In this document: positions 1 to 62,635 of the stretch, piece by piece | How the letters are laid out: each line of letters begins with the position of its first letter | Position numbering within the stretch: position 1 is the stretch's first letter | Assembly: GCA_023250955.1 (NCBI GenBank) | Contig: JAHEZQ010000025.1 | Location: forward strand, 1 to 62,635 | Reading direction: 5' to 3' | Length of the DNA: 62,635 nt | Source: Melioribacter sp. | Lineage (GTDB): Bacteria > Bacteroidota > Ignavibacteria > Ignavibacteriales > Melioribacteraceae | Notes under the pieces: model-generated | Seen by the model: only the letters and a program-made list of their open reading frames with translations | What the model was told of the DNA's origin: nothing | Database searches by the model: none | Made by a program: the position numbers and the translations under genes

Positions 1-219
1 AGTTTTATAACGGCAAACTAAATCTTTTAAAGCTCTTGCCATTACATGATGAATTCCCGGTTTGCCGTTTACGGTCGGAGGTCCCTCATAAAAAGTAAAT
101 GGTTTTGATTTTGGGCGTGATGAAATACTTTTTTCGAAGATTTGATTCTCTTGCCAAAACTTTAGTACTTCTTCTTCAATCTTTGGATAGTTTATTTTTT
201 CATCGAACTGTTTGAACAT
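1..219 (-). CDS. ileS: Isoleucyl-tRNA synthetase, N-terminal 73 residues (cut by window edge)
   Basis: Charges tRNA-Ile in the cytoplasm. Only the first 73 codons lie in the window; the frame from the ATG at 219 is open to base 1. Residues 46-58 (GPPTVNGKPGIHH) form the class I synthetase HIGH signature in the form typical of IleRS, preceded by the usual short N-terminal helix (FWQENQIFEK). It is the last visible gene of a run yggS, divIVA, punA, membrane protein, ileS on this strand, 35 bases after the preceding stop. ValRS and LeuRS carry related HIGH regions, but the GKPGIHH form favours IleRS. Confidence 0.9.
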   Translation of the reverse strand, partial: MFKQFDEKINYPKIEEEVLKFWQENQIFEKSISSRPKSKPFTFYEGPPTVNGKPGIHHVMARALKDLVCRYKT

Positions 220-254
220 TTTTTAACTCTGTATGTGAATTGTATAAAGGTATT

Positions 255-872
255 TTACTCTTCTTCTGATTCGTATTTCTTGATTAATTCTTTCTCAGCA
301 GAAAGGAATTCTTTCAGTCTTCTTTCAATTTGGGTTTTTCTTTCGACCATATCGTCAACACTTTGCTGAGCGTGATAAATTAATTTTTCTGCTTTTAATT
401 TTGATTCTTCAACTATTAACTGTGCTTCGCGTTGTGCAGCAATTAATATTTTTTTTGCATCATCTTCTTTCGATTTACCTTTGTTCCCTTCTTTTTGTAA
501 TAGCATTACTTCTGACAAAGCCATACCAAAAAATGCTATTGCACCAAGCATAATGTTACGAAGAACATATAAGATCATATTTTCCACAAGAAGGTTGCTC
601 AATCCAAAATATTCGCTGAACAGCGAAACAAGGATAACACTTACAAATACTGAAGCAACAATAACCGCAAATACAACTTTACCGCCATGATTATAACTAA
701 GTGTTTTATTTATCAACCAACCGCAAGCAAACGAAAAAACTGAAAGAACAAACCATACAGAAAAATTCTGATATCCGGCTTTAAATAGATCCGTGCTTAA
801 GAAGTTGGATGCAAAAATAATAACGGCAAGCAATCCCGGTGTTGCATAATAAATTGATTTTTTCTCAATCAC
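255..872 (-). CDS. Membrane protein with cytoplasmic DivIVA-like coiled coil, unknown function
   Basis: 205 residues, not a family I recognise. Four hydrophobic segments are visible (about residues 8-28, 38-55, 64-88 and 98-120), followed by a charged Ala/Glu/Lys-rich coiled coil from about residue 130 to the end. That coiled coil carries the pattern E-x2-L-K-x3-L-I-x2-A and then ERK-x2-I-x-R-L-K, which also occurs in the DivIVA protein encoded two genes upstream. The start ATG overlaps the punA stop by 4 bases, so the two are probably translationally coupled. Location in a divIVA operon suggests (inference) a membrane partner of the DivIVA scaffold. Rotor or stator b-subunit-like helices could also look like this. 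Confidence 0.75.
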   Translation of the reverse strand: MIEKKSIYYATPGLLAVIIFASNFLSTDLFKAGYQNFSVWFVLSVFSFACGWLINKTLSYNHGGKVVFAVIVASVFVSVILVSLFSEYFGLSNLLVENMILYVLRNIMLGAIAFFGMALSEVMLLQKEGNKGKSKEDDAKKILIAAQREAQLIVEESKLKAEKLIYHAQQSVDDMVERKTQIERRLKEFLSAEKELIKKYESEEE

Positions 873-1690
873 AGTTTTTTTATAACCTCTTTCATTATTA
901 AAGTCATTTTTGGTTCAGCTGCCATTGCTGTAGCAATAATTTCTTCAACCTTTGCCGGTTTCAATGCATCAGGGAAACATTCATCAGTTATTATACTTAG
1001 ACCAAGAACTTTCATCCCCATATGATTGGCTACAATATTTTCCGGAATAGTTGACATTCCAACAACATCGGCACCTATAGCACGTAAAAATCTGTATTCA
1101 GCTTTTGTTTCAAGGTTCGGTCCCGGTACAGCAACATAAACACCCTTCTGAACTTTAACTTTATTATCAAGTGCAACTTGTTCTGCTAACTTTATCAACT
1201 CTAAATTATAGGGCTCGCTCATATCTGGGAATCTTGGTCCAAATGAATCTTCATTCTTTCCAATGAGCGGATTATCACCTAATAAATTAATATGATCCAC
1301 CATCAGCATAATATCTCCGCGTTGATATATCGGGTTCATACCGCCGCAAGCATTCGAAACAAGTAAAGTTTTAACTCCAAGAAATTTCATAACACGAACA
1401 GGATATGTAATTTGTTGCATTGTATAACCTTCGTAGAAATGAAATCTACCTTGCATAGCAACAACATTTTTCCCGCCGATCTTCCCAAAAATTAATTTAC
1501 CTTGATGAGATTCAACAGTAGAAAGTGGGAAATGAGGTAATTCGGAATAATCAATTTCATGTTCAACGGAAATATCTTTAACTAAACCACCAAGACCGGT
1601 TCCAAGAATAATTCCAACTTCATAATTTTTATCAGTTTTCTTTCTGATGACTTCTAATGTTTCATTGATCATTTCTATTAGAGCACTCAT
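869..1690 (-). CDS. punA: Purine-nucleoside phosphorylase, trimeric type
   Basis: Phosphorolysis of purine nucleosides to free base and ribose-1-phosphate, in purine salvage. 273 residues, normal for the trimeric PNP/MTAP superfamily. Visible motifs: phosphate-binding GTGLGG (residues 30-35), SHQGK (61-65), QGRFHFYEGY (80-89), NACGGMNP (113-120), GPNLETKAEY (190-199) and VGMSTIPE (210-217). The purine-contacting segment reads TDECFP with Asp at 236, where mammalian inosine/guanosine PNP has Asn (Asn243 in the human enzyme). MTAP-type enzymes also carry Asp there, so the substrate range may differ. It overlaps divIVA upstream by 4 bases and the membrane-protein gene downstream by 4 bases. Confidence 0.92.
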   Translation of the reverse strand: MSALIEMINETLEVIRKKTDKNYEVGIILGTGLGGLVKDISVEHEIDYSELPHFPLSTVESHQGKLIFGKIGGKNVVAMQGRFHFYEGYTMQQITYPVRVMKFLGVKTLLVSNACGGMNPIYQRGDIMLMVDHINLLGDNPLIGKNEDSFGPRFPDMSEPYNLELIKLAEQVALDNKVKVQKGVYVAVPGPNLETKAEYRFLRAIGADVVGMSTIPENIVANHMGMKVLGLSIITDECFPDALKPAKVEEIIATAMAAEPKMTLIMKEVIKKL

Positions 1691-2235
1691 AAAAGTTTCT
1701 CCAGAATATCATCAACATTTATATCACTTTGTTCTTCTTGATTATTCTGTTCCTTAGGAATTTCTTTTTTCTTAGGACGTGTATCAATGTTCTGGACATT
1801 CATCTCAAGTAAGCTCGATTGAGAATCAATCAAAGCTTTAATACGTGCAATTAATAATTTTCTTTCTTCGCGGAGTTTCAAAACAGAATCACGGACAGAA
1901 TTAGCGCTCTCTTTTGCTTTTTCAATTAATTGCGCGGATTTGAGTTCCGCTTCCTTAATCATCAAAGCAGTTTGTTTCTTTGCCGAATCCACTGTTTTTG
2001 AAGTTGATTCTGTTTGGTTCAACATTGCCTGTTGAAGATTTTTTTCAATTCTTTTAAACTCTTTTAATTGTTCTTCCTGGCGGTCAAGTTCATTCTTAAG
2101 CTTTTCATTTTCATTTTGAAGCTGTTCAAACTCATCCGATAACCGTTCAAGGAAATTATTTACCTCGTCACGATCATAACCACGGACGCTTTTGTTGAAC
2201 TCTTGATTCTTGATTCCAAACGGGGTGAATTTCAT
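1687..2235 (-). CDS. divIVA: DivIVA-domain coiled-coil protein
   Basis: Scaffold family that senses membrane curvature and recruits division or growth factors. 182 residues. Residues 3-45 match the DivIVA N-terminal domain: TPFGIKNQEF, then GYDRDEVNNFLE, followed by long heptad coiled coil to about residue 150 and a polar tail. A GGGAAC ribosome site lies just before the ATG. It sits 12 bases after yggS and is followed by punA (4-base overlap), the membrane coiled-coil protein and ileS. In Firmicutes yggS (ylmE), divIVA and ileS also lie together, supporting the call. Its actual role in this Gram-negative-type cell is unknown. Confidence 0.88.
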   Translation of the reverse strand: MKFTPFGIKNQEFNKSVRGYDRDEVNNFLERLSDEFEQLQNENEKLKNELDRQEEQLKEFKRIEKNLQQAMLNQTESTSKTVDSAKKQTALMIKEAELKSAQLIEKAKESANSVRDSVLKLREERKLLIARIKALIDSQSSLLEMNVQNIDTRPKKKEIPKEQNNQEEQSDINVDDILEKLL

Positions 2236-2247
2236 TTTGTTCCCGCG

Positions 2248-2931
2248 TTATTTATAAATTCTATCACCAAAGATTGCAGTTCCAATCCTCAACATTGTAG
2301 CTCCTTCTTCAATGGCAGTCTTAAAATCGTTTGTCATTCCCATTGAAAGTTCGGAAAGAGCAAATTCATTTTTATTTAATTTTTCTTTTAGTCTTCGTAA
2401 TTCAATAAAACAATTTCGTATCACTTTATCATCATCTGTATATGGCGCCATAGTCATCAAACCGACTAAATCCAAATTAGAACTATTCTTACAAAATTGA
2501 GCTGTTTCAAAAATTTCTTTTTCGCCTGCAAGTCCAAACTTTGTTGCTTCATCAGAAGTTTTAATTTCTAAAAGAACTTTCTGATTTTTATTTAACTCTT
2601 TGGATTTTCTATTTATCTCATCTGCTAACTTTACCGAATCAACAGCATGAATAAATTCAGCTGCCTTAATAACATATTTAATTTTATTCGTTTGAAGATG
2701 CCCGATAAAGTGCCAGTTAAAATCTCCTGTTATCAGCTCCGATTTATCGCGAAGTTCTTGAGCTTTATTCTCACCAAAATCTTTAATTCCGGTACTAATA
2801 GCTTCGCTAATAACTTCCATCGGCTGAGTTTTACTAACAGCAATCAGTCTTATTTCAGAACGATTTCTTCCGCATTTTATGCAAGTTTCTGCAATTTCGG
2901 ATTCAACTTTTTTAAGATTTTCTGCAATCAT
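2248..2931 (-). CDS. yggS: YggS/PROSC family pyridoxal-phosphate homeostasis protein
   Basis: Single-domain PLP-binding TIM-barrel protein that buffers cellular PLP; no catalytic reaction is established for the family. 227 residues, the usual length. The PLP lysine is Lys34 in LIAVSKTQP. Other family motifs are FGENKAQEL (from about residue 52), WHFIGHLQTNK (about 68), SMGMTNDF (about 196) and the phosphate-binding LRIGTAIFG near the C-terminus. It is the first visible gene of the divIVA-ileS run; its upstream neighbour nrdJ ends in a terminator at 3007-3031, so transcription probably begins between 2932 and 3007. Confidence 0.93.
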   Translation of the reverse strand: MIAENLKKVESEIAETCIKCGRNRSEIRLIAVSKTQPMEVISEAISTGIKDFGENKAQELRDKSELITGDFNWHFIGHLQTNKIKYVIKAAEFIHAVDSVKLADEINRKSKELNKNQKVLLEIKTSDEATKFGLAGEKEIFETAQFCKNSSNLDLVGLMTMAPYTDDDKVIRNCFIELRRLKEKLNKNEFALSELSMGMTNDFKTAIEEGATMLRIGTAIFGDRIYK

Positions 2932-3006
2932 TGCTCAAAAATGAGGGTGAAAATGTATCCCTTTGAGTTATAAAAGTCAACGAATTACTATCCTAAATAT
3001 AATGAA

Positions 3007-3031
3007 AAAGGGGCTAAGCTTTAGCCCCTTT
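3007..3031 (-). terminator. Rho-independent terminator of nrdJ
   Basis: An 11-bp perfect stem (AAAGGGGCTAA at 3007-3017 with TTAGCCCCTTT at 3021-3031), a 3-base loop, and a T run on the minus strand. It lies 35 bases past the nrdJ stop and separates nrdJ from yggS. Confidence 0.85.
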
Positions 3032-3065
3032 CTTGTAAAGTAGAAACGTATATAGCATTGTAAAT

Positions 3066-6000
3066 TTAGCTGCATCCGGTCGTCGCACCGCAAGTTGTAC
3101 ACTTCAAACAAGTACCGTTACGAACCATTGTCATACTTTGGCATTCAGGACAAATATCGCCAGTGTAACCGCGTTCACGAGCTTTCATAACACTTTGATG
3201 AAGAGTAATAGCATGAGCTTTTTGTTCGGATGGTGTATCGCCGGGATAACGATCTACAAGATCTTTAGCATTATCTAATTCGATCATTCTTTCACTAACA
3301 ATCTCTTCACTTTCAAAATCGGGTTCTGCAACTGATCGGTGATCCGGCTTTTTTATTATTTCAGATTCATCAACATGTGAAAGATCATTTCTGCCAAGAT
3401 ATGTAACGGCAAGTTCTCTAAAGATGAAATCAATTACGGAGGTAGCCATTTTAATTCTGCTGTGGCCGGTTAATACCCCACTAGGCTCAAAGCGCGTGAA
3501 AACAAAAGCATCAACAAATTCGTCGAGAGGAACACCGTGCTGTAAACCTAGTGAAATTGAAATTGCAAAACAGTTTAATAAACTTCTAAACGCAGCACCT
3601 TCTTTGTGCATGTCAATAAATACTTCGCCAAGCTGACCGTTCTCGTATTCTCCGGTTCTTATGTAAACCGTTTGACCGTTAATTTTTACTTTTTGTGTGT
3701 AGCCCGTTCTTCTATCAGGTAATCTTCTTCTCTTAGCAATGTATCTGTGAATAATTCTTTCGGCAATTTTGATGATATCATTTTCTTCTTTCTTTTCCAT
3801 TAAGTCTTCTACATCTTCATCGGTCATGCTATTTAAAGGTTGAGAAAGTTTTGAACCATCTCTATAAAGTGCATTTGCTTTTGTCCCAAGTTTCCATGAT
3901 TGTAAGTACGCGTATTTAATATCATCAATGCTGGCATTATTCGGAAGATTAATAGTTTTAGAAATTGCGCCAGAGATAAATGGTTGAGCAGCAGCCATCA
4001 TATTAATATGAGCATCAGTTTTAATAAAGCGGGTTCCCTTCTTTCCGCATTTATTAGCGCAATCAAATACAGGATAGTGTTCATGTTTTAAGAAAGGCGC
4101 ACCTTCAATTGTCATAGTTCCGCAGACATAATCGTTTGCTGAAGCAATTTCTTCTTTTGTGAATCCAAGTCCTAGAAGAAGATCAAAATTAAAATCGTTT
4201 ATCTGCTCATCAGTAAAATTGAGATTGGCTTTCAAAAACTTTTCACCAAGAGTATACTTATTAAAAGCAAAACTTAATTCAAATACGGAAGGCAGAATAG
4301 TCTCAATCTTATTCAGTAGATCATCACTGAATCCTTTTGCTTTGAGCGCTTCATGATTAATATGTGGACATCCGATCAGTGTTCCGGCACCTTTTGCATA
4401 TTTAATTATTTCACGGCTCTGATCATCATTATAACCTAATCTCTTAAGAGCTGGAGGAATTGATTGATTAATAATTTTGAAGTAACCTCCGCCGGCAAGT
4501 TTTTTAAATTTAACAAGTGAAAAATCCGGTTCGATTCCGGTAGTATCGCAATCCATCACTAATCCAATAGTTCCGGTTGGAGCTATTACTGTTACTTGTG
4601 CATTTCTGAAACCGTACTTTTCTCCTAACTCTAAAGCAAAATCAGCATCTTCTCTTGCTGCATTGAGTAAATCGGAAGGACAGTTTTCCGGATTAATTCC
4701 TACTGGAAGAATTGATAGACTTTCGTATTCATCTTTTTTAACATTATAAGAAGCGCGTTTATGATTCCGGATTACTCTAAGCATAGCCTCTGCATTTTCT
4801 TGATACCGAGGAAATGAGCCAAGTTCTTTTGACATTTCAGCAGATGTTGCATAAGAACGCATATGCATAATTGCCGTGAGCGCACCGCAGATAGCAGAAG
4901 ATTCTTTGCTATCGTAAGGAATGCCTTGTCTCATCAACAATGAACCAAGATTTGCATAACCGAGACCAAGTGTTCTATACTCGTAACTTTTTTGAGCAAT
5001 TTCTTTTGAAGGATATTGTGCCATTAAAACACTTATCTCAAGAACAACGGTCCACAATCTTGTTGCATGACGGTAAGCTTCAATATCAAATTTTTGTGTG
5101 TCGTCATTATAAAATTTTACAAGATTAAGAGATGCAAGATTACAAGCAGTATCATCCAAAAACATATATTCACTGCAAGGATTCGATGCACGAATTGATC
5201 CGCTCTCGGGACAAGTATGCCATTCATTTATTGTTGTGTCAAATTGAAGTCCGGGATCTGCACTTGACCATGCTGCAAAAGCTATATCATCCCAAAGTTC
5301 TTTTGCGCCAAGTGTTTTACAAGGTTTTGGTTCTCTTCCGTCTTTTTCTGCTTTCTTCTTTTCTACTCTCCAATATAAATTCCAATTATCATCGTTCAAA
5401 ACCGCCTGCATAAAACCATTATTAACACGGACAGAATTATTTGAATTTTGTCCAGATACAGTTGTATATGCTTCTGAATTCCAATCTTCATTATAGACAG
5501 GAACTTCAATTGATCTAAAACCAAGCTTGGCAAGTTTAATCACGCGGTCAATATAATTTTCCGGAACATTTAATTTGCGTGCTTCAATTATTGCTTTGCG
5601 TAATCTTAAATTTGTTTTTTTATTGAAGCGGTCGTTCTCGGGATGTTCATCATAGCAAGCTTTGATAATATTGTTAAGATATTGATTTAAAATTTTAGAA
5701 CCAGTTACTAAAGCAGCAACTTTTTGTTCTTCAACTACTTTCCAATTTATGAATTCTTGAATATCAGGATGATCAATATCAAGTGTAACCATTTTAGCTG
5801 CACGTCGTGTAGTCCCGCCGGATTTAATTGCACCGGCTGAGCGATCACCAATTTTTAAGAAAGACATTAATCCAGAGGATTTTCCTCCGCCGCTTAGCGG
5901 TTCATTTATTCCTCTGAGTTCTGAAAAGTTGGTTCCCGTTCCAGAACCATATTTAAATAAACGCGCTTCACGAACCCACAAATCCATTATGCCGCCTTCA

Positions 6001-6626
6001 TTAACAAGATCGTCTCTTACTGATTGAATAAAACAAGCATGTGGTTGAGGATGTGTGTATGCATCTTCAGAAGATGTAAGTTTACCAGTTTTGTAATCTA
6101 CATAATAATGTCCTTGAGACGGACCATTAATACCATAAGCCCAATGTAATCCTGTGTTGAACCATTGTGGTGAATTTGGTGCTGCAAACTGATTTGCCAA
6201 CATGTAAACATGTTCATCGTAAAAAGTTTTTGCATCTTCTTCACTATCAAAATATTTTGCTTTCCATCCCCAATATGTCCAAGTTCCTGCTAGACGATAA
6301 AAAACTTGTCTTGAATCTTTTTCTGATCCATATCTTTCTTTTTCAGGAAGTTCATCAAGTTTTTTATCTGCTACCGAAGGCTGTAACCATGCTGGGACTC
6401 CCTTTTCATCTAACTTGCTTAAAAGTTTAGGGACACCTGCTTTGCGAAAATATTTTTGTGCAAGAACATCAGTTGCAACTTGTGACCACTCCTTAGGAAC
6501 AAACACATCTTCCATTCTAAAAACAATTGAGCCATCTGGATTTTTTATTTCAGATGTTTTCTTAACAAACTCAATTGATTCAAGAGGATCTTTTCCTGCT
6601 TTAGTGAAAAGACGATTAATCTTCAT
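3066..6626 (-). CDS. nrdJ: Adenosylcobalamin-dependent (class II) ribonucleoside-diphosphate reductase
   Basis: Reduces ribonucleotides to deoxyribonucleotides with a radical generated from adenosylcobalamin, independent of oxygen. 1186 residues, full length for the large NrdJ form. Visible: N-terminal redox cysteine Cys198 (PHACFI), glycyl-rich [14 protein letters not shown] (from 226), the active-site NPCSE at 482-486 with CNLASLNL after it, the APTGTIGL loop, a C-terminal [10 protein letters not shown] segment, and a terminal zinc-ribbon-like tail with four Cys in two CxxC pairs plus a final Cys pair for re-reduction. No intein or frameshift. No class I genes appear in the window. Adenosylcobalamin is likely supplied by the PduO enzyme at 51891-52439. 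GGAG lies 8 bases before the ATG. Confidence 0.96.
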
Positions 6627-6739
6627 TCAATACTCCGATCTTAGAAAAGCTTATTGAAAAATTTTCTTTTTATGGTAAAAGCAATTTTATTATTTATTTT
6701 TTTGAGGAACGATTTTCTTACCTCGTTGAAGGTGAGTTC

Positions 6740-6768
6740 AACATAACTAAAAAAAATTCTTGAAGCAA
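6740..6768 (-). promoter_or_regulatory. Possible nrdJ promoter
   Basis: On the minus strand TTGCTT (6768-6763) and TATGTT (6745-6740) are 17 bases apart, about 115 bases upstream of the nrdJ ATG. I saw no cobalamin-riboswitch-like structure between this site and the gene. The hexamers match consensus only partly, in very AT-rich DNA. Confidence 0.28.
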
Positions 6769-6804
6769 TCAGATGAACAATTTTTTAAAAATTATGCAAT
6801 TGAT

Positions 6805-6812
6805 TAACTTTG
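6805..6812 (+). promoter_or_regulatory. Possible malQ promoter element (TAACTTTG)
   Basis: TAACTTTG fits the Bacteroidota -7 pattern TAnnTTTG, with a T-rich stretch at 6779-6786 in the -33 position. It lies about 100 bases upstream of malQ within the 284-base nrdJ/malQ divergent spacer, which otherwise shows only AT-rich sequence and a weak 6-bp hairpin near 6725-6742. Confidence 0.25.
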
Positions 6813-6910
6813 TAAGTGGGTGCAAAATACTAAATAAATGTTTGAAGTAAATATTGTTTTTTTATTTTATTTTTTTATAGCGATTTATATCACAAACTAT
6901 TGAGGAACTT

Positions 6911-8446
6911 ATGAACATCGAACGATCTGCAGGCATTTTATTACATCCTACTTCCCTACCGGGTAAATTTGGAATTGGTGATCTTGGGCCAAATGCTTAT
7001 CACTTTGTTGATTTCTTAAAAAGTGCTGGACAAACACTATGGCAAACATTTCCATTAGGTCCAACCGGATACGGTGATTCACCATATCAATGTTTTTCAG
7101 CATTTGCAGGTAATCCATTATTAATCAGTTTTGAATTATTACAAAAAGACCATTTACTTAGCCACGAAGATCTTTCGAACATACCAAATTACAATCCGCA
7201 TAAGATTGATTTTGGTTCAGTCATCGAATTCAAATTCAAAATACTTCGATTAGCTTTTCAGAATTTTAAGAAGAAACAGAAAAAATTTGAAGATGAATGC
7301 GGTACATTTTGTGAAACTAATAATTATTGGTTAGATGATTATTCTCTTTTCATGGCTGTCAAACAATATCACAAAGGTGTTCTTTGGACTGAATGGGAAA
7401 AATCAATTGCGTTCAGAAAAAATATTTCTGAGTGGAAAAATAAACTCAAAGAGGAAATTGAATTCCAAAAGTTTTTACAATTTATTTTTAATAAACAGTG
7501 GACTGATATTAGAGAATATGCAAATAAAAATGGTATAAAAATTATCGGCGATCTTCCCATATTTATTGCTTACGATAGTGCAGATCTTTGGGCTAATAAA
7601 AAATTTTTTACGGTTCGTGAAGATGGCTCTTTAGAATTTGTTGCCGGAGTACCGCCAGATTACTTTAGTGCAACCGGGCAATTGTGGGGTAATCCACTTT
7701 ATAAATGGAAAGTAATGGAGAAAGATAATTTTGCTTGGTGGCGAAAACGAATTTCCAAATTACTTGAGATGGTTGATATTATTAGAATAGATCACTTCCG
7801 GGGCTTTGACGCATATTGGGAAATTCCCGGTAACGCAACGACAGCAATTAAAGGACGCTGGGTAAAGTCGCCGGGTGAAAAATTATTTAATTCAATTAAA
7901 AAATCATTAGGTGATTTACCAATTATAGCTGAAGATCTGGGAGTGATTACTGATTCGGTTGTTGCTCTACGTGATCAATTCGATTTTCCCGGAATAAAGA
8001 TTTTACAATTCGGTTTAGGAGAACATGGTGATAAAAAATTTCTACCCCATAATCACATTAAGAATTGTGTTGTTCATACCGGTTCTCACGATAATGAAAC
8101 AACACGCGGATTTTTAGAATCAGAAAGGAAGAAAAACTCAGGCATCTACGAGTGGGCACAGAAATATTTTAATTATTACGGCGATAATATGACATACGAA
8201 TTAATCCGTGCTGCATATGGTTCTGTTTCAAATATATGTGTTATTCCCATGCAGGATATTTTGAATTTAGATAATGAAGCTCGAATGAATTTGCCAAGTA
8301 CTGTCGGAGGAAATTGGACTTGGCGATTTACATGGGATCAGGTTCACGAATCATTGGCAAGTAATTACAAACAGATGACCAATATGTTTGAACGACCGCC
8401 ACTGAAGAAAAATGAAAATGCAAAGATTAAAGTAGCTGAAGAATAG
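6911..8446 (+). CDS. malQ: 4-alpha-glucanotransferase (amylomaltase, GH77)
   Basis: Transfers alpha-1,4-glucan segments between maltodextrins or to glucose, in glycogen and maltodextrin turnover. 511 residues, the standard bacterial amylomaltase length. The three GH77 catalytic acids are visible: nucleophile Asp294 in IRIDHFRGF, acid/base Glu341 in IIAEDLGV, and Asp394 in GSHDNETTRG. N-terminal LHPTSLPGKFGIGDLG is typical. GAGGAA precedes the ATG by 5 bases. Monocistronic by appearance: it faces gpx, with a hairpin at 8459-8487 between them. No glycogen phosphorylase or synthase is in the window. Confidence 0.95.
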   Translation: MNIERSAGILLHPTSLPGKFGIGDLGPNAYHFVDFLKSAGQTLWQTFPLGPTGYGDSPYQCFSAFAGNPLLISFELLQKDHLLSHEDLSNIPNYNPHKIDFGSVIEFKFKILRLAFQNFKKKQKKFEDECGTFCETNNYWLDDYSLFMAVKQYHKGVLWTEWEKSIAFRKNISEWKNKLKEEIEFQKFLQFIFNKQWTDIREYANKNGIKIIGDLPIFIAYDSADLWANKKFFTVREDGSLEFVAGVPPDYFSATGQLWGNPLYKWKVMEKDNFAWWRKRISKLLEMVDIIRIDHFRGFDAYWEIPGNATTAIKGRWVKSPGEKLFNSIKKSLGDLPIIAEDLGVITDSVVALRDQFDFPGIKILQFGLGEHGDKKFLPHNHIKNCVVHTGSHDNETTRGFLESERKKNSGIYEWAQKYFNYYGDNMTYELIRAAYGSVSNICVIPMQDILNLDNEARMNLPSTVGGNWTWRFTWDQVHESLASNYKQMTNMFERPPLKKNENAKIKVAEE

Positions 8447-8458
8447 TTTTTAAAACCT

Positions 8459-8487
8459 GTAGTGGTCGTATAATTTGCGACCACTAC
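8459..8487. terminator. Bidirectional hairpin between malQ and gpx (GTAGTG family)
   Basis: 10-bp perfect stem GTAGTGGTCG (8459-8468) / CGACCACTAC (8478-8487) with a 9-base loop, between convergent malQ and gpx. The T-run is weak on both sides (TTTTA follows the gpx stop). The outer GTAGTG...CACTAC arms recur in the hairpin at 9140-9167, so this may be a repeat-family member as well as a terminator. Confidence 0.55.
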
Positions 8488-8492
8488 TAAAA

Positions 8493-9068
8493 TTATTTTG
8501 CTAATTCTTTTTCAATTGCAGTTGTTACTTCATCGCTTTCCGGTTTTATTTTACTTCTAAAACGACTAACAACATTTCCATCTTTCCCAATCAAAAATTT
8601 CTCGAAGTTCCATTTAACATCACCTTTCTCCGTAACATTATTATTTATAAGCCTGGCATAAAGCAGAGATCTTTCATCACCAAGAACTTTTATTTTATCA
8701 AATAGTTTGAATGTAACATCATACTTGGTTGAACAAAATTCTTTTATTTCTTCATTCGTACCGGGTTCTTGCCCGCCAAAATCATTACATGGAAATGCAA
8801 GTATTTCAAAACCTTTGTCTTTGTATTTATTATAGACTGCTTCCAAACCGGTGTATTGTGGAGTATAACCGCATTTGCTGGCAACATTAACAATTAATAA
8901 AACTTTTCCTTTATAATCAGAAAGTTTAACTTCTTTACCATTCATATCTTTTACTGCAATATCTTTAATATTATTTGTCAAAGATTCACCTTCCTTATTT
9001 TTTGCAGTTGAATTAAATGATAATCCCAGTAAAAATAATAGATATGATATATATCTAAACGCTTTCAT
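8493..9068 (-). CDS. Glutathione peroxidase-family thiol peroxidase, exported
   Basis: Reduces hydroperoxides; bacterial Cys-type members generally use thioredoxin rather than glutathione. 191 residues, of which the first 22 look like a signal peptide (YISYLLFLLGLSFNSTA), so the enzyme is probably periplasmic. Catalytic tetrad is complete: Cys66 in NVASKCGYT, Gln100 in FPCNDFGGQ, and Trp153-Asn154 in VKWNFEKFL; Cys94 and Cys112 are candidates for the resolving cysteine. No selenocysteine codon: the active site is an ordinary Cys. Single-gene unit between hairpins at 8459 and 9140. Confidence 0.93.
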   Translation of the reverse strand: MKAFRYISYLLFLLGLSFNSTAKNKEGESLTNNIKDIAVKDMNGKEVKLSDYKGKVLLIVNVASKCGYTPQYTGLEAVYNKYKDKGFEILAFPCNDFGGQEPGTNEEIKEFCSTKYDVTFKLFDKIKVLGDERSLLYARLINNNVTEKGDVKWNFEKFLIGKDGNVVSRFRSKIKPESDEVTTAIEKELAK

Positions 9069-9139
9069 TGTTTTCCTTTCTCGATTTTACTGTATAACTA
9101 ATTTTGAGGGATTTTAGTTCAAATATGATGGGAGAATAA

Positions 9140-9167
9140 GTAGTGACAACTTGAGAGTTGTCACTAC
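9140..9167 (-). terminator. Hairpin just past the pta stop (GTAGTG family)
   Basis: 11-bp perfect stem GTAGTGACAAC (9140-9150) / GTTGTCACTAC (9157-9167), 6-base loop, beginning 7 bases after the pta stop. There is little T-run after it on the minus strand. Same GTAGTG...CACTAC ends and same distance from the stop codon as the hairpin after gpx. Confidence 0.55.
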
Positions 9168-9174
9168 ATTAAAA

Positions 9175-10158
9175 TTATTCAGACGCTAAGCATGCGATTG
9201 CAGCGGTGTTAACAATATCATCAACACTGCATCCGCGACTTAGATCGAAGAATGGTTTTTTTAATCCTTGATTGATTGGACCAACAGCTTCTGCTTTACC
9301 GAGACGTTGAGCAATTTTGTAACCAATATTACCGGCATTCAAATCTGGAAAAACTAAAACATTTGCCCTTCCCGCAACAGAACTACCCGGAGCTTTTTTC
9401 TTCCCAATTCCATCAACAATTGCCGCATCAAATTGAAGTTCACCGTCAACTTTTAGGTCGGGACGTTTTTCTTGAACAAATTTTGTCGCCTCGCGGACTT
9501 TATCAACCAACTCATGCTCTGCACTTCCCTTCGTGGAAAAAGAAAGCATAGCAATGTAAGGTTCTTCACCTGTTAATTTTTTGTGATTCTCTGCAGTAGA
9601 AATTGCAATATCTGCCAGCTGGTTTGCATCTGGGTTTGGGTTTACAGCGCAATCAGCAAAACTGTAAACAACATCTGGAAAAACCATTAAAAAGAAACTT
9701 GAAACAATTGATATTCCTTCTTTCATTCCAACACAGAAAATTGAAGCTCGCATAACATCCGCTGTTGTAGCAAAAGACCCAGAGACACTTCCGTCAGCCA
9801 TTCCTTCTCTAACCATCATTGCGCCAAAGAAAATATCGCGACGCATAGTTTCGCGTGCTTGCTCGATCGTTACTCCTTTGTGCTTTCGTAAATTGAAAAA
9901 ATAATTTGTGAAGTCGCTTAACTTATCTGCTCTATCAGGATCAATAATTCTTATTCCTTGAAGATCAACACCGATCTTCTTTGCATCGTTTCTAATTTTA
10001 TCTTCGTTACCTAACGTAATTATGGAAGCAACTTTCTCCTTAGTTAAAATTGAGGCTGCTTTCAAAACTCTCTCATCATGCGATTCAGGAAGAACTATCG
10101 TTTTTTTTCGTTGAGCAGCTTTTGCTCTAATTTGATTTAGTAATTCAATTTCAGCCAT
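9175..10158 (-). CDS. pta: Phosphate acetyltransferase
   Basis: Interconverts acetyl-CoA and acetyl phosphate. 327 residues, the short single-domain Pta form without the N-terminal DRTGG regulatory part. Family stretches visible: VLPESHDERVLKAA (22-35), SGSFATTADVMRASI, FADCAVNPNPDANQLADIA, LSFSTKGSAEH and the C-terminal NAGNIGYKIAQRLG followed by GPINQGLKKP. Phosphate butyryltransferase is the close alternative, but the C-terminal motifs favour Pta. No acetate kinase gene is adjacent. A TATATTTG element sits 34 bases upstream of the ATG. Confidence 0.92.
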   Translation of the reverse strand: MAEIELLNQIRAKAAQRKKTIVLPESHDERVLKAASILTKEKVASIITLGNEDKIRNDAKKIGVDLQGIRIIDPDRADKLSDFTNYFFNLRKHKGVTIEQARETMRRDIFFGAMMVREGMADGSVSGSFATTADVMRASIFCVGMKEGISIVSSFFLMVFPDVVYSFADCAVNPNPDANQLADIAISTAENHKKLTGEEPYIAMLSFSTKGSAEHELVDKVREATKFVQEKRPDLKVDGELQFDAAIVDGIGKKKAPGSSVAGRANVLVFPDLNAGNIGYKIAQRLGKAEAVGPINQGLKKPFFDLSRGCSVDDIVNTAAIACLASE

Positions 10159-10191
10159 GATTTTTTACCAATATTGTTGAAAATTTCATTA

Positions 10192-10199
10192 CAAATATA
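10192..10199 (-). promoter_or_regulatory. Possible pta promoter element (TATATTTG)
   Basis: Minus-strand TATATTTG at 10199-10192 fits the TAnnTTTG -7 consensus, placing a start site about 25 bases before the pta ATG. No clear upstream TTG partner. Confidence 0.35.
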
Positions 10200-10314
10200 T
10201 GGAATTTCAGTCACACGGATTCGTTTAACAAATAAGTTTTTTAGCTCTAATAAATCAAATTGAATTTCTCTGTAGAAATCGGAATATTGTATTAGCAATT
10301 AAAAGATTGTTGTT

Positions 10315-11373
10315 ATGCGGTTCAGTGAAACACAAATAAAGAAAATTAAAACTATTGTTCTCATTACATTTTCTGTTTGTCTAATAGTTTATCTCTCATA
10401 TATATTTGCAAATATTTTAGCAATTCTTATTGTTTCTATTCTTCTCTCAATGATCATCAATCCGGTTGTAGATTTTCTAGAAAAGGGGCGAATACACAGA
10501 ACTGTTTCTGTCTTGATAGTTTTTATTACTGTTGGTGCATTGATCTTTAACGGAGTTTCGTTTCTAATGCCGAAGATTGTAAATCAATTAAATAATCTTG
10601 GAGGAACATTATCACAAGAAAATTTAGAACTTGTAATCGGAAAATTTGAAAAAACATTGAAACATTCTTTTCCATTTCTCAATTCAGTAAACTTCGTTCA
10701 AAAAGTTACAAGTTTTTTCCAAAATGTGATTTTTAACTGGGTCAATAATATCAGCGAAATCTTTTATAGCATTGTTTCTATCATTGCTATATTAGTTATC
10801 GTTCCGTTTATGTCGTTCTTTTTGCTTAAAGATAATAAACGATTAATGCGCGGTATCATAAACATTATGCCTAACAAATACTTTGAAGTTTCCTACTCGG
10901 TTGTAAGTAAAATATCTTATCAACTTGGAAGATTTGTCCGCGGTTGGATCTTTGATGCATCTGCTGTTGGAGTTTTAAGCGGTATAGGATTAACAATTCT
11001 GGGTATTGATAATGCTGTCTCCATTGGATTCATTGCCGGTATTGGACATTTAGTTCCGTACTTCGGTCCAGTTATTGGCGGAATACCTGCAATCATAATT
11101 TCAATAATTCAATTTGGTGATTTCTCCATGATTCCAAGCATCCTTCTTATGTTTGCTTGTATTTATGCAATTGACAACGGATTTATTCAACCAAACGTAT
11201 TTTCTAAAAGTACCGATTTGCATCCGCTCATAATAATTTTATTAATACTTATTGGAAGTGAAACACTCGGCATTTTCGGGATGCTTCTTGCGGTTCCTAC
11301 TGCAACAGTTGTAAAAACTGCAGCCCGGGAAATCTATCTTGGTTATAAGAATTACCAAATCATTCGAGCTTGA
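10315..11373 (+). CDS. AI-2E family permease (TqsA/PerM-like)
   Basis: Polytopic inner-membrane protein of the AI-2E transporter family (PF01594), whose substrates vary and are mostly unproven. 352 residues with about eight hydrophobic segments: a pair at roughly 15-55, one at 60-82, a soluble amphipathic region at 90-140, then helices at about 148-175, 205-235, 238-262, 270-292 and 305-335. The family features IINPVVDFLEK near the N-terminus, the MSFFLLKD loop, and GHLVPYFGPVIGGIPA are present. No strong ribosome site before the ATG. Stands alone upstream of the beta-CASP RNase (90-base gap). Confidence 0.9.
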   Translation: MRFSETQIKKIKTIVLITFSVCLIVYLSYIFANILAILIVSILLSMIINPVVDFLEKGRIHRTVSVLIVFITVGALIFNGVSFLMPKIVNQLNNLGGTLSQENLELVIGKFEKTLKHSFPFLNSVNFVQKVTSFFQNVIFNWVNNISEIFYSIVSIIAILVIVPFMSFFLLKDNKRLMRGIINIMPNKYFEVSYSVVSKISYQLGRFVRGWIFDASAVGVLSGIGLTILGIDNAVSIGFIAGIGHLVPYFGPVIGGIPAIIISIIQFGDFSMIPSILLMFACIYAIDNGFIQPNVFSKSTDLHPLIIILLILIGSETLGIFGMLLAVPTATVVKTAAREIYLGYKNYQIIRA

Positions 11374-11463
11374 GCAACAACTACCTTTCTTAAAATGTAA
11401 TAATCTGTGAATTGAATCTCAAACAAACTTTGGATAGTTTGATACCAAAATTTCGGGAAAGAA

Positions 11464-12861
11464 ATGGAAATTCAATTTATAGGCGCAGCACAAACTGTAA
11501 CAGGTTCAATGCATCATATAAAAACAAAACAAGCAAATTTTTTACTTGACTGCGGTCTTTATCAAGGCAAAAGAAAAGATGCTTTTGAAATAAATAGAAC
11601 ATTCAATTTTTTCAATCCTGCAGATATTGATTTTGTAATCCTCTCTCATGCTCATATTGATCATGCCGGAAATTTACCTACACTTGTAAAAAATGGTTTT
11701 CATGGAAAGATCTATTCAACATTTGCTACCCGGGATCTCTCAGTTGTTATGCTGCAAGACAGCGCACACATTCAAGAAAAAGATGTTGAATTTGTAAACA
11801 AAAAGAGAAAACGTCTCGGGAAAAAACTCTTTGAACCACTTTATGTTCAAGGTGATGCAACGAAAGCTCTAGAACTTTTTGTCGGATTAAATTATAATCA
11901 AGAATACGAAATAGTTCCGGGAATCAAACTCAGATTTTATGATGCCGGACATATTCTTGGTTCTGCTATAGTTATGCTTACAATTAAAGAAGATGATCAA
12001 ATTACTAACCTAGCTTTTTCCGGGGATCTGGGAAGACCAAATCTTCCAATTCTTAAAGACCCGGAAAATATTCCGGATGTTGATTATTTTATTTGCGAAA
12101 GTACCTACGGAGGCAAAACTCATGAGAGTGCTACAAATTCTGAAGACGCTTTAACCACAGTCATTTCAAAAGCAATAAATAATAAATCTAAAATTATTAT
12201 TCCGGCGTTCAGTGTAGGTAGGACCCAAGAAATTGTTTATGCTTTGCATAGAATTTTTGAAAACGGTAAGGCGGAAAGAATTCCTGTTTACGTAGATAGT
12301 CCGCTCGCAGTAAATGCAACTTCGGTTTTTCGACTTCATCCCGAATGTTTTGATTCCGAGACTGCTGAGTTTTTAGTGAAGAATGAAGATCCGTTTGGAT
12401 TCAACCGGCTTACTTACATAACGAGCGTTGAAGAATCAAAAAAACTTAATGATGTTGCCGGTCCATGCATTATTATGTCTAGCTCGGGTATGTGCGAAGC
12501 CGGGCGCATATTACATCATCTTGTTAATAACATTGAAAATCCTAATAATATTGTTTTGATGGTTGGATATTGTGCCGAAAATACACTAGGTAGAAAACTT
12601 ATTAATGGTGAAAAGAAAGTCAACATTCTAGGTGATGAGTATAATGTTAATGCTGAAGTAATAGTTTTGCAATCTTTCAGTGCTCATGCAGATGCAAACG
12701 AGTTAATTAATTATACTTCAAAGCTTGATAAGAAAAGAATGCAGAATATATTTCTTGTACACGGAGAAATTGATCAGCAAGATATTTATAAAAATCATCT
12801 TGGAACGGCTGGATTCAAAAATATCACAATACCTACACGAGGATATGCTGTTAAGATATAA
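11464..12861 (+). CDS. Metallo-beta-lactamase / beta-CASP family RNase
   Basis: RNA-processing nuclease of the CPSF73-like beta-CASP group. 465 residues, full length. Zinc motif 2 is HAHIDH at 62-67; further metal motifs are DAGHILGSA, FSGDLG and the C-terminal FSAHADANEL and FLVHGE. Beta-CASP motifs A-C are visible as ESTYGG, IIPAFSVGRTQE and SSSGMCEAGRILHH. Some annotate such proteins as exonuclease of the beta-lactamase fold. The GGGAAAGAA just before ATG is the likely ribosome site. The following lipoprotein gene starts inside its 3' end (17-base overlap), implying co-translation. Confidence 0.93.
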   Translation: MEIQFIGAAQTVTGSMHHIKTKQANFLLDCGLYQGKRKDAFEINRTFNFFNPADIDFVILSHAHIDHAGNLPTLVKNGFHGKIYSTFATRDLSVVMLQDSAHIQEKDVEFVNKKRKRLGKKLFEPLYVQGDATKALELFVGLNYNQEYEIVPGIKLRFYDAGHILGSAIVMLTIKEDDQITNLAFSGDLGRPNLPILKDPENIPDVDYFICESTYGGKTHESATNSEDALTTVISKAINNKSKIIIPAFSVGRTQEIVYALHRIFENGKAERIPVYVDSPLAVNATSVFRLHPECFDSETAEFLVKNEDPFGFNRLTYITSVEESKKLNDVAGPCIIMSSSGMCEAGRILHHLVNNIENPNNIVLMVGYCAENTLGRKLINGEKKVNILGDEYNVNAEVIVLQSFSAHADANELINYTSKLDKKRMQNIFLVHGEIDQQDIYKNHLGTAGFKNITIPTRGYAVKI

Positions 12862-13828
12862 ATTTATAAATCTCTCTCTTGTATTTATATTATTCTTAAG
12901 CTGCAGCAGGGAGAGTTTAGTAGAACCGATTGATGACGGTAAACCTCCGGCGATACCAACAAATCTGCAAGTCTTTGGTGCGCATGATGGTCAAATTGGT
13001 ATTGAATGGGACAAAAATTCTGAGAGCAATATTGCAGGATATAAAATTTACAGAAGTATTAATTCCCCGGATAATTTTATTTTCTTAACACAGGTGAACG
13101 ATTATTATTTTATTGATGAACATTTAGAATATGAATCAACTTATTACTACAAGATTAGTGTTGTTAATTCATTTGGCCATGAAAGTTCGATGACGGATTT
13201 TGTTTATGCAAAGCCAATTAATATCTACGCCCCATTATCGCCAATGAATGTTAGAATTAATGCACGCAATTGGCCAAACACTCCAGCAATTCTTCTTTAT
13301 TGGGATTCTCCTTGGGACACTGATATTAAAGGATATTACATTTATAGAAGTACAACAGAAGTCTTTGATGCCGATACTCTACACTACTTGGATTTTACTC
13401 AACTTACTTCTTATTCCGATAATAAAAACATTTTACCTCTAACAAAATTTTACTATAAAATTAAAGCTGTTGATAAAGGATATTTAACAAGTCCATCAAC
13501 TTTGGTAATTAGTGATATCGTTTTGAATTCACCGACATTAATTTTCCCTTCCAATAATTCAATTATCCATGAGCTGAAAGAATTTCGATTTAAAACTGTT
13601 TCTCTGCCGGCCAGATATAAATTAGTAATCCAATCAAATGGCGTTTATGGAACAGTTAAGGAATTTGATTTCAGTTCCGAATTAACAGATCAAGAAATAA
13701 AGGTTGATGCATCAACTGTGCAGCTTGAATCATCCAAGACTTATACTTGGCGCGTTTTCACATATACTTCAAGTGAAATAGATCCAAATAGTTTTAGTGA
13801 AAGTTTTACATTTACTTATATTCCCTAA
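12845..13828 (+). CDS. Fibronectin type III lipoprotein, unknown function
   Basis: 327 residues when started at the ATG at 12845, which gives a proper lipoprotein signal (FINLSLVFILFLSCS) and a GAGG just upstream; a longer upstream frame (from 12725) would lie in the RNase gene and destroy the signal peptide. Two FN3 repeats are visible: about residues 35-120 and 130-215, each with the WD...I.GYKIYRS strand pattern and a second YYYKI strand. The C-terminal third resembles another Ig-like fold. Probably anchored to the outer or inner membrane surface. Only 7 bases separate it from the next OM-like gene, suggesting that the two products work together. Overlaps the RNase gene by 17 bases. Confidence 0.82.
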   Translation: MLLRYKFINLSLVFILFLSCSRESLVEPIDDGKPPAIPTNLQVFGAHDGQIGIEWDKNSESNIAGYKIYRSINSPDNFIFLTQVNDYYFIDEHLEYESTYYYKISVVNSFGHESSMTDFVYAKPINIYAPLSPMNVRINARNWPNTPAILLYWDSPWDTDIKGYYIYRSTTEVFDADTLHYLDFTQLTSYSDNKNILPLTKFYYKIKAVDKGYLTSPSTLVISDIVLNSPTLIFPSNNSIIHELKEFRFKTVSLPARYKLVIQSNGVYGTVKEFDFSSELTDQEIKVDASTVQLESSKTYTWRVFTYTSSEIDPNSFSESFTFTYIP

Positions 13829-13835
13829 TAAATAA

Positions 13836-15752
13836 ATGAATTTATTGAAAAAATTTCCCCAAATATATTTTATTCTATTTTTGATTAACTCTGCTCTTTC
13901 CGCCCAAGTAGGAAAAGACAGTTTGAGCTTTTCTAAATCAAGTTTCAGTGATAAACAGATAACCAATAATTTCGACAAACAACTCAACACTTTTAATTAT
14001 AGTACATTCCTAAAATATTTTCTTGGCTCGGATAAATTATTTTTCGGTATTAAAGAAAACTTTAACTCAACCGTCACTAAATCTTCCACCAAAAACATAA
14101 AGGATGAACAATTCCTTTGGGCGTTGGGACAATATGACTTATCAGAGAAATTGAAGCTGGGTATTTTGATAAATAATAATTTCTATACTGATGATAGAGA
14201 ATTAGCAATAAATAAAACGTCTCTACTTACTACAATAGTATTTACAAAATTCGTCCCGTTAAATAATATGGAAATTACTCCGTTCGGAGGTTTTTCACAA
14301 AACAATCAAATTGGTGAAATGAATAACGGATTTATTTACGGTTCGGAATTTAATATTGACAAGTACAACTTCGGAGATTTTGATTTATCATCCCTTATGA
14401 AATTTCAAAACGAAGATATTTCTCCGAGAAAGAATTTTCTGCGACTGATCAGTTTTGATCTAAACAGTACTTTTGAAGAAAGCTTCCATAATTCAATATC
14501 AGCAGACTATTCACAACAGAGAAAAGATTTTTACTTTACAGCTGATCCTTTAAGTGCAGCTCAATTTAATATTACCAACAATATACAAAGTAGAATTGAA
14601 TCAAATTACTCAATACAGGATAGAATAAAATTCGCGCCTACAAATTCTCCGCTGACATTTGATATTCAGGGTCGTATAACCTGGCGTAGTATTGACAGGA
14701 ACACTCGCTATATATCATTTACAAATGTCGCTAACACAAATTATGATACACGCATTGAGGAATCGCGTATTGATTTTGCATCTTCTGCAGATTATTTAAC
14801 TGATGATATTAATTTATCATTTCGGTTTACTTTTTCTGAACGAGACGAAAAACATCAACCAATGTCTATTGACGGACTAAATAACATTATTATTGATGAA
14901 AGGAATGATATTGAACAACAAAAGAATAACACTTCTCAATTCGCAAATATTTCGTTACTAAGTAAAATAAATTTGTCCCGTAACGATAAAATTACATTTA
15001 GCATTTTCCATAGAAAATTAAAGTACGACACCCCAAGCAATCTTAATTATGATGATAGGGACGAGTTGTTATCAATTGGAAGGATACTTTTTGAAAAAGA
15101 ATTCAATCCATTTTTCAGAATATTTGTTAATCTAGAAGGTAGCCTAAATAAACTAGTTTATATTTTTGCACAGCGGAGCTCTAATAACAATAATAAGAGA
15201 ACCTTAAAGTTTTCATCCGGTGGTGCATTTACAACCGGAAATTTTTCATCATCAAACTCTGCCGAAGTATCGGCTAATTACACTGTCTTCGATTATGAAG
15301 AACTCAATCCTAATTTTAGGAGTTACTCATTCCGCCAATTTGTGTTTAGAGATTCTTCTGATTATAAATTTAGCCGCAAGATCAGATTGTTTTTCTCCGG
15401 GTATCTAAAATTATCAGAACAAGGTGATTTTAAGTGGTCAAGTTTCTCAAGTAAACCGTTACGTTATTTAAGCGAACAATATGCTGATCCAAAAATTTAT
15501 TATGAGTTTCAGTCACTTAGTGTCGGACTTGGTATTCGCTATTTTTCATTAGAGACATTCAATTATAACAAAGGAATTGAAAAAATTAAGATCTCAGATT
15601 ATAGAAGTATTGGACCACTTGCCGAAATTAGCTACATGGTTGGAGAGAAGATCAATCTTAAATTTTATGGCTGGTATGAGTTTATTAAGTCCGAAGATAA
15701 CACAAACCGCGAAATGGCAAATATGAGCATTAAGCTTAATTATAAAATCTAA
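13836..15752 (+). CDS. Outer-membrane beta-barrel-like protein, unknown function
   Basis: 638 residues, family not recognised. Residues 1-23 form a signal peptide ending ALSAQ. The rest alternates short hydrophobic/aromatic strands with polar loops rich in Asn, Asp and Ser (for example FRIFVNLEGSL, KINLKFYGWYEF) and ends in MSIKLNYKI, a beta-strand-like terminus consistent with an outer-membrane barrel. No TonB box or plug domain was recognised. It follows the FN3 lipoprotein by 7 bases and ends that transcription group; the next gene starts 91 bases on. Call rests on strand pattern only. Confidence 0.7.
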   Translation: MNLLKKFPQIYFILFLINSALSAQVGKDSLSFSKSSFSDKQITNNFDKQLNTFNYSTFLKYFLGSDKLFFGIKENFNSTVTKSSTKNIKDEQFLWALGQYDLSEKLKLGILINNNFYTDDRELAINKTSLLTTIVFTKFVPLNNMEITPFGGFSQNNQIGEMNNGFIYGSEFNIDKYNFGDFDLSSLMKFQNEDISPRKNFLRLISFDLNSTFEESFHNSISADYSQQRKDFYFTADPLSAAQFNITNNIQSRIESNYSIQDRIKFAPTNSPLTFDIQGRITWRSIDRNTRYISFTNVANTNYDTRIEESRIDFASSADYLTDDINLSFRFTFSERDEKHQPMSIDGLNNIIIDERNDIEQQKNNTSQFANISLLSKINLSRNDKITFSIFHRKLKYDTPSNLNYDDRDELLSIGRILFEKEFNPFFRIFVNLEGSLNKLVYIFAQRSSNNNNKRTLKFSSGGAFTTGNFSSSNSAEVSANYTVFDYEELNPNFRSYSFRQFVFRDSSDYKFSRKIRLFFSGYLKLSEQGDFKWSSFSSKPLRYLSEQYADPKIYYEFQSLSVGLGIRYFSLETFNYNKGIEKIKISDYRSIGPLAEISYMVGEKINLKFYGWYEFIKSEDNTNREMANMSIKLNYKI

Positions 15753-15843
15753 TTTTTTTTTAATCCTTATGATTTACTATTGTAACAATGAACAAGTAAT
15801 TATATTTTTCGACACGACTGATTGAATTAATTGCGGAGAAAAC

Positions 15844-16257
15844 TTGCCGGAAATAATTTACAAGAAAGAAATCCAGAGTGATCCTGAGTTTTTGCCTGAA
15901 CTGGAGGAATTCATAATTGAATTGGCAAAAAAATATAATCTGAATGATGAAAAGCTAAACAGCTTAGCACTTTCTTTTTCAGAGGCCGCCTCAAATAGTA
16001 TTGTACACGGAAATAAACTAGATGTAAATAAAAAAGTAAAGATTACTGTTATAGTAGATAATGATAAAATGACAGTTATCATAAAAGATGAAGGGAAGGG
16101 ATTTAATATTGATTCCGTACCTGATCCAACAAAACCGGAAAATATATTGAAGGATAGCGGGAGAGGAATACACATCATGCGTTCTTTTTTGAACGATCTC
16201 AGATACAATTTTACTCCTACCGGAACTGAGGCAATTCTAGAAATTAAGTTAAAGTAA
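15844..16257 (+). CDS. RsbW/SpoIIAB-like anti-sigma serine kinase (HATPase)
   Basis: ATP-binding switch protein that typically sequesters a sigma factor and phosphorylates an STAS antagonist. 137 residues from a TTG preceded by GCGGAG; normal length. GHKL motifs visible: N box with Glu48 and Asn51 (LSFSEAASNSIVHGN), G1 box DEGKGF (82-87), and GRGIHIM (107-113). No STAS antagonist, PP2C phosphatase or sigma factor gene is adjacent; mdh follows at 102 bases. It could equally regulate a two-component output through a fused partner elsewhere. Confidence 0.88.
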   Translation: MPEIIYKKEIQSDPEFLPELEEFIIELAKKYNLNDEKLNSLALSFSEAASNSIVHGNKLDVNKKVKITVIVDNDKMTVIIKDEGKGFNIDSVPDPTKPENILKDSGRGIHIMRSFLNDLRYNFTPTGTEAILEIKLK

Positions 16258-16359
16258 TACCAACTGTATTTTTAATCCAAATTTGTTTTATGAAAATTGA
16301 ACTCATTCTTCATATATTTTGTCTGTATATCTATTTATTTATTACAAACGGAGAATTTT

Positions 16360-17325
16360 ATGGCAAGAAAAAAAATTGCTTTAATCGGTGGTGGACAGAT
16401 CGGTGGTGTACTTGTACAATTGATCGCTCAAAAACAATTAGGTGATGTAGTTTTATTTGATATTGTTGAAGATCTTCCTCAAGGCAAAACACTTGATATA
16501 GTGGAAGCTTCGAGAGTGGATTTGTTTGATGTAAATCTTAGAGGTACGAATGACTACAAAGATATTGAAGGATCAGATCTTGTAATTATCACAGCAGGAC
16601 TTCCAAGAAAACCCGGCATGAGCCGCGATGATCTTCTTGTAACAAATGCTAAAATTATGAAGACTGTTGCCGAGAATGTAAAACAGTATGCACCTAATGC
16701 AATTGTAATTGTAATTTCCAATCCTCTTGATGCAATGGTAACACTATTTCAAAAAATTACGGGCTTCCCAGCAAATCGTGTAATTGGTCAGGCTGGCGTT
16801 CTAGATTCCTCTCGCTTCGCCACCTTCATCGCTTGGGAACTTGGTGTTTCTGTTAAAGATGTTAATGGAATGGTTCTAGGCGGGCATGGTGATACAATGG
16901 TTCCAATCGTAAGATATGCAAATGTAAATGGCATACCGGTAATGGAATTGTTAGAAAGAAAATACAATGATAAGAACAAAGCAAAAGAAGTTATGGATGC
17001 AATGGTTAATAGAACAAAGATGGCCGGTGGCGAAGTTATTAAATTATTGAAGACCGGTTCAGCGTTCTATTCTCCAGCTTCTTCTGCCGTTGCGATGAGT
17101 GAAGCTATCTTATATGATGAAAAAAGAATTCTCCCGACTTGTGCATTCTTAAACGGCGAGTTTGGCATTAAAGGATATTACGTTGGCGTACCTGCTGTAT
17201 TAGGTGCTAATGGTGCTGAACGAATTATTGAATTTAAACTTGATGCTGAAGAACAATCTGCTCTTGATAATTCTGTTAAGGCTGTTAAAGAATTAGTTGA
17301 AGCAATGACAAGACTTGGTTTCTAA
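16360..17325 (+). CDS. mdh: Malate dehydrogenase
   Basis: NAD-dependent interconversion of malate and oxaloacetate. 321 residues from the ATG at 16360, which has GGAG 6 bases upstream; a longer frame reading from 16297 adds a spurious 21 residues. NAD-binding GGGQIGG (10-16) with acidic Asp34 selecting NAD. Catalytic set visible: Arg83 and Arg89 in [11 protein letters not shown], Asp149 and Arg152 in LDSSRF, His176 in GGHGDTM. Arg83 in the specificity loop supports malate rather than lactate dehydrogenase. Ends in the bidirectional terminator at 17349. Confidence 0.96.
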
Positions 17326-17348
17326 AATAATTTCTACAGATCAGAAAT

Positions 17349-17379
17349 AAAAAACCCCGGCTAAGTCGGGGTTTTTTAT
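17349..17379. terminator. Bidirectional terminator, mdh / rpmA
   Basis: AAAACCCCG (17351-17359) pairs with CGGGGTTTT around a 7-base loop, with A- and T-runs on both sides, between convergent mdh and rpmA. Confidence 0.9.
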
Positions 17380-17400
17380 TTTATAGATATTAAAAAATCT

Positions 17401-17661
17401 TTAAGCTGTCGCTTCGTAAACGCTAATGAATTGTCTATCGTTCTTTTTTCTTTCAAACTTAACAACCCCATCAACAGTAGCAAACAAAGAATGATCACCG
17501 GCTAACTTTACATTTTTACCGGGATGAAAGTTTGTTCCTTTTTGTCTAACAAGGATTGAACCTGCAGTAACTTTTTCTCCGCCGAAAGCTTTAACACCAA
17601 GATATTGCGGATTACTATCGCGACCGTTACGGGATGAACCTTGACCTTTTTTATGTGCCAT
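17401..17661 (-). CDS. rpmA: 50S ribosomal protein L27
   Basis: Large-subunit protein reaching the peptidyl-transferase centre. 86 residues beginning [16 protein letters not shown], the standard L27 N-terminus without the cleaved Firmicutes-type extension, then [11 protein letters not shown] and [10 protein letters not shown]. Follows rplU by 17 bases in the usual L21-L27 operon. Confidence 0.98.
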
Positions 17662-17678
17662 TGAAAAATCCTCCGCTA

Positions 17679-17987
17679 CTAAGAAATCTTAGTAACTTCT
17701 ATTCTAGTTAATAGTTGTCTGTGTCCGTTCTTTCTTCTATAAGAAATTCTTCTTTTCTTTTTGAACACAATTACTTTTTCATCTTTAAGATGTTCTAAAA
17801 TTTTTGCTTGAACCTTTGCACCTTTAACCGTTGGCGTACCAACTTTAGTAGATTTATCATCACCCAACATAAATACGGAATCAAACGTGATTTCTGCATT
17901 AGGTTCAGCATCTAAGCGCGGGACGTAATACTTGTTATTTTCCAGTACTTTAAACTGCTGCCCAGCGATATCAACAACTGCAAACAT
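17679..17987 (-). CDS. rplU: 50S ribosomal protein L21
   Basis: 102 residues from the ATG at 17987, chosen because GGAGG lies 4 bases upstream; an in-frame GTG at 18002 would place that site inside the protein. Starts [14 protein letters not shown] and carries the [17 protein letters not shown] signature near the C-terminus. First gene of the L21-L27 operon, about 26 bases downstream of the predicted start site. Confidence 0.97.
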
Positions 17988-18019
17988 TCTTCCTCCAAAC
18001 ACTCAATTTTTGAGCCGTA

Positions 18020-18049
18020 AATATAAGCTAAACCACTTATTTATGTCAA
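18020..18049 (-). promoter_or_regulatory. rplU-rpmA promoter
   Basis: Minus-strand TTGACA (18049-18044) and TATATT (18025-18020) with an 18-base spacer (17 to the overlapping TTATAT), the best match to the housekeeping consensus in the window. The -10 also reads TATATTTA, close to the Bacteroidota TAnnTTTG form. Confidence 0.65.
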
Positions 18050-18130
18050 TAAATTGATGAATTAAATTCTCTGATAGGATTTTATGAAAAAAGATTTGTT
18101 TTTAGACTAATTATTAATGAATTGCGTTTA

Positions 18131-19162
18131 TTATTTTTTTAAACTAAATGAAAACTCGCTTCCCTTTCCCAAATGGCTGACTAATTCAACCTTTGAACCA
18201 TGTGCATCTATAATATGTTTAACGATAGCTAACCCTAATCCCGTTCCGCCCATCTCCCTTGATCTGTCTTTATCAACTCTATAGAATCTTTCAAATATTC
18301 TGTTTATTTCGTTTGAAGAAATCCCAATTCCTGTATCACGCACAAAAATCCTTCCGGCATTTTCCTCTTCAATAACACCAACATCCACTTTTCCTACTTC
18401 AGTATATTTCAATGCATTTTGAATCAGATTGGTCATCACCTGTCTAAGCCGCAACTTATCACCAAATAATTGTAGCTTAGGATTGAAATCCATTAGATTT
18501 AATTCAAGATTTTTCTTTTCTGCAACTGATTTAAGTTCGTGAGTTATTCCCTCTAAAAATTCGTGAACATTGAAATAACGGAAACTCATCAACATCTGCC
18601 CGGATTCAATCATCGAAATGTTAATCAAATCGTTAAGAAGATTATTTAGGTTATTGGTATGCTGATTAGCTTTTTGCAAAAATGATTTGTTCACGTTCTC
18701 ATCACTAATTGCGCCATCGAGTAATGTTTCGATGTAACCCTGAATTGCAAAAATCGGCGTGCGAAGTTCGTGAGAAACATTTCCTAAAAATTCTGTCCGG
18801 ACTTGTTCAAGTCTTTTTAAGTTCGTTATATCGTTCTGAGTTCTTAAAAACATTGATTTGATTTCGTCTTCCAATTCTTTTAAGTCGTTTCCCAATTTAA
18901 TTTCATCTGCGGAATTGAAACTATCTGTCCGGATCTTTTCAATTACATTTTTAATTGATAATAATTCGTCCCTTCTATTTTTATTAATTATAAAAATTAA
19001 AAGTAAATCCAGAATGGCAAAAAATAAAATTGTTCCAAGTAATTGTATTAAGGTAAAGTTGAAAAAAAAAGAAAACAAAATTATTAGGAACGTTGTGACA
19101 GAATAGATTACTAGAATTATTCTTTTTGAGAAGAAAAAATATTTTTTGGAATTACTCATCAC
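18131..19162 (-). CDS. PhoR-like sensor histidine kinase
   Basis: 343 residues. Two membrane helices close together (about 12-31 and 35-59) leave almost no periplasmic sensor loop, so the input is likely intramembrane or from a partner protein. A linker coiled coil follows, then HisKA with phospho-acceptor His131 (NVSHELRTP) and an HATPase domain: NLIQNALKY (N box), DTGIGIS (G1) and GGTGLGLAIVKH (G2). Start is GTG at 19162 or ATG at 19159; both overlap the end of the response-regulator gene, implying a coupled pair. PhoB/PhoR is the nearest class by architecture, but phosphate control is not shown. Confidence 0.9.
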   Translation of the reverse strand: MMSNSKKYFFFSKRIILVIYSVTTFLIILFSFFFNFTLIQLLGTILFFAILDLLLIFIINKNRRDELLSIKNVIEKIRTDSFNSADEIKLGNDLKELEDEIKSMFLRTQNDITNLKRLEQVRTEFLGNVSHELRTPIFAIQGYIETLLDGAISDENVNKSFLQKANQHTNNLNNLLNDLINISMIESGQMLMSFRYFNVHEFLEGITHELKSVAEKKNLELNLMDFNPKLQLFGDKLRLRQVMTNLIQNALKYTEVGKVDVGVIEEENAGRIFVRDTGIGISSNEINRIFERFYRVDKDRSREMGGTGLGLAIVKHIIDAHGSKVELVSHLGKGSEFSFSLKK

Positions 19163-19844
19163 TCTTGAACCTGTATCCCACTCCTTTTATTGTTTCAATC
19201 AAATCTGCATAATCTCCTAGTTTCTCTCTTATCTTTCTAACATGAACATCAATTGTTCTTTCTACAACAAATATTTCAGAGCCCCAAATATCATTAAGTA
19301 TTCTATCTCTGTGAAAAACTTTACCGGGATTAGATGCAAGATAAGCTAGTATTTCAAATTCTTTTTTCGGAAATACTATCTGTTTCCCGGCTAGAGAAAT
19401 AGTATATTTTTCTTTATTGATCGTCAATGGTCCGGCATTTATTTCTACACTTTTGTTAATTTCAATTTGAGAAGTTTCCAACTTGCGAAGATTGGATTTA
19501 ACACGTGCGACTAATTTCTTTGGGGAAATAGGTTTCTGAATAAAATCATCAGCACCGATATTCAATCCCAGCACTTCGTCTTGTTCACTTGCTTTGGCAG
19601 TTAAAAAAATTATCGGTGTGTTTTTAAAATCTTCCATACTCCTGATCTTTGAACACACTTCGTAACCATTCATCTTTGGCATCATAACATCAAGTATAAT
19701 CAAATCCGGTTTTTGAGAAATTTTTTCCAGTGCCTCTTTACCGTTAAATGCAGTGATCACCTTAAATCCTTCTTGGATCAAGTTATATTGAAGAAATTCT
19801 ACAATATCTTTTTCATCATCAACTAAAAGAATTTTTGTCTGCAT
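19152..19844 (-). CDS. OmpR/PhoB-family response regulator
   Basis: 230 residues: receiver domain (about 3-118) with acidic pair Asp9-Asp10, phospho-acceptor Asp52 in IILDVMMP, Thr at FLTAK and Lys at IQKPISP; then a winged-helix DNA-binding domain (about 132-229) with the FEILAYLASNPGKVFHRDRI and VDVHVRKIREK-like recognition segment. Overlaps its kinase by 11 bases and follows the oxidoreductase gene by 5 bases, at the end of the 25883-18131 run. Confidence 0.94.
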   Translation of the reverse strand: MQTKILLVDDEKDIVEFLQYNLIQEGFKVITAFNGKEALEKISQKPDLIILDVMMPKMNGYEVCSKIRSMEDFKNTPIIFLTAKASEQDEVLGLNIGADDFIQKPISPKKLVARVKSNLRKLETSQIEINKSVEINAGPLTINKEKYTISLAGKQIVFPKKEFEILAYLASNPGKVFHRDRILNDIWGSEIFVVERTIDVHVRKIREKLGDYADLIETIKGVGYRFKSDE

Positions 19845-19849
19845 AATTA

Positions 19850-20851
19850 TTAAAGATTTACTTCCTTCCTAAGCTTAGCCGATTTATAGAGTGCTTCTAA
19901 TAATATCATTAAAGAAACTGCATCGTCTCCCGTTGAAATGACCGGATTATTTTCTCTAACAACTCCGATGAAATGTTTTAATTCATTTTCATAAGATTTC
20001 TTAAATAGATTTGTTTGATTAGCCTGATTTGTAACTGTATAATCAATATGACTTGATTCCATTCGTTTATATGCGCGTAAAGGATTTAGATGCGCTGTGC
20101 CCTCGGTTCCAAATGCTGCTAGATGAAATTTATCCCATTCAGAATGCAATCCCCAACTAACTTCAAAACTGATTACACGGTCGTCATCGAATCGAACCAT
20201 TCCGATTGCCGAATCTTCAACATCTTTTGTATTATGATTAAACTTTTGGACAGAAACGCTTTTCATTTTTTTATCATTCAAAATCCAAAGCGCTAAATCA
20301 AGAATCAAAATACCAAGATCAATAATCACACCACCACCGGATTGACTCTTATTAATGAACCATTTTTGTTCGCTGCTTTGTTTTCTTAACCAGCCGCAGC
20401 GGATATAAAAAATATCTCCAAGTTCACCACTGTTTACTAAACTTTTCATTAGCATAGCATCCGGACGGTAGCGTAAGTTCATTCCAACCATTACTTGTTT
20501 CTTATATTTCTTTGATGCCGCATTTATTTGCTTTGCTTCCGAAACACTTCTTGCAATTGGTTTCTCTATTAAGATATGTTTGTTTGCCTTTAAGCAATCT
20601 AATGCAATCTCTAAGTGAGTATTAGTCGGTGTTGCAATTATGACTGCATCAAGTTCTTCGTTATCAAGCATCTCTTTATGGTCGGTATAACGTTTTTCAA
20701 TTTTGAATATATCTCCGACAGAGTTAAGTTGATTTTTATTCCTATCAACAACAGTAGAAATTTGAACATTCATCAACTTTGATAATATAGGTAAATGAAC
20801 TAGCTGAGCAATTCCGCCAAGACCGATTACTGCAATTTTAGTTTTTTCCAT
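19850..20851 (-). CDS. Gfo/Idh/MocA-family NAD(P)-dependent oxidoreductase
   Basis: 333 residues. N-terminal Rossmann domain with GLGGIAQ (10-16) and the family EKPIAR motif (about 95-100), whose Lys acts in hydride transfer; the C-terminal alpha/beta domain follows (GGGVIIDLGILILDLA). Substrate cannot be read from sequence: family members act on sugars, inositols or nucleotide sugars. The start overlaps the dxs stop by one base and the stop is 5 bases before the response-regulator gene. Confidence 0.88.
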   Translation of the reverse strand: MEKTKIAVIGLGGIAQLVHLPILSKLMNVQISTVVDRNKNQLNSVGDIFKIEKRYTDHKEMLDNEELDAVIIATPTNTHLEIALDCLKANKHILIEKPIARSVSEAKQINAASKKYKKQVMVGMNLRYRPDAMLMKSLVNSGELGDIFYIRCGWLRKQSSEQKWFINKSQSGGGVIIDLGILILDLALWILNDKKMKSVSVQKFNHNTKDVEDSAIGMVRFDDDRVISFEVSWGLHSEWDKFHLAAFGTEGTAHLNPLRAYKRMESSHIDYTVTNQANQTNLFKKSYENELKHFIGVVRENNPVISTGDDAVSLMILLEALYKSAKLRKEVNL

Positions 20852-22767
20852 TATGCAACTACCCCTCGATTTATCTTTGTGTTGAGAAATTTTTTAATTT
20901 TTTCAACAATACCGTCCGGATCTATACCCAACTGCTTGTGTAATTCTTCTTGAGTTCCATGATCAATGAATTTATCAGGTAACCCAATCCTAAGAACATC
21001 ATTCTTTAAATTTCTCTCGGCAAGATATTCCAAAACACCTGTTCCAAATCCGCCGACAATTGTACTTTCTTCAAGAGTTACAATTTTTTCGAAACGTGTG
21101 ACTATATCATTTAGAATATCAACATCTAAAGGTTTTATAAAACGCATATTAATTATCTCGCAATGAATACCTTCAGCCAATAATTTCTCCGAGGCCTTTT
21201 TAGAATACTCAACCATGTTTCCTACAGCAAGCAAAGCAACATCTTGTCCATTAGCTAGTCGTTCAGCCTTGCCGATTTCCATTTCAGTAAATTCATCTTT
21301 TACCGGAACTCCAAGCGCTGAGCCGCGTGGGTAACGGATTGCAACTGGCCCATTCATATAATTAACTGCAGTGAAAAGCATATCGCGGAGCTCCGCTTCA
21401 TCTTTCGGTGCCATAATTATCATATTCGGTATCAAACGTAAATAAGTAAGATCGAATGAACCATGATGGGTTGGTCCGTCTGCACCGACTAAACCTGCTC
21501 TATCCAAAACAAAAACAACATGAAGTTTTTGCAGAGCTACATCGTGTATAATTTGATCGAATGCCCGTTGAAGAAAAGTAGAATAAATTGCTACCACCGG
21601 AATAATTCCTTGTGTTGCCATTCCTGCAGCAAAAGTTACAGCGTGTTCTTCTGCAATTCCCACATCAAAATATCTGTCGGGCATTTCTTTCTGGAAAATA
21701 TCTAATCCGGTACCATCAGGCATTGCAGCTGTAATCCCAATCACTTTAGGATTTTGCTTTGCAATTTCAACCAACGCATTTCCGAAAATTGTTGTGTATG
21801 CAGGACTCCCTCCGAATTTCTTTATTGATTCGCCTGTTACTTTATCAAAAGGCGTTGCCGCATGTAAACGCTGAACATGATTTTCTGCCGGTTTATATCC
21901 TTTTCCTTTTTCACTTGTTGCATGAACTAGAATTGGTCCGTTTAAATTTCTTATGTGCTCAAAAATTTTAATTAAACTATCAAGATTGTGACCGTTGACC
22001 GGCCCAAAATATCTAAAGCCCAGCGCTTCGAACAACATGCCGGGAGTAATCATGGACTTAATTCCGGATTCGAGTCGTGCAGTTACTCTTCTAATTTTAT
22101 CGCCAAAGTTGTCAAGTTTTCCTGTTAGATCCCAGATTGCTCCTTTGAATCTGTTGTAATCCGGATGAGAAATCATTTCGCTGAAATAATTTGAGATTTG
22201 CCAAACGTTAGGAGCGATTGACATATTATTATCATTCAACACAACAATTAAATTACTTTTAATTATTCCGGAATTATTCATCGCTTCGTAGGCCATTCCA
22301 CCGGTCATCGCACCATCGCCAATTACAGCAATAACTTTTTTATTTGACTTCTGAAGGTCACGAGCTACAGCCATTCCAAGAGCGGCAGAAATTGATGTTG
22401 ACGCATGTCCGGCACCAAATGCATCGTATTCACTCTCGCTTCGTTTTAAGAATCCGCTTATTCCATTTAATCGTCTAATAGTTTTTAGCTGATCTCTTCT
22501 TCCGGTTATTATTTTATGCGGATAAGCTTGATGACCAGTATCCCAAACTATCAGATCGTTGGGTGTATCAAACACTTTATGAAGTGCAACCGTTAGTTCA
22601 ACAGTACCAAGTCCGCCTCCGAAGTGTCCGCCAATCTGAGAAATTACATCAACCATATATTCACGGATCTCATCACAAAGTGTTTTAAGATCGTTTATGG
22701 ATAATGTTTTTACATCTGCTGGCGAATTAACCTTAAAAAGAACTTTGTATTTTGATTCATCAACCAT
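20851..22767 (-). CDS. dxs: 1-deoxy-D-xylulose-5-phosphate synthase
   Basis: First enzyme of the MEP isoprenoid pathway, condensing pyruvate and glyceraldehyde 3-phosphate with thiamine diphosphate. 638 residues, full length. Visible: GGHFGGGLGTVELT (about 44-57), DTGHQAYPHKIITGR, the ThDP motif GDGAMTGGMAYEA followed by NDNNMSIAPN, YFGPVNGHN, and the second-domain DRAGLVGADGPTHHG. Placed 25 bases after xseB, as xseB-dxs neighbours often occur in bacteria. Confidence 0.97.
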   Translation of the reverse strand: MVDESKYKVLFKVNSPADVKTLSINDLKTLCDEIREYMVDVISQIGGHFGGGLGTVELTVALHKVFDTPNDLIVWDTGHQAYPHKIITGRRDQLKTIRRLNGISGFLKRSESEYDAFGAGHASTSISAALGMAVARDLQKSNKKVIAVIGDGAMTGGMAYEAMNNSGIIKSNLIVVLNDNNMSIAPNVWQISNYFSEMISHPDYNRFKGAIWDLTGKLDNFGDKIRRVTARLESGIKSMITPGMLFEALGFRYFGPVNGHNLDSLIKIFEHIRNLNGPILVHATSEKGKGYKPAENHVQRLHAATPFDKVTGESIKKFGGSPAYTTIFGNALVEIAKQNPKVIGITAAMPDGTGLDIFQKEMPDRYFDVGIAEEHAVTFAAGMATQGIIPVVAIYSTFLQRAFDQIIHDVALQKLHVVFVLDRAGLVGADGPTHHGSFDLTYLRLIPNMIIMAPKDEAELRDMLFTAVNYMNGPVAIRYPRGSALGVPVKDEFTEMEIGKAERLANGQDVALLAVGNMVEYSKKASEKLLAEGIHCEIINMRFIKPLDVDILNDIVTRFEKIVTLEESTIVGGFGTGVLEYLAERNLKNDVLRIGLPDKFIDHGTQEELHKQLGIDPDGIVEKIKKFLNTKINRGVVA

Positions 22768-22792
22768 TAATAATATCCTGTCCTTTACAAAA

Positions 22793-23008
22793 TTATTGTT
22801 TGATACTTAGTTCCAACTGTTTTTTCAACTCAGTTACTTTTAATTCAGCATCTTTCAAAGTTGTATAGCACAGTTTAGCTAAATTAATTCCCTCTTCATA
22901 CAATTTGATTGATTCTTCTAAACCAACATCACCGCTTTCAAGTGAATTGGAGATTTCTTGAAGCCGGTTCAATGATTCTTCAAACGTATTCTCTTTTTTC
23001 TTACTCAT
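22793..23008 (-). CDS. xseB: Exodeoxyribonuclease VII small subunit
   Basis: 71 residues with the XseB signature: FEESLNRLQEISNSLESGDVGLEESIKLYEEG, all helical. Overlaps the xseA stop by 4 bases, matching the need for many small subunits per large subunit. Followed by dxs. Confidence 0.95.
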   Translation of the reverse strand: MSKKKENTFEESLNRLQEISNSLESGDVGLEESIKLYEEGINLAKLCYTTLKDAELKVTELKKQLELSIKQ

Positions 23009-24180
23009 TTTATTCTCACTTCTCCGTCATAAAATTTTATTTCTAATGATTTATCTTTATCCAAATTCTTCTTACGTGTAATATATCTATCATTCTGCTT
23101 TATAATTGAAAAACCTCTTTTAAGAACATTATCAACGTTAAAAGAATCAACTTTGCTCTCAAGTAATTCCAAACCCTTTTTCTGATCGGAAAGTTTAATA
23201 TCAAAGTTATTTTGGAAACGATAGATCAAATTATCAAGCAATTGCATCTTATTTTTTACAATATCAAACGGCACTCGGAATCCATAAGAAGAAATTACCT
23301 GATCAATTTCATCATTATAGTTAGAAACAATCTCAAGCATTTTCTCCGGGAAATAATCGGAAAATTCACCAATAAAAGCAAAGAGCTCGTCTTTACTTGG
23401 TGTTGCAAGTTCCATCGCAGCAGATGGTGTCGCCGCTCTAAGATCAGAAACAAAATCTGAAATTGTAAAATCAATTTCATGCCCTACTGCGCTGATTATT
23501 GGAATTTGCGAATCGAAAACTGCACGCGCAACAATTTCTTCGTTGAATGCCCACAAATCTTCTAATGATCCACCACCGCGTCCAACTATAATAACATCTA
23601 TATCATCAAGTTTGTTTAAGAGTTTTATATTCTTGACAATTTCTTCTGCAGCGCCTTCACCTTGAACTTTACTTGATGCAATAACTAATTCAACTAAAGG
23701 ATAACGGCGTGATGCAATACTTTTCATATCTTGAAATGCAGCGCCATCTATTGCAGTTACAATTCCAATTTTTTGAGGAAACTTAGGAATTGATTTTTTG
23801 AATTGCTCATCGAACAATCCTTCTGCTGAAAGTTTCTGTTTAAGTTTTTCAAATGCTGCTTGAAGCTCACCGACTCCGGCCGGTTTCATCGAACGAACAT
23901 CTATTTGGTAACTTCCGCGAGGCGGGTAAACTGTTATTTTTCCTGTAATGATTACCTTCATCCCGTCTTGCGGAGTAAAGAAAACGTAGTTATTAATTCC
24001 CCGCCACATTGTACAGCTTACTTGAGCATTTGCATCCTTTAATGTGAAATACCAATGCCCGGAAACATGCGCTTTGAAATTTGAAATCTCACCGATTACA
24101 CTCACTTCGGAAAAATTGTCTTCAAGCGTTTGTTTGATAAGTCCGGTTATTTCACTTACCGATAAAATACTTTCCATCAT
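23005..24180 (-). CDS. xseA: Exodeoxyribonuclease VII large subunit
   Basis: Degrades single-stranded DNA from both ends, with XseB. 391 residues: N-terminal OB fold (about 5-100; GEISNFKAHVSGHWYFTLKD), then the catalytic domain with IGIVTAIDGAAFQD, VIIVGRGGGSLEDLWAFNEE and SAVGHEIDFTISDFVSDLRAATPSAA, then a coiled coil. Somewhat shorter than the E. coli protein (456), mainly in the coiled-coil part. Two ATGs are possible (24180 and 24177); the first overlaps the methyltransferase stop by 4 bases. Confidence 0.95.
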   Translation of the reverse strand: MMESILSVSEITGLIKQTLEDNFSEVSVIGEISNFKAHVSGHWYFTLKDANAQVSCTMWRGINNYVFFTPQDGMKVIITGKITVYPPRGSYQIDVRSMKPAGVGELQAAFEKLKQKLSAEGLFDEQFKKSIPKFPQKIGIVTAIDGAAFQDMKSIASRRYPLVELVIASSKVQGEGAAEEIVKNIKLLNKLDDIDVIIVGRGGGSLEDLWAFNEEIVARAVFDSQIPIISAVGHEIDFTISDFVSDLRAATPSAAMELATPSKDELFAFIGEFSDYFPEKMLEIVSNYNDEIDQVISSYGFRVPFDIVKNKMQLLDNLIYRFQNNFDIKLSDQKKGLELLESKVDSFNVDNVLKRGFSIIKQNDRYITRKKNLDKDKSLEIKFYDGEVRIK

Positions 24181-25043
24181 TTCTCTTTTCTAAAGATCAA
24201 ACAATATTGATGGTGGCGGTTGCCGACCCATGCATTGTTAACACCAAGTGCGATTAATTTTTTATCATCTTGCAGCCAAATCTTTTCATCTTTTAATACC
24301 CAGCTCTTTTCACCTCGTTTTGTTAATGAGATTGCAGTATCGTAGGCTAACGGATAAAGTCTGCCTTCAAAATAAACATTGTTTGTAATAATTGTTAAGT
24401 AACCATTCTGCTTAGTCGCATCATACACTTGATCGAAAACTTGTGCTTGTTTTTCTATAAACTCTTCATAAGAATTTATGTTCCCGATATCATTCTTATT
24501 CTCGGAATATTTTGTATCCAATCCTTTTGCCGATCTATCTTTTTGCCGGATTGAATTTCTCATAAGCTGATTCCAATACGGAGGTGAAGTAATTGTGTAA
24601 TCAAACTTAATTTTTGCAAATCCGTTTTTAGATAGTAACTCTTTCAGATGAAGCGAATCTCCGTTAATTGGAAAAGCTAATTTCTTAAATCCCCTTTTTG
24701 AAATTCTGTTTGATGAAGTCCGGTAATAATTTTTGTTTAGTTCTATCCCCACAGAATTACGATTTACGCCGGCGGCAGAAATTAAAGTACTTCCCGTTCC
24801 CATAAAAGGATCTAACACCCATCCGTTTTTCTTTGTAAAAAATTTAATGAATTCCTCAACCAACGTTTCAGGAAATTTAGCCGGATGAAGTATCTCATCT
24901 GTTTTTCTTCGGGGAGGACGATGAATGAACCAGCTCTTGGTAAATTTTAACCACTCTTTACCGGTAAGATCATTTAATTTATTATTCTTATTAAGTCGTC
25001 CTCTTGAACCGAGATCAACAAAACTATTTTTTTTCTTATTCAA
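24177..25043 (-). CDS. Orphan DNA methyltransferase (N4-cytosine/N6-adenine type)
   Basis: 288 residues. AdoMet-binding motif I is DPFMGTGST at 78-86, preceded by motif X (HPAKFP, 53-58) and followed by GIELN (99-103). The catalytic motif IV is TSPPYW at 152-157. The Trp variant is commonest among N4-cytosine enzymes. Motif I comes before motif IV with no large target-recognition domain between, unlike the classic beta-class order (IV before I). No restriction endonuclease is nearby. The gene lies inside a housekeeping run: 6 bases after an OM-like gene and overlapping xseA by 4 bases, so it is likely fixed and possibly regulatory. Target sequence cannot be read here; RNA as substrate is not excluded. 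Confidence 0.88.
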   Translation of the reverse strand: MNKKKNSFVDLGSRGRLNKNNKLNDLTGKEWLKFTKSWFIHRPPRRKTDEILHPAKFPETLVEEFIKFFTKKNGWVLDPFMGTGSTLISAAGVNRNSVGIELNKNYYRTSSNRISKRGFKKLAFPINGDSLHLKELLSKNGFAKIKFDYTITSPPYWNQLMRNSIRQKDRSAKGLDTKYSENKNDIGNINSYEEFIEKQAQVFDQVYDATKQNGYLTIITNNVYFEGRLYPLAYDTAISLTKRGEKSWVLKDEKIWLQDDKKLIALGVNNAWVGNRHHQYCLIFRKEK

Positions 25044-25049
25044 TTTGTT

Positions 25050-25883
25050 CTATAGATTTAGTGAAAAGAAGTTTGAGAACAACCCGATTGAAAATTCATG
25101 AAAACCCGCCCCATTATTCTGTAACTGAAAATTATATCTGTATCGCGTATAAAAAGTAAAAACGTTTTGAATCTGGAATAAACCTATAGAAAGTTCTGCG
25201 CTTAATCCATTGTATCCGCTAAAATCGGTAAAATAATTTAAGCCCGGTGAGATATATTTTATTTCCGGAATTTGAATAATTTGTTTGTAACCTACGCGTA
25301 AAAAATTTTTACGATCTGCATCAAAAACATATGAATACTCTGCACCCAAATATCCCATAGGATAATTATACCCAACCGAATAAAATGAAAATAACGGAAT
25401 CTCTTTAGTTATTGACCAGTAATGCTCATTATTCATCCATAAATAAGTCGGCGATGGAATTGCAAATACAATTCCGCCAAGACATATTCTGAAAATTCCA
25501 ATATCCTGTTCATCAGAAATTACTAATCCTTGAGGTAATTCTACCTGATAAACCTCGCTGCGTGTTTCCTTTCCTTTCCGATCGTAAGCAACTACAACAT
25601 ACTTAAACTTTGCGGAATCCAAATTGAGGTGGTTAAGCTCAATTTCAATTTTGTGATTCTCGGATATTTTTTTTGAAACATCGAAAATCTTTTTATCCAT
25701 AACCATCAATTTAGAAGTAGTGCTATCGCTTGTAAAAAATGAGAGAATAAATTTATTAGGTATTTCCGGAGTGATATATGAATCAATAATAAAAATCTCA
25801 ACTGGTGAAGCAGTCGTGTCTGTTTGAGCGTTTATTTGAAGCCCGATTATCAATGAGAATAAAATGATTTTTATTAAGTGCAT
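25050..25883 (-). CDS. Exported protein with beta-barrel-like C-terminal half, unknown
   Basis: 277 residues. Signal peptide 1-19 (IILFSLIIGLQINAQ). Residues about 25-120 look like an Ig-like or FN3-like domain (KFKYVVVAYDRKGKETRSEVYQVELPQ region), and the C-terminal 150 residues alternate aromatic strands (LRVGYKQIIQI, FTFYTRYRYNFQL) and end FFSLNL, suggesting an outer-membrane barrel. Apparent first gene of the run leading to the methyltransferase, xseAB, dxs and the two-component pair. Family not recognised. Confidence 0.68.
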   Translation of the reverse strand: MHLIKIILFSLIIGLQINAQTDTTASPVEIFIIDSYITPEIPNKFILSFFTSDSTTSKLMVMDKKIFDVSKKISENHKIEIELNHLNLDSAKFKYVVVAYDRKGKETRSEVYQVELPQGLVISDEQDIGIFRICLGGIVFAIPSPTYLWMNNEHYWSITKEIPLFSFYSVGYNYPMGYLGAEYSYVFDADRKNFLRVGYKQIIQIPEIKYISPGLNYFTDFSGYNGLSAELSIGLFQIQNVFTFYTRYRYNFQLQNNGAGFHEFSIGLFSNFFSLNL

Positions 25884-25999
25884 TGGAAGTTTAGTTTTTT
25901 TATTTCGCGGATAAAATTAAACTTTTTTAGGATAAGTTTTTGAATTTTCTTCTCTGTTTTATTCAAGAGAAATGATTTCAATGCTTCTCATCTATTCAG

Positions 26000-26007
26000 T
26001 ATATTTG
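26000..26007 (+). promoter_or_regulatory. Likely surE-operon promoter element (TATATTTG)
   Basis: TATATTTG matches TAnnTTTG and lies 42 bases upstream of the surE TTG in the divergent spacer 25884-26049. The -35 region (TTCAAT, 17 bases upstream) is poor. Confidence 0.42.
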
Positions 26008-26049
26008 CATTCAGATGAAATAAATATCTAATTAACATTTAGGAAGAAA

Positions 26050-26826
26050 TTGAAAATACTTATCTCAAACGATGACGGAATTGACTCACCGGGAATAGCT
26101 GCACTTGCAAATGAAATGAAAAAATTAGGCGAAGTGATTGTTATTGCACCGCGGACAGAACAAAGCGCCGTTGGTCATGCAATTACTATGAAAATTCCTC
26201 TTCGGATAACTGAGTACTACAAGAACGGAGATTTTTTTGGTTATGCAATTGATGGAACTCCTGCAGACTGTATAAAAATCGGTATAAGAAACATTTTGAA
26301 AGAACCGCCGGATATTGTTCTTAGCGGAATAAATCTCGGTTCGAATACTGCGATTAATATTATTTATTCCGGAACAGTTTCCGCTGCACGTGAAGCCGCT
26401 ATAATGGATGTCCCTTCGATTGCAGTTTCGGTAACAAGCCACCAACCGAAGCATTATGAATATGCGGCTAAGATTTCTCTTGAACTAACTAAGCTGATCG
26501 TAAAAAATAAATTAAAGACCGGAACATTATTGAACGTGAACGTACCCGATCTTCCCGAAGAAGAAATTGCCGGAGTTATGTTAACACAGCAAGGCAAATC
26601 AAAATGGGATGATATCTACGAAGAACGAAAAGATCCTTACGGGAAAAAATATTACTGGTTAACGGGCAATTTAGTTCAAGCAGATTCTACTTTGGAAACT
26701 GATCAGCATGCGGTTCAGCAAAATTATGTTTCGATAACGCCAATCCATTTTGACTTGACTGATTACGAAACTTATGATACTATGAAATCGTGGCAATTGG
26801 AAAAATTGTACAAACAAAAGTCCTGA
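26050..26826 (+). CDS. surE: 5'-nucleotidase SurE
   Basis: Stationary-phase survival nucleotidase acting on nucleoside monophosphates. 258 residues from a TTG preceded by AGGAAG. Metal motif NDDGIDSPG at 7-15 (Asp8, Asp9), then SGINLGSN and YSGTVSAAREA, all characteristic. First gene of a plus-strand group: the VWA-like gene follows by 7 bases. Confidence 0.96.
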   Translation: MKILISNDDGIDSPGIAALANEMKKLGEVIVIAPRTEQSAVGHAITMKIPLRITEYYKNGDFFGYAIDGTPADCIKIGIRNILKEPPDIVLSGINLGSNTAINIIYSGTVSAAREAAIMDVPSIAVSVTSHQPKHYEYAAKISLELTKLIVKNKLKTGTLLNVNVPDLPEEEIAGVMLTQQGKSKWDDIYEERKDPYGKKYYWLTGNLVQADSTLETDQHAVQQNYVSITPIHFDLTDYETYDTMKSWQLEKLYKQKS

Positions 26827-26833
26827 ACATTGA

Positions 26834-28972
26834 ATGATACTTGCTGAAATTTTTAGCATATCAACATCAGTAAATCCTTGGCTAATCTTTGTCTTAGTAC
26901 TTTTAATCTCTGCCTTCACGTTTTATGTTTATAAGTACACCATCCCGAATGTTTCTGCATTACTAAAAACATTTTTGATTATCCTTCGTTCTCTCATTTT
27001 TATTCTGATTTTAATAATGATCTTCGAACCGGTAATTTCGGTGATACTTCATTCCAATGTTGAATCAAAGACTCTCGTATTTATAGATAATTCAAATTCA
27101 CTTGCTGCAAAGGATAGTTCAAAAAGATTAGAGCAAGTGAATTCACTTATTAAAAATATTTCCGGTGGAAGTGAGATAAGATCTCAGTTATTCTTCTTCG
27201 GGAAAAAAGTTGATTCTATTCAAGATGCCGGTTCATCTAATCTGAATTTCAGAGAGGCACAGACAAATTTCTCATCTGTTATTGATCTTATCAAAAAGAA
27301 AGGCGCTTCGGTAAACTCTGCTGTTATTCTCAGCGATGGTATTATCAATGACGGGAACGATCCTTCCTATCAAGTGGAAAAATTACAATTGCCGGTTTTC
27401 ACAGTTGGTATTGGTGATTCCACAGAGAAGAAAGATATTATTATTTATAATGTTCAGTACAACAACACTATCTACGCTGAAAAACCGACAACAATAGAAA
27501 CAGCTATAAAAAATATCGGATTTAGTGGCAGCAATACACGTATAGCATTTTATGAAGAAAATAAACTGCTTGAAACAAAAGATATTCTCCTTAGCGAAAC
27601 CGGATTGAACAAAATAAGTTTCAATTACAAACCTGTTACCGGCGGTGAAAAAAAATTGAGCATTTCGATATCACCTTTGAATGGCGAAGTAACAACATCC
27701 AATAACAGCAAAGTAATTTTTCTAAATGTGCTGGATACAAAATTAAAAGTCTGCTTAGTTGCAGGCAGTCCATCAGCTGATGTTTCCGCAATTTCAAAAG
27801 CGATAACGACCGACAAAAACATACAGCTCAAAAAAATTATACAAATCTCAACTAATAAATTTTTGAACGATGTTAAAACATCTGCAATAGACAGCACCGA
27901 TGTTTTATTCCTGGTTGATTTCCCCGCTTCTTCTACACCGCAAAGTTTAATTGATAAAATTTCATCTGTAGTCAATAATCAAAACAAACCGTTTTTTATC
28001 TTACTTTCAAATGGCGTTAACATAAGTCGGTTGAAGTCTCTTGAGAATCTCCTTCCTTTCACGATTGATAATAATAACACGGAGTTCATTCAAGTTTTGC
28101 CGGAACTTAATAGCGATCTTTACTCTTCATCATTTTCTACAGGAAGCAGCAAGAAAGAAATTTGGAATAATCTGCCTCCAATCTCACAAGCAGCAGCAAA
28201 AATTCAAATCAAACCAGGAAGCAATTCTTTAGTTTCATCAAAGGTGAGGAATATTCCAATTTCAAATCCCTTAGTTGTTTCAAGAAGCTTAGGCAAGCAG
28301 AGAGAATTCGCAATATTAGCCGGAGATATTTGGAAATGGCAATTGCAGACCGCAGAGAAGCATCCTGAATTCTTTGATAATTTTATTAACGACATTGTTA
28401 AATGGCTTAACCTTTCGTCTTTGCAAAAGCAATTCAGCGTTTCAACCGATAAAAAAATATACTCGCCAAATGAAGAAGTGAACTTTACTGCACAGATGTA
28501 TGATAATACTTTCTCGCCGATTGACACTGCACAAATTGAATTACCAATTTCGAAAGGTGAAAAAAAATTCGATTTAACATTATCGCCCTCCGGAAACGGA
28601 ATTTACAATGCGTCATTTACTCCAAACGAATCCGGTGATTATCTCTTTTCAGCATTATCATTTTTAAATGGCGCAAAGATGAAAACCGATATCGGACGAT
28701 TCAGCGTTAGCGAAACACAAATCGAAAAGATTGATACACGTATGCGTCCCGCATTCTTAAAAACGCTTGCTAAATCAACGGGCGGTGAGTATTATTCAAT
28801 TGATAATTATTCTAATCTGCTAGATAAACTGCGGGGGATAAATAGAAATCCGCTAAAAGAAACCGGTACAAAGAAAGAATATAATCTATGGTCTGATGAG
28901 CGTGTTCTGATTTTTATTATCATTTTATTTGCAGTTGAGTGGTTTATACGAAAACGGTCCGGAATGATATAG
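26834..28972 (+). CDS. Membrane-anchored VWA-like protein
   Basis: 712 residues. Two N-terminal helices (about 14-32 and 44-65), then a von Willebrand A-like domain from about 79 with a MIDAS-type D-x-S-x-S (DNSNS, 85-89), a second metal loop ILSDGIINDG near 170 and PVFTVGIGD; the middle and C-terminal parts are beta-rich Ig-like segments, and a last helix at about 690-706 is followed by RKR. The layout resembles BatA-like or large glutamine-amidotransferase-like membrane proteins of Bacteroidota. Coupled to surE by a 7-base gap. No AAA MoxR or other Bat genes are adjacent, so its partners are unknown. Confidence 0.78.
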   Translation: MILAEIFSISTSVNPWLIFVLVLLISAFTFYVYKYTIPNVSALLKTFLIILRSLIFILILIMIFEPVISVILHSNVESKTLVFIDNSNSLAAKDSSKRLEQVNSLIKNISGGSEIRSQLFFFGKKVDSIQDAGSSNLNFREAQTNFSSVIDLIKKKGASVNSAVILSDGIINDGNDPSYQVEKLQLPVFTVGIGDSTEKKDIIIYNVQYNNTIYAEKPTTIETAIKNIGFSGSNTRIAFYEENKLLETKDILLSETGLNKISFNYKPVTGGEKKLSISISPLNGEVTTSNNSKVIFLNVLDTKLKVCLVAGSPSADVSAISKAITTDKNIQLKKIIQISTNKFLNDVKTSAIDSTDVLFLVDFPASSTPQSLIDKISSVVNNQNKPFFILLSNGVNISRLKSLENLLPFTIDNNNTEFIQVLPELNSDLYSSSFSTGSSKKEIWNNLPPISQAAAKIQIKPGSNSLVSSKVRNIPISNPLVVSRSLGKQREFAILAGDIWKWQLQTAEKHPEFFDNFINDIVKWLNLSSLQKQFSVSTDKKIYSPNEEVNFTAQMYDNTFSPIDTAQIELPISKGEKKFDLTLSPSGNGIYNASFTPNESGDYLFSALSFLNGAKMKTDIGRFSVSETQIEKIDTRMRPAFLKTLAKSTGGEYYSIDNYSNLLDKLRGINRNPLKETGTKKEYNLWSDERVLIFIIILFAVEWFIRKRSGMI

Positions 28973-28998
28973 TATCAATACAATAAAGGGGCACTGTA

Positions 28999-29403
28999 AT
29001 GAACTTCATCGAAATTACTAGGAATGAACTTATCGGGATCAACTCGATTGACGAACAGCATCAATCTATGGCTCTATTAGTAAATAAGCTGTATGATAAA
29101 ATACTCTCTGCAGATAGAAAGATGATTAAAAATTATCTTTACAAACTCCTTGAAATTGTAGAAGTTCATTTTGAGAACGAAGAAAATTTGATGAGATCAA
29201 CAAAATTTTCCGGATATATTTCTCATAAGCTCGAGCATGACCGGTTCTACAAACAGATGCTCACCTCTACTGACCGATTTAGCAAAGGACTTGAGACGAT
29301 TGAAATCGAACAGTTAAAGGGAATTAGGCAATGGTTCTTCAATCATCTTGAAATGAGTGATAAAAAGTGCGGTAAATATTTTATTGAGAATGGAATTTCT
29401 TAA
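28999..29403 (+). CDS. Bacteriohemerythrin
   Basis: Non-haem diiron oxygen-binding protein. 134 residues. All seven iron ligands can be placed: His21 (EQHQS), His58 and Glu62 (HFENE), His76 and His80 (HKLEH), His116 and Asp121 (NHLEMSD). AAGGGG precedes the ATG. No signal peptide, so cytoplasmic: oxygen storage, sensing or protection of oxygen-labile enzymes. Lies 26 bases after the VWA-like gene and 6 before comF. Confidence 0.94.
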   Translation: MNFIEITRNELIGINSIDEQHQSMALLVNKLYDKILSADRKMIKNYLYKLLEIVEVHFENEENLMRSTKFSGYISHKLEHDRFYKQMLTSTDRFSKGLETIEIEQLKGIRQWFFNHLEMSDKKCGKYFIENGIS

Positions 29404-29409
29404 TAATAG

Positions 29410-30093
29410 ATGAACTTTCTAACCGACATTTCCGACTTTTTCCTTCCGCGCTTTTGTCCTTCTTGCAAAAATAAACTTACCAATACAGAAGTAGTTGTAT
29501 GCAACTCTTGTTTATCAAAAATAAAACATGCCGATAGTGGAAGAACCGAAATTGAATATGCTAGAAAATTTAAGAATGAGAAGATCATAAAAGGATTTAC
29601 TTCCCTTTATGTTTTTGAGAAGGATAAAGAACTTCAGGATATAATCCATGATCTGAAATACAATGGTAAATTCAGTATCGGAATTTTCCTCGGCAAATTA
29701 TTAGCAGTCGCTATGAAAGATAAATTTCAAGAATGGAAAATTGATTTGATTGTTCCGATTCCTTTGCATCACTTAAAACGAGCGGAACGCGGATATAATC
29801 AATCGGACTTTATTGCTAAAGGAATGAAAAAGATTTTACACGTTCCGGTTAAAAGTAGATTGATAAAGCGTGTTCGTTTTACTGAGACACAAACAACAAT
29901 GAACCTCGTTGAAAGAAAAGAGAATATGAAAGATGCTTTTACTTTCCGCCGTAATAAATTGTTAAATAATAAAAATGTACTGTTGATTGACGATGTTATA
30001 ACTACCGGTGCTACAACTTCGGAATGCGGAAGAATTCTTTTAGTAGGCGGTGCGGCTAATGTTTATGCTGCTTCTGTGGCAATAGCGGATTAG
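29410..30093 (+). CDS. comF: ComF-family phosphoribosyltransferase-like protein
   Basis: 227 residues: N-terminal zinc finger with Cys16, Cys19, Cys31 and Cys34, then a PRTase fold with PRPP loop VLLIDDVITTGAT (about 194-206). Family members support natural transformation in some species (ComF/GntX); other functions are unclear. No ribosome site is evident, and the ATG is 6 bases past the hemerythrin stop, so translation is probably coupled. Convergent with the DUF4411 gene. Confidence 0.92.
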   Translation: MNFLTDISDFFLPRFCPSCKNKLTNTEVVVCNSCLSKIKHADSGRTEIEYARKFKNEKIIKGFTSLYVFEKDKELQDIIHDLKYNGKFSIGIFLGKLLAVAMKDKFQEWKIDLIVPIPLHHLKRAERGYNQSDFIAKGMKKILHVPVKSRLIKRVRFTETQTTMNLVERKENMKDAFTFRRNKLLNNKNVLLIDDVITTGATTSECGRILLVGGAANVYAASVAIAD

Positions 30094-30138
30094 TATTTTT
30101 CTGTCAAGGAATTGTGCTTCGACTACAAGGAAATCATC

Positions 30139-30612
30139 TTAAAATTTCCAATTCTCTTTAATTAAGAAACCTTCAATATTCTCACAAAGAATATCAAAAT
30201 GTTTACAAATATTTGGAATTTTAGCAGCATGATCTTTATTACCTTCCTCGGTAACAACCATACCTTTTTCTTTCCATGCTTTTGCAACTACAAATGGATC
30301 TGCAAAATATCCACCTTGCAAAAGTTTTTTTCTCTCTAAATTTTGCTGGAAATGTACTACAGAATAAATCTGTGTTATAAATTCAAATTCTTCATGTTGG
30401 GGATTTACAAAAAAATCTTTGTTGTGTATGACTAAACGATCAATTACCTCATCATTGAATTTTGATGTTAATTCAAATCTTACTTCACGTACTGAAATTA
30501 TGTTTCGATTTTTTATCATATTATCGAACTTATCCCAAAAAGAAGGGAAACGATCTGGATAGTAGTGGTTTAGAATATTTGACAAAGAATTAGCATCAAA
30601 TACATAGATCAT
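30139..30612 (-). CDS. DUF4411 family PIN-like protein (putative toxin nuclease)
   Basis: 157 residues with the DUF4411 look: MIYVFDANSL at the N-terminus (Asp6), PDRFPSFWDKFD (19-30), an acidic residue after the second strand (Glu43 or Glu47 in VREVRFEL), YFADPFVVAKA (Asp105) and VVTEEG (119-124). The acid spacing resembles a PIN-type RNase site (inference). The start overlaps the stop of the Xre-ImmA/IrrE gene by 4 bases (ATGA), the arrangement of a toxin-antitoxin-type pair. No third gene seems to belong. Its activity has not been shown from sequence. Confidence 0.82.
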   Translation of the reverse strand: MIYVFDANSLSNILNHYYPDRFPSFWDKFDNMIKNRNIISVREVRFELTSKFNDEVIDRLVIHNKDFFVNPQHEEFEFITQIYSVVHFQQNLERKKLLQGGYFADPFVVAKAWKEKGMVVTEEGNKDHAAKIPNICKHFDILCENIEGFLIKENWKF

Positions 30613-31778
30613 TTTAGTTTTCCCCCATCCATCACTAAGAATTCAAACGCTGGAAGATTCTTAGCTTTGATATTCAAATATTCGGCTACATTATCAATCG
30701 CAATCTGGTTTTGATAATACTTCCTATAAACAAGATTTATGTATTTATCTCCCAGATAAGCTTTTTGGTTGTAAAAGTAATTTCCACCAGTACTCTCATC
30801 TTTATGTTCTTTTGCTTTTTCAATCCATTTAGTCGCCATTTGTTTATAATAATTTTCATCAATTAGACCTCTATCAAGATAATTACGCATTATGACTTCG
30901 CGGCTCACAGAGAAATAATCTGCAAGATGTTGAAAATGAGTCTCAGAAATTAAAGGCTGAAAAGAATCAAATACTTCTTGTGGTACAAGAAATTCATTTG
31001 AAAACTTATTGCAACTAACTTCAATATTTAGGTAATATCCATTGAAAGTGTGCATAATTTCATTACTTCTAAAATCAATTCCACCAGATCTATAGAGCAG
31101 ATGACACAATTCGTGGAATAATGTAAACACTTGACGTGAATCAGGCATGCTGTTGTTAACAAAAATTATCGGGTACTTACTATCGTATAAACAAAAACCT
31201 GAGTAAGTATCGTTCTTGAATGCATCCTTAAAAACAAATACTCCGTGTGACTCTAAAACTTCTCGCCATTTTTTAAAAGCAGTTTCAGCAGAATTCCACC
31301 TTGCTTGTTCATCTATGGTTATTCCAAGTTCTTTTCGAATATCTTTAGTGATTGATTCAATCCCTGATCTTTCATTCATGACAAACGAATCAATCAGAGA
31401 TTTCTGCACTGGATTACTGCCTTCGTACAATTCTTCAAGATACAATTGAAAAAGTTTTGCACGTCTGTAAAGTTTAAGAATTTCTGGTGGTAATTTTTCT
31501 ATTATTGTATCCGGAAGTGTTCGGAAATCTGTTTTAGGTGTTTCTTCGGTGGGTACGGTTGGGAAAAAAAATACTGCTAAAGGACGTTTGTATATCTCAT
31601 GTGCCAACCGCTCCAATTGGGAATATGTAGGTGAAGTTGTTCCATCCTCCCATTCTTCTATGTCACGTGATGTTTTTTTGAATTTGTCTGCCACTTCGTC
31701 CGTAGATAGCCCAATCGAAGTTCTTGCCCAAATCAACACATCTTTATTGATAGGAAGTTTTTCTTTCATATTTACCAT
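30609..31778 (-). CDS. Xre-type regulator fused to ImmA/IrrE metallopeptidase
   Basis: 389 residues. An Xre helix-turn-helix spans about 14-62 (LIWARTSIGLSTDEVADKF, EEWEDGTTSPTYSQL). The C-terminal part holds the COG2856 peptidase with zinc motif HELCH at 222-226. Such fusions cleave or sense a partner and auto-regulate an accessory locus. Two ATGs are possible (31778 and 31769); neither has a ribosome site, and a TATATA lies only about 5 bases upstream, so the message may be leaderless. Overlaps the DUF4411 gene by 4 bases; together they form a self-contained two-gene module. Confidence 0.88.
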   Translation of the reverse strand: MVNMKEKLPINKDVLIWARTSIGLSTDEVADKFKKTSRDIEEWEDGTTSPTYSQLERLAHEIYKRPLAVFFFPTVPTEETPKTDFRTLPDTIIEKLPPEILKLYRRAKLFQLYLEELYEGSNPVQKSLIDSFVMNERSGIESITKDIRKELGITIDEQARWNSAETAFKKWREVLESHGVFVFKDAFKNDTYSGFCLYDSKYPIIFVNNSMPDSRQVFTLFHELCHLLYRSGGIDFRSNEIMHTFNGYYLNIEVSCNKFSNEFLVPQEVFDSFQPLISETHFQHLADYFSVSREVIMRNYLDRGLIDENYYKQMATKWIEKAKEHKDESTGGNYFYNQKAYLGDKYINLVYRKYYQNQIAIDNVAEYLNIKAKNLPAFEFLVMDGGKLK

Positions 31779-31870
31779 TTGTATATAATTTCATTTCGAA
31801 TAAAGACAGTATATGTAAAATCATTTTGGTCCGCCCCTTAGTGGCAATTGCAACTTAAAATAAAATACAA

Positions 31871-32677
31871 CTATTTCAAAACATTTTTCTCATACCTAAC
31901 AGATTGTATCTCGGCGGCAATGGAAAGGGCAATTTCGTAAGCTGTGTCTCCGCCAATCTTCAAACCAATCGGCATGTGAAGTTTGGAGAGATCTATGTTT
32001 ACATCAATATCACTTTTAAGATTGTTAATCATGGCAGCGGCTTTAGCTTTAGATGCAATTATTCCGATATACTTCTTAACTAAATTTCTGCTGTACAAAG
32101 TTTTCAAGATTTCATAATCGAAAAGATGTCCGTATGTAACGGAAACAAAATAAGAATCATCCGCGGGAATAAACTGCACTACAAAATCTTTGTACTCCAT
32201 ATAGACGCAGTTAATTCCTTGCGCTTTATACTTTTCAAATAATTCCTGGCGGTTGTCAATCAATATTACATGATATTTAAGTTTACTCATTATTTCTATC
32301 AATGCTTGTCCAACATGTCCACCACCAAAGATGTAAACTACAGGTAAGTTCCTTTCGAATTCATAATAGAGCCAAATCTTTCCGTTACAGCTCATTGGCA
32401 CTACGGTTACTTTTGGATTAATTATTTTTTCATCATTGCTGAGCAAATATTCCTTCAATAAATTTCCTTCACCGGAAGCCATCAACCTTTTTGATTCTTG
32501 AATTGCTTCCATCTCAATAGCGCCACCGCCGACAGTACCGTAAGTTTTCCCTTCATGATCAACAACCATCTTAAACCCGGCTTTACCCGGTGTAGAACCG
32601 GTGGATTTGACAACGCTTACGGTTACAAAACTTCTGTTCGCTTTTTTCAATTCAACTATCTTGCTGTAAATATCCAT
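31871..32677 (-). CDS. XdhC/CoxI-family molybdoenzyme maturation protein
   Basis: 268 residues: N-terminal XdhC_CoxI domain with SVVKSTGSTPGKAGFKMVV and GTVGGGAIE, then a Rossmann-type XdhC_C domain (VYIFGGGHVGQALIEI, about 114-129). XdhC carries and sulfurates molybdenum cofactor for xanthine dehydrogenase-type enzymes. No xdhA/xdhB, cox or mob gene is in the window, so it stands alone between the ImmA/DUF4411 pair and the kinase cluster. A 19-base palindrome overlaps its probable -10 region. Confidence 0.9.
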   Translation of the reverse strand: MDIYSKIVELKKANRSFVTVSVVKSTGSTPGKAGFKMVVDHEGKTYGTVGGGAIEMEAIQESKRLMASGEGNLLKEYLLSNDEKIINPKVTVVPMSCNGKIWLYYEFERNLPVVYIFGGGHVGQALIEIMSKLKYHVILIDNRQELFEKYKAQGINCVYMEYKDFVVQFIPADDSYFVSVTYGHLFDYEILKTLYSRNLVKKYIGIIASKAKAAAMINNLKSDIDVNIDLSKLHMPIGLKIGGDTAYEIALSIAAEIQSVRYEKNVLK

Positions 32678-32692
32678 AATGATCCATTATTG

Positions 32693-32711
32693 TATTAAGT
32701 ACAACTTAATA
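32693..32711. promoter_or_regulatory. Palindromic candidate operator upstream of xdhC-like gene
   Basis: TATTAAGT (32693-32700), ACA, ACTTAATA (32704-32711): perfect 8-bp arms. On the minus strand it abuts and overlaps a TATATT -10-like hexamer, about 16-34 bases before the ATG, a repressor-like position. AT-rich palindromes occur by chance, hence the modest score. Confidence 0.4.
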
Positions 32712-32830
32712 TAAAATTTATACTATTAAAAATAGTGAAGAAAGAATGGTCATGTGGGGATTAATGAGAATTGAGGTTTGCTAAAACTACTTAACGATTT
32801 AATTACTCTAAATTCATTACTACAACAGAT

Positions 32831-34420
32831 TTATCTAACAAAGATGATTCTCACTTTTGTCCCTATATTTTTTTTGCTTTCCACTTCAATCAAAGTATCG
32901 TTCAACTCACAATGTTTTTTTACTATCGCAAGTCCAAGACCTGTACCTTCAAACAGTTTAGAATAGCTGTTATCTTCCTGTGAAAAGACTTTAAATAAAA
33001 AAGGAACATATTCTTCTTTGATGCCCATGCCGGTATCTGTTACCTCAACTGTAACTTGATTATTTCCATTAAGATACAACAGAATTTCTATTTTGCCGGA
33101 ATGTGTGTACTTCAAAGCATTATCAATGAGCTGGAGGAATATTTGGTAAACTCCATGTTTATCCGCAACAATTTTAGGATCAAACAATTTATTCGTAATG
33201 ACGAGAGCAACATTTTTTTCTTTGGCTTTCTCATTGTACACCCTAAAAATGTCGTTAAAAATATCATCAATCAGATCAATTTCTGAAATGCCTACTTCAT
33301 AAGTACCGGATTGCAATTGTGAAATTTCAAGGATAAGATCAATAGTTCGTTTTATTCTCTCACCCTCTGTTTTGATTATATTTATATCACTGTTGATCTC
33401 ATGTTTATCGCCAACTTCACAATCGCTTTTCAACATTGAAACCATATTAAGGATAACATTTAGCGGTGTATTAATCTCGTGGGAGACTGTGGCAAGAAAT
33501 TCAGTTATTAATTCTTCATACTTTCGTTTTTTTGCTGATGCAACAATACCAACATTTTCAGCATTTTTCCTTTCCGTTATATCTTGGACAAAAACTTCAT
33601 AAAACGATATACCGCCTAATGTGTCTCGGCCTAAAGTTGCTGTTTCTTTCAGATATATAATACTGCAACCTTTTTTAATCCACGCAGATTCAAAATTTTT
33701 AATAAAACCGTTTTTCTTAAGTGTGCCTTTAAATTCTTCTCTCTTGTCGCTATCTAAAACACAATTTTTTTCAAAATCCTGTTCATTTAATAATTCAGCT
33801 AAATCATATCCCAGCATATCTAAAAAAATCTTATTTGCGCTTTTTAGTCTCCCATCAAAATAAATTTGATAATAACCAACCGATGCCCATTCACAAATAT
33901 TATTTACAAGTTTTTCCTTTTGCAGTACGTATATATTCGAATTCTTCATCTCCGTTACGTCTTTATTGCGCACGTATCTTCCAAGGTATTTATCATCTTG
34001 ATCATAAACCGCTTGACACATATGAGATATCCAACGAATCTCCCCGGACTTTTTTATAATTCTGAATTCCTCGTTGCATAAATTTTCCCTCAACAAAAAA
34101 GCATTGGTGTGTTTTGTATATTTTTCCCTGTCCTTTTCATAAATAATTTCATTTACGAATTCAGGATATCGGACGATTTCTTCGATATCATAACCGGTAA
34201 TATGTTTGCATGATGGCGACATATATGATATTGAAGAATCAGAATTGATCCAGTATATCCAATCTTCAGAAAATTCAGCAATTAATTTGAAAAATTGTTC
34301 ACGGCAGGAAAAACACGTTTGGGAGTTAAAGTTTTCGTTTTCAGATTTATAGAGTTCAACAAATTTACTAGATGGAATATTATCTTCTACGACAGTCCTT
34401 AGAAGATTATCTTCTTTCAT
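32831..34420 (-). CDS. Soluble PAS-PAS histidine kinase
   Basis: 529 residues, no membrane helix. Two PAS domains: about 44-155 (IYWINSDSSISYMSPSCKHITGYD, with a PAC tail) and 175-285 (SANKIFLDMLGYD, then VQDITERK). HisKA with His314 (TVSHEINTPLNVI), HATPase with NALKYTHSG and DTGMGIKEE, and GTGLGLAIVKKH. The MSP-SCKHITGYD PAS type is typical of redox or ligand sensing, but no cofactor ligand can be assigned. GGGAGGAGAG precedes the ATG. Its promoter region 34421-34619 carries a 15-bp inverted repeat and a 20-bp-spaced direct repeat; the LytTR regulator next door is the obvious candidate regulator or partner. Confidence 0.92.
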   Translation of the reverse strand: MKEDNLLRTVVEDNIPSSKFVELYKSENENFNSQTCFSCREQFFKLIAEFSEDWIYWINSDSSISYMSPSCKHITGYDIEEIVRYPEFVNEIIYEKDREKYTKHTNAFLLRENLCNEEFRIIKKSGEIRWISHMCQAVYDQDDKYLGRYVRNKDVTEMKNSNIYVLQKEKLVNNICEWASVGYYQIYFDGRLKSANKIFLDMLGYDLAELLNEQDFEKNCVLDSDKREEFKGTLKKNGFIKNFESAWIKKGCSIIYLKETATLGRDTLGGISFYEVFVQDITERKNAENVGIVASAKKRKYEELITEFLATVSHEINTPLNVILNMVSMLKSDCEVGDKHEINSDINIIKTEGERIKRTIDLILEISQLQSGTYEVGISEIDLIDDIFNDIFRVYNEKAKEKNVALVITNKLFDPKIVADKHGVYQIFLQLIDNALKYTHSGKIEILLYLNGNNQVTVEVTDTGMGIKEEYVPFLFKVFSQEDNSYSKLFEGTGLGLAIVKKHCELNDTLIEVESKKNIGTKVRIIFVR

Positions 34421-34474
34421 CTAAATCTCTCCTCCCTTGATAACATGATTATTTTCTCCTTACTATTTTAAAGA

Positions 34475-34531
34475 AGTGGAATTGAAAACTAAATTAAATC
34501 TTCCCAGCCGAAAGATGTTTTCAATTCCACT
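34475..34531. repeat. 15-bp inverted repeat with inner stem in PAS-kinase leader
   Basis: AGTGGAATTGAAAAC (34475-34489) pairs perfectly with GTTTTCAATTCCACT (34517-34531). Inside the 27-base loop, ATCTT (34498-34502) can pair with AAGAT (34512-34516), giving a two-part hairpin. It lies after the LytTR regulator gene and in the probable 5' leader of the PAS kinase. It could be a terminator (only a short T-run follows), a leader attenuator, or a protein-binding site. Confidence 0.55.
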
Positions 34532-34571
34532 AAGAGGGGCTGTGCGAATATAATTTTAGGGCTATGTGTTT

Positions 34572-34614
34572 ATTATAATTAAGAGACGAGCGATCAAATA
34601 ATACGACGAGCGAT
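34572..34614 (-). promoter_or_regulatory. Candidate activated promoter with direct repeats (LytTR operator?)
   Basis: On the minus strand the decamer ATCGCTCGTC occurs twice, at 34614-34605 and 34594-34585, exactly 20 bases apart (same face of the helix). TATAAT follows at 34577-34572. The -35 position reads TATTTG, a poor match, as expected of activator-dependent promoters. The repeats begin 6 bases past the stop of a LytTR-type regulator gene and point toward the PAS kinase. LytTR proteins are known to bind direct repeats about two helical turns apart; the match to any known site is not claimed. Confidence 0.5.
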
Positions 34615-34619
34615 AAATT

Positions 34620-35429
34620 CTATTTCAAGAATTTTTTAATCTTATTACTATACCTTTGACTTACTTCCACCCTTTTAGGATAATTTTTCAAAAATATGGA
34701 AAATCTATTGCTGCTTAACCGCTCAAACCTATCTATAAAATTCAAATTAATTAGAGTCTGCCTGTGGATTCTTATAAACTCTTCCTTTGGTAAATAATTT
34801 TCCCAGTAATTCATACGTTTTCTTAGCAGAAATTTTTTATCATCAATGAAATAAAGACGGGTATAGTCTTTCAGACTTTTTATGACTATTAGATTTTTAA
34901 CCAGGTAAAATCCCGGATTTTTTTTATCGTTAATAAAGATATGATCATTGTAATCCAACTCAATTACTTCTGAGCCGAATTTGTTTTTTATGTTGCTCTT
35001 TGATTTACGATTTTTATCAGTAAGCTCCACATCGGTAGAAATTATATTCCTTAATACTTTGGACCTTTTCTTAAATTGTGTATTAATAGCATTAATTAAT
35101 TCATCATATGTAAACGGTTTGGTAATGTAATCGTCAGCACCAATTGTCATTCCTTTTCTTATATCATCTCTTTGAGTCTTAGCCGTTAAAAAAATAAAAA
35201 TCGGCGGAATTCCGGTATCCAGTTTTTTCAATTCAGATAAAAGTTTGAAACCGCTTATATCCGGCAGCATTATATCGCATAAAATTAAATCCGGATTAAA
35301 TTCGATTATGGATTTTAATCCTTTTTCCCCGTTGTAACATGATAGTACATTGTAGCCATGTTCTTTTAAAAACAAAAAGATGTTTTCAGCCAGATCAATA
35401 TTATCTTCTATTATTAAAATCTTTTTCAT
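34620..35429 (-). CDS. LytTR-family response regulator
   Basis: 269 residues: receiver domain (about 3-120) with Glu8-Asp9, phospho-acceptor Asp52 in LILCDIMLP, Thr in FLTAK and Lys in ITKPFTY; a linker rich in Lys; then a LytTR DNA-binding domain (about 155-268) with RLYFIDDKKFLLRK and FIRIHRQTLINLNFI, the characteristic core. Starts 9 bases after the stop of the H46 kinase, with no clear ribosome site, so the pair is co-transcribed. It probably acts on the repeats at 34585-34614. Confidence 0.93.
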   Translation of the reverse strand: MKKILIIEDNIDLAENIFLFLKEHGYNVLSCYNGEKGLKSIIEFNPDLILCDIMLPDISGFKLLSELKKLDTGIPPIFIFLTAKTQRDDIRKGMTIGADDYITKPFTYDELINAINTQFKKRSKVLRNIISTDVELTDKNRKSKSNIKNKFGSEVIELDYNDHIFINDKKNPGFYLVKNLIVIKSLKDYTRLYFIDDKKFLLRKRMNYWENYLPKEEFIRIHRQTLINLNFIDRFERLSSNRFSIFLKNYPKRVEVSQRYSNKIKKFLK

Positions 35430-35438
35430 CTTTGATCT

Positions 35439-36212
35439 TTAGTTAGGAAGGAGAATCTTAAATTCCGTTCCTTCTTTCAGATTACTAATACATTGAATTT
35501 TTGCCTTCAGTAGTTGCGAAAGATTTTTGACAATAGCTAAACCTAATCCTGCACCTGGAATTGTTGCTGCATTTTTTCCCCTGAAGAAAGGATTAAAAAG
35601 TTTTTTCAAATCACTTTTTGCAATTCCTATTCCCTCATCTTTGACTGAAAATTCGATTCTGTTCTTTCTCTTTTTTATATCAAACCTGATCTGACCACCT
35701 TCCGGAGAAAATTTTACCGCATTATTAATAAGATTAAGTAGAATTTGTTTTAGAATAAACTCATCACAATAAATCGTATTTAGATCCGGCTCTATATTAA
35801 CAATGATTAGAATTGAATCACCGATATTCACAACAACCTCTTCTAACAAATCATTAACAAATTTTCGTATAGCAATGTTTTTTAGATTTAATTTTTGTTT
35901 TAATGAATTGTACTTATATAGATTGGTTATTCCTTCTAATGTATTCGTGAGATTTACAATTGATCTTTTAATTTTATTGATAATTTCTTGCTGCCGTGCA
36001 TAGTTTTCATTTTTGATATAGTACTCCAATAACTCTACTGAACTTTGAATAGTTGAAAGTGGAGTAAAGAATTGATGTGACGTAGATGAAATAAACTCTG
36101 CTTGCAATTTTCTCAGAGAAGAATTTGCAGAACTTCTTCTTTTTACAAATTTTTCTTTTTTTTGTCTGGAAGGATTATTTTTTGCTTTCTTATTTTTTTT
36201 TGAATTTACCAT
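35439..36212 (-). CDS. Soluble histidine kinase lacking a sensor domain
   Basis: 257 residues from the ATG at 36212; an upstream in-frame GTG at 36242 adds only 10 residues. A very basic N-terminus (about 30 residues of Lys/Arg/Ser) is followed directly by HisKA with His46 in TSHQFFTPLSTI, then HATPase: LLNLINNAVKF, DEGIGIAKSD, GAGLGLAIVKN. There is no PAS, GAF or membrane segment, so the input must come from a partner. The residue after the His is Gln, not the usual Glu, and FF replaces LR. Coupled to the LytTR regulator. Confidence 0.88.
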   Translation of the reverse strand: MVNSKKNKKAKNNPSRQKKEKFVKRRSSANSSLRKLQAEFISSTSHQFFTPLSTIQSSVELLEYYIKNENYARQQEIINKIKRSIVNLTNTLEGITNLYKYNSLKQKLNLKNIAIRKFVNDLLEEVVVNIGDSILIIVNIEPDLNTIYCDEFILKQILLNLINNAVKFSPEGGQIRFDIKKRKNRIEFSVKDEGIGIAKSDLKKLFNPFFRGKNAATIPGAGLGLAIVKNLSQLLKAKIQCISNLKEGTEFKILLPN

Positions 36213-36387
36213 GTTGAATTCTTTCTTTATAATTAACAACACTTATAACAAATTAAAAGATAGAATTACTAATTCCAATAGGGTAGAATAATATTACATA
36301 ATTAACACAAATTAGGAATGAAGGGATAGAATTTCTTTATAACAATAACATTATACTTTCATCGTCCAACTGTCATTACAGATTAAG

Positions 36388-38016
36388 TCACATTTTTTCC
36401 GGCGCGTTAACGCCAAGAATAGATAATCCATTTTTAATTACAGTTTGGACAGCAATGCAAAGTGCAATGCGGGCTTCGGCAAGTTTCTTTTCACTGCCGA
36501 TTATTCTGCACTCGGTATAAAATCTGTGGAAGAGCGCAGCTAATTCTTCAAGGTATGAAGTAATTCTGTTCGTTTCAAAGTTTTCAGCACTAAAAATTAC
36601 ATCATGCGGAAATTCATAAAGTTTTTTGAGAAGATTCTGCTCCTCTTTTGTTGTTAACAAGTCAAGATTTTCCAAAGAAGAATTTAATCCTTCGTCTTTT
36701 GTCATACGCAGAATGGAAGAAATTCTTGCGTGTGCATATTGCAAATAGAAAACCGGGTTTTCATCGGATTGTTTCTTGGCAAGATCAAGATCAAAATTCA
36801 AATGACTTGTAATGCTTCTCATATTAAAAAAGTAACGAACAACATCGCTTCCGACTTCATCAACCAATTCATCAAGAGTAATGTAATTTGCTTTGCGGGT
36901 GGACATCTTAACCACTTCGCCTTTTTCCATTATCGTAACAAATTGATGAATCAGCACTTTCATTTTGTTTGTATCATAACCGAGTGCGCGTAATCCGGCA
37001 AGAACATCGGGATACGTCGCGCTATGGTCCGATCCGAAAAGATCAATCATCAAATCATAATTGCGGTCATATTTTGTAATGTGATAAGCAATATCAGGTA
37101 AACGGTATGTTGGCTCTCCTGTCGCTTTTACAATTACTTTGTCCATATCATTGCCGAGCTCGGTCAGTTTCAGCCAAACAGCATCGTCTTTTTCATACGA
37201 TAGATTTTTTTTCTTAAACTCGTCAAGGAGTGCTTTTATTTTTCCTTCTTCGTACAAAGTATTTTCATTGAAGAAGTTTTTCATGCGGATCTTTATGCGT
37301 TTCATCGTTTTGATAATATCTGCAAAAATTTCTTTCTCAGCTGCTTGCTTGAACTTACCTTCAGCATCTTCGTTTACAAGTTTATCAGCAAATTCATCTT
37401 TCAATTTTGAAGCAATTTCTTTTATATACTCGCCTTGATAGTAGTCATCCGGAAATTGAATATTCTGTCCGAGCAATTCCAAGTAGCGCATACGAACAGA
37501 ATCACCAAGTACACGCATCTGTCTACCGGCATTGTTGAAGTAATATTCGCGGTCTACGGAATAGCCGATCCATTCAAGCATATTTGCAACTGTATCGCCG
37601 ACTACAGCATTTCTTCCGTGCCCAACAGTTAGAGGTCCGGTGGGATTTGCAGAAATAAATTCAACCATTGCTTTCTTACCGGCATATTTTTTTGATTTGC
37701 CGAAATTTTCCTTCTCGCATAAAACATCTTTTACTATTCGAGAATTAAAAGAAGCAGTAAAATAAAAATTGATAAATCCAGGTCCGGCAATTTCTATCTT
37801 CTCAATAATATTTTTATCATAATCTAAGTTTGAAATAATCTCATTTGCTATCTCTTTCGGGTTTCGTTTTAACTTTTTAGAAAGGATCATCGCAGCGTTA
37901 GTTGCATAATCACCGTGGTTACTTTGACTTGGGACAGAAAATGTCAGATCAATTTCTGTGAGATAAGGCAGTTTTGCTTGTGCTGTCTTAAAAAGATTTA
38001 TTAAATAATTTTTCAA
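36388..38016 (-). CDS. argS: Arginyl-tRNA synthetase
   Basis: 542 residues, full length. N-terminal Add-1 domain, then ISANPTGPLTVGHGRNAVVGD with the HGRN version of the HIGH motif (about residues 121-124), and KMSTR (KMSKS equivalent) near residue 371 in VVKMSTRKANYITLDEL. C-terminal anticodon-binding DALR domain ends with GLSILGVNAPEKM. Follows rsfS by 27 bases. Confidence 0.97.
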   Translation of the reverse strand: MKNYLINLFKTAQAKLPYLTEIDLTFSVPSQSNHGDYATNAAMILSKKLKRNPKEIANEIISNLDYDKNIIEKIEIAGPGFINFYFTASFNSRIVKDVLCEKENFGKSKKYAGKKAMVEFISANPTGPLTVGHGRNAVVGDTVANMLEWIGYSVDREYYFNNAGRQMRVLGDSVRMRYLELLGQNIQFPDDYYQGEYIKEIASKLKDEFADKLVNEDAEGKFKQAAEKEIFADIIKTMKRIKIRMKNFFNENTLYEEGKIKALLDEFKKKNLSYEKDDAVWLKLTELGNDMDKVIVKATGEPTYRLPDIAYHITKYDRNYDLMIDLFGSDHSATYPDVLAGLRALGYDTNKMKVLIHQFVTIMEKGEVVKMSTRKANYITLDELVDEVGSDVVRYFFNMRSITSHLNFDLDLAKKQSDENPVFYLQYAHARISSILRMTKDEGLNSSLENLDLLTTKEEQNLLKKLYEFPHDVIFSAENFETNRITSYLEELAALFHRFYTECRIIGSEKKLAEARIALCIAVQTVIKNGLSILGVNAPEKM

Positions 38017-38043
38017 CCAAATCTCCGGAATGATTTCAATAGA

Positions 38044-38397
38044 TTATTTCTCATCCGCAATTTTAATTACGGGTGCATCGCCCCAAAGTTTTTCAAGATT
38101 GTAATAGCTTCTTGCTTCTGCGCGGAATACATGTACAACAACATCAAAATAATCAAGCAAAGCCCAATTCAGTGTCTCAAATCCTTCTTTGTGAAAACAT
38201 CTGATCCCTTTATTATGAAGTTCATCATCTACTGCATCGGCTATAGCTTTTACCTGTCTGTCTGCGTCGGCAGAACAAATAACAAAACAATCAGCTATTC
38301 CTCCGGATAGTTTCCGGAGATCAAGAATTCTAATGTCAAAACCTTTTTTAGTTTTGATGATCTCTGTGATCATCTTTGCAAATTTTAATGAATCCAA
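38044..38397 (-). CDS. rsfS: Ribosomal silencing factor RsfS
   Basis: 117 residues. Binds L14 and blocks subunit joining under starvation. Family features: KGFDIRILDLRKLSGGIADCFVICSA-type core (in short form D-x2-K-x5-L...ADCFVICSA), GFETLNWALLDYFDVVVHVF and YYNLEKLWGDA near the C-terminus. Lies 9 bases after the LytR_C gene, in the order LytR_C, rsfS, argS. Confidence 0.95.
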   Translation of the reverse strand: MDSLKFAKMITEIIKTKKGFDIRILDLRKLSGGIADCFVICSADADRQVKAIADAVDDELHNKGIRCFHKEGFETLNWALLDYFDVVVHVFRAEARSYYNLEKLWGDAPVIKIADEK

Positions 38398-38406
38398 TTC
38401 TACCTC

Positions 38407-38892
38407 TTATTTAAATGGAGCTAAATTAAAATAATCTCTTCCAACAACTATTGAGACATCTAGAAAATAATCTTTATTGAGCTGTTGAATTACATTTTCA
38501 TTTTTTATGTGCAGAGCTTTTGCAACCTTGTATGCATTAGCCATATTTCCAGTCCTATCAATAACAAGACATTCATCAACATCAAACGAAACGTAATTGC
38601 CAACGTTCACAACATCAAAACTATTCGCGCGGAGAAAATCTGTGAACCTATCGCCAACACCTCCAATACCGCAGCCGTTCAAAACTTCAACTTGAATTAT
38701 ATCCGATGCTGTTTGTCCGTTTGCTTGTGTATCTACATCACTGGAATTATTTGCGAGTTTGAAGTAAATCGAATAAAGCATGTATAAAATGATTACAGCC
38801 AAAACAAAAATGGATACATTAAGAATCAGATTAACAGCAGAAGATTTTCGGCCAGTCCGATTTGATGATTTTTTCGGGTTGATATTTTCCAA
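38407..38892 (-). CDS. LytR C-terminal domain protein, membrane anchored
   Basis: 161 residues. A basic N-terminus, one membrane helix (about 22-46), then a LytR_C domain: VEVLNGCGIGGVGDRFTDFLR at about 69-88 and VVGRDYF near the end. In Bacteroidota this short LytR_C-only protein often precedes rsfS; function is unproven, possibly envelope related. The start is a TTG at 38892 with a weak ribosome site; a stop lies in frame 10 codons upstream, so any alternative start would be at most a few residues earlier. Confidence 0.85.
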   Translation of the reverse strand: MENINPKKSSNRTGRKSSAVNLILNVSIFVLAVIILYMLYSIYFKLANNSSDVDTQANGQTASDIIQVEVLNGCGIGGVGDRFTDFLRANSFDVVNVGNYVSFDVDECLVIDRTGNMANAYKVAKALHIKNENVIQQLNKDYFLDVSIVVGRDYFNLAPFK

Positions 38893-38959
38893 TTCGATGT
38901 TGCGCTCAATTTTTCTTTGTTATCCTAAGCGCAATTTAATAAAAAACTATCTCTCTTTC

Positions 38960-39460
38960 TTAGAAGCCCCAATTATTGAAATAGTTGTCTCTATTATAGA
39001 GTGAATAACCACTGTAAGAATATGGTGAATACAATCCTCCAGGCATTTGTCTGAATTGAAGAATTATGTTCATGTTATCGGTCGGTTTATAAGTCATTTG
39101 CACACGGCTTAAGTAAACTCCGTTAATTTGCTTTGAGAAATCTTTATCGAAAGAATTGTATGGTGAATTTACTACGCTGATGTCAGTCTCTAAATTTAAT
39201 TTATCGCTGAATTTGTAAGCCATGCTGTTAGTATAAACACCGAGAGCCATTCCGCCTATGCCTCCAAATGCAGTGTAAGACAATCCGAATGAATGGTGCA
39301 TCGAAAAATTATCTGAATTGATGAGTCCAAAGAGTGAGCCGAAAGAATTATTATTCACAATTCCGCTGCGAACATCCGTTTGTTTATTTACATCGTCCCG
39401 GTATTGAGCTTGTGAAATTGAAGCAGCAAGAATAAAAATTATTAGAATATATTTTTTCAT
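38960..39460 (-). CDS. Small exported protein, unknown
   Basis: 166 residues from the ATG at 39460, which has AGGAACTGA before it and gives a clean signal peptide (MKKYILIIFILAASISQAQ); a longer frame starting at 39493 would add 11 residues before it. Mature part is rich in Gly, Ser, Tyr and Asn with MNIILQFRQMPGG strand-like segments and a Tyr-rich C-terminus (YSPYSYSGYSLYNRDNYF). Likely periplasmic or outer-membrane associated. No family recognised. Confidence 0.72.
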   Translation of the reverse strand: MKKYILIIFILAASISQAQYRDDVNKQTDVRSGIVNNNSFGSLFGLINSDNFSMHHSFGLSYTAFGGIGGMALGVYTNSMAYKFSDKLNLETDISVVNSPYNSFDKDFSKQINGVYLSRVQMTYKPTDNMNIILQFRQMPGGLYSPYSYSGYSLYNRDNYFNNWGF

Positions 39461-39488
39461 TTCAGTTCCTAACTTATAATGCTCATTT

Positions 39489-39512
39489 AACAATTCATAG
39501 CCTTGAATTGTT
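39489..39512 (-). terminator. Weak hairpin after ridA
   Basis: 9-bp stem AACAATTCA / TGAATTGTT with a 6-base loop, 71 bases past the ridA stop and just upstream of the exported-protein gene. No T-run; low-GC stem. Could be chance. Confidence 0.3.
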
Positions 39513-39583
39513 TCTGTAATTTATCAATCACTGAATCAATTTTATTGGAAAGATACCACATTTTCAAGCCAATTCAGTAGAAA

Positions 39584-40045
39584 TTAATTATTAACTCTAA
39601 CAATCATTTCAATTTCAACCGGAGCGTTAATAGGTAACTCGCTTACACCAACCGCACTTCTGGCATGTTTTCCTTTTTCACCAAAAACCTGAACTAAAAA
39701 TTCAGATGCACCATTTGCAATTTTTGGCTGAGCAGTAAAACCGATTTTAGAATTAACAAAAACAACTAATTTTACTACTTGTTCAATTCTATCTAAATCA
39801 CCAATTACCATTTTAATAGCAGCTAAGCAATTAATAGCAGAAACGCGAGCACACTCAATTCCTTTTTCTTCAGATACTTCATAACCTACTTTCCCTTCAG
39901 CTATAAGTTTTCCTTCCTTAGTGGGTAACTGTCCTGATGTAAAAATTAAATCGCCGACTTGCAGTGCCGGAATATAAGCGGCGAGAGGTTTTGCGGGTGT
40001 GGGTAAATCGTGACCAATTATTTCTTTTATCTTTTGCTCTATCAT
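39584..40045 (-). CDS. RidA family protein (YjgF/YER057c/UK114)
   Basis: 153 residues, the longer RidA variant with an N-terminal extension. Motifs: LIFTSGQLPTKEG, EQVVKLVVFVNS, GEKGKHARSAVGVSELP and the C-terminal VEIEMIVRV. The Arg in HARSAVGV is the conserved ligand-binding arginine of the imine/enamine deaminase-type RidA proteins. GAGG precedes the ATG by 7 bases. Substrate in this subgroup is uncertain. Confidence 0.93.
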   Translation of the reverse strand: MIEQKIKEIIGHDLPTPAKPLAAYIPALQVGDLIFTSGQLPTKEGKLIAEGKVGYEVSEEKGIECARVSAINCLAAIKMVIGDLDRIEQVVKLVVFVNSKIGFTAQPKIANGASEFLVQVFGEKGKHARSAVGVSELPINAPVEIEMIVRVNN

Positions 40046-40135
40046 TTATTGCCTCGTTAAATATTTTATTCAAATATATCGAAAAATAAATCATAAAATC
40101 TTCCGTAAATATTTTTCGATTCGCACCAGTCTGAT

Positions 40136-40143
40136 TATCTTTG
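40136..40143 (+). promoter_or_regulatory. Possible mazG promoter element (TATCTTTG)
   Basis: TATCTTTG fits TAnnTTTG, 21 bases upstream of the mazG ATG, with a T-run at 40112-40117 in the upstream position. Implies a very short leader. Confidence 0.33.
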
Positions 40144-40164
40144 CTATCAAAATTGGAGAATAGA

Positions 40165-40926
40165 ATGACCGGCGAGAAATTTGAAAACCTCTGGGCGATT
40201 ATGAAACGATTGCGTCAAGAATGCCCTTGGGATCGAGAACAGACTCATGATTCGATTAAAGCAGCTACACTTGAAGAAACTTATGAAATGATTGAAGCAA
40301 TCGATCTGAAAGATTTTAATGAATTAAAAGCTGAGCTTGGTGATTTATTACTCCACATAGTTTTTCACGCCGCCATAGCAGAAGAAAATAAAAATTTTTC
40401 CATTAATGACGTAATAGATTCGATTACGGAAAAATTGATCAGACGTCATCCGCATATTTTCAGCGATATAAAAGTTAAAGACACAAAAGAGATTTTGAAA
40501 AACTGGGAGGAAATAAAACTTTCCGAAGGAAGAGAATCGGTTTTAGAAGGTGTGCCGAAAAATCTGCCAAGTTTAGCTCGAGCTTACCGATTACAGGAGA
40601 AGGCTTCTAAAGTCGGTTTTGATTGGGAGAAGAAAGAAGATGTTTGGAAAAAGGTAATTGAAGAAATAGAAGAAATGCACGAAATGGAAAAAGCCGGTAA
40701 TCAAGATGAGTTTGAAAAAGAGATGGGAGATGTTTTCTTTGCACTTACTAATTATGCGCGCTTTCTCGGAGTTAATCCTGAGAACGCTTTAAGACTTACA
40801 AATGAAAAATTTATAACACGGTTTAGTTATGTTGAAAAGAAAATAAAAGAAACGGGAAAGTCGGTATCAGAATCAAATCTAGCTGAGATGGATAAATTCT
40901 GGGAGGAAAGCAAGAAAAAATTATGA
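40165..40926 (+). CDS. mazG: Nucleoside triphosphate pyrophosphohydrolase MazG
   Basis: Hydrolyses (d)NTPs to monophosphates and pyrophosphate. 253 residues from the ATG at 40165 with GGAG 6 bases upstream; an upstream in-frame TTG at 40141 lies inside the probable promoter and is rejected. Two MazG repeats: first with CPWDREQTHDSIK and LEETYEMIEAID...ELGDLLLHIVFHA, second with EEIEEMHEMEK and EKEMGDVFFALTNYARF. Linker contains RRHPHIFSD. Standard length. Confidence 0.95.
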   Translation: MTGEKFENLWAIMKRLRQECPWDREQTHDSIKAATLEETYEMIEAIDLKDFNELKAELGDLLLHIVFHAAIAEENKNFSINDVIDSITEKLIRRHPHIFSDIKVKDTKEILKNWEEIKLSEGRESVLEGVPKNLPSLARAYRLQEKASKVGFDWEKKEDVWKKVIEEIEEMHEMEKAGNQDEFEKEMGDVFFALTNYARFLGVNPENALRLTNEKFITRFSYVEKKIKETGKSVSESNLAEMDKFWEESKKKL

Positions 40927-40957
40927 TTTATGAATTACGATTTACAATTTTTTGATT

Positions 40958-41959
40958 TTATTCTTTCTGCTTACCGTTATTATTGTAATGTTGCTCGTAA
41001 GCGTTGATAATATCTTTAACTAATTTGTGTCTAACCACATCACCTTTATCAAAATAGACGAAGCCAACTCCATCAACACTTTTTAATATTTCTTTTACCT
41101 GCACTAATCCGCTTTGAGAATAACTCGGAAGATCTATTTGTGTTATATCGCCTGTAATAATTGATTTTGAATTCGGTCCTAAACGTGTTAGAAACATTTT
41201 CATTTGCATACCCGTAGCATTCTGAGCTTCATCCAGAATAACATAAGCATTATTTAATGTTCTTCCGCGCATAAAAGCCAACGGAACAATTTCTACAACT
41301 CCTTTCTCTAAATAATTTTTCAGTTGTTCTGAAGGAATCATTTCTTCAAGGGCATCATATAACGGACGTAAATACGGATCAATCTTCTCTCTGAAATCGC
41401 CTGGTAAGAATCCTAGGCTTTCTCCTGCTTCTACAGCAGGACGTGCAAGAATTATTTTTTTTACTATTCCTTTTTTTAATGCAGCAACAGCGAACGCTAC
41501 GGCTAAATAAGTTTTTCCTGTTCCAGCGGGACCAATAGCAAAACAGATATCGTTTTCACGAACGCTTTTAGCATAAACAATCTGGTTCGGTGTTTTGGCT
41601 TTAATTACATCTTTTTTAGAGTATAAAACAATATTATCATAATCATTACCGTTAATAATTTCTTTTCCTTGAAGCGTTAGATCAATAATAGTGTATACAT
41701 CACCAGGTTGAAGTTTACCAGTGGTGTTAAGAACAAAAATCATCTCTTTAATAATTTTTTCAACGGCTTCAACTTCTTCTTGTATTCCTTGAGCATAAAT
41801 TACATCGCCTCGTACGGTAATGTTTGTATTAAATCTTTCTTCTAACGGTTTAATATTTCCGTCATTAATTCCTATAAACGAAAGAAGATCAACATTATCA
41901 AGTTTAAATATTTTTTCTACCTGCGTAAAGCCTCCGTAAATAAATAAAGCCCTTTTCAA
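40958..41959 (-). CDS. phoH: PhoH-like ATPase (start uncertain)
   Basis: Cytoplasmic P-loop ATPase linked to RNA metabolism. Up to 333 residues. Walker A GPAGTGKTYLA and Walker B AYVILDEAQNA are clear, with a KH-like N-terminal part. The only standard start codon at the 5' end of the frame is a TTG at 41959, which lies inside the 5' part of a strong terminator hairpin. A good GGAGG (41935-41931) follows, but no ATG, GTG or TTG sits at proper distance after it (ACG at 41926, GTA at 41920 in frame). The family N-terminus would fit a start near VEKIFKLDN. So the true start is probably about 12-16 codons into the frame and non-standard, or the sequence has an error. Confidence 0.9.
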   Translation of the reverse strand: MKRALFIYGGFTQVEKIFKLDNVDLLSFIGINDGNIKPLEERFNTNITVRGDVIYAQGIQEEVEAVEKIIKEMIFVLNTTGKLQPGDVYTIIDLTLQGKEIINGNDYDNIVLYSKKDVIKAKTPNQIVYAKSVRENDICFAIGPAGTGKTYLAVAFAVAALKKGIVKKIILARPAVEAGESLGFLPGDFREKIDPYLRPLYDALEEMIPSEQLKNYLEKGVVEIVPLAFMRGRTLNNAYVILDEAQNATGMQMKMFLTRLGPNSKSIITGDITQIDLPSYSQSGLVQVKEILKSVDGVGFVYFDKGDVVRHKLVKDIINAYEQHYNNNGKQKE

Positions 41960-41980
41960 TAAAAAAGAAAAGGGCTTTAT
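41944..41980 (-). terminator. Terminator between LysM gene and phoH
   Basis: 14-bp perfect stem ATAAAGCCCTTTTC (41944-41957) / GAAAAGGGCTTTAT (41967-41980) around a 9-base A/T loop. Read on the minus strand it follows the LysM stop by about 37 bases and precedes phoH, overlapping the nominal TTG start of phoH. Confidence 0.75.
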
Positions 41981-42017
41981 CTTAAAAATTAATAATCACA
42001 TTAAAAAATAAAAATCC

Positions 42018-42752
42018 TTATTTAGCCGGTTTTTGTGCTGGAGCCGGGGCAACAGGTTTTTGTGTTTGGGTTGGCGGCGCCGGTTTATAATTTCTTCTGA
42101 TCTTATCATACTTTGCTTTTTCTTCTTCTGTCAAATTCGGAATCTTGAAATTCTGTTTCGGGAAGATTAAATCCGGGTTCTTTATTTGATCTCTGTTTGC
42201 TTTATAAATAATTGGCCAAGCAAACGGATTTGCATAATGTTCTTTTTTCTTAGCAATATTCCAAAGGTTATCGCCCTTAACTACAGAATAATTAATTTCA
42301 GGCGGTGCAACAATCCATGCATCGAGTTTTCTTTGAAGCTGATTGTGAACTTTATCAAAGAATTCAGGAAGAGCACTGATTTTATTTTTCTTCATTGCAT
42401 CAAGTTCTGCTTGACGATCAGCTTTAGGAGCTTGCTGAGCATCTATCTTTGATGTTAATGCTGCTAATTGTTTTCTGAAATTATCAACATCTGTTTTTGT
42501 AGCACCGACCATCGTATAAAGTTCGTTCATGCAATCATCATATGCTTTTAAGCCGTCTCTCATTTTTTTTAGATTAGCAACTTCTGCTTTTAAAGTATTT
42601 AATTCCGATGTTAGAGAAACTTTTCTTTCTGTTAAACGATTAATTTCATTCTGCCATTCTTCTTTGGTCATTTCTTCTTTATCCTGCGCAAAGAGATTGA
42701 CAGAGAGGAGCATAAAAAACATGCTGGCTAATAATAATTTGTAAATTTTCAT
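42018..42752 (-). CDS. Exported coiled-coil protein with LysM domain
   Basis: 244 residues from the ATG at 42752, where GGAGG lies 6 bases upstream; an ATG at 42767 would put that site inside the protein. Signal peptide (about 1-22, MFFMLLSVNLFAQ). Then a long coiled coil (about 25-125) and a LysM domain (about 155-207: YSVVKGDNLWNIAKKKEHY, IYKANRDQIKNPDLIFPKQNFKIP), ending in a Pro/Ala/Lys-rich tail. LysM binds peptidoglycan. Preceded 29 bases by a small coiled-coil lipoprotein; together they look like a periplasmic pair (inference). Confidence 0.9.
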   Translation of the reverse strand: MKIYKLLLASMFFMLLSVNLFAQDKEEMTKEEWQNEINRLTERKVSLTSELNTLKAEVANLKKMRDGLKAYDDCMNELYTMVGATKTDVDNFRKQLAALTSKIDAQQAPKADRQAELDAMKKNKISALPEFFDKVHNQLQRKLDAWIVAPPEINYSVVKGDNLWNIAKKKEHYANPFAWPIIYKANRDQIKNPDLIFPKQNFKIPNLTEEEKAKYDKIRRNYKPAPPTQTQKPVAPAPAQKPAK

Positions 42753-42781
42753 TTTTACCTCCGTCATTATAAACTTTTTTA

Positions 42782-43048
42782 TTACATCCCGAGTTTTTCG
42801 AGATTCTTTTTAGTTTCAGCTTTCTCTTTAGCGCACTGATCAAGTTTTGCATTCTTTTCAGCAATTTCTCTTTCAATAGCTGCTTTTTCTGTTTTCAATA
42901 ATCCAACTTCTTTCTCAAGTGCTTTTACTTCAGAACGAAGCGCATCAAGTTCTGCCATTTGTTCTTCTGAAACGCCGCTGCATCCAGTAAATCCTATAAT
43001 TCCAGCAACGAGAACTAAGGTCAGCCCCAGATTGATGATTTTTTTCAT
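42782..43048 (-). CDS. Small coiled-coil lipoprotein (Lpp-like by architecture)
   Basis: 88 residues. Lipobox GFTGC gives acylated Cys23. The mature 65 residues are an almost unbroken heptad coiled coil (EEQMAELDALRSEVKALEKEV, LLKTEKAAIEREIAEKNAKL), with two Lys near the C-terminus but no Lpp-type terminal Arg-Lys. GGGAG precedes the ATG. Precedes the LysM protein by 29 bases, so an outer-membrane lipoprotein paired with a peptidoglycan-binding coiled-coil protein is plausible. Homology to E. coli Lpp itself is not claimed. Confidence 0.88.
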   Translation of the reverse strand: MKKIINLGLTLVLVAGIIGFTGCSGVSEEQMAELDALRSEVKALEKEVGLLKTEKAAIEREIAEKNAKLDQCAKEKAETKKNLEKLGM

Positions 43049-43139
43049 CTTAATTCTCCCTTCATTTTGGTGTGTTAAAATCTTAAATAAATATAAGAAT
43101 ATTTTGACTAAATTTTCGATAAGATCAACTTATTTTCAA

Positions 43140-43817
43140 TTAAATTACTCTTTTTTCAACCAAACTGGTATAATTGTTCCCGGCAATAATAATATGATCG
43201 AAAACTTGTATCTCTAAAAGTTTGCCTGCATCAACCATTTTACGCGTCATAACAATATCTTCATTACTCGGTTCGGTATTTCCGCTTGGATGATTATGAA
43301 GCAATATAATATTTGCTGAATTATTTTCGATTGCCACCTTAAATACTTCCCGAGGATGAACCAAACTTGAATTTAAGTTTCCAATTGATATCAGTTCGAT
43401 TTTTGTAATTTTATTTGCAGAGTTTAAACACACTACATAAAATTCCTCTTTAACTTTATCCCTCAAAAGAGGAATGAAAACTTCTGCAATATCGCCTGGT
43501 GATGTAATTTTTTTTACCGAATATAGTTTTTTCTGAGCGTCGGCTCTACGGCTTATTTCAAATGCAGCTATTAATGTGGCAGCTTTATCCTTACCAATAC
43601 CAAGATGTTTTTGAATTGCTTCGCTTGTTTGAGACGCAAGATTATTTAACCCGCCAGACTTTTGAATCAATTCCTGAGCAACTTGAATAACACTTTTACC
43701 TTTCGTCCCTGTTCGCAAAAGAATTGCAATAAGTTCGGCATCTGTTAAACTTTGTGCTCCTCTTAAAGATAATTTTTCACGCGGACGGTCATCAATCGGT
43801 AGTTCTTTTACTTTCAT
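43140..43817 (-). CDS. radC: RadC family JAMM/MPN domain protein
   Basis: 225 residues. N-terminal helix-hairpin-helix part (DDRPREKLSLRGAQSLTDAELIAILLRTG), then JAMM metal motif LLHNHPSGNTEPSNEDI. Despite the name, a repair role is not proven for the family. Lies 29 bases after guaA. Confidence 0.95.
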   Translation of the reverse strand: MKVKELPIDDRPREKLSLRGAQSLTDAELIAILLRTGTKGKSVIQVAQELIQKSGGLNNLASQTSEAIQKHLGIGKDKAATLIAAFEISRRADAQKKLYSVKKITSPGDIAEVFIPLLRDKVKEEFYVVCLNSANKITKIELISIGNLNSSLVHPREVFKVAIENNSANIILLHNHPSGNTEPSNEDIVMTRKMVDAGKLLEIQVFDHIIIAGNNYTSLVEKRVI

Positions 43818-43846
43818 AGCTACTCCCCATTTAGCTAAAGATTATT

Positions 43847-45388
43847 TTATTCCCATTCTATTGTGGCAGGCGGTTTGGAACTGATATCATATACAACACG
43901 GTTAACACCGCGGACAGAACGAATAATTTTATTAGAAACGGTTTCAAGAAAATCATGATCGAATCTAAACCAATCAGCCGTCATGCCATCAGTTGAAGTA
44001 ACAGCTCTTAATGCAATTACATTTTCATAAGTGCGAGCATCCCCCATAACACCAACGGTTTGAATCGGCAATAAAACTGCAAAAGCTTGCCAAATTTTAT
44101 CGTATATATTTGCATTCAAAAGTTCATTGATATAAATAGCATCAACCTCACGAAGAATATCTAATCTGTCTACTGTTATATCACCTAAAACACGAACAGC
44201 AAGTCCGGGACCAGGAAACGGATGACGTTTAACAAAAATATCCGGTAAACCAAGTTCTTTACCGATCGCTCTAACTTCATCCTTAAAAAGTTCACGGAAC
44301 GGCTCGATCAATTTTAAATTCATTTTTTCCGGAAGTCCGCCAACATTATGATGTGTTTTTATTGTAGCTGAAGCACCTTTAACTGAGACCGATTCAATTA
44401 CATCCGGATAAAGAGTACCTTGAACGAGAAACTCAGCATCAGAAAACTTCTTGGCTTCTGTTTCAAAGATTTCTATAAAAGTATTGCCTATGATTTTTCT
44501 TTTTTTCTCCGGATCGCTAATTCCAGCTAGCCGTGAAAGAAAAAGTTGAGAAGCATCAACATGATCTACTCGCATCTTATAATTATCGTTAAACATTTTT
44601 ATAATAGAAACACTTTCATCCTTACGCATCATCCCATGATCTACATGAATGCAAACAAGTTGATCGCCAATAGCCTGATGGACTAAAACTGCAGCAACAG
44701 ATGAATCTACACCTCCGCTTAATGCACAAATAATTTTTTTATTTCCAACTTTTTGTTTTACTTCATTTATTACAGTGTTTATAAAATTCTTGGAAGTCCA
44801 ATCTGATTTGCAATTGCAAATATCAAACAAAAAATTATCTAATATTTTTTTACCAAATACGGTATGAGCCACTTCAGGATGAAACTGAATACCGTAAATT
44901 TTCTTTTGCGGATTTGAAATTGCACAAAGTGGAGAATTTTCGGTTTTGGCTGTTAATGAAAATCCTTCCGGTAACTTAGTAACATAATCCCCATGGCTCA
45001 TCCATATAACAGAGCCATCACCAACACCATTAAAGAGAAGATCATTTTTTATAATACCTAAATGAGCTTTGCCATACTCACGGTCCGAAGCAGGTTCAAC
45101 TTTACCACCGAGTAATTTGCACATTAATTGTAATCCGTAACAGATCCCAAGTACAGGAATACCTAGCTCCAATATTTCTTTTGAAATTTTAGGCGAGTCA
45201 GATTCGTTTACACTCATTGGTCCGCCGGATAGAATAATTCCAACAGGTTTTTCTTTTTTTATCTGCTCGATAGAATAAGTGTGCGGATGGATTTCAGAAT
45301 AGACTTTACTCTCACGAATTCTTCTTGCGATTAGCTGTGTGAATTGCGAACCAAAATCGAGTATTAAAATTTTTTGTGTGTGAATCAT
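43847..45388 (-). CDS. guaA: GMP synthase (glutamine-hydrolysing)
   Basis: XMP to GMP in purine synthesis. 513 residues: class I glutamine amidotransferase domain with Cys83 (GICYGLQLM) and downstream [10 protein letters not shown], then the PP-loop ATP-pyrophosphatase domain ([12 protein letters not shown], about 221-232) and the dimerisation domain ending PPATIEWE. Separated from gcvH by a hairpin at 45414-45436. Confidence 0.98.
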
Positions 45389-45413
45389 GAATGTGAGGTG
45401 AATTTAAATTACA

Positions 45414-45436
45414 GCAGAACCGAAATTAGGTTCTGC
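45414..45436 (-). terminator. Hairpin between gcvH and guaA
   Basis: 8-bp stem GCAGAACC / GGTTCTGC with a 7-base loop, extended by a CA/TG pair beyond one mismatch. 23 bases past the gcvH stop and 25 before the guaA ATG. The T-run is poor, so it may be an attenuator or only a structure. Confidence 0.5.
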
Positions 45437-45459
45437 CGTTTAAAATTATGACCTATAAA

Positions 45460-45840
45460 TCAGTTACCGAGCTGAGAATTGTAAGCTGCTGCATCAAGAA
45501 GATCATTCAATTGAGATGCATTGCTCAATTCAATTTTTATAATCCAACCTTCACCGTACGGATCTGTATTAACAAGCTGTGGTTCATCGTTAAGTTTTTT
45601 ATTTAATTCTAAAACTTTACCGGTAACCGGCGCATACATATCACTTACTGTTTTAACAGCTTCAATTGTACCGAATGATTCACCCACCGTTAAATCGGAA
45701 ATATCAGGAGCTATATCCACATAAACTATATCACCAAGTTCACCTTGAGCAAAATCGGTTATACCAATCGTTCCAACTTTACCATCAACCTTTATCCATT
45801 CGTGATCTTTTGTGTACTTTAGATTTTCTGGAATGTTCAT
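45460..45840 (-). CDS. gcvH: Glycine cleavage system H protein
   Basis: Lipoyl carrier of the glycine cleavage complex. 126 residues; lipoyl-lysine is Lys63 in GTIEAVKTVSDMYAP. N-terminal YTKDHEWIKVDG and GITDFAQGELGDIVYVD are typical. Begins 10 bases after accC; other gcv genes are not in the window, and the link to accC suggests a shared biotin/lipoyl-carrier operon. Confidence 0.97.
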   Translation of the reverse strand: MNIPENLKYTKDHEWIKVDGKVGTIGITDFAQGELGDIVYVDIAPDISDLTVGESFGTIEAVKTVSDMYAPVTGKVLELNKKLNDEPQLVNTDPYGEGWIIKIELSNASQLNDLLDAAAYNSQLGN

Positions 45841-45850
45841 TGTAACCTCG

Positions 45851-47191
45851 TTAATTAATATTAATGTGCTTATCTATAAATGAAGTATCGAAATCTCCAT
45901 TAATGAATTTTTCATTTTCCAAAACTTTTTTATGAAACGGAATAGTAGTTTTAATACCTTCAATCTGAAATTCTTCGAAAGCGCGCCGGGCTCGGGCTAA
46001 TGCATGTTTGCGGTCGGTTCCCCAAATTATCATCTTAGCAATCAGTGAATCATAATTTGGAGGAATTACATAATCATTATACGCATGTGAATCAATGCGA
46101 ACACCAAAACCGCCAGGGAAATGTAAATATTCAATTCGACCAGGTGAAGGTCTAAAATTATGATCTGGATCTTCGGCATTAATTCTAAATTCAATTGCAT
46201 GTCCGCGCGGATCAAGTGGTTTGTCTTCTATTTCACGACCGGCTGCAATTAAAATTTGATTTTTGATTAAGTCAATATTACGAACCATTTCGGTAACCGG
46301 ATGCTCAACTTGAATTCTAGTATTCATTTCGATGAAATAAAAGTTCTGATGTTTATCAACCAAAAACTCTATTGTTCCTGCACCCTCGTAATTAACTGAA
46401 CGAACTCCAAGTAAAGCTGCCTCACCCATTTTTGTGCGAACTGCATTTGTGATAAATGGTGATGGTGATTCTTCAATTAATTTTTGGTGTCTTCTTTGAA
46501 TTGAACAATCTCTTTCCCCATATTGATAAAAATTACCATGCTGATCACACAAAACCTGTATTTCAATGTGCCGAGGATTTTCAACATACTTTTCTATGTA
46601 AAGATCGGAATTTGAAAAAGCAGCTCCTGCTTCGTTGCCTGCGGTCTGAAATGCTTTTTCTATTTCGCTTTCTTCCATGACAATACGCATGCCTTTTCCA
46701 CCACCTCCTGCCGATGCTTTAAGCATAACAGGGTAGCCGATCTTAGAAGCCATTTGTTTTGCTTCTTCTATATCGTTAATTACTCCTTCACTTCCGGGAA
46801 CAACAGGAACACCGACCTTACGCATAGTTTCTTTTGCAAATGCTTTATCGCCCATTTTGCGAATTGAATCCGGTGATGGACCAATAAATTTAATATTGGA
46901 GTCCGCACATATTTCACTAAACTCAGCATTTTCTGCAAGGAAACCATAACCGGGATGAATTGCATCAGCACCGGTAATTTGAGCTGCTGATAAAATACTT
47001 GGGACTTTCAAATAGCTTTGATTACTTGGGGCAGGTCCAATACAAACTGCTTCATCTGCAAAAACTACATGTAAAGAATCACGATCAATTTCTGAATAAA
47101 CAGCTACAGTTGGAATCCCTAACTCTTTACAAGTTCTAATTATTCTTAGTGCTATCTCGCCACGGTTAGCGATTAGAATTTTCTTAAACAA
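45851..47191 (-). CDS. accC: Acetyl-CoA carboxylase, biotin carboxylase subunit
   Basis: 446 residues. ATP-grasp enzyme carboxylating biotin on AccB. Visible: [26 protein letters not shown] (about 164-173), [16 protein letters not shown] and [14 protein letters not shown]. Between accB (26 bases) and gcvH (10 bases). Confidence 0.97.
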
Positions 47192-47217
47192 ATTGCCCTC
47201 TTAAAGATTTGATAACA

Positions 47218-47691
47218 CTACACGGTTTCAATTAGAAAAAGAGGTTGATTGTATTCAACCGGAGTAGCATTTTCAACAAGAATTTTTATGATCTTGCCGT
47301 TAATATCAGATTCGATCTCATTCATTAATTTCATCGCTTCAACAATGCATAAAACTGAACCTGCTGAAACCATATCACCTACTTGTATGTATGGGTCAGC
47401 ATCCGGTGCGGGGGCTCGATAAAATGTTCCTACAATCGGAGATTTAATCTCGTGCAAATTCGATTGGGTATGTTCAGCTGATATAGAAGATTTTGATTCC
47501 GCGGAAGTATTAAATTGTTGTAAACCTGCAGGTTGTCTTCCATAATCAGCTACCGGCTGAAAATGAACTTGTGGGATTTGATTGGAATTTTTAGAAATCT
47601 TTACTTTAAGTTCACCTTCTTGAACTGTGAATTCGGTGATCTCGCTTTGCTCAACCATTTTGATGAGCTTTTTTAGAAGATTTATATCCAT
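47218..47691 (-). CDS. accB: Acetyl-CoA carboxylase, biotin carboxyl carrier protein
   Basis: 157 residues. Biotinyl-lysine Lys121 in CIVEAMKLMNEIES; a Gln/Ser/Ala-rich linker (about 35-80) joins the N-terminal helix to the biotinyl domain, with the APAPDADPYIQVGD thumb region. Follows efp by 11 bases. Confidence 0.97.
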   Translation of the reverse strand: MDINLLKKLIKMVEQSEITEFTVQEGELKVKISKNSNQIPQVHFQPVADYGRQPAGLQQFNTSAESKSSISAEHTQSNLHEIKSPIVGTFYRAPAPDADPYIQVGDMVSAGSVLCIVEAMKLMNEIESDINGKIIKILVENATPVEYNQPLFLIETV

Positions 47692-47702
47692 TTTCTCAAC
47701 CG

Positions 47703-48269
47703 TTAGTTTTTAACTCGTTCTAAGTATTCACCTGTTCGTGTATCAATCTTAAGTATATCGCCTTCATTTATAAACAGTGGAACACTAATTTTTGCGCCTG
47801 TTTCTACTTTTGCAGGCTTTAATGTGTTACTTGCAGTGTTACCTCTAAATCCTGGTTCAGTCTCAGTAACTTTGAGTTCAACGAAAATAGGTATTTCAGC
47901 TGATATGATTTGATCTTTATCATCCAACAGCAATTCAACTTCAACGCCTTCTTTTAAATAAATTTGACCGTCTCCAATAATACTTTCAGCAACTGTCAAC
48001 TGTTCATAAGTTCCGTTATCCATTAAAACTAACCCGGCAGGTTCTCTGTAAAGATATTGATATTTTCTTCTTTCAACACGAATTATTTCAACACCTTCAC
48101 CAGATCGGAAAGTATTATCTAAAACCCGTCCGGTTTTTAAGTTTTTCAACGAAGTTCTAACGAAAGCGCCGCCTTTACCAGGTTTTACATGTTGGAATTC
48201 TACAATAACGTATGGTTCGTTTTTATATTTAATTATTAATCCATTTCTGAAATCGGAGGTATCAGCCAT
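47703..48269 (-). CDS. efp: Translation elongation factor P
   Basis: 188 residues. Relieves stalling at polyproline. KOW-like domain I with the loop HVKPGKGGAFVRT, tip Lys32; no EpmA/EpmB partner genes seen in the window. Domains II-III end with LKIDTRTGEYLERVKN. First gene of efp-accB-accC-gcvH, under the promoter at 48299-48327. Confidence 0.97.
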   Translation of the reverse strand: MADTSDFRNGLIIKYKNEPYVIVEFQHVKPGKGGAFVRTSLKNLKTGRVLDNTFRSGEGVEIIRVERRKYQYLYREPAGLVLMDNGTYEQLTVAESIIGDGQIYLKEGVEVELLLDDKDQIISAEIPIFVELKVTETEPGFRGNTASNTLKPAKVETGAKISVPLFINEGDILKIDTRTGEYLERVKN

Positions 48270-48298
48270 AAATTTTTTAATCCTTCTATCGTAATGAA

Positions 48299-48327
48299 AA
48301 TATACCCACCACCCGTTATAAAATCAA
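48299..48327 (-). promoter_or_regulatory. efp-accBC-gcvH promoter
   Basis: Minus-strand TTGATT (48327-48322) and TATATT (48304-48299), spacer exactly 17 bases, about 30 bases upstream of the efp ATG and downstream of the TPR gene. Second best promoter match in the window. Confidence 0.55.
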
Positions 48328-48362
48328 GAATGGGTATTTTTGTAAAATTAATATCGAATCAA

Positions 48363-49055
48363 TTATAAATTTTCAACTTGAATTAAATAACGGTCTAATT
48401 CAAAAAATGCTGGTGTATTTTTATAATCTTTTTTTATTGTTTCTAAAACAGATTTTGCTTCTTCTTTTTTACTCAACTTAATAAAGTCAATTCCTGCCTT
48501 TAGAAGATATTCACTATTAGCAGGATTCCCTTTAGATATTTTTGCGGCATCTTGATACAAATCAGCAGCTTTTTCATAATCTTTTTTAATTTCTAAACAT
48601 CCGGCTTTTCCCGCTAATGCTGTGGCCTTAAATAATGGATTAGATCCTGAATAGGAATTATATTCTTCATAAGCTAAATCTAAACTTCCTAATACCACAT
48701 AAGAATTGGCTAGATATATTTTTGCTGTTTCACCATTTTCTGTACTGCCGTAATCTGAAACAATTTTTTTCAAACCTATAATCCTGCTTGAAGTTATTCC
48801 ATCAACAGCTTCCTTAAATTGACCAGCTTCATAAAGAGGTATAACTTTGGACAACAATTCTGCTGCATTTTTATTGTCAGAACTTCTTTTATTCGAAAAA
48901 AGAACTATCGCAACAATTACTAATGCTACAACAGCAGCACCAATTAATATTTTAGCCTGATATTCAATAAAAAAATTATAAGCTTTGTAATAAGTAGTTA
49001 CAAGTTTGTCTTCTTTCATCTGCTTTTTGCTGATTTTTTTTCTTCTTTCTAACAC
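48363..49055 (-). CDS. Single-pass membrane TPR protein (YfgM-like)
   Basis: 230 residues: basic cytoplasmic N-terminus, membrane helix about 36-53, then TPR-like helical hairpins (GQFKEAVDGI, ATALAGKAGCLEIKKDYEKAADLYQDAA, NSEYLLKAGIDFIKLSKKEEAKSVLETI). The layout fits the YfgM / ancillary SecYEG translocon group of periplasmic chaperone-like TPR proteins. 55 bases after the PHP gene. Confidence 0.85.
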   Translation of the reverse strand: MLERRKKISKKQMKEDKLVTTYYKAYNFFIEYQAKILIGAAVVALVIVAIVLFSNKRSSDNKNAAELLSKVIPLYEAGQFKEAVDGITSSRIIGLKKIVSDYGSTENGETAKIYLANSYVVLGSLDLAYEEYNSYSGSNPLFKATALAGKAGCLEIKKDYEKAADLYQDAAKISKGNPANSEYLLKAGIDFIKLSKKEEAKSVLETIKKDYKNTPAFFELDRYLIQVENL

Positions 49056-49110
49056 TTTGAACCTCTTATTTTGATAAATCGGAAAAATTCGGCGAGAAAT
49101 CTAAGAAAAA

Positions 49111-50160
49111 TTATAGACCTATTCTAATATGATTTGAAAAAATCCATGCATTCTGATTATTATAAACCTCAATTCGATAAACACCTTTTTTAGGAGCTAA
49201 AAATTCAACATTTATACCACTTTTTTCTTCTTTTAATTCCCCATTGTGAATCAATCTGATTTTATCAGAAGAACTGGGTAATTTTACCATTAATTTAAGT
49301 TTTTTAGAAAGAGGAACAACATCGCCCATTTGATATGTTTTATTCTCACTTTCTGCATAAAAACGAAATCCCTTTGCATCACCATGGTAAAAATTAGAGA
49401 TAAAACATCTTCCAGCCGCCAAAGCTTTAATAACATTTCTCTTTGATTTATTTATTTCATGAGTCTCAGAAGAAATAATTAATTCCTCTTCGCATAAGAT
49501 ATGAGTACGAATTGATTTAAAAAGTACTTTATAAGGGAAGATTTCAATTTCTACAAATCCAAGTACATTTATTTTATGAGCATGAGCATCTACTCCACCA
49601 ATGCCAACAACTTTTCTCTTTAGATTTAATGAATCCCAAACTTTTAACGTTTCCACATTGGGACCAACGATTGATCTTAAAGGATGAACAAAGTAATTAT
49701 ATTTATTTTGTTCAGTAAGTCCTTCCATCCACTCTGACATATGATTCCAAATTTCTATACCTGTAAAATCATTAGAATCCCATTCAGTCCAAGGATAAGG
49801 CGGATGCTCTTTCATAGAATTTCTTTTTTCGTGCGGATGAGCTAAAAAACCGATTCCACCCATTTCGTTAACTTTTTTCACATATTCTTTAGCAGGTAGG
49901 CGTGTCGAAATTGTTTCGCTTATACCAAATGCGAGATAGTGATTTTTATTTTCCTTATCGTTTATTTCGCAACCGACTAATGCAAGAGTATTTGAGTGCC
50001 AGACCTCGAATCCTTCTTTAAGTGCGCGGAGAGTGTTGTGATCCGTAAGAATAAAAAAATCCAGCTCCGATTCATTGGCAAATTGAGCAATATCTTTTAC
50101 TTCACCAGAGCCATCAGAATAAATTGAGTGTATATGTATTGCACCAACATATTCAAACAT
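49111..50160 (-). CDS. PHP-domain metal-dependent hydrolase-like protein
   Basis: 349 residues. PHP fold with His9 and His11 (AIHIHSIYSDGSG), FILTDHNTL, GCEIN, FLAHPHEKR and GGVDAHAH, the set of metal ligands expected. The C-terminal 100 residues are an Ig-like beta domain. Substrate unknown: PHP proteins include phosphoesterases and polymerase-linked exonucleases. Its use of the stand-alone PHP plus beta domain matches CehA/McbA-type hydrolases. Confidence 0.88.
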   Translation of the reverse strand: MFEYVGAIHIHSIYSDGSGEVKDIAQFANESELDFFILTDHNTLRALKEGFEVWHSNTLALVGCEINDKENKNHYLAFGISETISTRLPAKEYVKKVNEMGGIGFLAHPHEKRNSMKEHPPYPWTEWDSNDFTGIEIWNHMSEWMEGLTEQNKYNYFVHPLRSIVGPNVETLKVWDSLNLKRKVVGIGGVDAHAHKINVLGFVEIEIFPYKVLFKSIRTHILCEEELIISSETHEINKSKRNVIKALAAGRCFISNFYHGDAKGFRFYAESENKTYQMGDVVPLSKKLKLMVKLPSSSDKIRLIHNGELKEEKSGINVEFLAPKKGVYRIEVYNNQNAWIFSNHIRIGL

Positions 50161-50219
50161 TCTTAATTCCCGAATTAATTAGGCGGGCAGATAAAAATTT
50201 GATAGCCAGTATCTTTCGG

Positions 50220-50525
50220 TTATGCGTTATTTACTTCGAACAATGTTGTGTATTGAGTAGTTTGTTCTTTTATCATATCAGAAAGTTTTGTCATTAGGAT
50301 ATCAATTCGTTCATCAGTATTATCTTCAAAATTTTCATAAGCTTCTTGGCTTTTGAATATATATACTTCTTCAAAATTGTTAGGCTTATTTTTTTGTTCA
50401 AACACAGAATAGGTTTCTAATCCTTCTGCTTTAACAATATTTTTTAATTCACGAACAACATCTAAGTATTCTTCTCGTTTTTCCGGAAAAATATTGTAGC
50501 GTATGGAAAAAATAACTTTACTCAT
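50220..50525 (-). CDS. Antibiotic biosynthesis monooxygenase (ABM) domain protein
   Basis: 101 residues, ferredoxin-like ABM/dimeric alpha-beta barrel: VIFSIRYNIFPEKREEYLDVVRELK, SVFEQKNKPNNFEEVYIFKSQEAYE. Members include monooxygenases and haem-degrading enzymes; no haem or substrate ligands are diagnostic here. Starts 11 bases after dapF. Confidence 0.82.
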   Translation of the reverse strand: MSKVIFSIRYNIFPEKREEYLDVVRELKNIVKAEGLETYSVFEQKNKPNNFEEVYIFKSQEAYENFEDNTDERIDILMTKLSDMIKEQTTQYTTLFEVNNA

Positions 50526-50536
50526 TTATCCCTCAA

Positions 50537-51391
50537 TTAAATTGTAATTTCACCATTAAAAATAATTTTAGCAGGACCGGTTAATGACAGTTCCTGTACT
50601 TTTTGATCTTCTATTTTGAAATCTACCATTAATACATCTCCGCTTTTTTGATGCACATTAACAGGCAGATTAAAATTTTCTTTTACAAAAACTAATAAAG
50701 CAGCCGCTACAGTTCCGGTTCCGCAAGAAAGTGTTTCATTTTCTACACCGCGCTCGTAACTTCTAATATCAACATCTCCATCATGAATGCGAATAAAATT
50801 TACATTCGTACCATCTGGTGCAAAATCTTTGTGATAACGAATTTCTCTACCTAGTTCGTAAACTGGAAATGTATCAAGATCATTATAATACGAATTTGGA
50901 TCAGCCGGATTTCTAAGAACATCATTAAATTTTATTACAATATGCGGTGAACCGGTATCTACAAAAGAAGCAGGTATCAACTGATTCCATGCTTTGATCT
51001 TAAAATTTTGTTTCATCTTCTGGGGACGGACTAAGAAAAACCTAACCAGCCCATTATCCAATAGCTGTCCAGAATATTCAACTCCATTAGTTAAAAATAA
51101 AATTTTGTTATTAGAGATCCTGCCGCTTTCACTTCCATACTTTATAGCACAACGGGCTCCGTTTGCACATAAACTACCGGTGGAACCATCAGCATTAAAG
51201 TACTTCATCTCGAACGCAAAATTCTTCAAATCAGAAATTAAAAGAACACCATCAGCACCGATTCCGGTGCGTCTTTCACACATTTTTGCAATGTTTTGAG
51301 TTGTTAACTCAATATCGGGATTGATTTTTTTATCAAATAATATAAAATCATTCCCAGCACCACTCATTTTCGTGAAAGAAAAACGCTTCAT
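50537..51391 (-). CDS. dapF: Diaminopimelate epimerase
   Basis: LL- to meso-diaminopimelate for lysine and cell wall. 284 residues from ATG at 51391; a longer frame from 51421 adds 10 residues and begins inside the spacer. Both catalytic cysteines are present: CANGARCA (about 73-80) and SCGTGTVAAA (about 222-231). N-terminal FTKMSGAGNDFILFD is typical. First gene of the run dapF, ABM, PHP, TPR. Confidence 0.96.
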   Translation of the reverse strand: MKRFSFTKMSGAGNDFILFDKKINPDIELTTQNIAKMCERRTGIGADGVLLISDLKNFAFEMKYFNADGSTGSLCANGARCAIKYGSESGRISNNKILFLTNGVEYSGQLLDNGLVRFFLVRPQKMKQNFKIKAWNQLIPASFVDTGSPHIVIKFNDVLRNPADPNSYYNDLDTFPVYELGREIRYHKDFAPDGTNVNFIRIHDGDVDIRSYERGVENETLSCGTGTVAAALLVFVKENFNLPVNVHQKSGDVLMVDFKIEDQKVQELSLTGPAKIIFNGEITI

Positions 51392-51465
51392 AATGATTTC
51401 AAATTTACGGCAATAAAGCACTTAAAGCAATGAAAAATGGGTTTTGGCACGGTATTTATTTAGGA

Positions 51466-51499
51466 AAAATTAGGGAATTGAAATTTAATCCCCAATTTT
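51466..51499 (-). terminator. tmRNA terminator
   Basis: Stem AAAATTGGGGA / TCCCTAATTTT on the minus strand (51499-51489 with 51476-51466), 11 bp with one G-T pair and a 12-base loop, 20 bases past the tmRNA end, with a short T-run. Confidence 0.75.
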
Positions 51500-51518
51500 A
51501 ACAATGTTTTGGATAGAG

Positions 51519-51867
51519 TGGAGGTGGCGGGAGTCGAACCCGCGTCCGAAATTACAATCCTATGAACGTCTACACACATATTCTGTCTTTTAATTTCATC
51601 CCAACAGCATTGACAGACAAATTATGTTGGGACTATTCCGAAATTAGTTTCGCCTCTTCTATCCGGAAATTCGATTTGGCTATCATACCAGACGACGTTC
51701 TTTCAACCCCAGGCATGAATGAAGCTGAAGAACGGCTGCGTTAATTACGCAGCTAAAGCGTAGTTATATTCGCCTTTTATGTTTTTTACCGTCGTTTAAC
51801 GTGTCTACGGAGAACACGGTGCGCAGTTCAAAGAACAAATAATCCCGTCGAAGCCAATGTCACCCCC
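51519..51867 (-). ncRNA. ssrA: tmRNA (SsrA), tag GEYNYALAA
   Basis: Rescues stalled ribosomes by adding a degradation tag. The 5' end GGGGGTG (51867-51861) pairs with 3' CACCTCC (51526-51520), discriminator A at 51519; T-arm GGTTCGACTCC is clear. CCA is not encoded (CTC follows), so it must be added. The tag reads Gly-Glu-Tyr-Asn-Tyr-Ala-Leu-Ala-Ala then TAA (51774-51745), the Bacteroidota-type GENNYALAA with one change. A 6-bp hairpin GCTGCG/CGCAGC (51735-51740, 51748-51753) encloses the stop codon. One-piece form, about 349 bases. Confidence 0.95.
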
Positions 51868-51877
51868 TTTTGATAAT

Positions 51878-51907
51878 TGAATATGGAGAATTATTTTTTC
51901 CACTCAA
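51878..51907 (-). promoter_or_regulatory. tmRNA promoter inside the end of the PduO gene
   Basis: Minus-strand TTGAGT (51907-51902) and TATTCA (51883-51878), 18-base spacer. The expected start site falls within a few bases of the mature 5' end at 51867. Upstream element overlaps the last codons of the adenosyltransferase gene. Confidence 0.45.
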
Positions 51908-52439
51908 CATCAGGGTGTTTGGATGAAAAATTTTCAAATCTTGCTAGAACAAACAATAGATCTGAAAGACGGTTCAAATAAATTTTTATTTCTGTATTTA
52001 CTTTTTCAATCTTTGAAAGAGAAATTATTTCTCTTTCAGCTCTCCTGCAAACTGTTCTTGCATGATGTAATAACGCTGCACCTTTTAATCCGCCGGGTAA
52101 AATAAAATTTTTTAATGGTAATAATTTTTTATCAACCTTGTCGATCAAACTTTCAAGGCGATTTATATTAATTTCATTAATCCGTGGAATAGAAAATTTT
52201 TTACCACTCTTATATTCCGGAGACGCTAGATCAGAACCGAGATTAAACAATTCATGCTGTATACTGCTTAAAATCTTTTTGAGTTCCTTATTTTTTATTT
52301 CAGTAAGAGCTACACCAAGAAGAGAATTTAATTCATCAACAGTTCCATATGATTGAATTCTTAAATCATCTTTCCAAACTCTTTTACCACCGAAGAGAGA
52401 TGTTTTTCCTTCATCGCCGGTTTTTGTATAGATTTTCAT
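51891..52439 (-). CDS. PduO-type cob(I)alamin adenosyltransferase
   Basis: Makes adenosylcobalamin from cob(I)alamin and ATP. 182 residues; KIYTKTGDEGKTSLFGG N-terminal nucleotide loop, SYGTVDELNSLLG and HHARTVCRRAEREI with the conserved Arg pair. Supplies the cofactor of NrdJ (3066-6626). Overlaps ygfZ by 4 bases. Confidence 0.96.
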   Translation of the reverse strand: MKIYTKTGDEGKTSLFGGKRVWKDDLRIQSYGTVDELNSLLGVALTEIKNKELKKILSSIQHELFNLGSDLASPEYKSGKKFSIPRINEININRLESLIDKVDKKLLPLKNFILPGGLKGAALLHHARTVCRRAEREIISLSKIEKVNTEIKIYLNRLSDLLFVLARFENFSSKHPDVEWKK

Positions 52440-53530
52440 ATTGATGAGCTTATTTCAGAAGTCCTAATTTTTATATTCTTATCGGTAGTTTTAACAAATA
52501 AAACAGAATGATCAGAAAGAGATTTCTTGTTAATTAATGCTAATCCGATTTGCGGATTAACAAGTTCCGACGAAGATAAAGTTGTCAGTACACCGCATTC
52601 GTTTCCAGACTCAACTGCTATTATTAAAGGAGTATTTATATTTAATGTTTCGCCAATTGTAACTTTAACCAACTGTCGTTGTACTTTATCATAGGTATCA
52701 AGACGAGCAATTACTTCTTGGCCAATGTAGCAACCCTTCTTAAAACTTATTTCATTTATCAAATTAACTTCGTGTGGATTTATTAAATCATTTATCTCGT
52801 TTGGACAAGAGGGTATACCATTCTCAATTCTAAAGATATCATAAGCATCTTCTCCAACAATAGAAAGGTCAAAAACACTTTTTATGTTTGAAAGATACTC
52901 TAAGAAATCAATGCACTTTTCTTTATCAATTAAAATTCTATAAATATTATGACTATTAAATCCATGCTCTATATAATAATAAAATCTAAATCCATCAATT
53001 TCACTAACTCTCACTAAGTTCGTATCAACCGAATCAATCTCCTCTCCAACAAGCATTGTAAGAAAAGAATTGCATTGTTTACCGATTAATTCCAGAATGA
53101 CAAAATTTTCCGACACATCATAAGTAATTATGTCTTCTGTAATTATGAATTTGTTCACCCAGCTAAAAAGCCGTTTATCATTATCACTATTCCCAATCAA
53201 ATAAAATTTGTCCTCAAGATTCAATAAAGTTGATCTAGAAATGAATCTGCCTTTTTCATTTAGAAACAGTGTGTTTCTTTTCTCAAATAATTTTAAATCT
53301 TTAATTGTGTTTGTTGAGACCCTGTGTAAAAAATCTAAAACGTCTTTGCCGGTCAATTTAATAATCGTAGAACTTAATTTTACTCTTATTCCAATACCAT
53401 TTTTTAGTGCTTCATACTCTTCTTGGGCAGAATAAAAAAATCGAATAGAATTTTCTTCTTTTCTTAAATCTGGAAATTTCTTAATAAAGTAATCGGTAAT
53501 TGTTAACAAATCATTATTCTCCTGAAACAT
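52436..53530 (-). CDS. ygfZ: YgfZ/GcvT-like folate-binding protein
   Basis: 364 residues; supports repair of oxygen-sensitive Fe-S proteins via tetrahydrofolate. Signature KGCYIGQEVIAR at 265-276 with Cys267 is complete; N-terminal part has the GcvT-like LTGKDVLDFLHRVSTNTIKD. Operon with the adenosyltransferase (4-base overlap); lipoprotein gene lies 20 bases upstream. Confidence 0.93.
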   Translation of the reverse strand: MFQENNDLLTITDYFIKKFPDLRKEENSIRFFYSAQEEYEALKNGIGIRVKLSSTIIKLTGKDVLDFLHRVSTNTIKDLKLFEKRNTLFLNEKGRFISRSTLLNLEDKFYLIGNSDNDKRLFSWVNKFIITEDIITYDVSENFVILELIGKQCNSFLTMLVGEEIDSVDTNLVRVSEIDGFRFYYYIEHGFNSHNIYRILIDKEKCIDFLEYLSNIKSVFDLSIVGEDAYDIFRIENGIPSCPNEINDLINPHEVNLINEISFKKGCYIGQEVIARLDTYDKVQRQLVKVTIGETLNINTPLIIAVESGNECGVLTTLSSSELVNPQIGLALINKKSLSDHSVLFVKTTDKNIKIRTSEISSSI

Positions 53531-53550
53531 TCAGAACCTTTCAAATATTG

Positions 53551-54408
53551 TTAGAATTTTCTAAACCATTTTGGATTTCTATCATTTATATATAACTGCC
53601 TCTTTTCACTCCAGTAAAATGGAATCGAATCTAATATGCGAATTGATGAAAAAAGAGAATCTTTCAAATTTCTTGCGGTAGTAAAGCGATATTCATAATA
53701 ATCAGGATACTTATCATTATTAATGTTCGCTAATGTTCTCTTAAGAGCGAGTGCTGCATAGGTTTCCATTAAATGCGGGGGATTTCTCCATCCGTCTGTC
53801 AAAAAGAAATTATAATTACGATGACCTGAAATAATACCGTCTTCAAAATTCATCTCAACATATTTCATGTTTTTAATTTTCCAATTTCTAATTGTCATAC
53901 TATTAAATCCGCCATGTATTGGGACTTCCGATTCCCAAACCCTACTGAATTCCCCATCTTTACATTCTACAAGCGTTAACCAAAAAAAAGTAGTTCCAAG
54001 TTTTGTGCTATCAAGATTAATATAACTTGACTCAAATCCGGTAACATTCTTTTTTTCAATATTTCTTTCTCCTGGTTTTGACTTTGCAACAACACAAAGA
54101 ACATAATTTGCTTCATCTCTAAAATATATAACAGCAATCTTGGGAACGTTGTATGTAAATGTTCTATCGAATTCAACTAAATAAGTACCAGGTTCATAAT
54201 TACTACGTACATATTCTTTTAGTGAGATGGTATCACATGGAAAACGATTCTTTGCTTGCTCTTTTTCTACACCAATTTTATACTCTTGTATCTGTTCATC
54301 TTTAGCATTAGAAGTGGCCGCGTCTCCGCCCTCACCCTGCTTTGATGTACAAGAATAAATTAAAAATCCTATTAGAGAGAACACTATAAGCATTTTATAG
54401 GGTTTCAT
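53551..54408 (-). CDS. Lipoprotein of unknown function with FG-GAP-like motif
   Basis: 285 residues. Lipobox FLIYSC gives acylated Cys20; a short Gly/Ala/Ser/Asp linker follows. The mature part is beta-rich (VAVIYFRDEANYVLCVVAKSK, TTFFWLTLVECKDGEF) with a Asn/Asp loop NINNDKYPDYYEYRF near the C-terminus resembling the Ca-binding D-x-N-x-D-x-x-x-D loop of FG-GAP repeats. Family not recognised. Between ygfZ (20 bases) and the M20 peptidase (34 bases). Confidence 0.78.
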   Translation of the reverse strand: MKPYKMLIVFSLIGFLIYSCTSKQGEGGDAATSNAKDEQIQEYKIGVEKEQAKNRFPCDTISLKEYVRSNYEPGTYLVEFDRTFTYNVPKIAVIYFRDEANYVLCVVAKSKPGERNIEKKNVTGFESSYINLDSTKLGTTFFWLTLVECKDGEFSRVWESEVPIHGGFNSMTIRNWKIKNMKYVEMNFEDGIISGHRNYNFFLTDGWRNPPHLMETYAALALKRTLANINNDKYPDYYEYRFTTARNLKDSLFSSIRILDSIPFYWSEKRQLYINDRNPKWFRKF

Positions 54409-54442
54409 CTCGTTTATCCTTCATTGTTATTAAAAGATTCTA

Positions 54443-55813
54443 TTAATTTTTAGAAAACTCATCAAGAAAATATGCCGAAGCATATAATCCTTTTTCAAAA
54501 TTTTCCAGAAGAAAATGTTCGTTCGGAGAATGAATATTATCACTATCCAAACCTAGTCCCATTAACACCGCGGGAGCTTTTAATATTCTCATAAAATCTA
54601 CAACAATTGGAATAGAGCCTCCCTCGCGGGTGAAAACCGTTTCTTTATCAAATGCTTTTGCTGCTGCATTAGCTCCGGCAATCAACGCTTTACTACCCAA
54701 AGGTACAATGACAGGATATCCATAATGAATTGTTCTGACTTCAACTTTTACGCTTTTTGGTGATAATGCCTTGATATGCTTAGTAAACTCTTTTGCGAGT
54801 TTTAACGGTTCCTGTTTAGGAACCAATCGCATACTGATCTTAGCCATTGCTTTTGATGGCAATACTGTTTTCGCACCTTTATCTGTAAAGCCACCTATGA
54901 TACCGTTACAATCCAAAGTAGGGCGTGTCCACAATCTTTCCAAAGTTGTAAATCCTTTCTCACCTTGTAATTCCTGAACTCCAAGATCTTTTGCGTATTC
55001 TTTATCAGATAATTTTAATCTTCTAAAATTTTCTTTCTCTTCTTTTGATAATTGAAGAACATTTTTGTAAAAATTTGGGACTGTTACTTTACCATTCTTA
55101 TCATGAAGTTTAGAGATGATCTTAGCTAGTTCATTAATAGGATTTGCAACCGCACCGCCGAAACTTCCAGAATGAAGATCACGATCCGCCGCTGTTACTT
55201 CAACTTCCATGTAGAGCAATCCTCTAAGTCCATATGTAATTGTTGGAATACCTTTTGCATACATGCTTGTATCTGAAATTAGTACAGCATCACATTTTAA
55301 TAATTCTTGTTTTTCCTTCAAGAAAGGACCAAGATTTGTGCTGCCGATTTCTTCTTCACCTTCGAATAAAAATTTAATATTTACCGGGGGTTCACCTACT
55401 GTCTTGAAAAATGCTTCAACACTTTTTATGTGAACAAAATTTTGACCTTTATTATCATTAGCTCCACGTGCCCAAATTTTTCCATCTTGAATTACAGGCT
55501 CAAACGGCGGATTGATCCACAAATTTGTAGGATCCACTGGCTGAACATCATAATGGCCATAGACCAAAACGGTCGGTTTACCTGGTTTACCAAGCCATTC
55601 TCCATAGATAATTGGATGACCAGGTGTAGGAAAAATCTCCACCCTAGTCATTCCTGCTTCTTTTAATTTCCGAGATACAAATTCTGCACATTGTATCATT
55701 CCAACTTTATGCGAAGCTAAAGTACTTATGCTTGGAATTCTTAAATAATCCTTTAACTCTTCCAAATAATTATCTAAATTACTTTTAAGGTAACCAACAA
55801 CAGATTCCACCAT
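54443..55813 (-). CDS. M20 family metallopeptidase (dipeptidase)
   Basis: 456 residues. Metal site visible: His87 and Asp89 (YGHYDVQP), Asp120 (GANDNKG), catalytic Glu in EGEEEIGS (151-158). Layout of ArgE/DapE/CPG2-type dipeptidases with no signal peptide, so a cytoplasmic peptidase is favoured. GGAGG lies only one base before the ATG; the neighbouring GTG (codon 2) would have better spacing. Confidence 0.92.
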   Translation of the reverse strand: MVESVVGYLKSNLDNYLEELKDYLRIPSISTLASHKVGMIQCAEFVSRKLKEAGMTRVEIFPTPGHPIIYGEWLGKPGKPTVLVYGHYDVQPVDPTNLWINPPFEPVIQDGKIWARGANDNKGQNFVHIKSVEAFFKTVGEPPVNIKFLFEGEEEIGSTNLGPFLKEKQELLKCDAVLISDTSMYAKGIPTITYGLRGLLYMEVEVTAADRDLHSGSFGGAVANPINELAKIISKLHDKNGKVTVPNFYKNVLQLSKEEKENFRRLKLSDKEYAKDLGVQELQGEKGFTTLERLWTRPTLDCNGIIGGFTDKGAKTVLPSKAMAKISMRLVPKQEPLKLAKEFTKHIKALSPKSVKVEVRTIHYGYPVIVPLGSKALIAGANAAAKAFDKETVFTREGGSIPIVVDFMRILKAPAVLMGLGLDSDNIHSPNEHFLLENFEKGLYASAYFLDEFSKN

Positions 55814-56020
55814 TCCTCCATATTTTCATTTAAGATAATAGAAATGAATATAAACAATTAATAACAGCTAACTTATCATATCAAATTTACACCTAACAAT
55901 CTCTGTATTCAAGTGATATAATGCCAAATGAAACGAATTCTCTATACAAAGTATCTGTTAAATACATTTTAAGATCATTCACTTCATTAGTTTCATTTGA
56001 GTTAAGGACTTCTTCATACT

Positions 56021-56050
56021 TTGGTTTCTTTCCTAATTATAGTAAATTTG
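56021..56050 (+). promoter_or_regulatory. lptF-lptG promoter
   Basis: TTGGTT (56021-56026) and TAAATTTG (56043-56050), spacer 16 bases; the second fits TAnnTTTG. Lies about 34 bases upstream of lptF, in the 270-base spacer after the M20 gene, which otherwise shows a 10-bp inverted repeat with distant arms (55925-55934 and 55990-55999). Confidence 0.45.
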
Positions 56051-56083
56051 TCAGCAAAAGAAGTGTGAAAACTCACAGCTAAA

Positions 56084-57451
56084 ATGATCCTAATCCGCTA
56101 CATATTAAGAAATCATGTAATTCCATTTTTGTTCTCAGTCTCGATTCTACTCTTCATTTTCGTATTGCAATACTTAGTTAAAATGTCAGATCGTCTAATT
56201 GGAAAAGGATTGAGCACCTGGGTAATTATTCAATTGATAACTTACAGCCTTGCCTGGATTGTTGCTCTTGTTGTACCAATGGCCGTTTTGATCGCAACTT
56301 TAATGGCATTCGGCTCTATGTCTCAAAACAATGAAATAGCAATCTTAAAGGCAACCGGAGTTAGTTTATACAAAATGATGATACCGCCACTTGTTGGAAG
56401 TATTGTTGTAGCTATATTCCTTGTTCATTTTAATAATAATATTTATCCTGATGCTAACCATGCTGCAAGACTTTTATTAGAAGATATTTCACGAAAAAAA
56501 CCTACACTATCACTTGTACCGGGAGTTTTTTCTCAAGAAGTTCCAAACTACTCGATTCTTGCAAGAGAAATTGATCAATCAAATAACCAGCTTAAACAAA
56601 TAACAATTTATGATTATTCCAATCGTCCTAAAGTGAACATTGTAACAGCATCAACCGGACAAATTTATTTTTCGGCTAATCAGAAAAAATTAATAATGGA
56701 TCTAAAGAACGGTGAGATCCATGAATCCGATAACACAGAACAAAATTCTTACAGAAGATTAAGATTTGAGCGTCACAAAATTGCAATGCCTGCTGAACAA
56801 TTTACATTTGAACAATCTGCACCTGGCGGGCAACGTTACGAACGAGAGATTGGCGCCTCACAATTAAAAGTTTTAGTTGACAGTCTTGAAGTTATAAGAG
56901 TGGATTATTTTAAGGAATATTTCGCGAAAGTTATTTTACTTACAGATAGTAAAAAAAATAATTCCAATTTAAATCAAACAGTCTTTCCCGGACAATTTGT
57001 TTTTATTAAATCCCAGCAAAAAATTAGATCTGATGAAAGTGCAATACTTGATATATTAAACCGCTTGGAATATAACAATGACCAAATAGATCAATATTGG
57101 GTTGAGATTCATAAAAAATATTCACTACCGTTTGCGTGTATTGTTTTTGTATTGATCGGTGCGCCGTTAGGAACAATGATGAGAAGAGGCGGTTTCGGTA
57201 TGGCAGCGGGAATGAGTTTAATTTTCTTTTTAGTTTATTGGGCATTTCTTATTGGCGGGGAAAAATTTGCTGACCGCGGTTTGCTTTCACCATTCTTGGG
57301 AATTTGGAGTGCTAATATATTTCTGGGAATTCTAGGAATATTTTTAATGATTAAAAGTGCAAGAGAAAAAGTTACACTCAGCTTCGATTTTATTACAAAA
57401 TTAATTCCGAAGTCATGGAAAACAGAGCAAGAGAACAATGAAAATTCTTGA
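56084..57451 (+). CDS. lptF: LPS export permease LptF
   Basis: 455 residues, six membrane helices (three at about 12-110, three at about 350-430) flanking a periplasmic jellyroll domain. N-terminal ILIRYILRNHVIPFLFSVSILLFIFVLQ and GAPLGTMMRRGGFGMAAGMSL are typical. Partner of LptB in the inner-membrane ABC exporter moving lipopolysaccharide; LptB is not in the window. lptG starts 14 bases before its stop. Confidence 0.93.
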   Translation: MILIRYILRNHVIPFLFSVSILLFIFVLQYLVKMSDRLIGKGLSTWVIIQLITYSLAWIVALVVPMAVLIATLMAFGSMSQNNEIAILKATGVSLYKMMIPPLVGSIVVAIFLVHFNNNIYPDANHAARLLLEDISRKKPTLSLVPGVFSQEVPNYSILAREIDQSNNQLKQITIYDYSNRPKVNIVTASTGQIYFSANQKKLIMDLKNGEIHESDNTEQNSYRRLRFERHKIAMPAEQFTFEQSAPGGQRYEREIGASQLKVLVDSLEVIRVDYFKEYFAKVILLTDSKKNNSNLNQTVFPGQFVFIKSQQKIRSDESAILDILNRLEYNNDQIDQYWVEIHKKYSLPFACIVFVLIGAPLGTMMRRGGFGMAAGMSLIFFLVYWAFLIGGEKFADRGLLSPFLGIWSANIFLGILGIFLMIKSAREKVTLSFDFITKLIPKSWKTEQENNENS

Positions 57452-58520
57452 CAAATATCTTATTAGACAATACATACAGACAATTCTTTTCGGTTTGCTT
57501 GCATTCACATTGATCTTTGTTGTAATTGATATGATGGAAAACCTTGATGATTTTCTTGATCAAAATGTTCCTACGAGTTTGATTCTTCAATACTATCTTG
57601 TATTTACTCCGGAAATGGTTCGATTGATGACGCCGATTTCTGTCCTTCTAGCAAGTTTATTTACCGCCGGCAAGATGGCAAATCAAAATGAACTTACTGC
57701 AATCAAAGCAAGCGGAATAAGTCTTTATAGATTTATGACCCCATTCATTCTAACTACAATAGTTATATGTGTTTTTTCTGTTTACTTCGGCGGTTATTTA
57801 GTTCCAATGGCTAATAAACATAAAGTTTTTATCGAACAAAATTATATGAAGAAAGGATTAGTTTATCTTGGAAGTAATATTTTTTTTCAAGATACAAAAA
57901 CAAAAATTGTTTCAATTAGTAATTATGATCTTTCGCAAAAACAAGCAAATCAAATTAGTATTCAAGAATTCAGCGATCAAGACAAAACAAAATTAATTTC
58001 TCGTACAGATGCATTCCGTATGATATACGATTCAACCAAAAGCAGCTGGTTCGCTTACGATGGCATTACAAGAATATTCAGTGATACAACCGAGTCGGTT
58101 GAAAAGTTTATGGTAAAAGAATTCAAACAATTAAATTTCAATCCGGAAGATGTTATAAAAAAGCAACGCAAACCCGAAGAAATGACACTCTCCGAATTGA
58201 AAAGTTACGGTGATGAACAATTCAGAACAGGAAATGATCCAACAGCAATTTCAATAGAATATGAATCGCGAATTGCTTTTGCATTTGCAAGTGTGGTCGT
58301 TGTTCTTTTCGGACTTCCAATATCTGCAAATAGAAGACGTGGCGGGCTCGCAATTCAATTCGGAATTAATTTGCTGATCACTTTTATTTATTTAGTGTTT
58401 ATGAAAGTGAGTCAAGCATTTGGAAAGAGTGGACAATTGAATCCGTTAACTACAGCTTGGTTGGCAAACTTTATTTTCTTGTTGGCTGCTCTATATAATA
58501 TTAAACGTGCACAGAAATAA
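57438..58520 (+). CDS. lptG: LPS export permease LptG
   Basis: 360 residues, same layout as LptF: MKILDKYLIRQYIQTILFGLLAF N-terminus, GLPISANRRRGGLAIQFGIN in the C-terminal membrane half. Overlaps lptF by 14 bases. Its stop is 3 bases from the stop of the convergent cyclase gene, with no room for a terminator. Confidence 0.93.
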   Translation: MKILDKYLIRQYIQTILFGLLAFTLIFVVIDMMENLDDFLDQNVPTSLILQYYLVFTPEMVRLMTPISVLLASLFTAGKMANQNELTAIKASGISLYRFMTPFILTTIVICVFSVYFGGYLVPMANKHKVFIEQNYMKKGLVYLGSNIFFQDTKTKIVSISNYDLSQKQANQISIQEFSDQDKTKLISRTDAFRMIYDSTKSSWFAYDGITRIFSDTTESVEKFMVKEFKQLNFNPEDVIKKQRKPEEMTLSELKSYGDEQFRTGNDPTAISIEYESRIAFAFASVVVVLFGLPISANRRRGGLAIQFGINLLITFIYLVFMKVSQAFGKSGQLNPLTTAWLANFIFLLAALYNIKRAQK

Positions 58521-58523
58521 AAT

Positions 58524-60767
58524 TTATTTTGTCTTCATCTCAAAAACACCATCCCAGTTTTGATCCGGGGGATTTTTCAAATAGAACTCGCAACGCTGTA
58601 TATAAACCTTAGATGGAAAATCACCTAATTTTCTATATGATCTATTAAAATAATCAAGCGCCGGTTCAAAACTTTTTTGTCGGTACAAATCTAAAGCTTG
58701 AAAATATAGATCCATTTTCTCAATTGCTTCCTCGGCTTTTTTATCGCCAATTAAACTGATCAATTCGTAAACTTTCGTCGGTTTGTTTTTCCCTTTTACC
58801 AAAATTACATCCAACTCTCTTGCAAGAATTTTATCTTTACAACTATCATAAGTTGTATCACTGATCATAATATTCGTAGCATATTCTTTATTAGCTCCTT
58901 CAAGCCGTGAAGCTAGATTAACGTTGTCACCAAGAACCGTGTAGTCAAAACGTTTTTCACCGCCAATATTTCCAACAATCACTTCACCTGTATTAATACC
59001 GATTCGTATTCGTATAGGAGTTTCACCTGAACTGGACCACTTCTCTCTCAAACCGACTAATTTCTCCTGCATTTGTAATGCAGTAATACAAGCTTTGTAT
59101 GCATGATCCTGTACTTCAACCGGAGCTCCCCAAAAAGCCATAACTGCATCACCCAGATATTTATCAAGAGTACCCTCATTAATTAATACGATTTCAGTCA
59201 TTTCATTTAGATACTCATTAATAAAACTTACAAGTTCTTCGGGTTGTTTTTTTTCCGCGAAAGTTGTGAATCCGGCAATATCACTAAAGAGAATTGAAAG
59301 ATTTTTTCTCTCTCCACCCAAGCGTAATTTATCTGGATCTATTATTAACTGATTAACAACTTCTTTACTTACATATTGACTGAACATTCCTTTTATGATT
59401 ACGTTCTGCTGTCGTTCAAGTAAAAAATGATAAGCCGTGCTGGAAAAATATCCGACTATTACAGCTAGAGAGGGACTTACAATTGCAATTACTAATTTGC
59501 TGTGGACGAAAAGAAAAATACTTAATTCATAAATTCCATATATAAAGAATAGTATGAAAATGAAGTTGGCTATTTCCACTAAGAAACCAATTCTCAATTT
59601 TATTTTTCTAATGAATGTCGAAATGTAAAATGAAATCAACGTAAGAAAAAGGATAACAAGCAGTTCGCTTTCTTTCGATTGTGTATTGAGATAATTGTTA
59701 CTTAGAATATTTTGAATAATATTTGCATGGAATTCTACACCATTAATTTGATTATCACCTTTCCTTTCACCTTTTGCAAATGCGGAAGCCATAATATCTT
59801 TATCTTCCGGCATAGTTGATCCGATAATAAAAACTTTGTCCTTAAATAATTTTTTGTAGGTAGGTTCATCCTTTAACATCTCCCATTGATTAATATCAAT
59901 TTCATTTTCAAGTTCATCTTTCGTCTTGAACTCTTGGTCATCAATTATTTTAATCAAATCAAAATGCTGGAATGTACGGCTTGGCCCATAAATATTAACG
60001 AGTACGCTCGTTTTATCATACTTCGGAATTTTTATACCATCTAAGATGAAATAATTATTTTCAATTTTAGCTGTATCGGTTCCTTTCAAACCTAAATACT
60101 TATTTACCAGTGCAAAACCAAAACTCGGAATTTTCTTTTTAGTTATCTCCGTCCATCTGAAAGGCATATATCTTCGGTAAACAGCATCATAATCCGGCGG
60201 CATCTGAACAATTCCTAATGAACTATCAGCATTATAAAATAGACTTTCATAATTATATTTTATTTTATTGTAATTAGAGTCTGTATAATTAGAAAGCAAA
60301 TATTCAGAATCTTCAATTTGTTTTTCTCTTACTTCATCTATTTTACCGGCAACAACAACCTTGCCGGATTTTTTAATCGCATGTATTAACATTGTATCAT
60401 TCATAACAGAGTAACTATCAGCATCCGGCATAATGATATCAATTCCAATTGCTTTAGCACCAGCTTTAGTTAGGTTTTCAATTGCCTTAGCGTAAATTGA
60501 TCTTGGTAAGGATGCTTTATTATCTAGTTGTGGAATTTGATTGTAGGTCTCTTGTGTAATTTCAATGATAATAACTTTGGAGGAATCTTTTATATCTATT
60601 GGTCCTCTTTTTGAAAAACGCATATCAATTAATTTCAGTTCCAGTTCTTTAAGAGGAGCGAAGGTAAAAACATAATCTTGAGTAAGAATAATTGTAAAAA
60701 GAGCGGCACTAATTACAACTGAAATTTTTTTGAAAAAATCTTTCTTTTTACCTGCACCGCTCTTCAT
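58524..60767 (-). CDS. CHASE2-domain class III adenylate cyclase
   Basis: 747 residues: N-terminal helix (about 12-32), extracytoplasmic CHASE2 domain (about 35-360), three helices (about 365-445), then cyclase domain (about 488-670). Metal Asp496 (LFSDIAGF) and Asp540 (YLGDAVMAFWG), adenine-recognising Lys536 (LDKYLGD) and Asp608 (FDYTVLGDNVN), so ATP specificity is supported. Ends with a short TPR-like helical tail. The OM-like gene lies 15 bases upstream, so the pair is likely one transcript. The signal sensed is unknown. Confidence 0.93.
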   Translation of the reverse strand: MKSGAGKKKDFFKKISVVISAALFTIILTQDYVFTFAPLKELELKLIDMRFSKRGPIDIKDSSKVIIIEITQETYNQIPQLDNKASLPRSIYAKAIENLTKAGAKAIGIDIIMPDADSYSVMNDTMLIHAIKKSGKVVVAGKIDEVREKQIEDSEYLLSNYTDSNYNKIKYNYESLFYNADSSLGIVQMPPDYDAVYRRYMPFRWTEITKKKIPSFGFALVNKYLGLKGTDTAKIENNYFILDGIKIPKYDKTSVLVNIYGPSRTFQHFDLIKIIDDQEFKTKDELENEIDINQWEMLKDEPTYKKLFKDKVFIIGSTMPEDKDIMASAFAKGERKGDNQINGVEFHANIIQNILSNNYLNTQSKESELLVILFLTLISFYISTFIRKIKLRIGFLVEIANFIFILFFIYGIYELSIFLFVHSKLVIAIVSPSLAVIVGYFSSTAYHFLLERQQNVIIKGMFSQYVSKEVVNQLIIDPDKLRLGGERKNLSILFSDIAGFTTFAEKKQPEELVSFINEYLNEMTEIVLINEGTLDKYLGDAVMAFWGAPVEVQDHAYKACITALQMQEKLVGLREKWSSSGETPIRIRIGINTGEVIVGNIGGEKRFDYTVLGDNVNLASRLEGANKEYATNIMISDTTYDSCKDKILARELDVILVKGKNKPTKVYELISLIGDKKAEEAIEKMDLYFQALDLYRQKSFEPALDYFNRSYRKLGDFPSKVYIQRCEFYLKNPPDQNWDGVFEMKTK

Positions 60768-60782
60768 TTTAATATTATCATG

Positions 60783-62635
60783 TTATATGGTGAGCCGTGA
60801 GACTAAGCCGATGATAGAATTTGTTGATGCACCGGGAATTCTAAACAATCTTGCTTGAAACATCAGATTTAGATTTGCAAGTACATTGTAATCGGCTGTA
60901 AACTCAAGCACTTGTCTTTGAAAATCCCCGAAGCTTGGACTAAGTGTTGCAATCAATTGCAGTTTATTTTCAAGCATTAAATACTTTCCGCCGAAAGAAA
61001 GAGTAACATACTTAAATTGTGTTCCTTGAATCTCGCTTGAGCTAAAAACTATTCCGAATATAGATGATAATTGCTGATTCCAAAAACTATTAACAGTTAA
61101 TGAACCGGAGCTAAAATTAGCATTCATCTTTGCAAGAGTATTATCTTTTCTATCAGACGAGGTGAACGACAGTGAACTGCTATGACGAATGCCCAGTGCG
61201 GCAAAATCATAAGAAAGTTGTAGGAGAATTCTATTAGTATTATCACTTACTGCAAAAGGAGCTGTTTGAGCATTTGTAATATTTAAACCATTGTTATTAT
61301 CATAATTATTATATCCAATAGTAATATTTGGAAAATCAACCCTGGGGAAGATAGATACTGATGCACTGATAGTTTGATAAGTAGTTGTAGCTACCTTTGT
61401 GTTTTGAAGATTATCTTTTAAGTTTTCATAACCAAATGAAACAAATAATTTATTGTCTAACATTCTGATTCTATCAACAACATTTATTCCTTTCACATCA
61501 GTTCTAATAAATGTTTGACCAAACGATTGGTAATCATTTCCTCTATAAACATACGATGCCCGCAAATTATTATTTAGATAATTCAATGATAAAGCTGTTT
61601 CGGAAGCAAACGATGAAAACTCCTGTGGATTCCAAGGACCTAGATATTGATTAACAGTTATAAAACTTCCAATGATATCACGAATCTTTTTGAAATCATT
61701 TGGTGAAATACCAAGATTGCTGTTTTTTCCAAATATTGAATCTATTTGTGCATCGGTTATGGTTCCGGTAGAAATATCTTTGTTTTGAACACTGATTGCT
61801 GCTTGAGATGTAAGCAGAATATTTTGGTCATCGAAAGCAAACTTTATATCTGTGCCGATAACGATATTTTCTTGAGGTCTCGCGCCATAATTAATTGAAC
61901 CGACTTCATCTTTTGCGTGTAAGTAACTAAAACCAAGTTGAAAATTTTCACCGCTTCCAAATGAAGGCCTAACTATTAACAGTTGCCGTTTATAAGTTCC
62001 AAGATCAACCTTTCCATAAATATTTTTTACTTTATCAATAAGTATTATATCGCTGCCAAGCGGAGCGGAACCTGCAGGATATGTTTGAAGTAAATTACCT
62101 TCCACACCACGTGTAGTTTCGCCAAATGCAGTTTGAACATTTATGAATCCTAAATTTAATGCGCCGCTAAATCCGCGAATTCTTTGACCATCCATAATTA
62201 AATTAGGAAACATTGGATAAGAATCGCCTGCTTTTAAGTCTAACCAGTCCCCGGCTTGAAATGCTGCGGCATACCTGTTATATGGTTGTAAATTATTTTT
62301 TTCTTCTGATGTCAAATACGCAAAAGCATTAAATCTAATATCATTGTTAGATGTGTTAAACTCGCCGGAAATATTATTATACCATGTGGAAGCCGAATTA
62401 TAATTTTCATTTCGCGATTCACCCTTTAGATTTCCGTAGTATTTCCATTTCGAGCCTACAGACATTGCAACTTCAGTAGAAACAACTTGGAAACTTCTTG
62501 ATAAAGTATGATACAATTTCCCTTCTTTATCATAAACTTCAACAGTTAACAATTTAGCACCGAAGCCGATTTTACCTGCAAGATTTTCTCCGCTTAGAAC
62601 AATTAAATCACCGGTTAAAAGCTCATAAGAAGTTA
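60783..62635 (-). CDS. Large beta-barrel-like protein, C-terminal part (5' end beyond window)
   Basis: The frame stays open to the window edge, so at least 617 residues and the true start is outside; the TTG at 62552 is internal. The visible N-terminal stretch (YELLTGDLIVLSGENLAG, then LTVEVYDKEGKLYHTLSRSF) looks like an Ig/FlgD-type strand; the rest is beta-rich with repeated amphipathic strands ending GLVSRLTI, fitting an outer-membrane barrel. Likely co-transcribed with the CHASE2 cyclase (15-base spacing). Family not recognised. Confidence 0.72.
   Translation of the reverse strand, partial: TSYELLTGDLIVLSGENLAGKIGFGAKLLTVEVYDKEGKLYHTLSRSFQVVSTEVAMSVGSKWKYYGNLKGESRNENYNSASTWYNNISGEFNTSNNDIRFNAFAYLTSEEKNNLQPYNRYAAAFQAGDWLDLKAGDSYPMFPNLIMDGQRIRGFSGALNLGFINVQTAFGETTRGVEGNLLQTYPAGSAPLGSDIILIDKVKNIYGKVDLGTYKRQLLIVRPSFGSGENFQLGFSYLHAKDEVGSINYGARPQENIVIGTDIKFAFDDQNILLTSQAAISVQNKDISTGTITDAQIDSIFGKNSNLGISPNDFKKIRDIIGSFITVNQYLGPWNPQEFSSFASETALSLNYLNNNLRASYVYRGNDYQSFGQTFIRTDVKGINVVDRIRMLDNKLFVSFGYENLKDNLQNTKVATTTYQTISASVSIFPRVDFPNITIGYNNYDNNNGLNITNAQTAPFAVSDNTNRILLQLSYDFAALGIRHSSSLSFTSSDRKDNTLAKMNANFSSGSLTVNSFWNQQLSSIFGIVFSSSEIQGTQFKYVTLSFGGKYLMLENKLQLIATLSPSFGDFQRQVLEFTADYNVLANLNLMFQARLFRIPGASTNSIIGLVSRLTI

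Follow-up and report, generated by a model that had tools for sequence, protein, structure and literature searches.

A four-helix membrane protein with a putatively DivIVA-derived C-terminal helix in the divIVA gene cluster of the Ignavibacteriales

The stretch of Melioribacter sp. DNA analysed in the present study, 62,635 nucleotides in length and referred to as the window, carries a membrane-protein gene between punA and ileS in a cluster that also contains yggS and divIVA (Table 1). The preliminary description of this locus proposed that the membrane protein (MP) ends in a DivIVA-type helix and could anchor the DivIVA scaffold or co-assemble with it. The locus therefore raises the question of whether the tail of MP is related to DivIVA and what such a protein might do beside divIVA. 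DivIVA is a cell-pole and division scaffold, and MP may be its built-in membrane partner in a little-studied order. Excerpts of published reports attribute the membrane binding of DivIVA to a small lipid-inserting N-terminal loop, with F17 in B. subtilis, and the assembly of its dimers into tetramers to a four-helix bundle of their C-terminal ends (PMC3924036, PMC12585849); an RGYDxxEVD motif precedes the dimerizing coiled coil (PMC9858780), and excerpts of a further report speak of few studies of Gram-negative DivIVA (PMC7186360). In what follows, the order is the Ignavibacteriales and the sister orders are the other orders of the same class.

Table 1. Features of the cluster in the window
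Feature	Position	Strand	Evidence and remarks
ileS 5' end, truncated by contig end	1..219	-	TIGR00392, 80 bits over 73 residues
MP, 205 aa	255..872	-	GTG start; 4-base overlap with punA; predicted N-in/C-in four-helix domain plus cytoplasmic helix
MP, DivIVA-like tail, residues 138-205	258..461	-	Pfam, hhalign, profile scores
MP, Pfam DivIVA match, residues 138-190	303..461	-	21.8 bits
MP, four predicted transmembrane helices (residues 10-121)	510..845	-	Hydropathy, charge, AlphaFold
punA, purine-nucleoside phosphorylase	869..1690	-	PRK08202 equivalog, 377 bits; 4-base overlap with divIVA
divIVA, 182 aa	1687..2235	-	PF05103, 106.2 bits, E 1.6e-30; TIGR03544 DivIVA domain
DivIVA C-terminal coiled-coil segment, residues 76-146	1798..2010	-	Counterpart of MP tail; hhalign 92.8-96.3%
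yggS, PLP-binding protein	2248..2931	-	TIGR00044, 206 bits; conserved cluster begins here

We compared named loci of relatives, among them Melioribacter, Stygiobacter, Ignavibacterium and further Ignavibacteria; the best 80 of 118 were taken, all picked for holding MP. The gene order yggS-divIVA-punA-MP-ileS, a breakdown of which was to count against the proposal, was complete in 74 of these loci and the other six were cut by contig ends, showing that it is conserved in the Ignavibacteriales. Two of the complete loci have ileS in two pieces, and L113 and L114 carry two additional genes between MP and ileS. A 4-base overlap was the commonest spacing in these relatives both between divIVA and punA (48/77) and between punA and MP (43/78), and the spacer between MP and ileS had a median of 30 bases. 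MP was matched in 38 of 39 near relatives, the exception being G013. In the scan of 395 genomes of the phylum described below, 20 of the 317 unmatched genomes were listed, none of them closer than class level, and in our sample MP is restricted to one order. Joint loss of divIVA and MP in G013 was considered and rejected, as neither this genome nor G047 has a match to ileS at E 1e-60, and their only punA-like genes are distant paralogues; both assemblies probably lack the segment.

The position of a purine phosphorylase gene between divIVA and MP, which had been called unexplained, can be accounted for by the arrangement in the sister orders, where we inspected 20 of the 23 DivIVA-bearing genomes. 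In the first 13 loci the succession is yggS, divIVA, punA and ileS; the spacer between punA and ileS is short in 12 of them and holds other genes in one (L225). Among the later seven, punA is followed by ileS in four (L276, L277, L281 and L282); the stretch lacks punA in L278 and L279 and ileS in L280. No MP match occurred among the ORFs listed downstream of punA in the 18 sister-order genomes with punA in the stretch, and no precursor of MP was seen between punA and ileS in these orders; the small two-helix ORFs found there resemble another family. In addition, yggS, divIVA and punA stand together in several genomes of other classes. Since the sister orders mostly have the cluster without MP, punA most likely adjoined divIVA first, with MP as the newcomer between punA and ileS.

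An AlphaFold model of MP (58 sequences; mean pLDDT 84, pTM 0.59) contains helices at residues 6-22, 34-58, 60-84 and 95-204, in which the fourth membrane helix and the cytoplasmic tail form a single continuous helix. Over 58 family members, the N-terminus and loop 2 carry a net positive charge and loops 1 and 3 a net negative charge, which places both ends in the cytoplasm, on the same side as DivIVA. Foldseek gave no match to the fold at E <= 0.001, and a sequence search against solved structures gave nothing below E 0.15. VIA-align of the membrane domain returned rows rich in permeases of the MacB/FtsX/LolC/HrtB type, the best with a Z of 10.4, below the tool's caution level of about 13 for helical bundles, and an rmsd of 4.6 over 127 aligned residues; we treat a likeness of the modelled domain to the transmembrane part of MacB/FtsX-type permeases as a weak lead. 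Matches of the family to Pfam Acyl_transf_3 (11/29 members at E <= 0.1 and 16/58 at E <= 0.01) were taken as a membrane-helix match.

The neighbouring protein is a DivIVA by its family score (Table 1) and by the sequence VRGYDRDEVN at residues 17-26, and its family profile matched the N-terminal domains of DivIVA and GpsB in the PDB. In its model, a helix at residues 22-148 is followed by a linker and a C-terminal helix, both of low confidence. The residue before RGYD is valine, not phenylalanine. Among 75 DivIVAs of the order, the residue before the arginine is V in 34, L in 14, M in 12, F in eight and I in three, a lysine replaces the arginine in two (preceded by L in one and K in the other) and the pattern was not found in two, so that this position is nearly always hydrophobic; in the sister orders position 17 is mainly M (8/13). 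We had considered a weaker lipid-binding loop of DivIVA as a reason for having an anchor, and discarded this idea because position 17 does not track the presence of MP.

The similarity first reported between MP and DivIVA consisted of two shared motifs separated by a heptad-sized gap. The first, E-x2-L-K-x3-L-I-x2-A, is literally present in MP (residues 156-168) and DivIVA (95-107). The second is literal in DivIVA only (ERKLLIARIK, 124-133), its counterpart in MP being ERKTQIERRLK (177-187), which has one extra residue and falls outside the pattern as written. By coordinates the spacing between the motifs differs by 8, not 7; when the profiles are aligned, ERK of one protein is offset by one residue from ERK of the other and the gap is exactly 7. 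BLASTP of this single pair gave a weak match (E 0.032). Furthermore, the literal first motif occurs in 1/80 MPs, 5/75 DivIVAs of the order and 0/13 of the sister orders. As it is so rare in relatives, the shared letters are in part luck, mostly a coincidence of one pair; we dropped motif sharing as chief evidence, and the case must rest on comparisons between families.

We therefore compared MP with the family libraries. In Pfam the sole match of the window MP is DivIVA (E 2e-4; positions 75-127 of the 131 of PF05103), at a score below the gathering cut-off of 28, and MP is thus not a member of the DivIVA family; the highest score at the place of MP among the matches listed for 57 relatives, 26.6, is likewise under the cut-off. 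The N-terminal RGYDxxEVD motif is absent from the window MP and from the alignment of its family, and MP also lacks the DivIVA-like N-terminal domain that defines GpsB. A C-terminal coiled coil of the DivIVA type, by comparison, was found by hhalign and by Pfam, with the reservation that bit scores alone overlap with those of YtxH proteins. DivIVA matched 26/29 MPs at E <= 0.1 and, in a search over 24736 Pfam families of which 11 were matched by members, 44/58 at E <= 0.01, the window's own included in each set. Stalk families reached at most 4/29 and 3/58 (ATP-synt_B 3/29 and 3/58, V-ATPase_G_2 4/29 and 2/58, RNase_Y_N 2/29 and 1/58, HrpE 4/29), and YtxH was not among the 11. In NCBIfam, the window MP matched ATP synthase b (E 3.3e-4), PRK12705 ‘hypothetical protein’ (9.3e-4), V-ATPase E (0.0019) and HrpE/YscL (0.0038) ahead of DivIVA_Wag31 (0.016).

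Whole genomes were then scanned in both directions. PF05103 was run against 57 relatives, with MP recognized by its place beside divIVA and with all figures referring to the matches listed. MP ranked second in 43 genomes and first in a single one (G045, where DivIVA was not found); in 11 another protein stood ahead of MP or MP was not among the matches listed, and in G013 and G047 there was neither a divIVA nor an MP match. MP scored 14-27 bits, mostly 20-26, over profile positions of about 75-127. The same part of the profile was matched by YtxH-type proteins at 14.8-17.7 bits (15 read), and an RNase Y-like protein reached 24.8 bits in two genomes (G033 and G050). We had suspected that matches of approx. 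143 residues were ATP synthase b, which was ruled out by inspection of 15, all YtxH-type proteins; the one-helix, A/E/K-rich proteins of about 140 residues in these genomes we take to be YtxH-domain proteins. Conversely, a profile of MP searched against 395 genomes of the phylum at E <= 0.001 matched 40 genomes of the order and 38 outside it, and in 31 of these 38 the best match was DivIVA (13/14 in the same class and 18/24 in other classes). The other seven were G339 (YtxH-like), G093, G183 (DivIVA second), G204, G269, G272 and G291, the last being the sole one with a match on the membrane part. Within the order the profile also found the genome's own DivIVA in 4/40. Its sensitivity is low, as it detected DivIVA in 32 of the 142 outside-order genomes having one (DivIVA at E <= 1e-6; 182 genomes in total minus the 40 of the order).

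The two coiled coils were compared directly, as had been proposed, by hhalign, using a tail profile built from 113 MP sequences, some of them near-duplicates drawn from one and the same genome. The tail aligned with 13 DivIVAs of the sister orders at 96.3% (67 columns), with 108 DivIVAs of the order at 93.6% (79 columns) and with seven further sister-order DivIVAs at 92.8% (63 columns). These seven, chosen by DivIVA match alone and independent of the MP profile, served as a check on selection bias. The controls gave 73.5% over 39 columns for 15 YtxH proteins, 71.7% over 37 columns for four RNase Y proteins and 9.8% for ATP synthase b, represented by a single AtpF sequence. A gap of 7 residues was placed at the same position in all three alignments with DivIVA, that with the order's own DivIVA having an extra 18-residue gap ahead of the shared part. 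Of the families compared, only DivIVA gave an alignment that extends over the second half of the tail; YtxH and RNase Y covered about half of it. In HMMER alignments, exactly one 7-residue insertion was present in 13/13 sister-order DivIVAs and in 9/19 from other classes; 73/75 DivIVAs of the order had no insertion there (local matches) and two had one of 3 residues.

Bit scores against the MP profile are less discriminating. The median best-domain score was 27.8 bits for the 13 sister-order DivIVAs (lowest 23.5) and 27.6 for 19 from other classes, both sets having been chosen by their match to this profile, which flatters their scores; it was 19.3 for DivIVAs of the order and 16.9 for YtxH proteins. 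Reversed copies had medians of 15.2 (sister orders; highest 20.0) and 13.1 (order; highest 25.3), and pattern-preserving shuffles scored about 1, with maxima of 12.7 (sister orders) and 20.2. The background set of this test contained MP relatives (highest 95 bits) and was set aside. The score is due mostly to the first half of the tail, a repetitive A/E/K stretch, the second half alone being weak (median 5.3 for the sister orders, 1.1 for the order and -2.0 for YtxH). By whole-sequence score YtxH, at 22.3, even exceeds the order's DivIVA, at 19.3, so that score alone does not separate the two. The seven unselected DivIVAs scored 9.8-22.7 bits (median 15.8), and each surpassed its own reversed copy (1.4-13.1) by 5 to 14 bits. 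In view of these lower scores, we reduced our estimate for homology slightly, and that for the best explanation from an even balance to just under it.

These data bear on the possibility that the likeness is convergent, MP being a generic membrane-anchored protein with an A/E/K stalk helix, like YtxH, ATP synthase b or RNase Y, and with an unrelated function. The ranking in NCBIfam, the scores of YtxH, the modest median of the unselected DivIVAs and the poor conservation of the literal motif all suit this explanation. Against it stand the preference for DivIVA over whole genomes and over the Pfam families, and the finding that, among the families compared, the alignment reaches the tail's end, with the exact 7-residue gap, for DivIVA alone, the unselected seven included. 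We consider convergence unlikely. That the two coiled coils share only generic similarity is unlikely from the profile comparisons and their controls, with the reservation that by bit score alone YtxH about equals the order's own DivIVA. The description of MP as a four-helix membrane protein with a DivIVA-type C-terminal helix is borne out by the profile and control tests, and common descent of the tail and DivIVA is, judging from these alignments, probable.

MP is real and conserved, and most likely a half-paralogue of DivIVA in membrane form. It would keep a relative of the C-terminal assembly helix of DivIVA, with the N-terminal lipid-binding domain replaced by a four-helix membrane domain. 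MP carries the assembly part of DivIVA without its membrane loop, and the simplest use would be a mixed bundle: the tail would most likely insert into the four-helix bundle by which DivIVA dimers form tetramers, and part of the DivIVA lattice would then be tethered in two ways, by DivIVA's own lipid-binding loop and by an integral membrane protein. We regard co-assembly of MP with DivIVA as close to an even proposition, and propose only tentatively that anchoring DivIVA is the purpose of MP.

A second explanation accepts the homology and assigns the tail a separate job: although derived from divIVA, it would assemble only with itself, forming a membrane scaffold of its own that does not bind DivIVA. 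In a tree of the shared helix, based on few columns and midpoint rooting, the MP tails group in a single clade (95/91), separate from that of the DivIVAs of the order (100/98), as this explanation would have it, and the tree gives no indication that MP was recently copied from the divIVA of its own order. A pattern at the C-terminal end is present in 75/80 MPs, 14/20 sister-order DivIVAs (12/13 and, among the unselected, 2/7) and 0/75 DivIVAs of the order, as expected if the partners no longer match; it is also absent from 19 other-class DivIVAs, 15 YtxH proteins and 1530 unrelated ORFs. Since it was written after viewing both families, the pattern describes them and is no independent test. 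A separate job is harder to reconcile with the strict linkage to divIVA seen in the 74 complete named loci, which is easier to explain if the products meet, and with the partial correlation of distances between MP and DivIVA (0.34, p 0.011), although that between MP and PunA is higher (0.44). On the latter ground we dropped co-variation as support for a link between MP and DivIVA; the values for the tail with the C-terminal part of DivIVA (0.23) and with YggS (0.16) are likewise not specific. Overall, a separate job appears rather improbable. The tail is closer to the 13 sister-order DivIVAs than to the order's own. Its being nearer to some sister-order DivIVAs than to its neighbour is the main counterpoint to a mixed bundle, and would also suit a partner that has diverged independently. 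That MP is a mere passenger, tied functionally to the ileS side and near divIVA for co-expression only, is very improbable: it does directly precede ileS in nearly all loci, in a cluster that mixes unrelated housekeeping enzymes, but it commonly overlaps punA and is separated from ileS by a spacer, and its tail resembles a protein that the cluster itself encodes.

Taking MP as a membrane-borne half-paralogue of DivIVA, one may envisage that this Gram-negative order uses it in mixed bundles as a transmembrane anchor, with its possibly MacB/FtsX-like domain linking the lattice to the envelope or division machinery, a full scheme that we consider possible but doubtful. If a conserved transmembrane partner with the DivIVA assembly helix does exist, it would give direct experimental access to what DivIVA does in the Ignavibacteria. 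Our search of the open-access literature, as far as the excerpts retrieved extend, found no paper on a membrane protein with a DivIVA-like tail.

MP can nevertheless be set beside several known systems. The nearest coiled-coil competitor in these genomes is the YtxH protein, which has about 140 residues and a single membrane helix followed by a repetitive A/E/K helix; MP has four membrane helices, and YtxH aligns with its tail over 39 columns only and was not beside divIVA in the 15 places seen. A Gram-negative divIVA clustered with yggS and an enzyme gene is found in Bdellovibrio, in the order yggS-proC-divIVA, where ProC binds DivIVA in a two-hybrid assay; in the excerpts of this report, no counterpart of MP with such a tail is described (PMC7186360). 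With DivIVA itself, MP shares the C-terminal coiled coil and end, to which residues 138-205 align, best with the 13 sister-order DivIVAs. In contrast with DivIVA, it has four membrane helices in place of the N-terminal RGYDxxEVD lipid-binding domain, and its tail is seven residues shorter and lacks the C-terminal DINVDDILEKLL peptide. Finally, GpsB likewise shares only half of DivIVA, of which excerpts of one report call it a paralogue (PMC3983041); excerpts of another give it the N-terminal motif and coiled coil of DivIVA (PMC9858780). MP, which shares the C-terminal half, would be the mirror case, and if this reading is correct, the DivIVA family has also evolved by swapping its membrane-binding end, the reverse of what is seen in GpsB.

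A linker modelled with low confidence leads to the C-terminus of the DivIVA protein encoded in the window, which is formed by the short peptide DINVDDILEKLL. This peptide is little changed among the listed DivIVA sequences of the order Ignavibacteriales, and the equivalent end in many DivIVA proteins from other orders and classes reads VDEILKKL, IDDILxxLE or IRRILxDLD. This terminal peptide may be a binding motif. The membrane protein has no such peptide.

Coordinates of the features discussed
Feature	Source	Positions	Strand	Detail
DivIVA C-terminal peptide, DINVDDILEKLL	window	1690-1725	minus	DivIVA residues 171-182
Membrane helices of the membrane protein	window	510-845	minus	four-helix domain
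Diverged membrane protein	L078	6645-7424		259 aa
Small two-helix ORF, GKLPGDI	L222	7101-7301		punA-ileS gap
Small two-helix ORF, GKLPGDI	L276	6130-6360		punA-ileS gap
Small two-helix ORF, GKLPGDI	L281	5900-6139		punA-ileS gap
Small two-helix ORF, GKLPGDI	L282	6139-6378		punA-ileS gap

The membrane protein of locus L078 and its homologue in genome G050 are diverged, with a long acidic linker preceding the tail, and adjoin a longer DivIVA (229 aa). In L113 and L114 the membrane protein gene is separated from ileS by two additional genes, one encoding 313 or 307 aa and the other 269 aa; in L131 and L142, ileS is in two pieces (307+716 and 939+97 aa respectively), a result of frameshift or assembly fault. 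At the four tabulated loci, from sister orders, the punA-ileS gap holds small two-helix ORFs with GKLPGDI, which look DUF2905-like.

With Z scores of up to 10.4, below the structural-alignment tool's caution level for helical bundles, many permease domains of the MacB/FtsX/LolC/HrtB type were among the rows aligned with the four-helix domain of the membrane protein.
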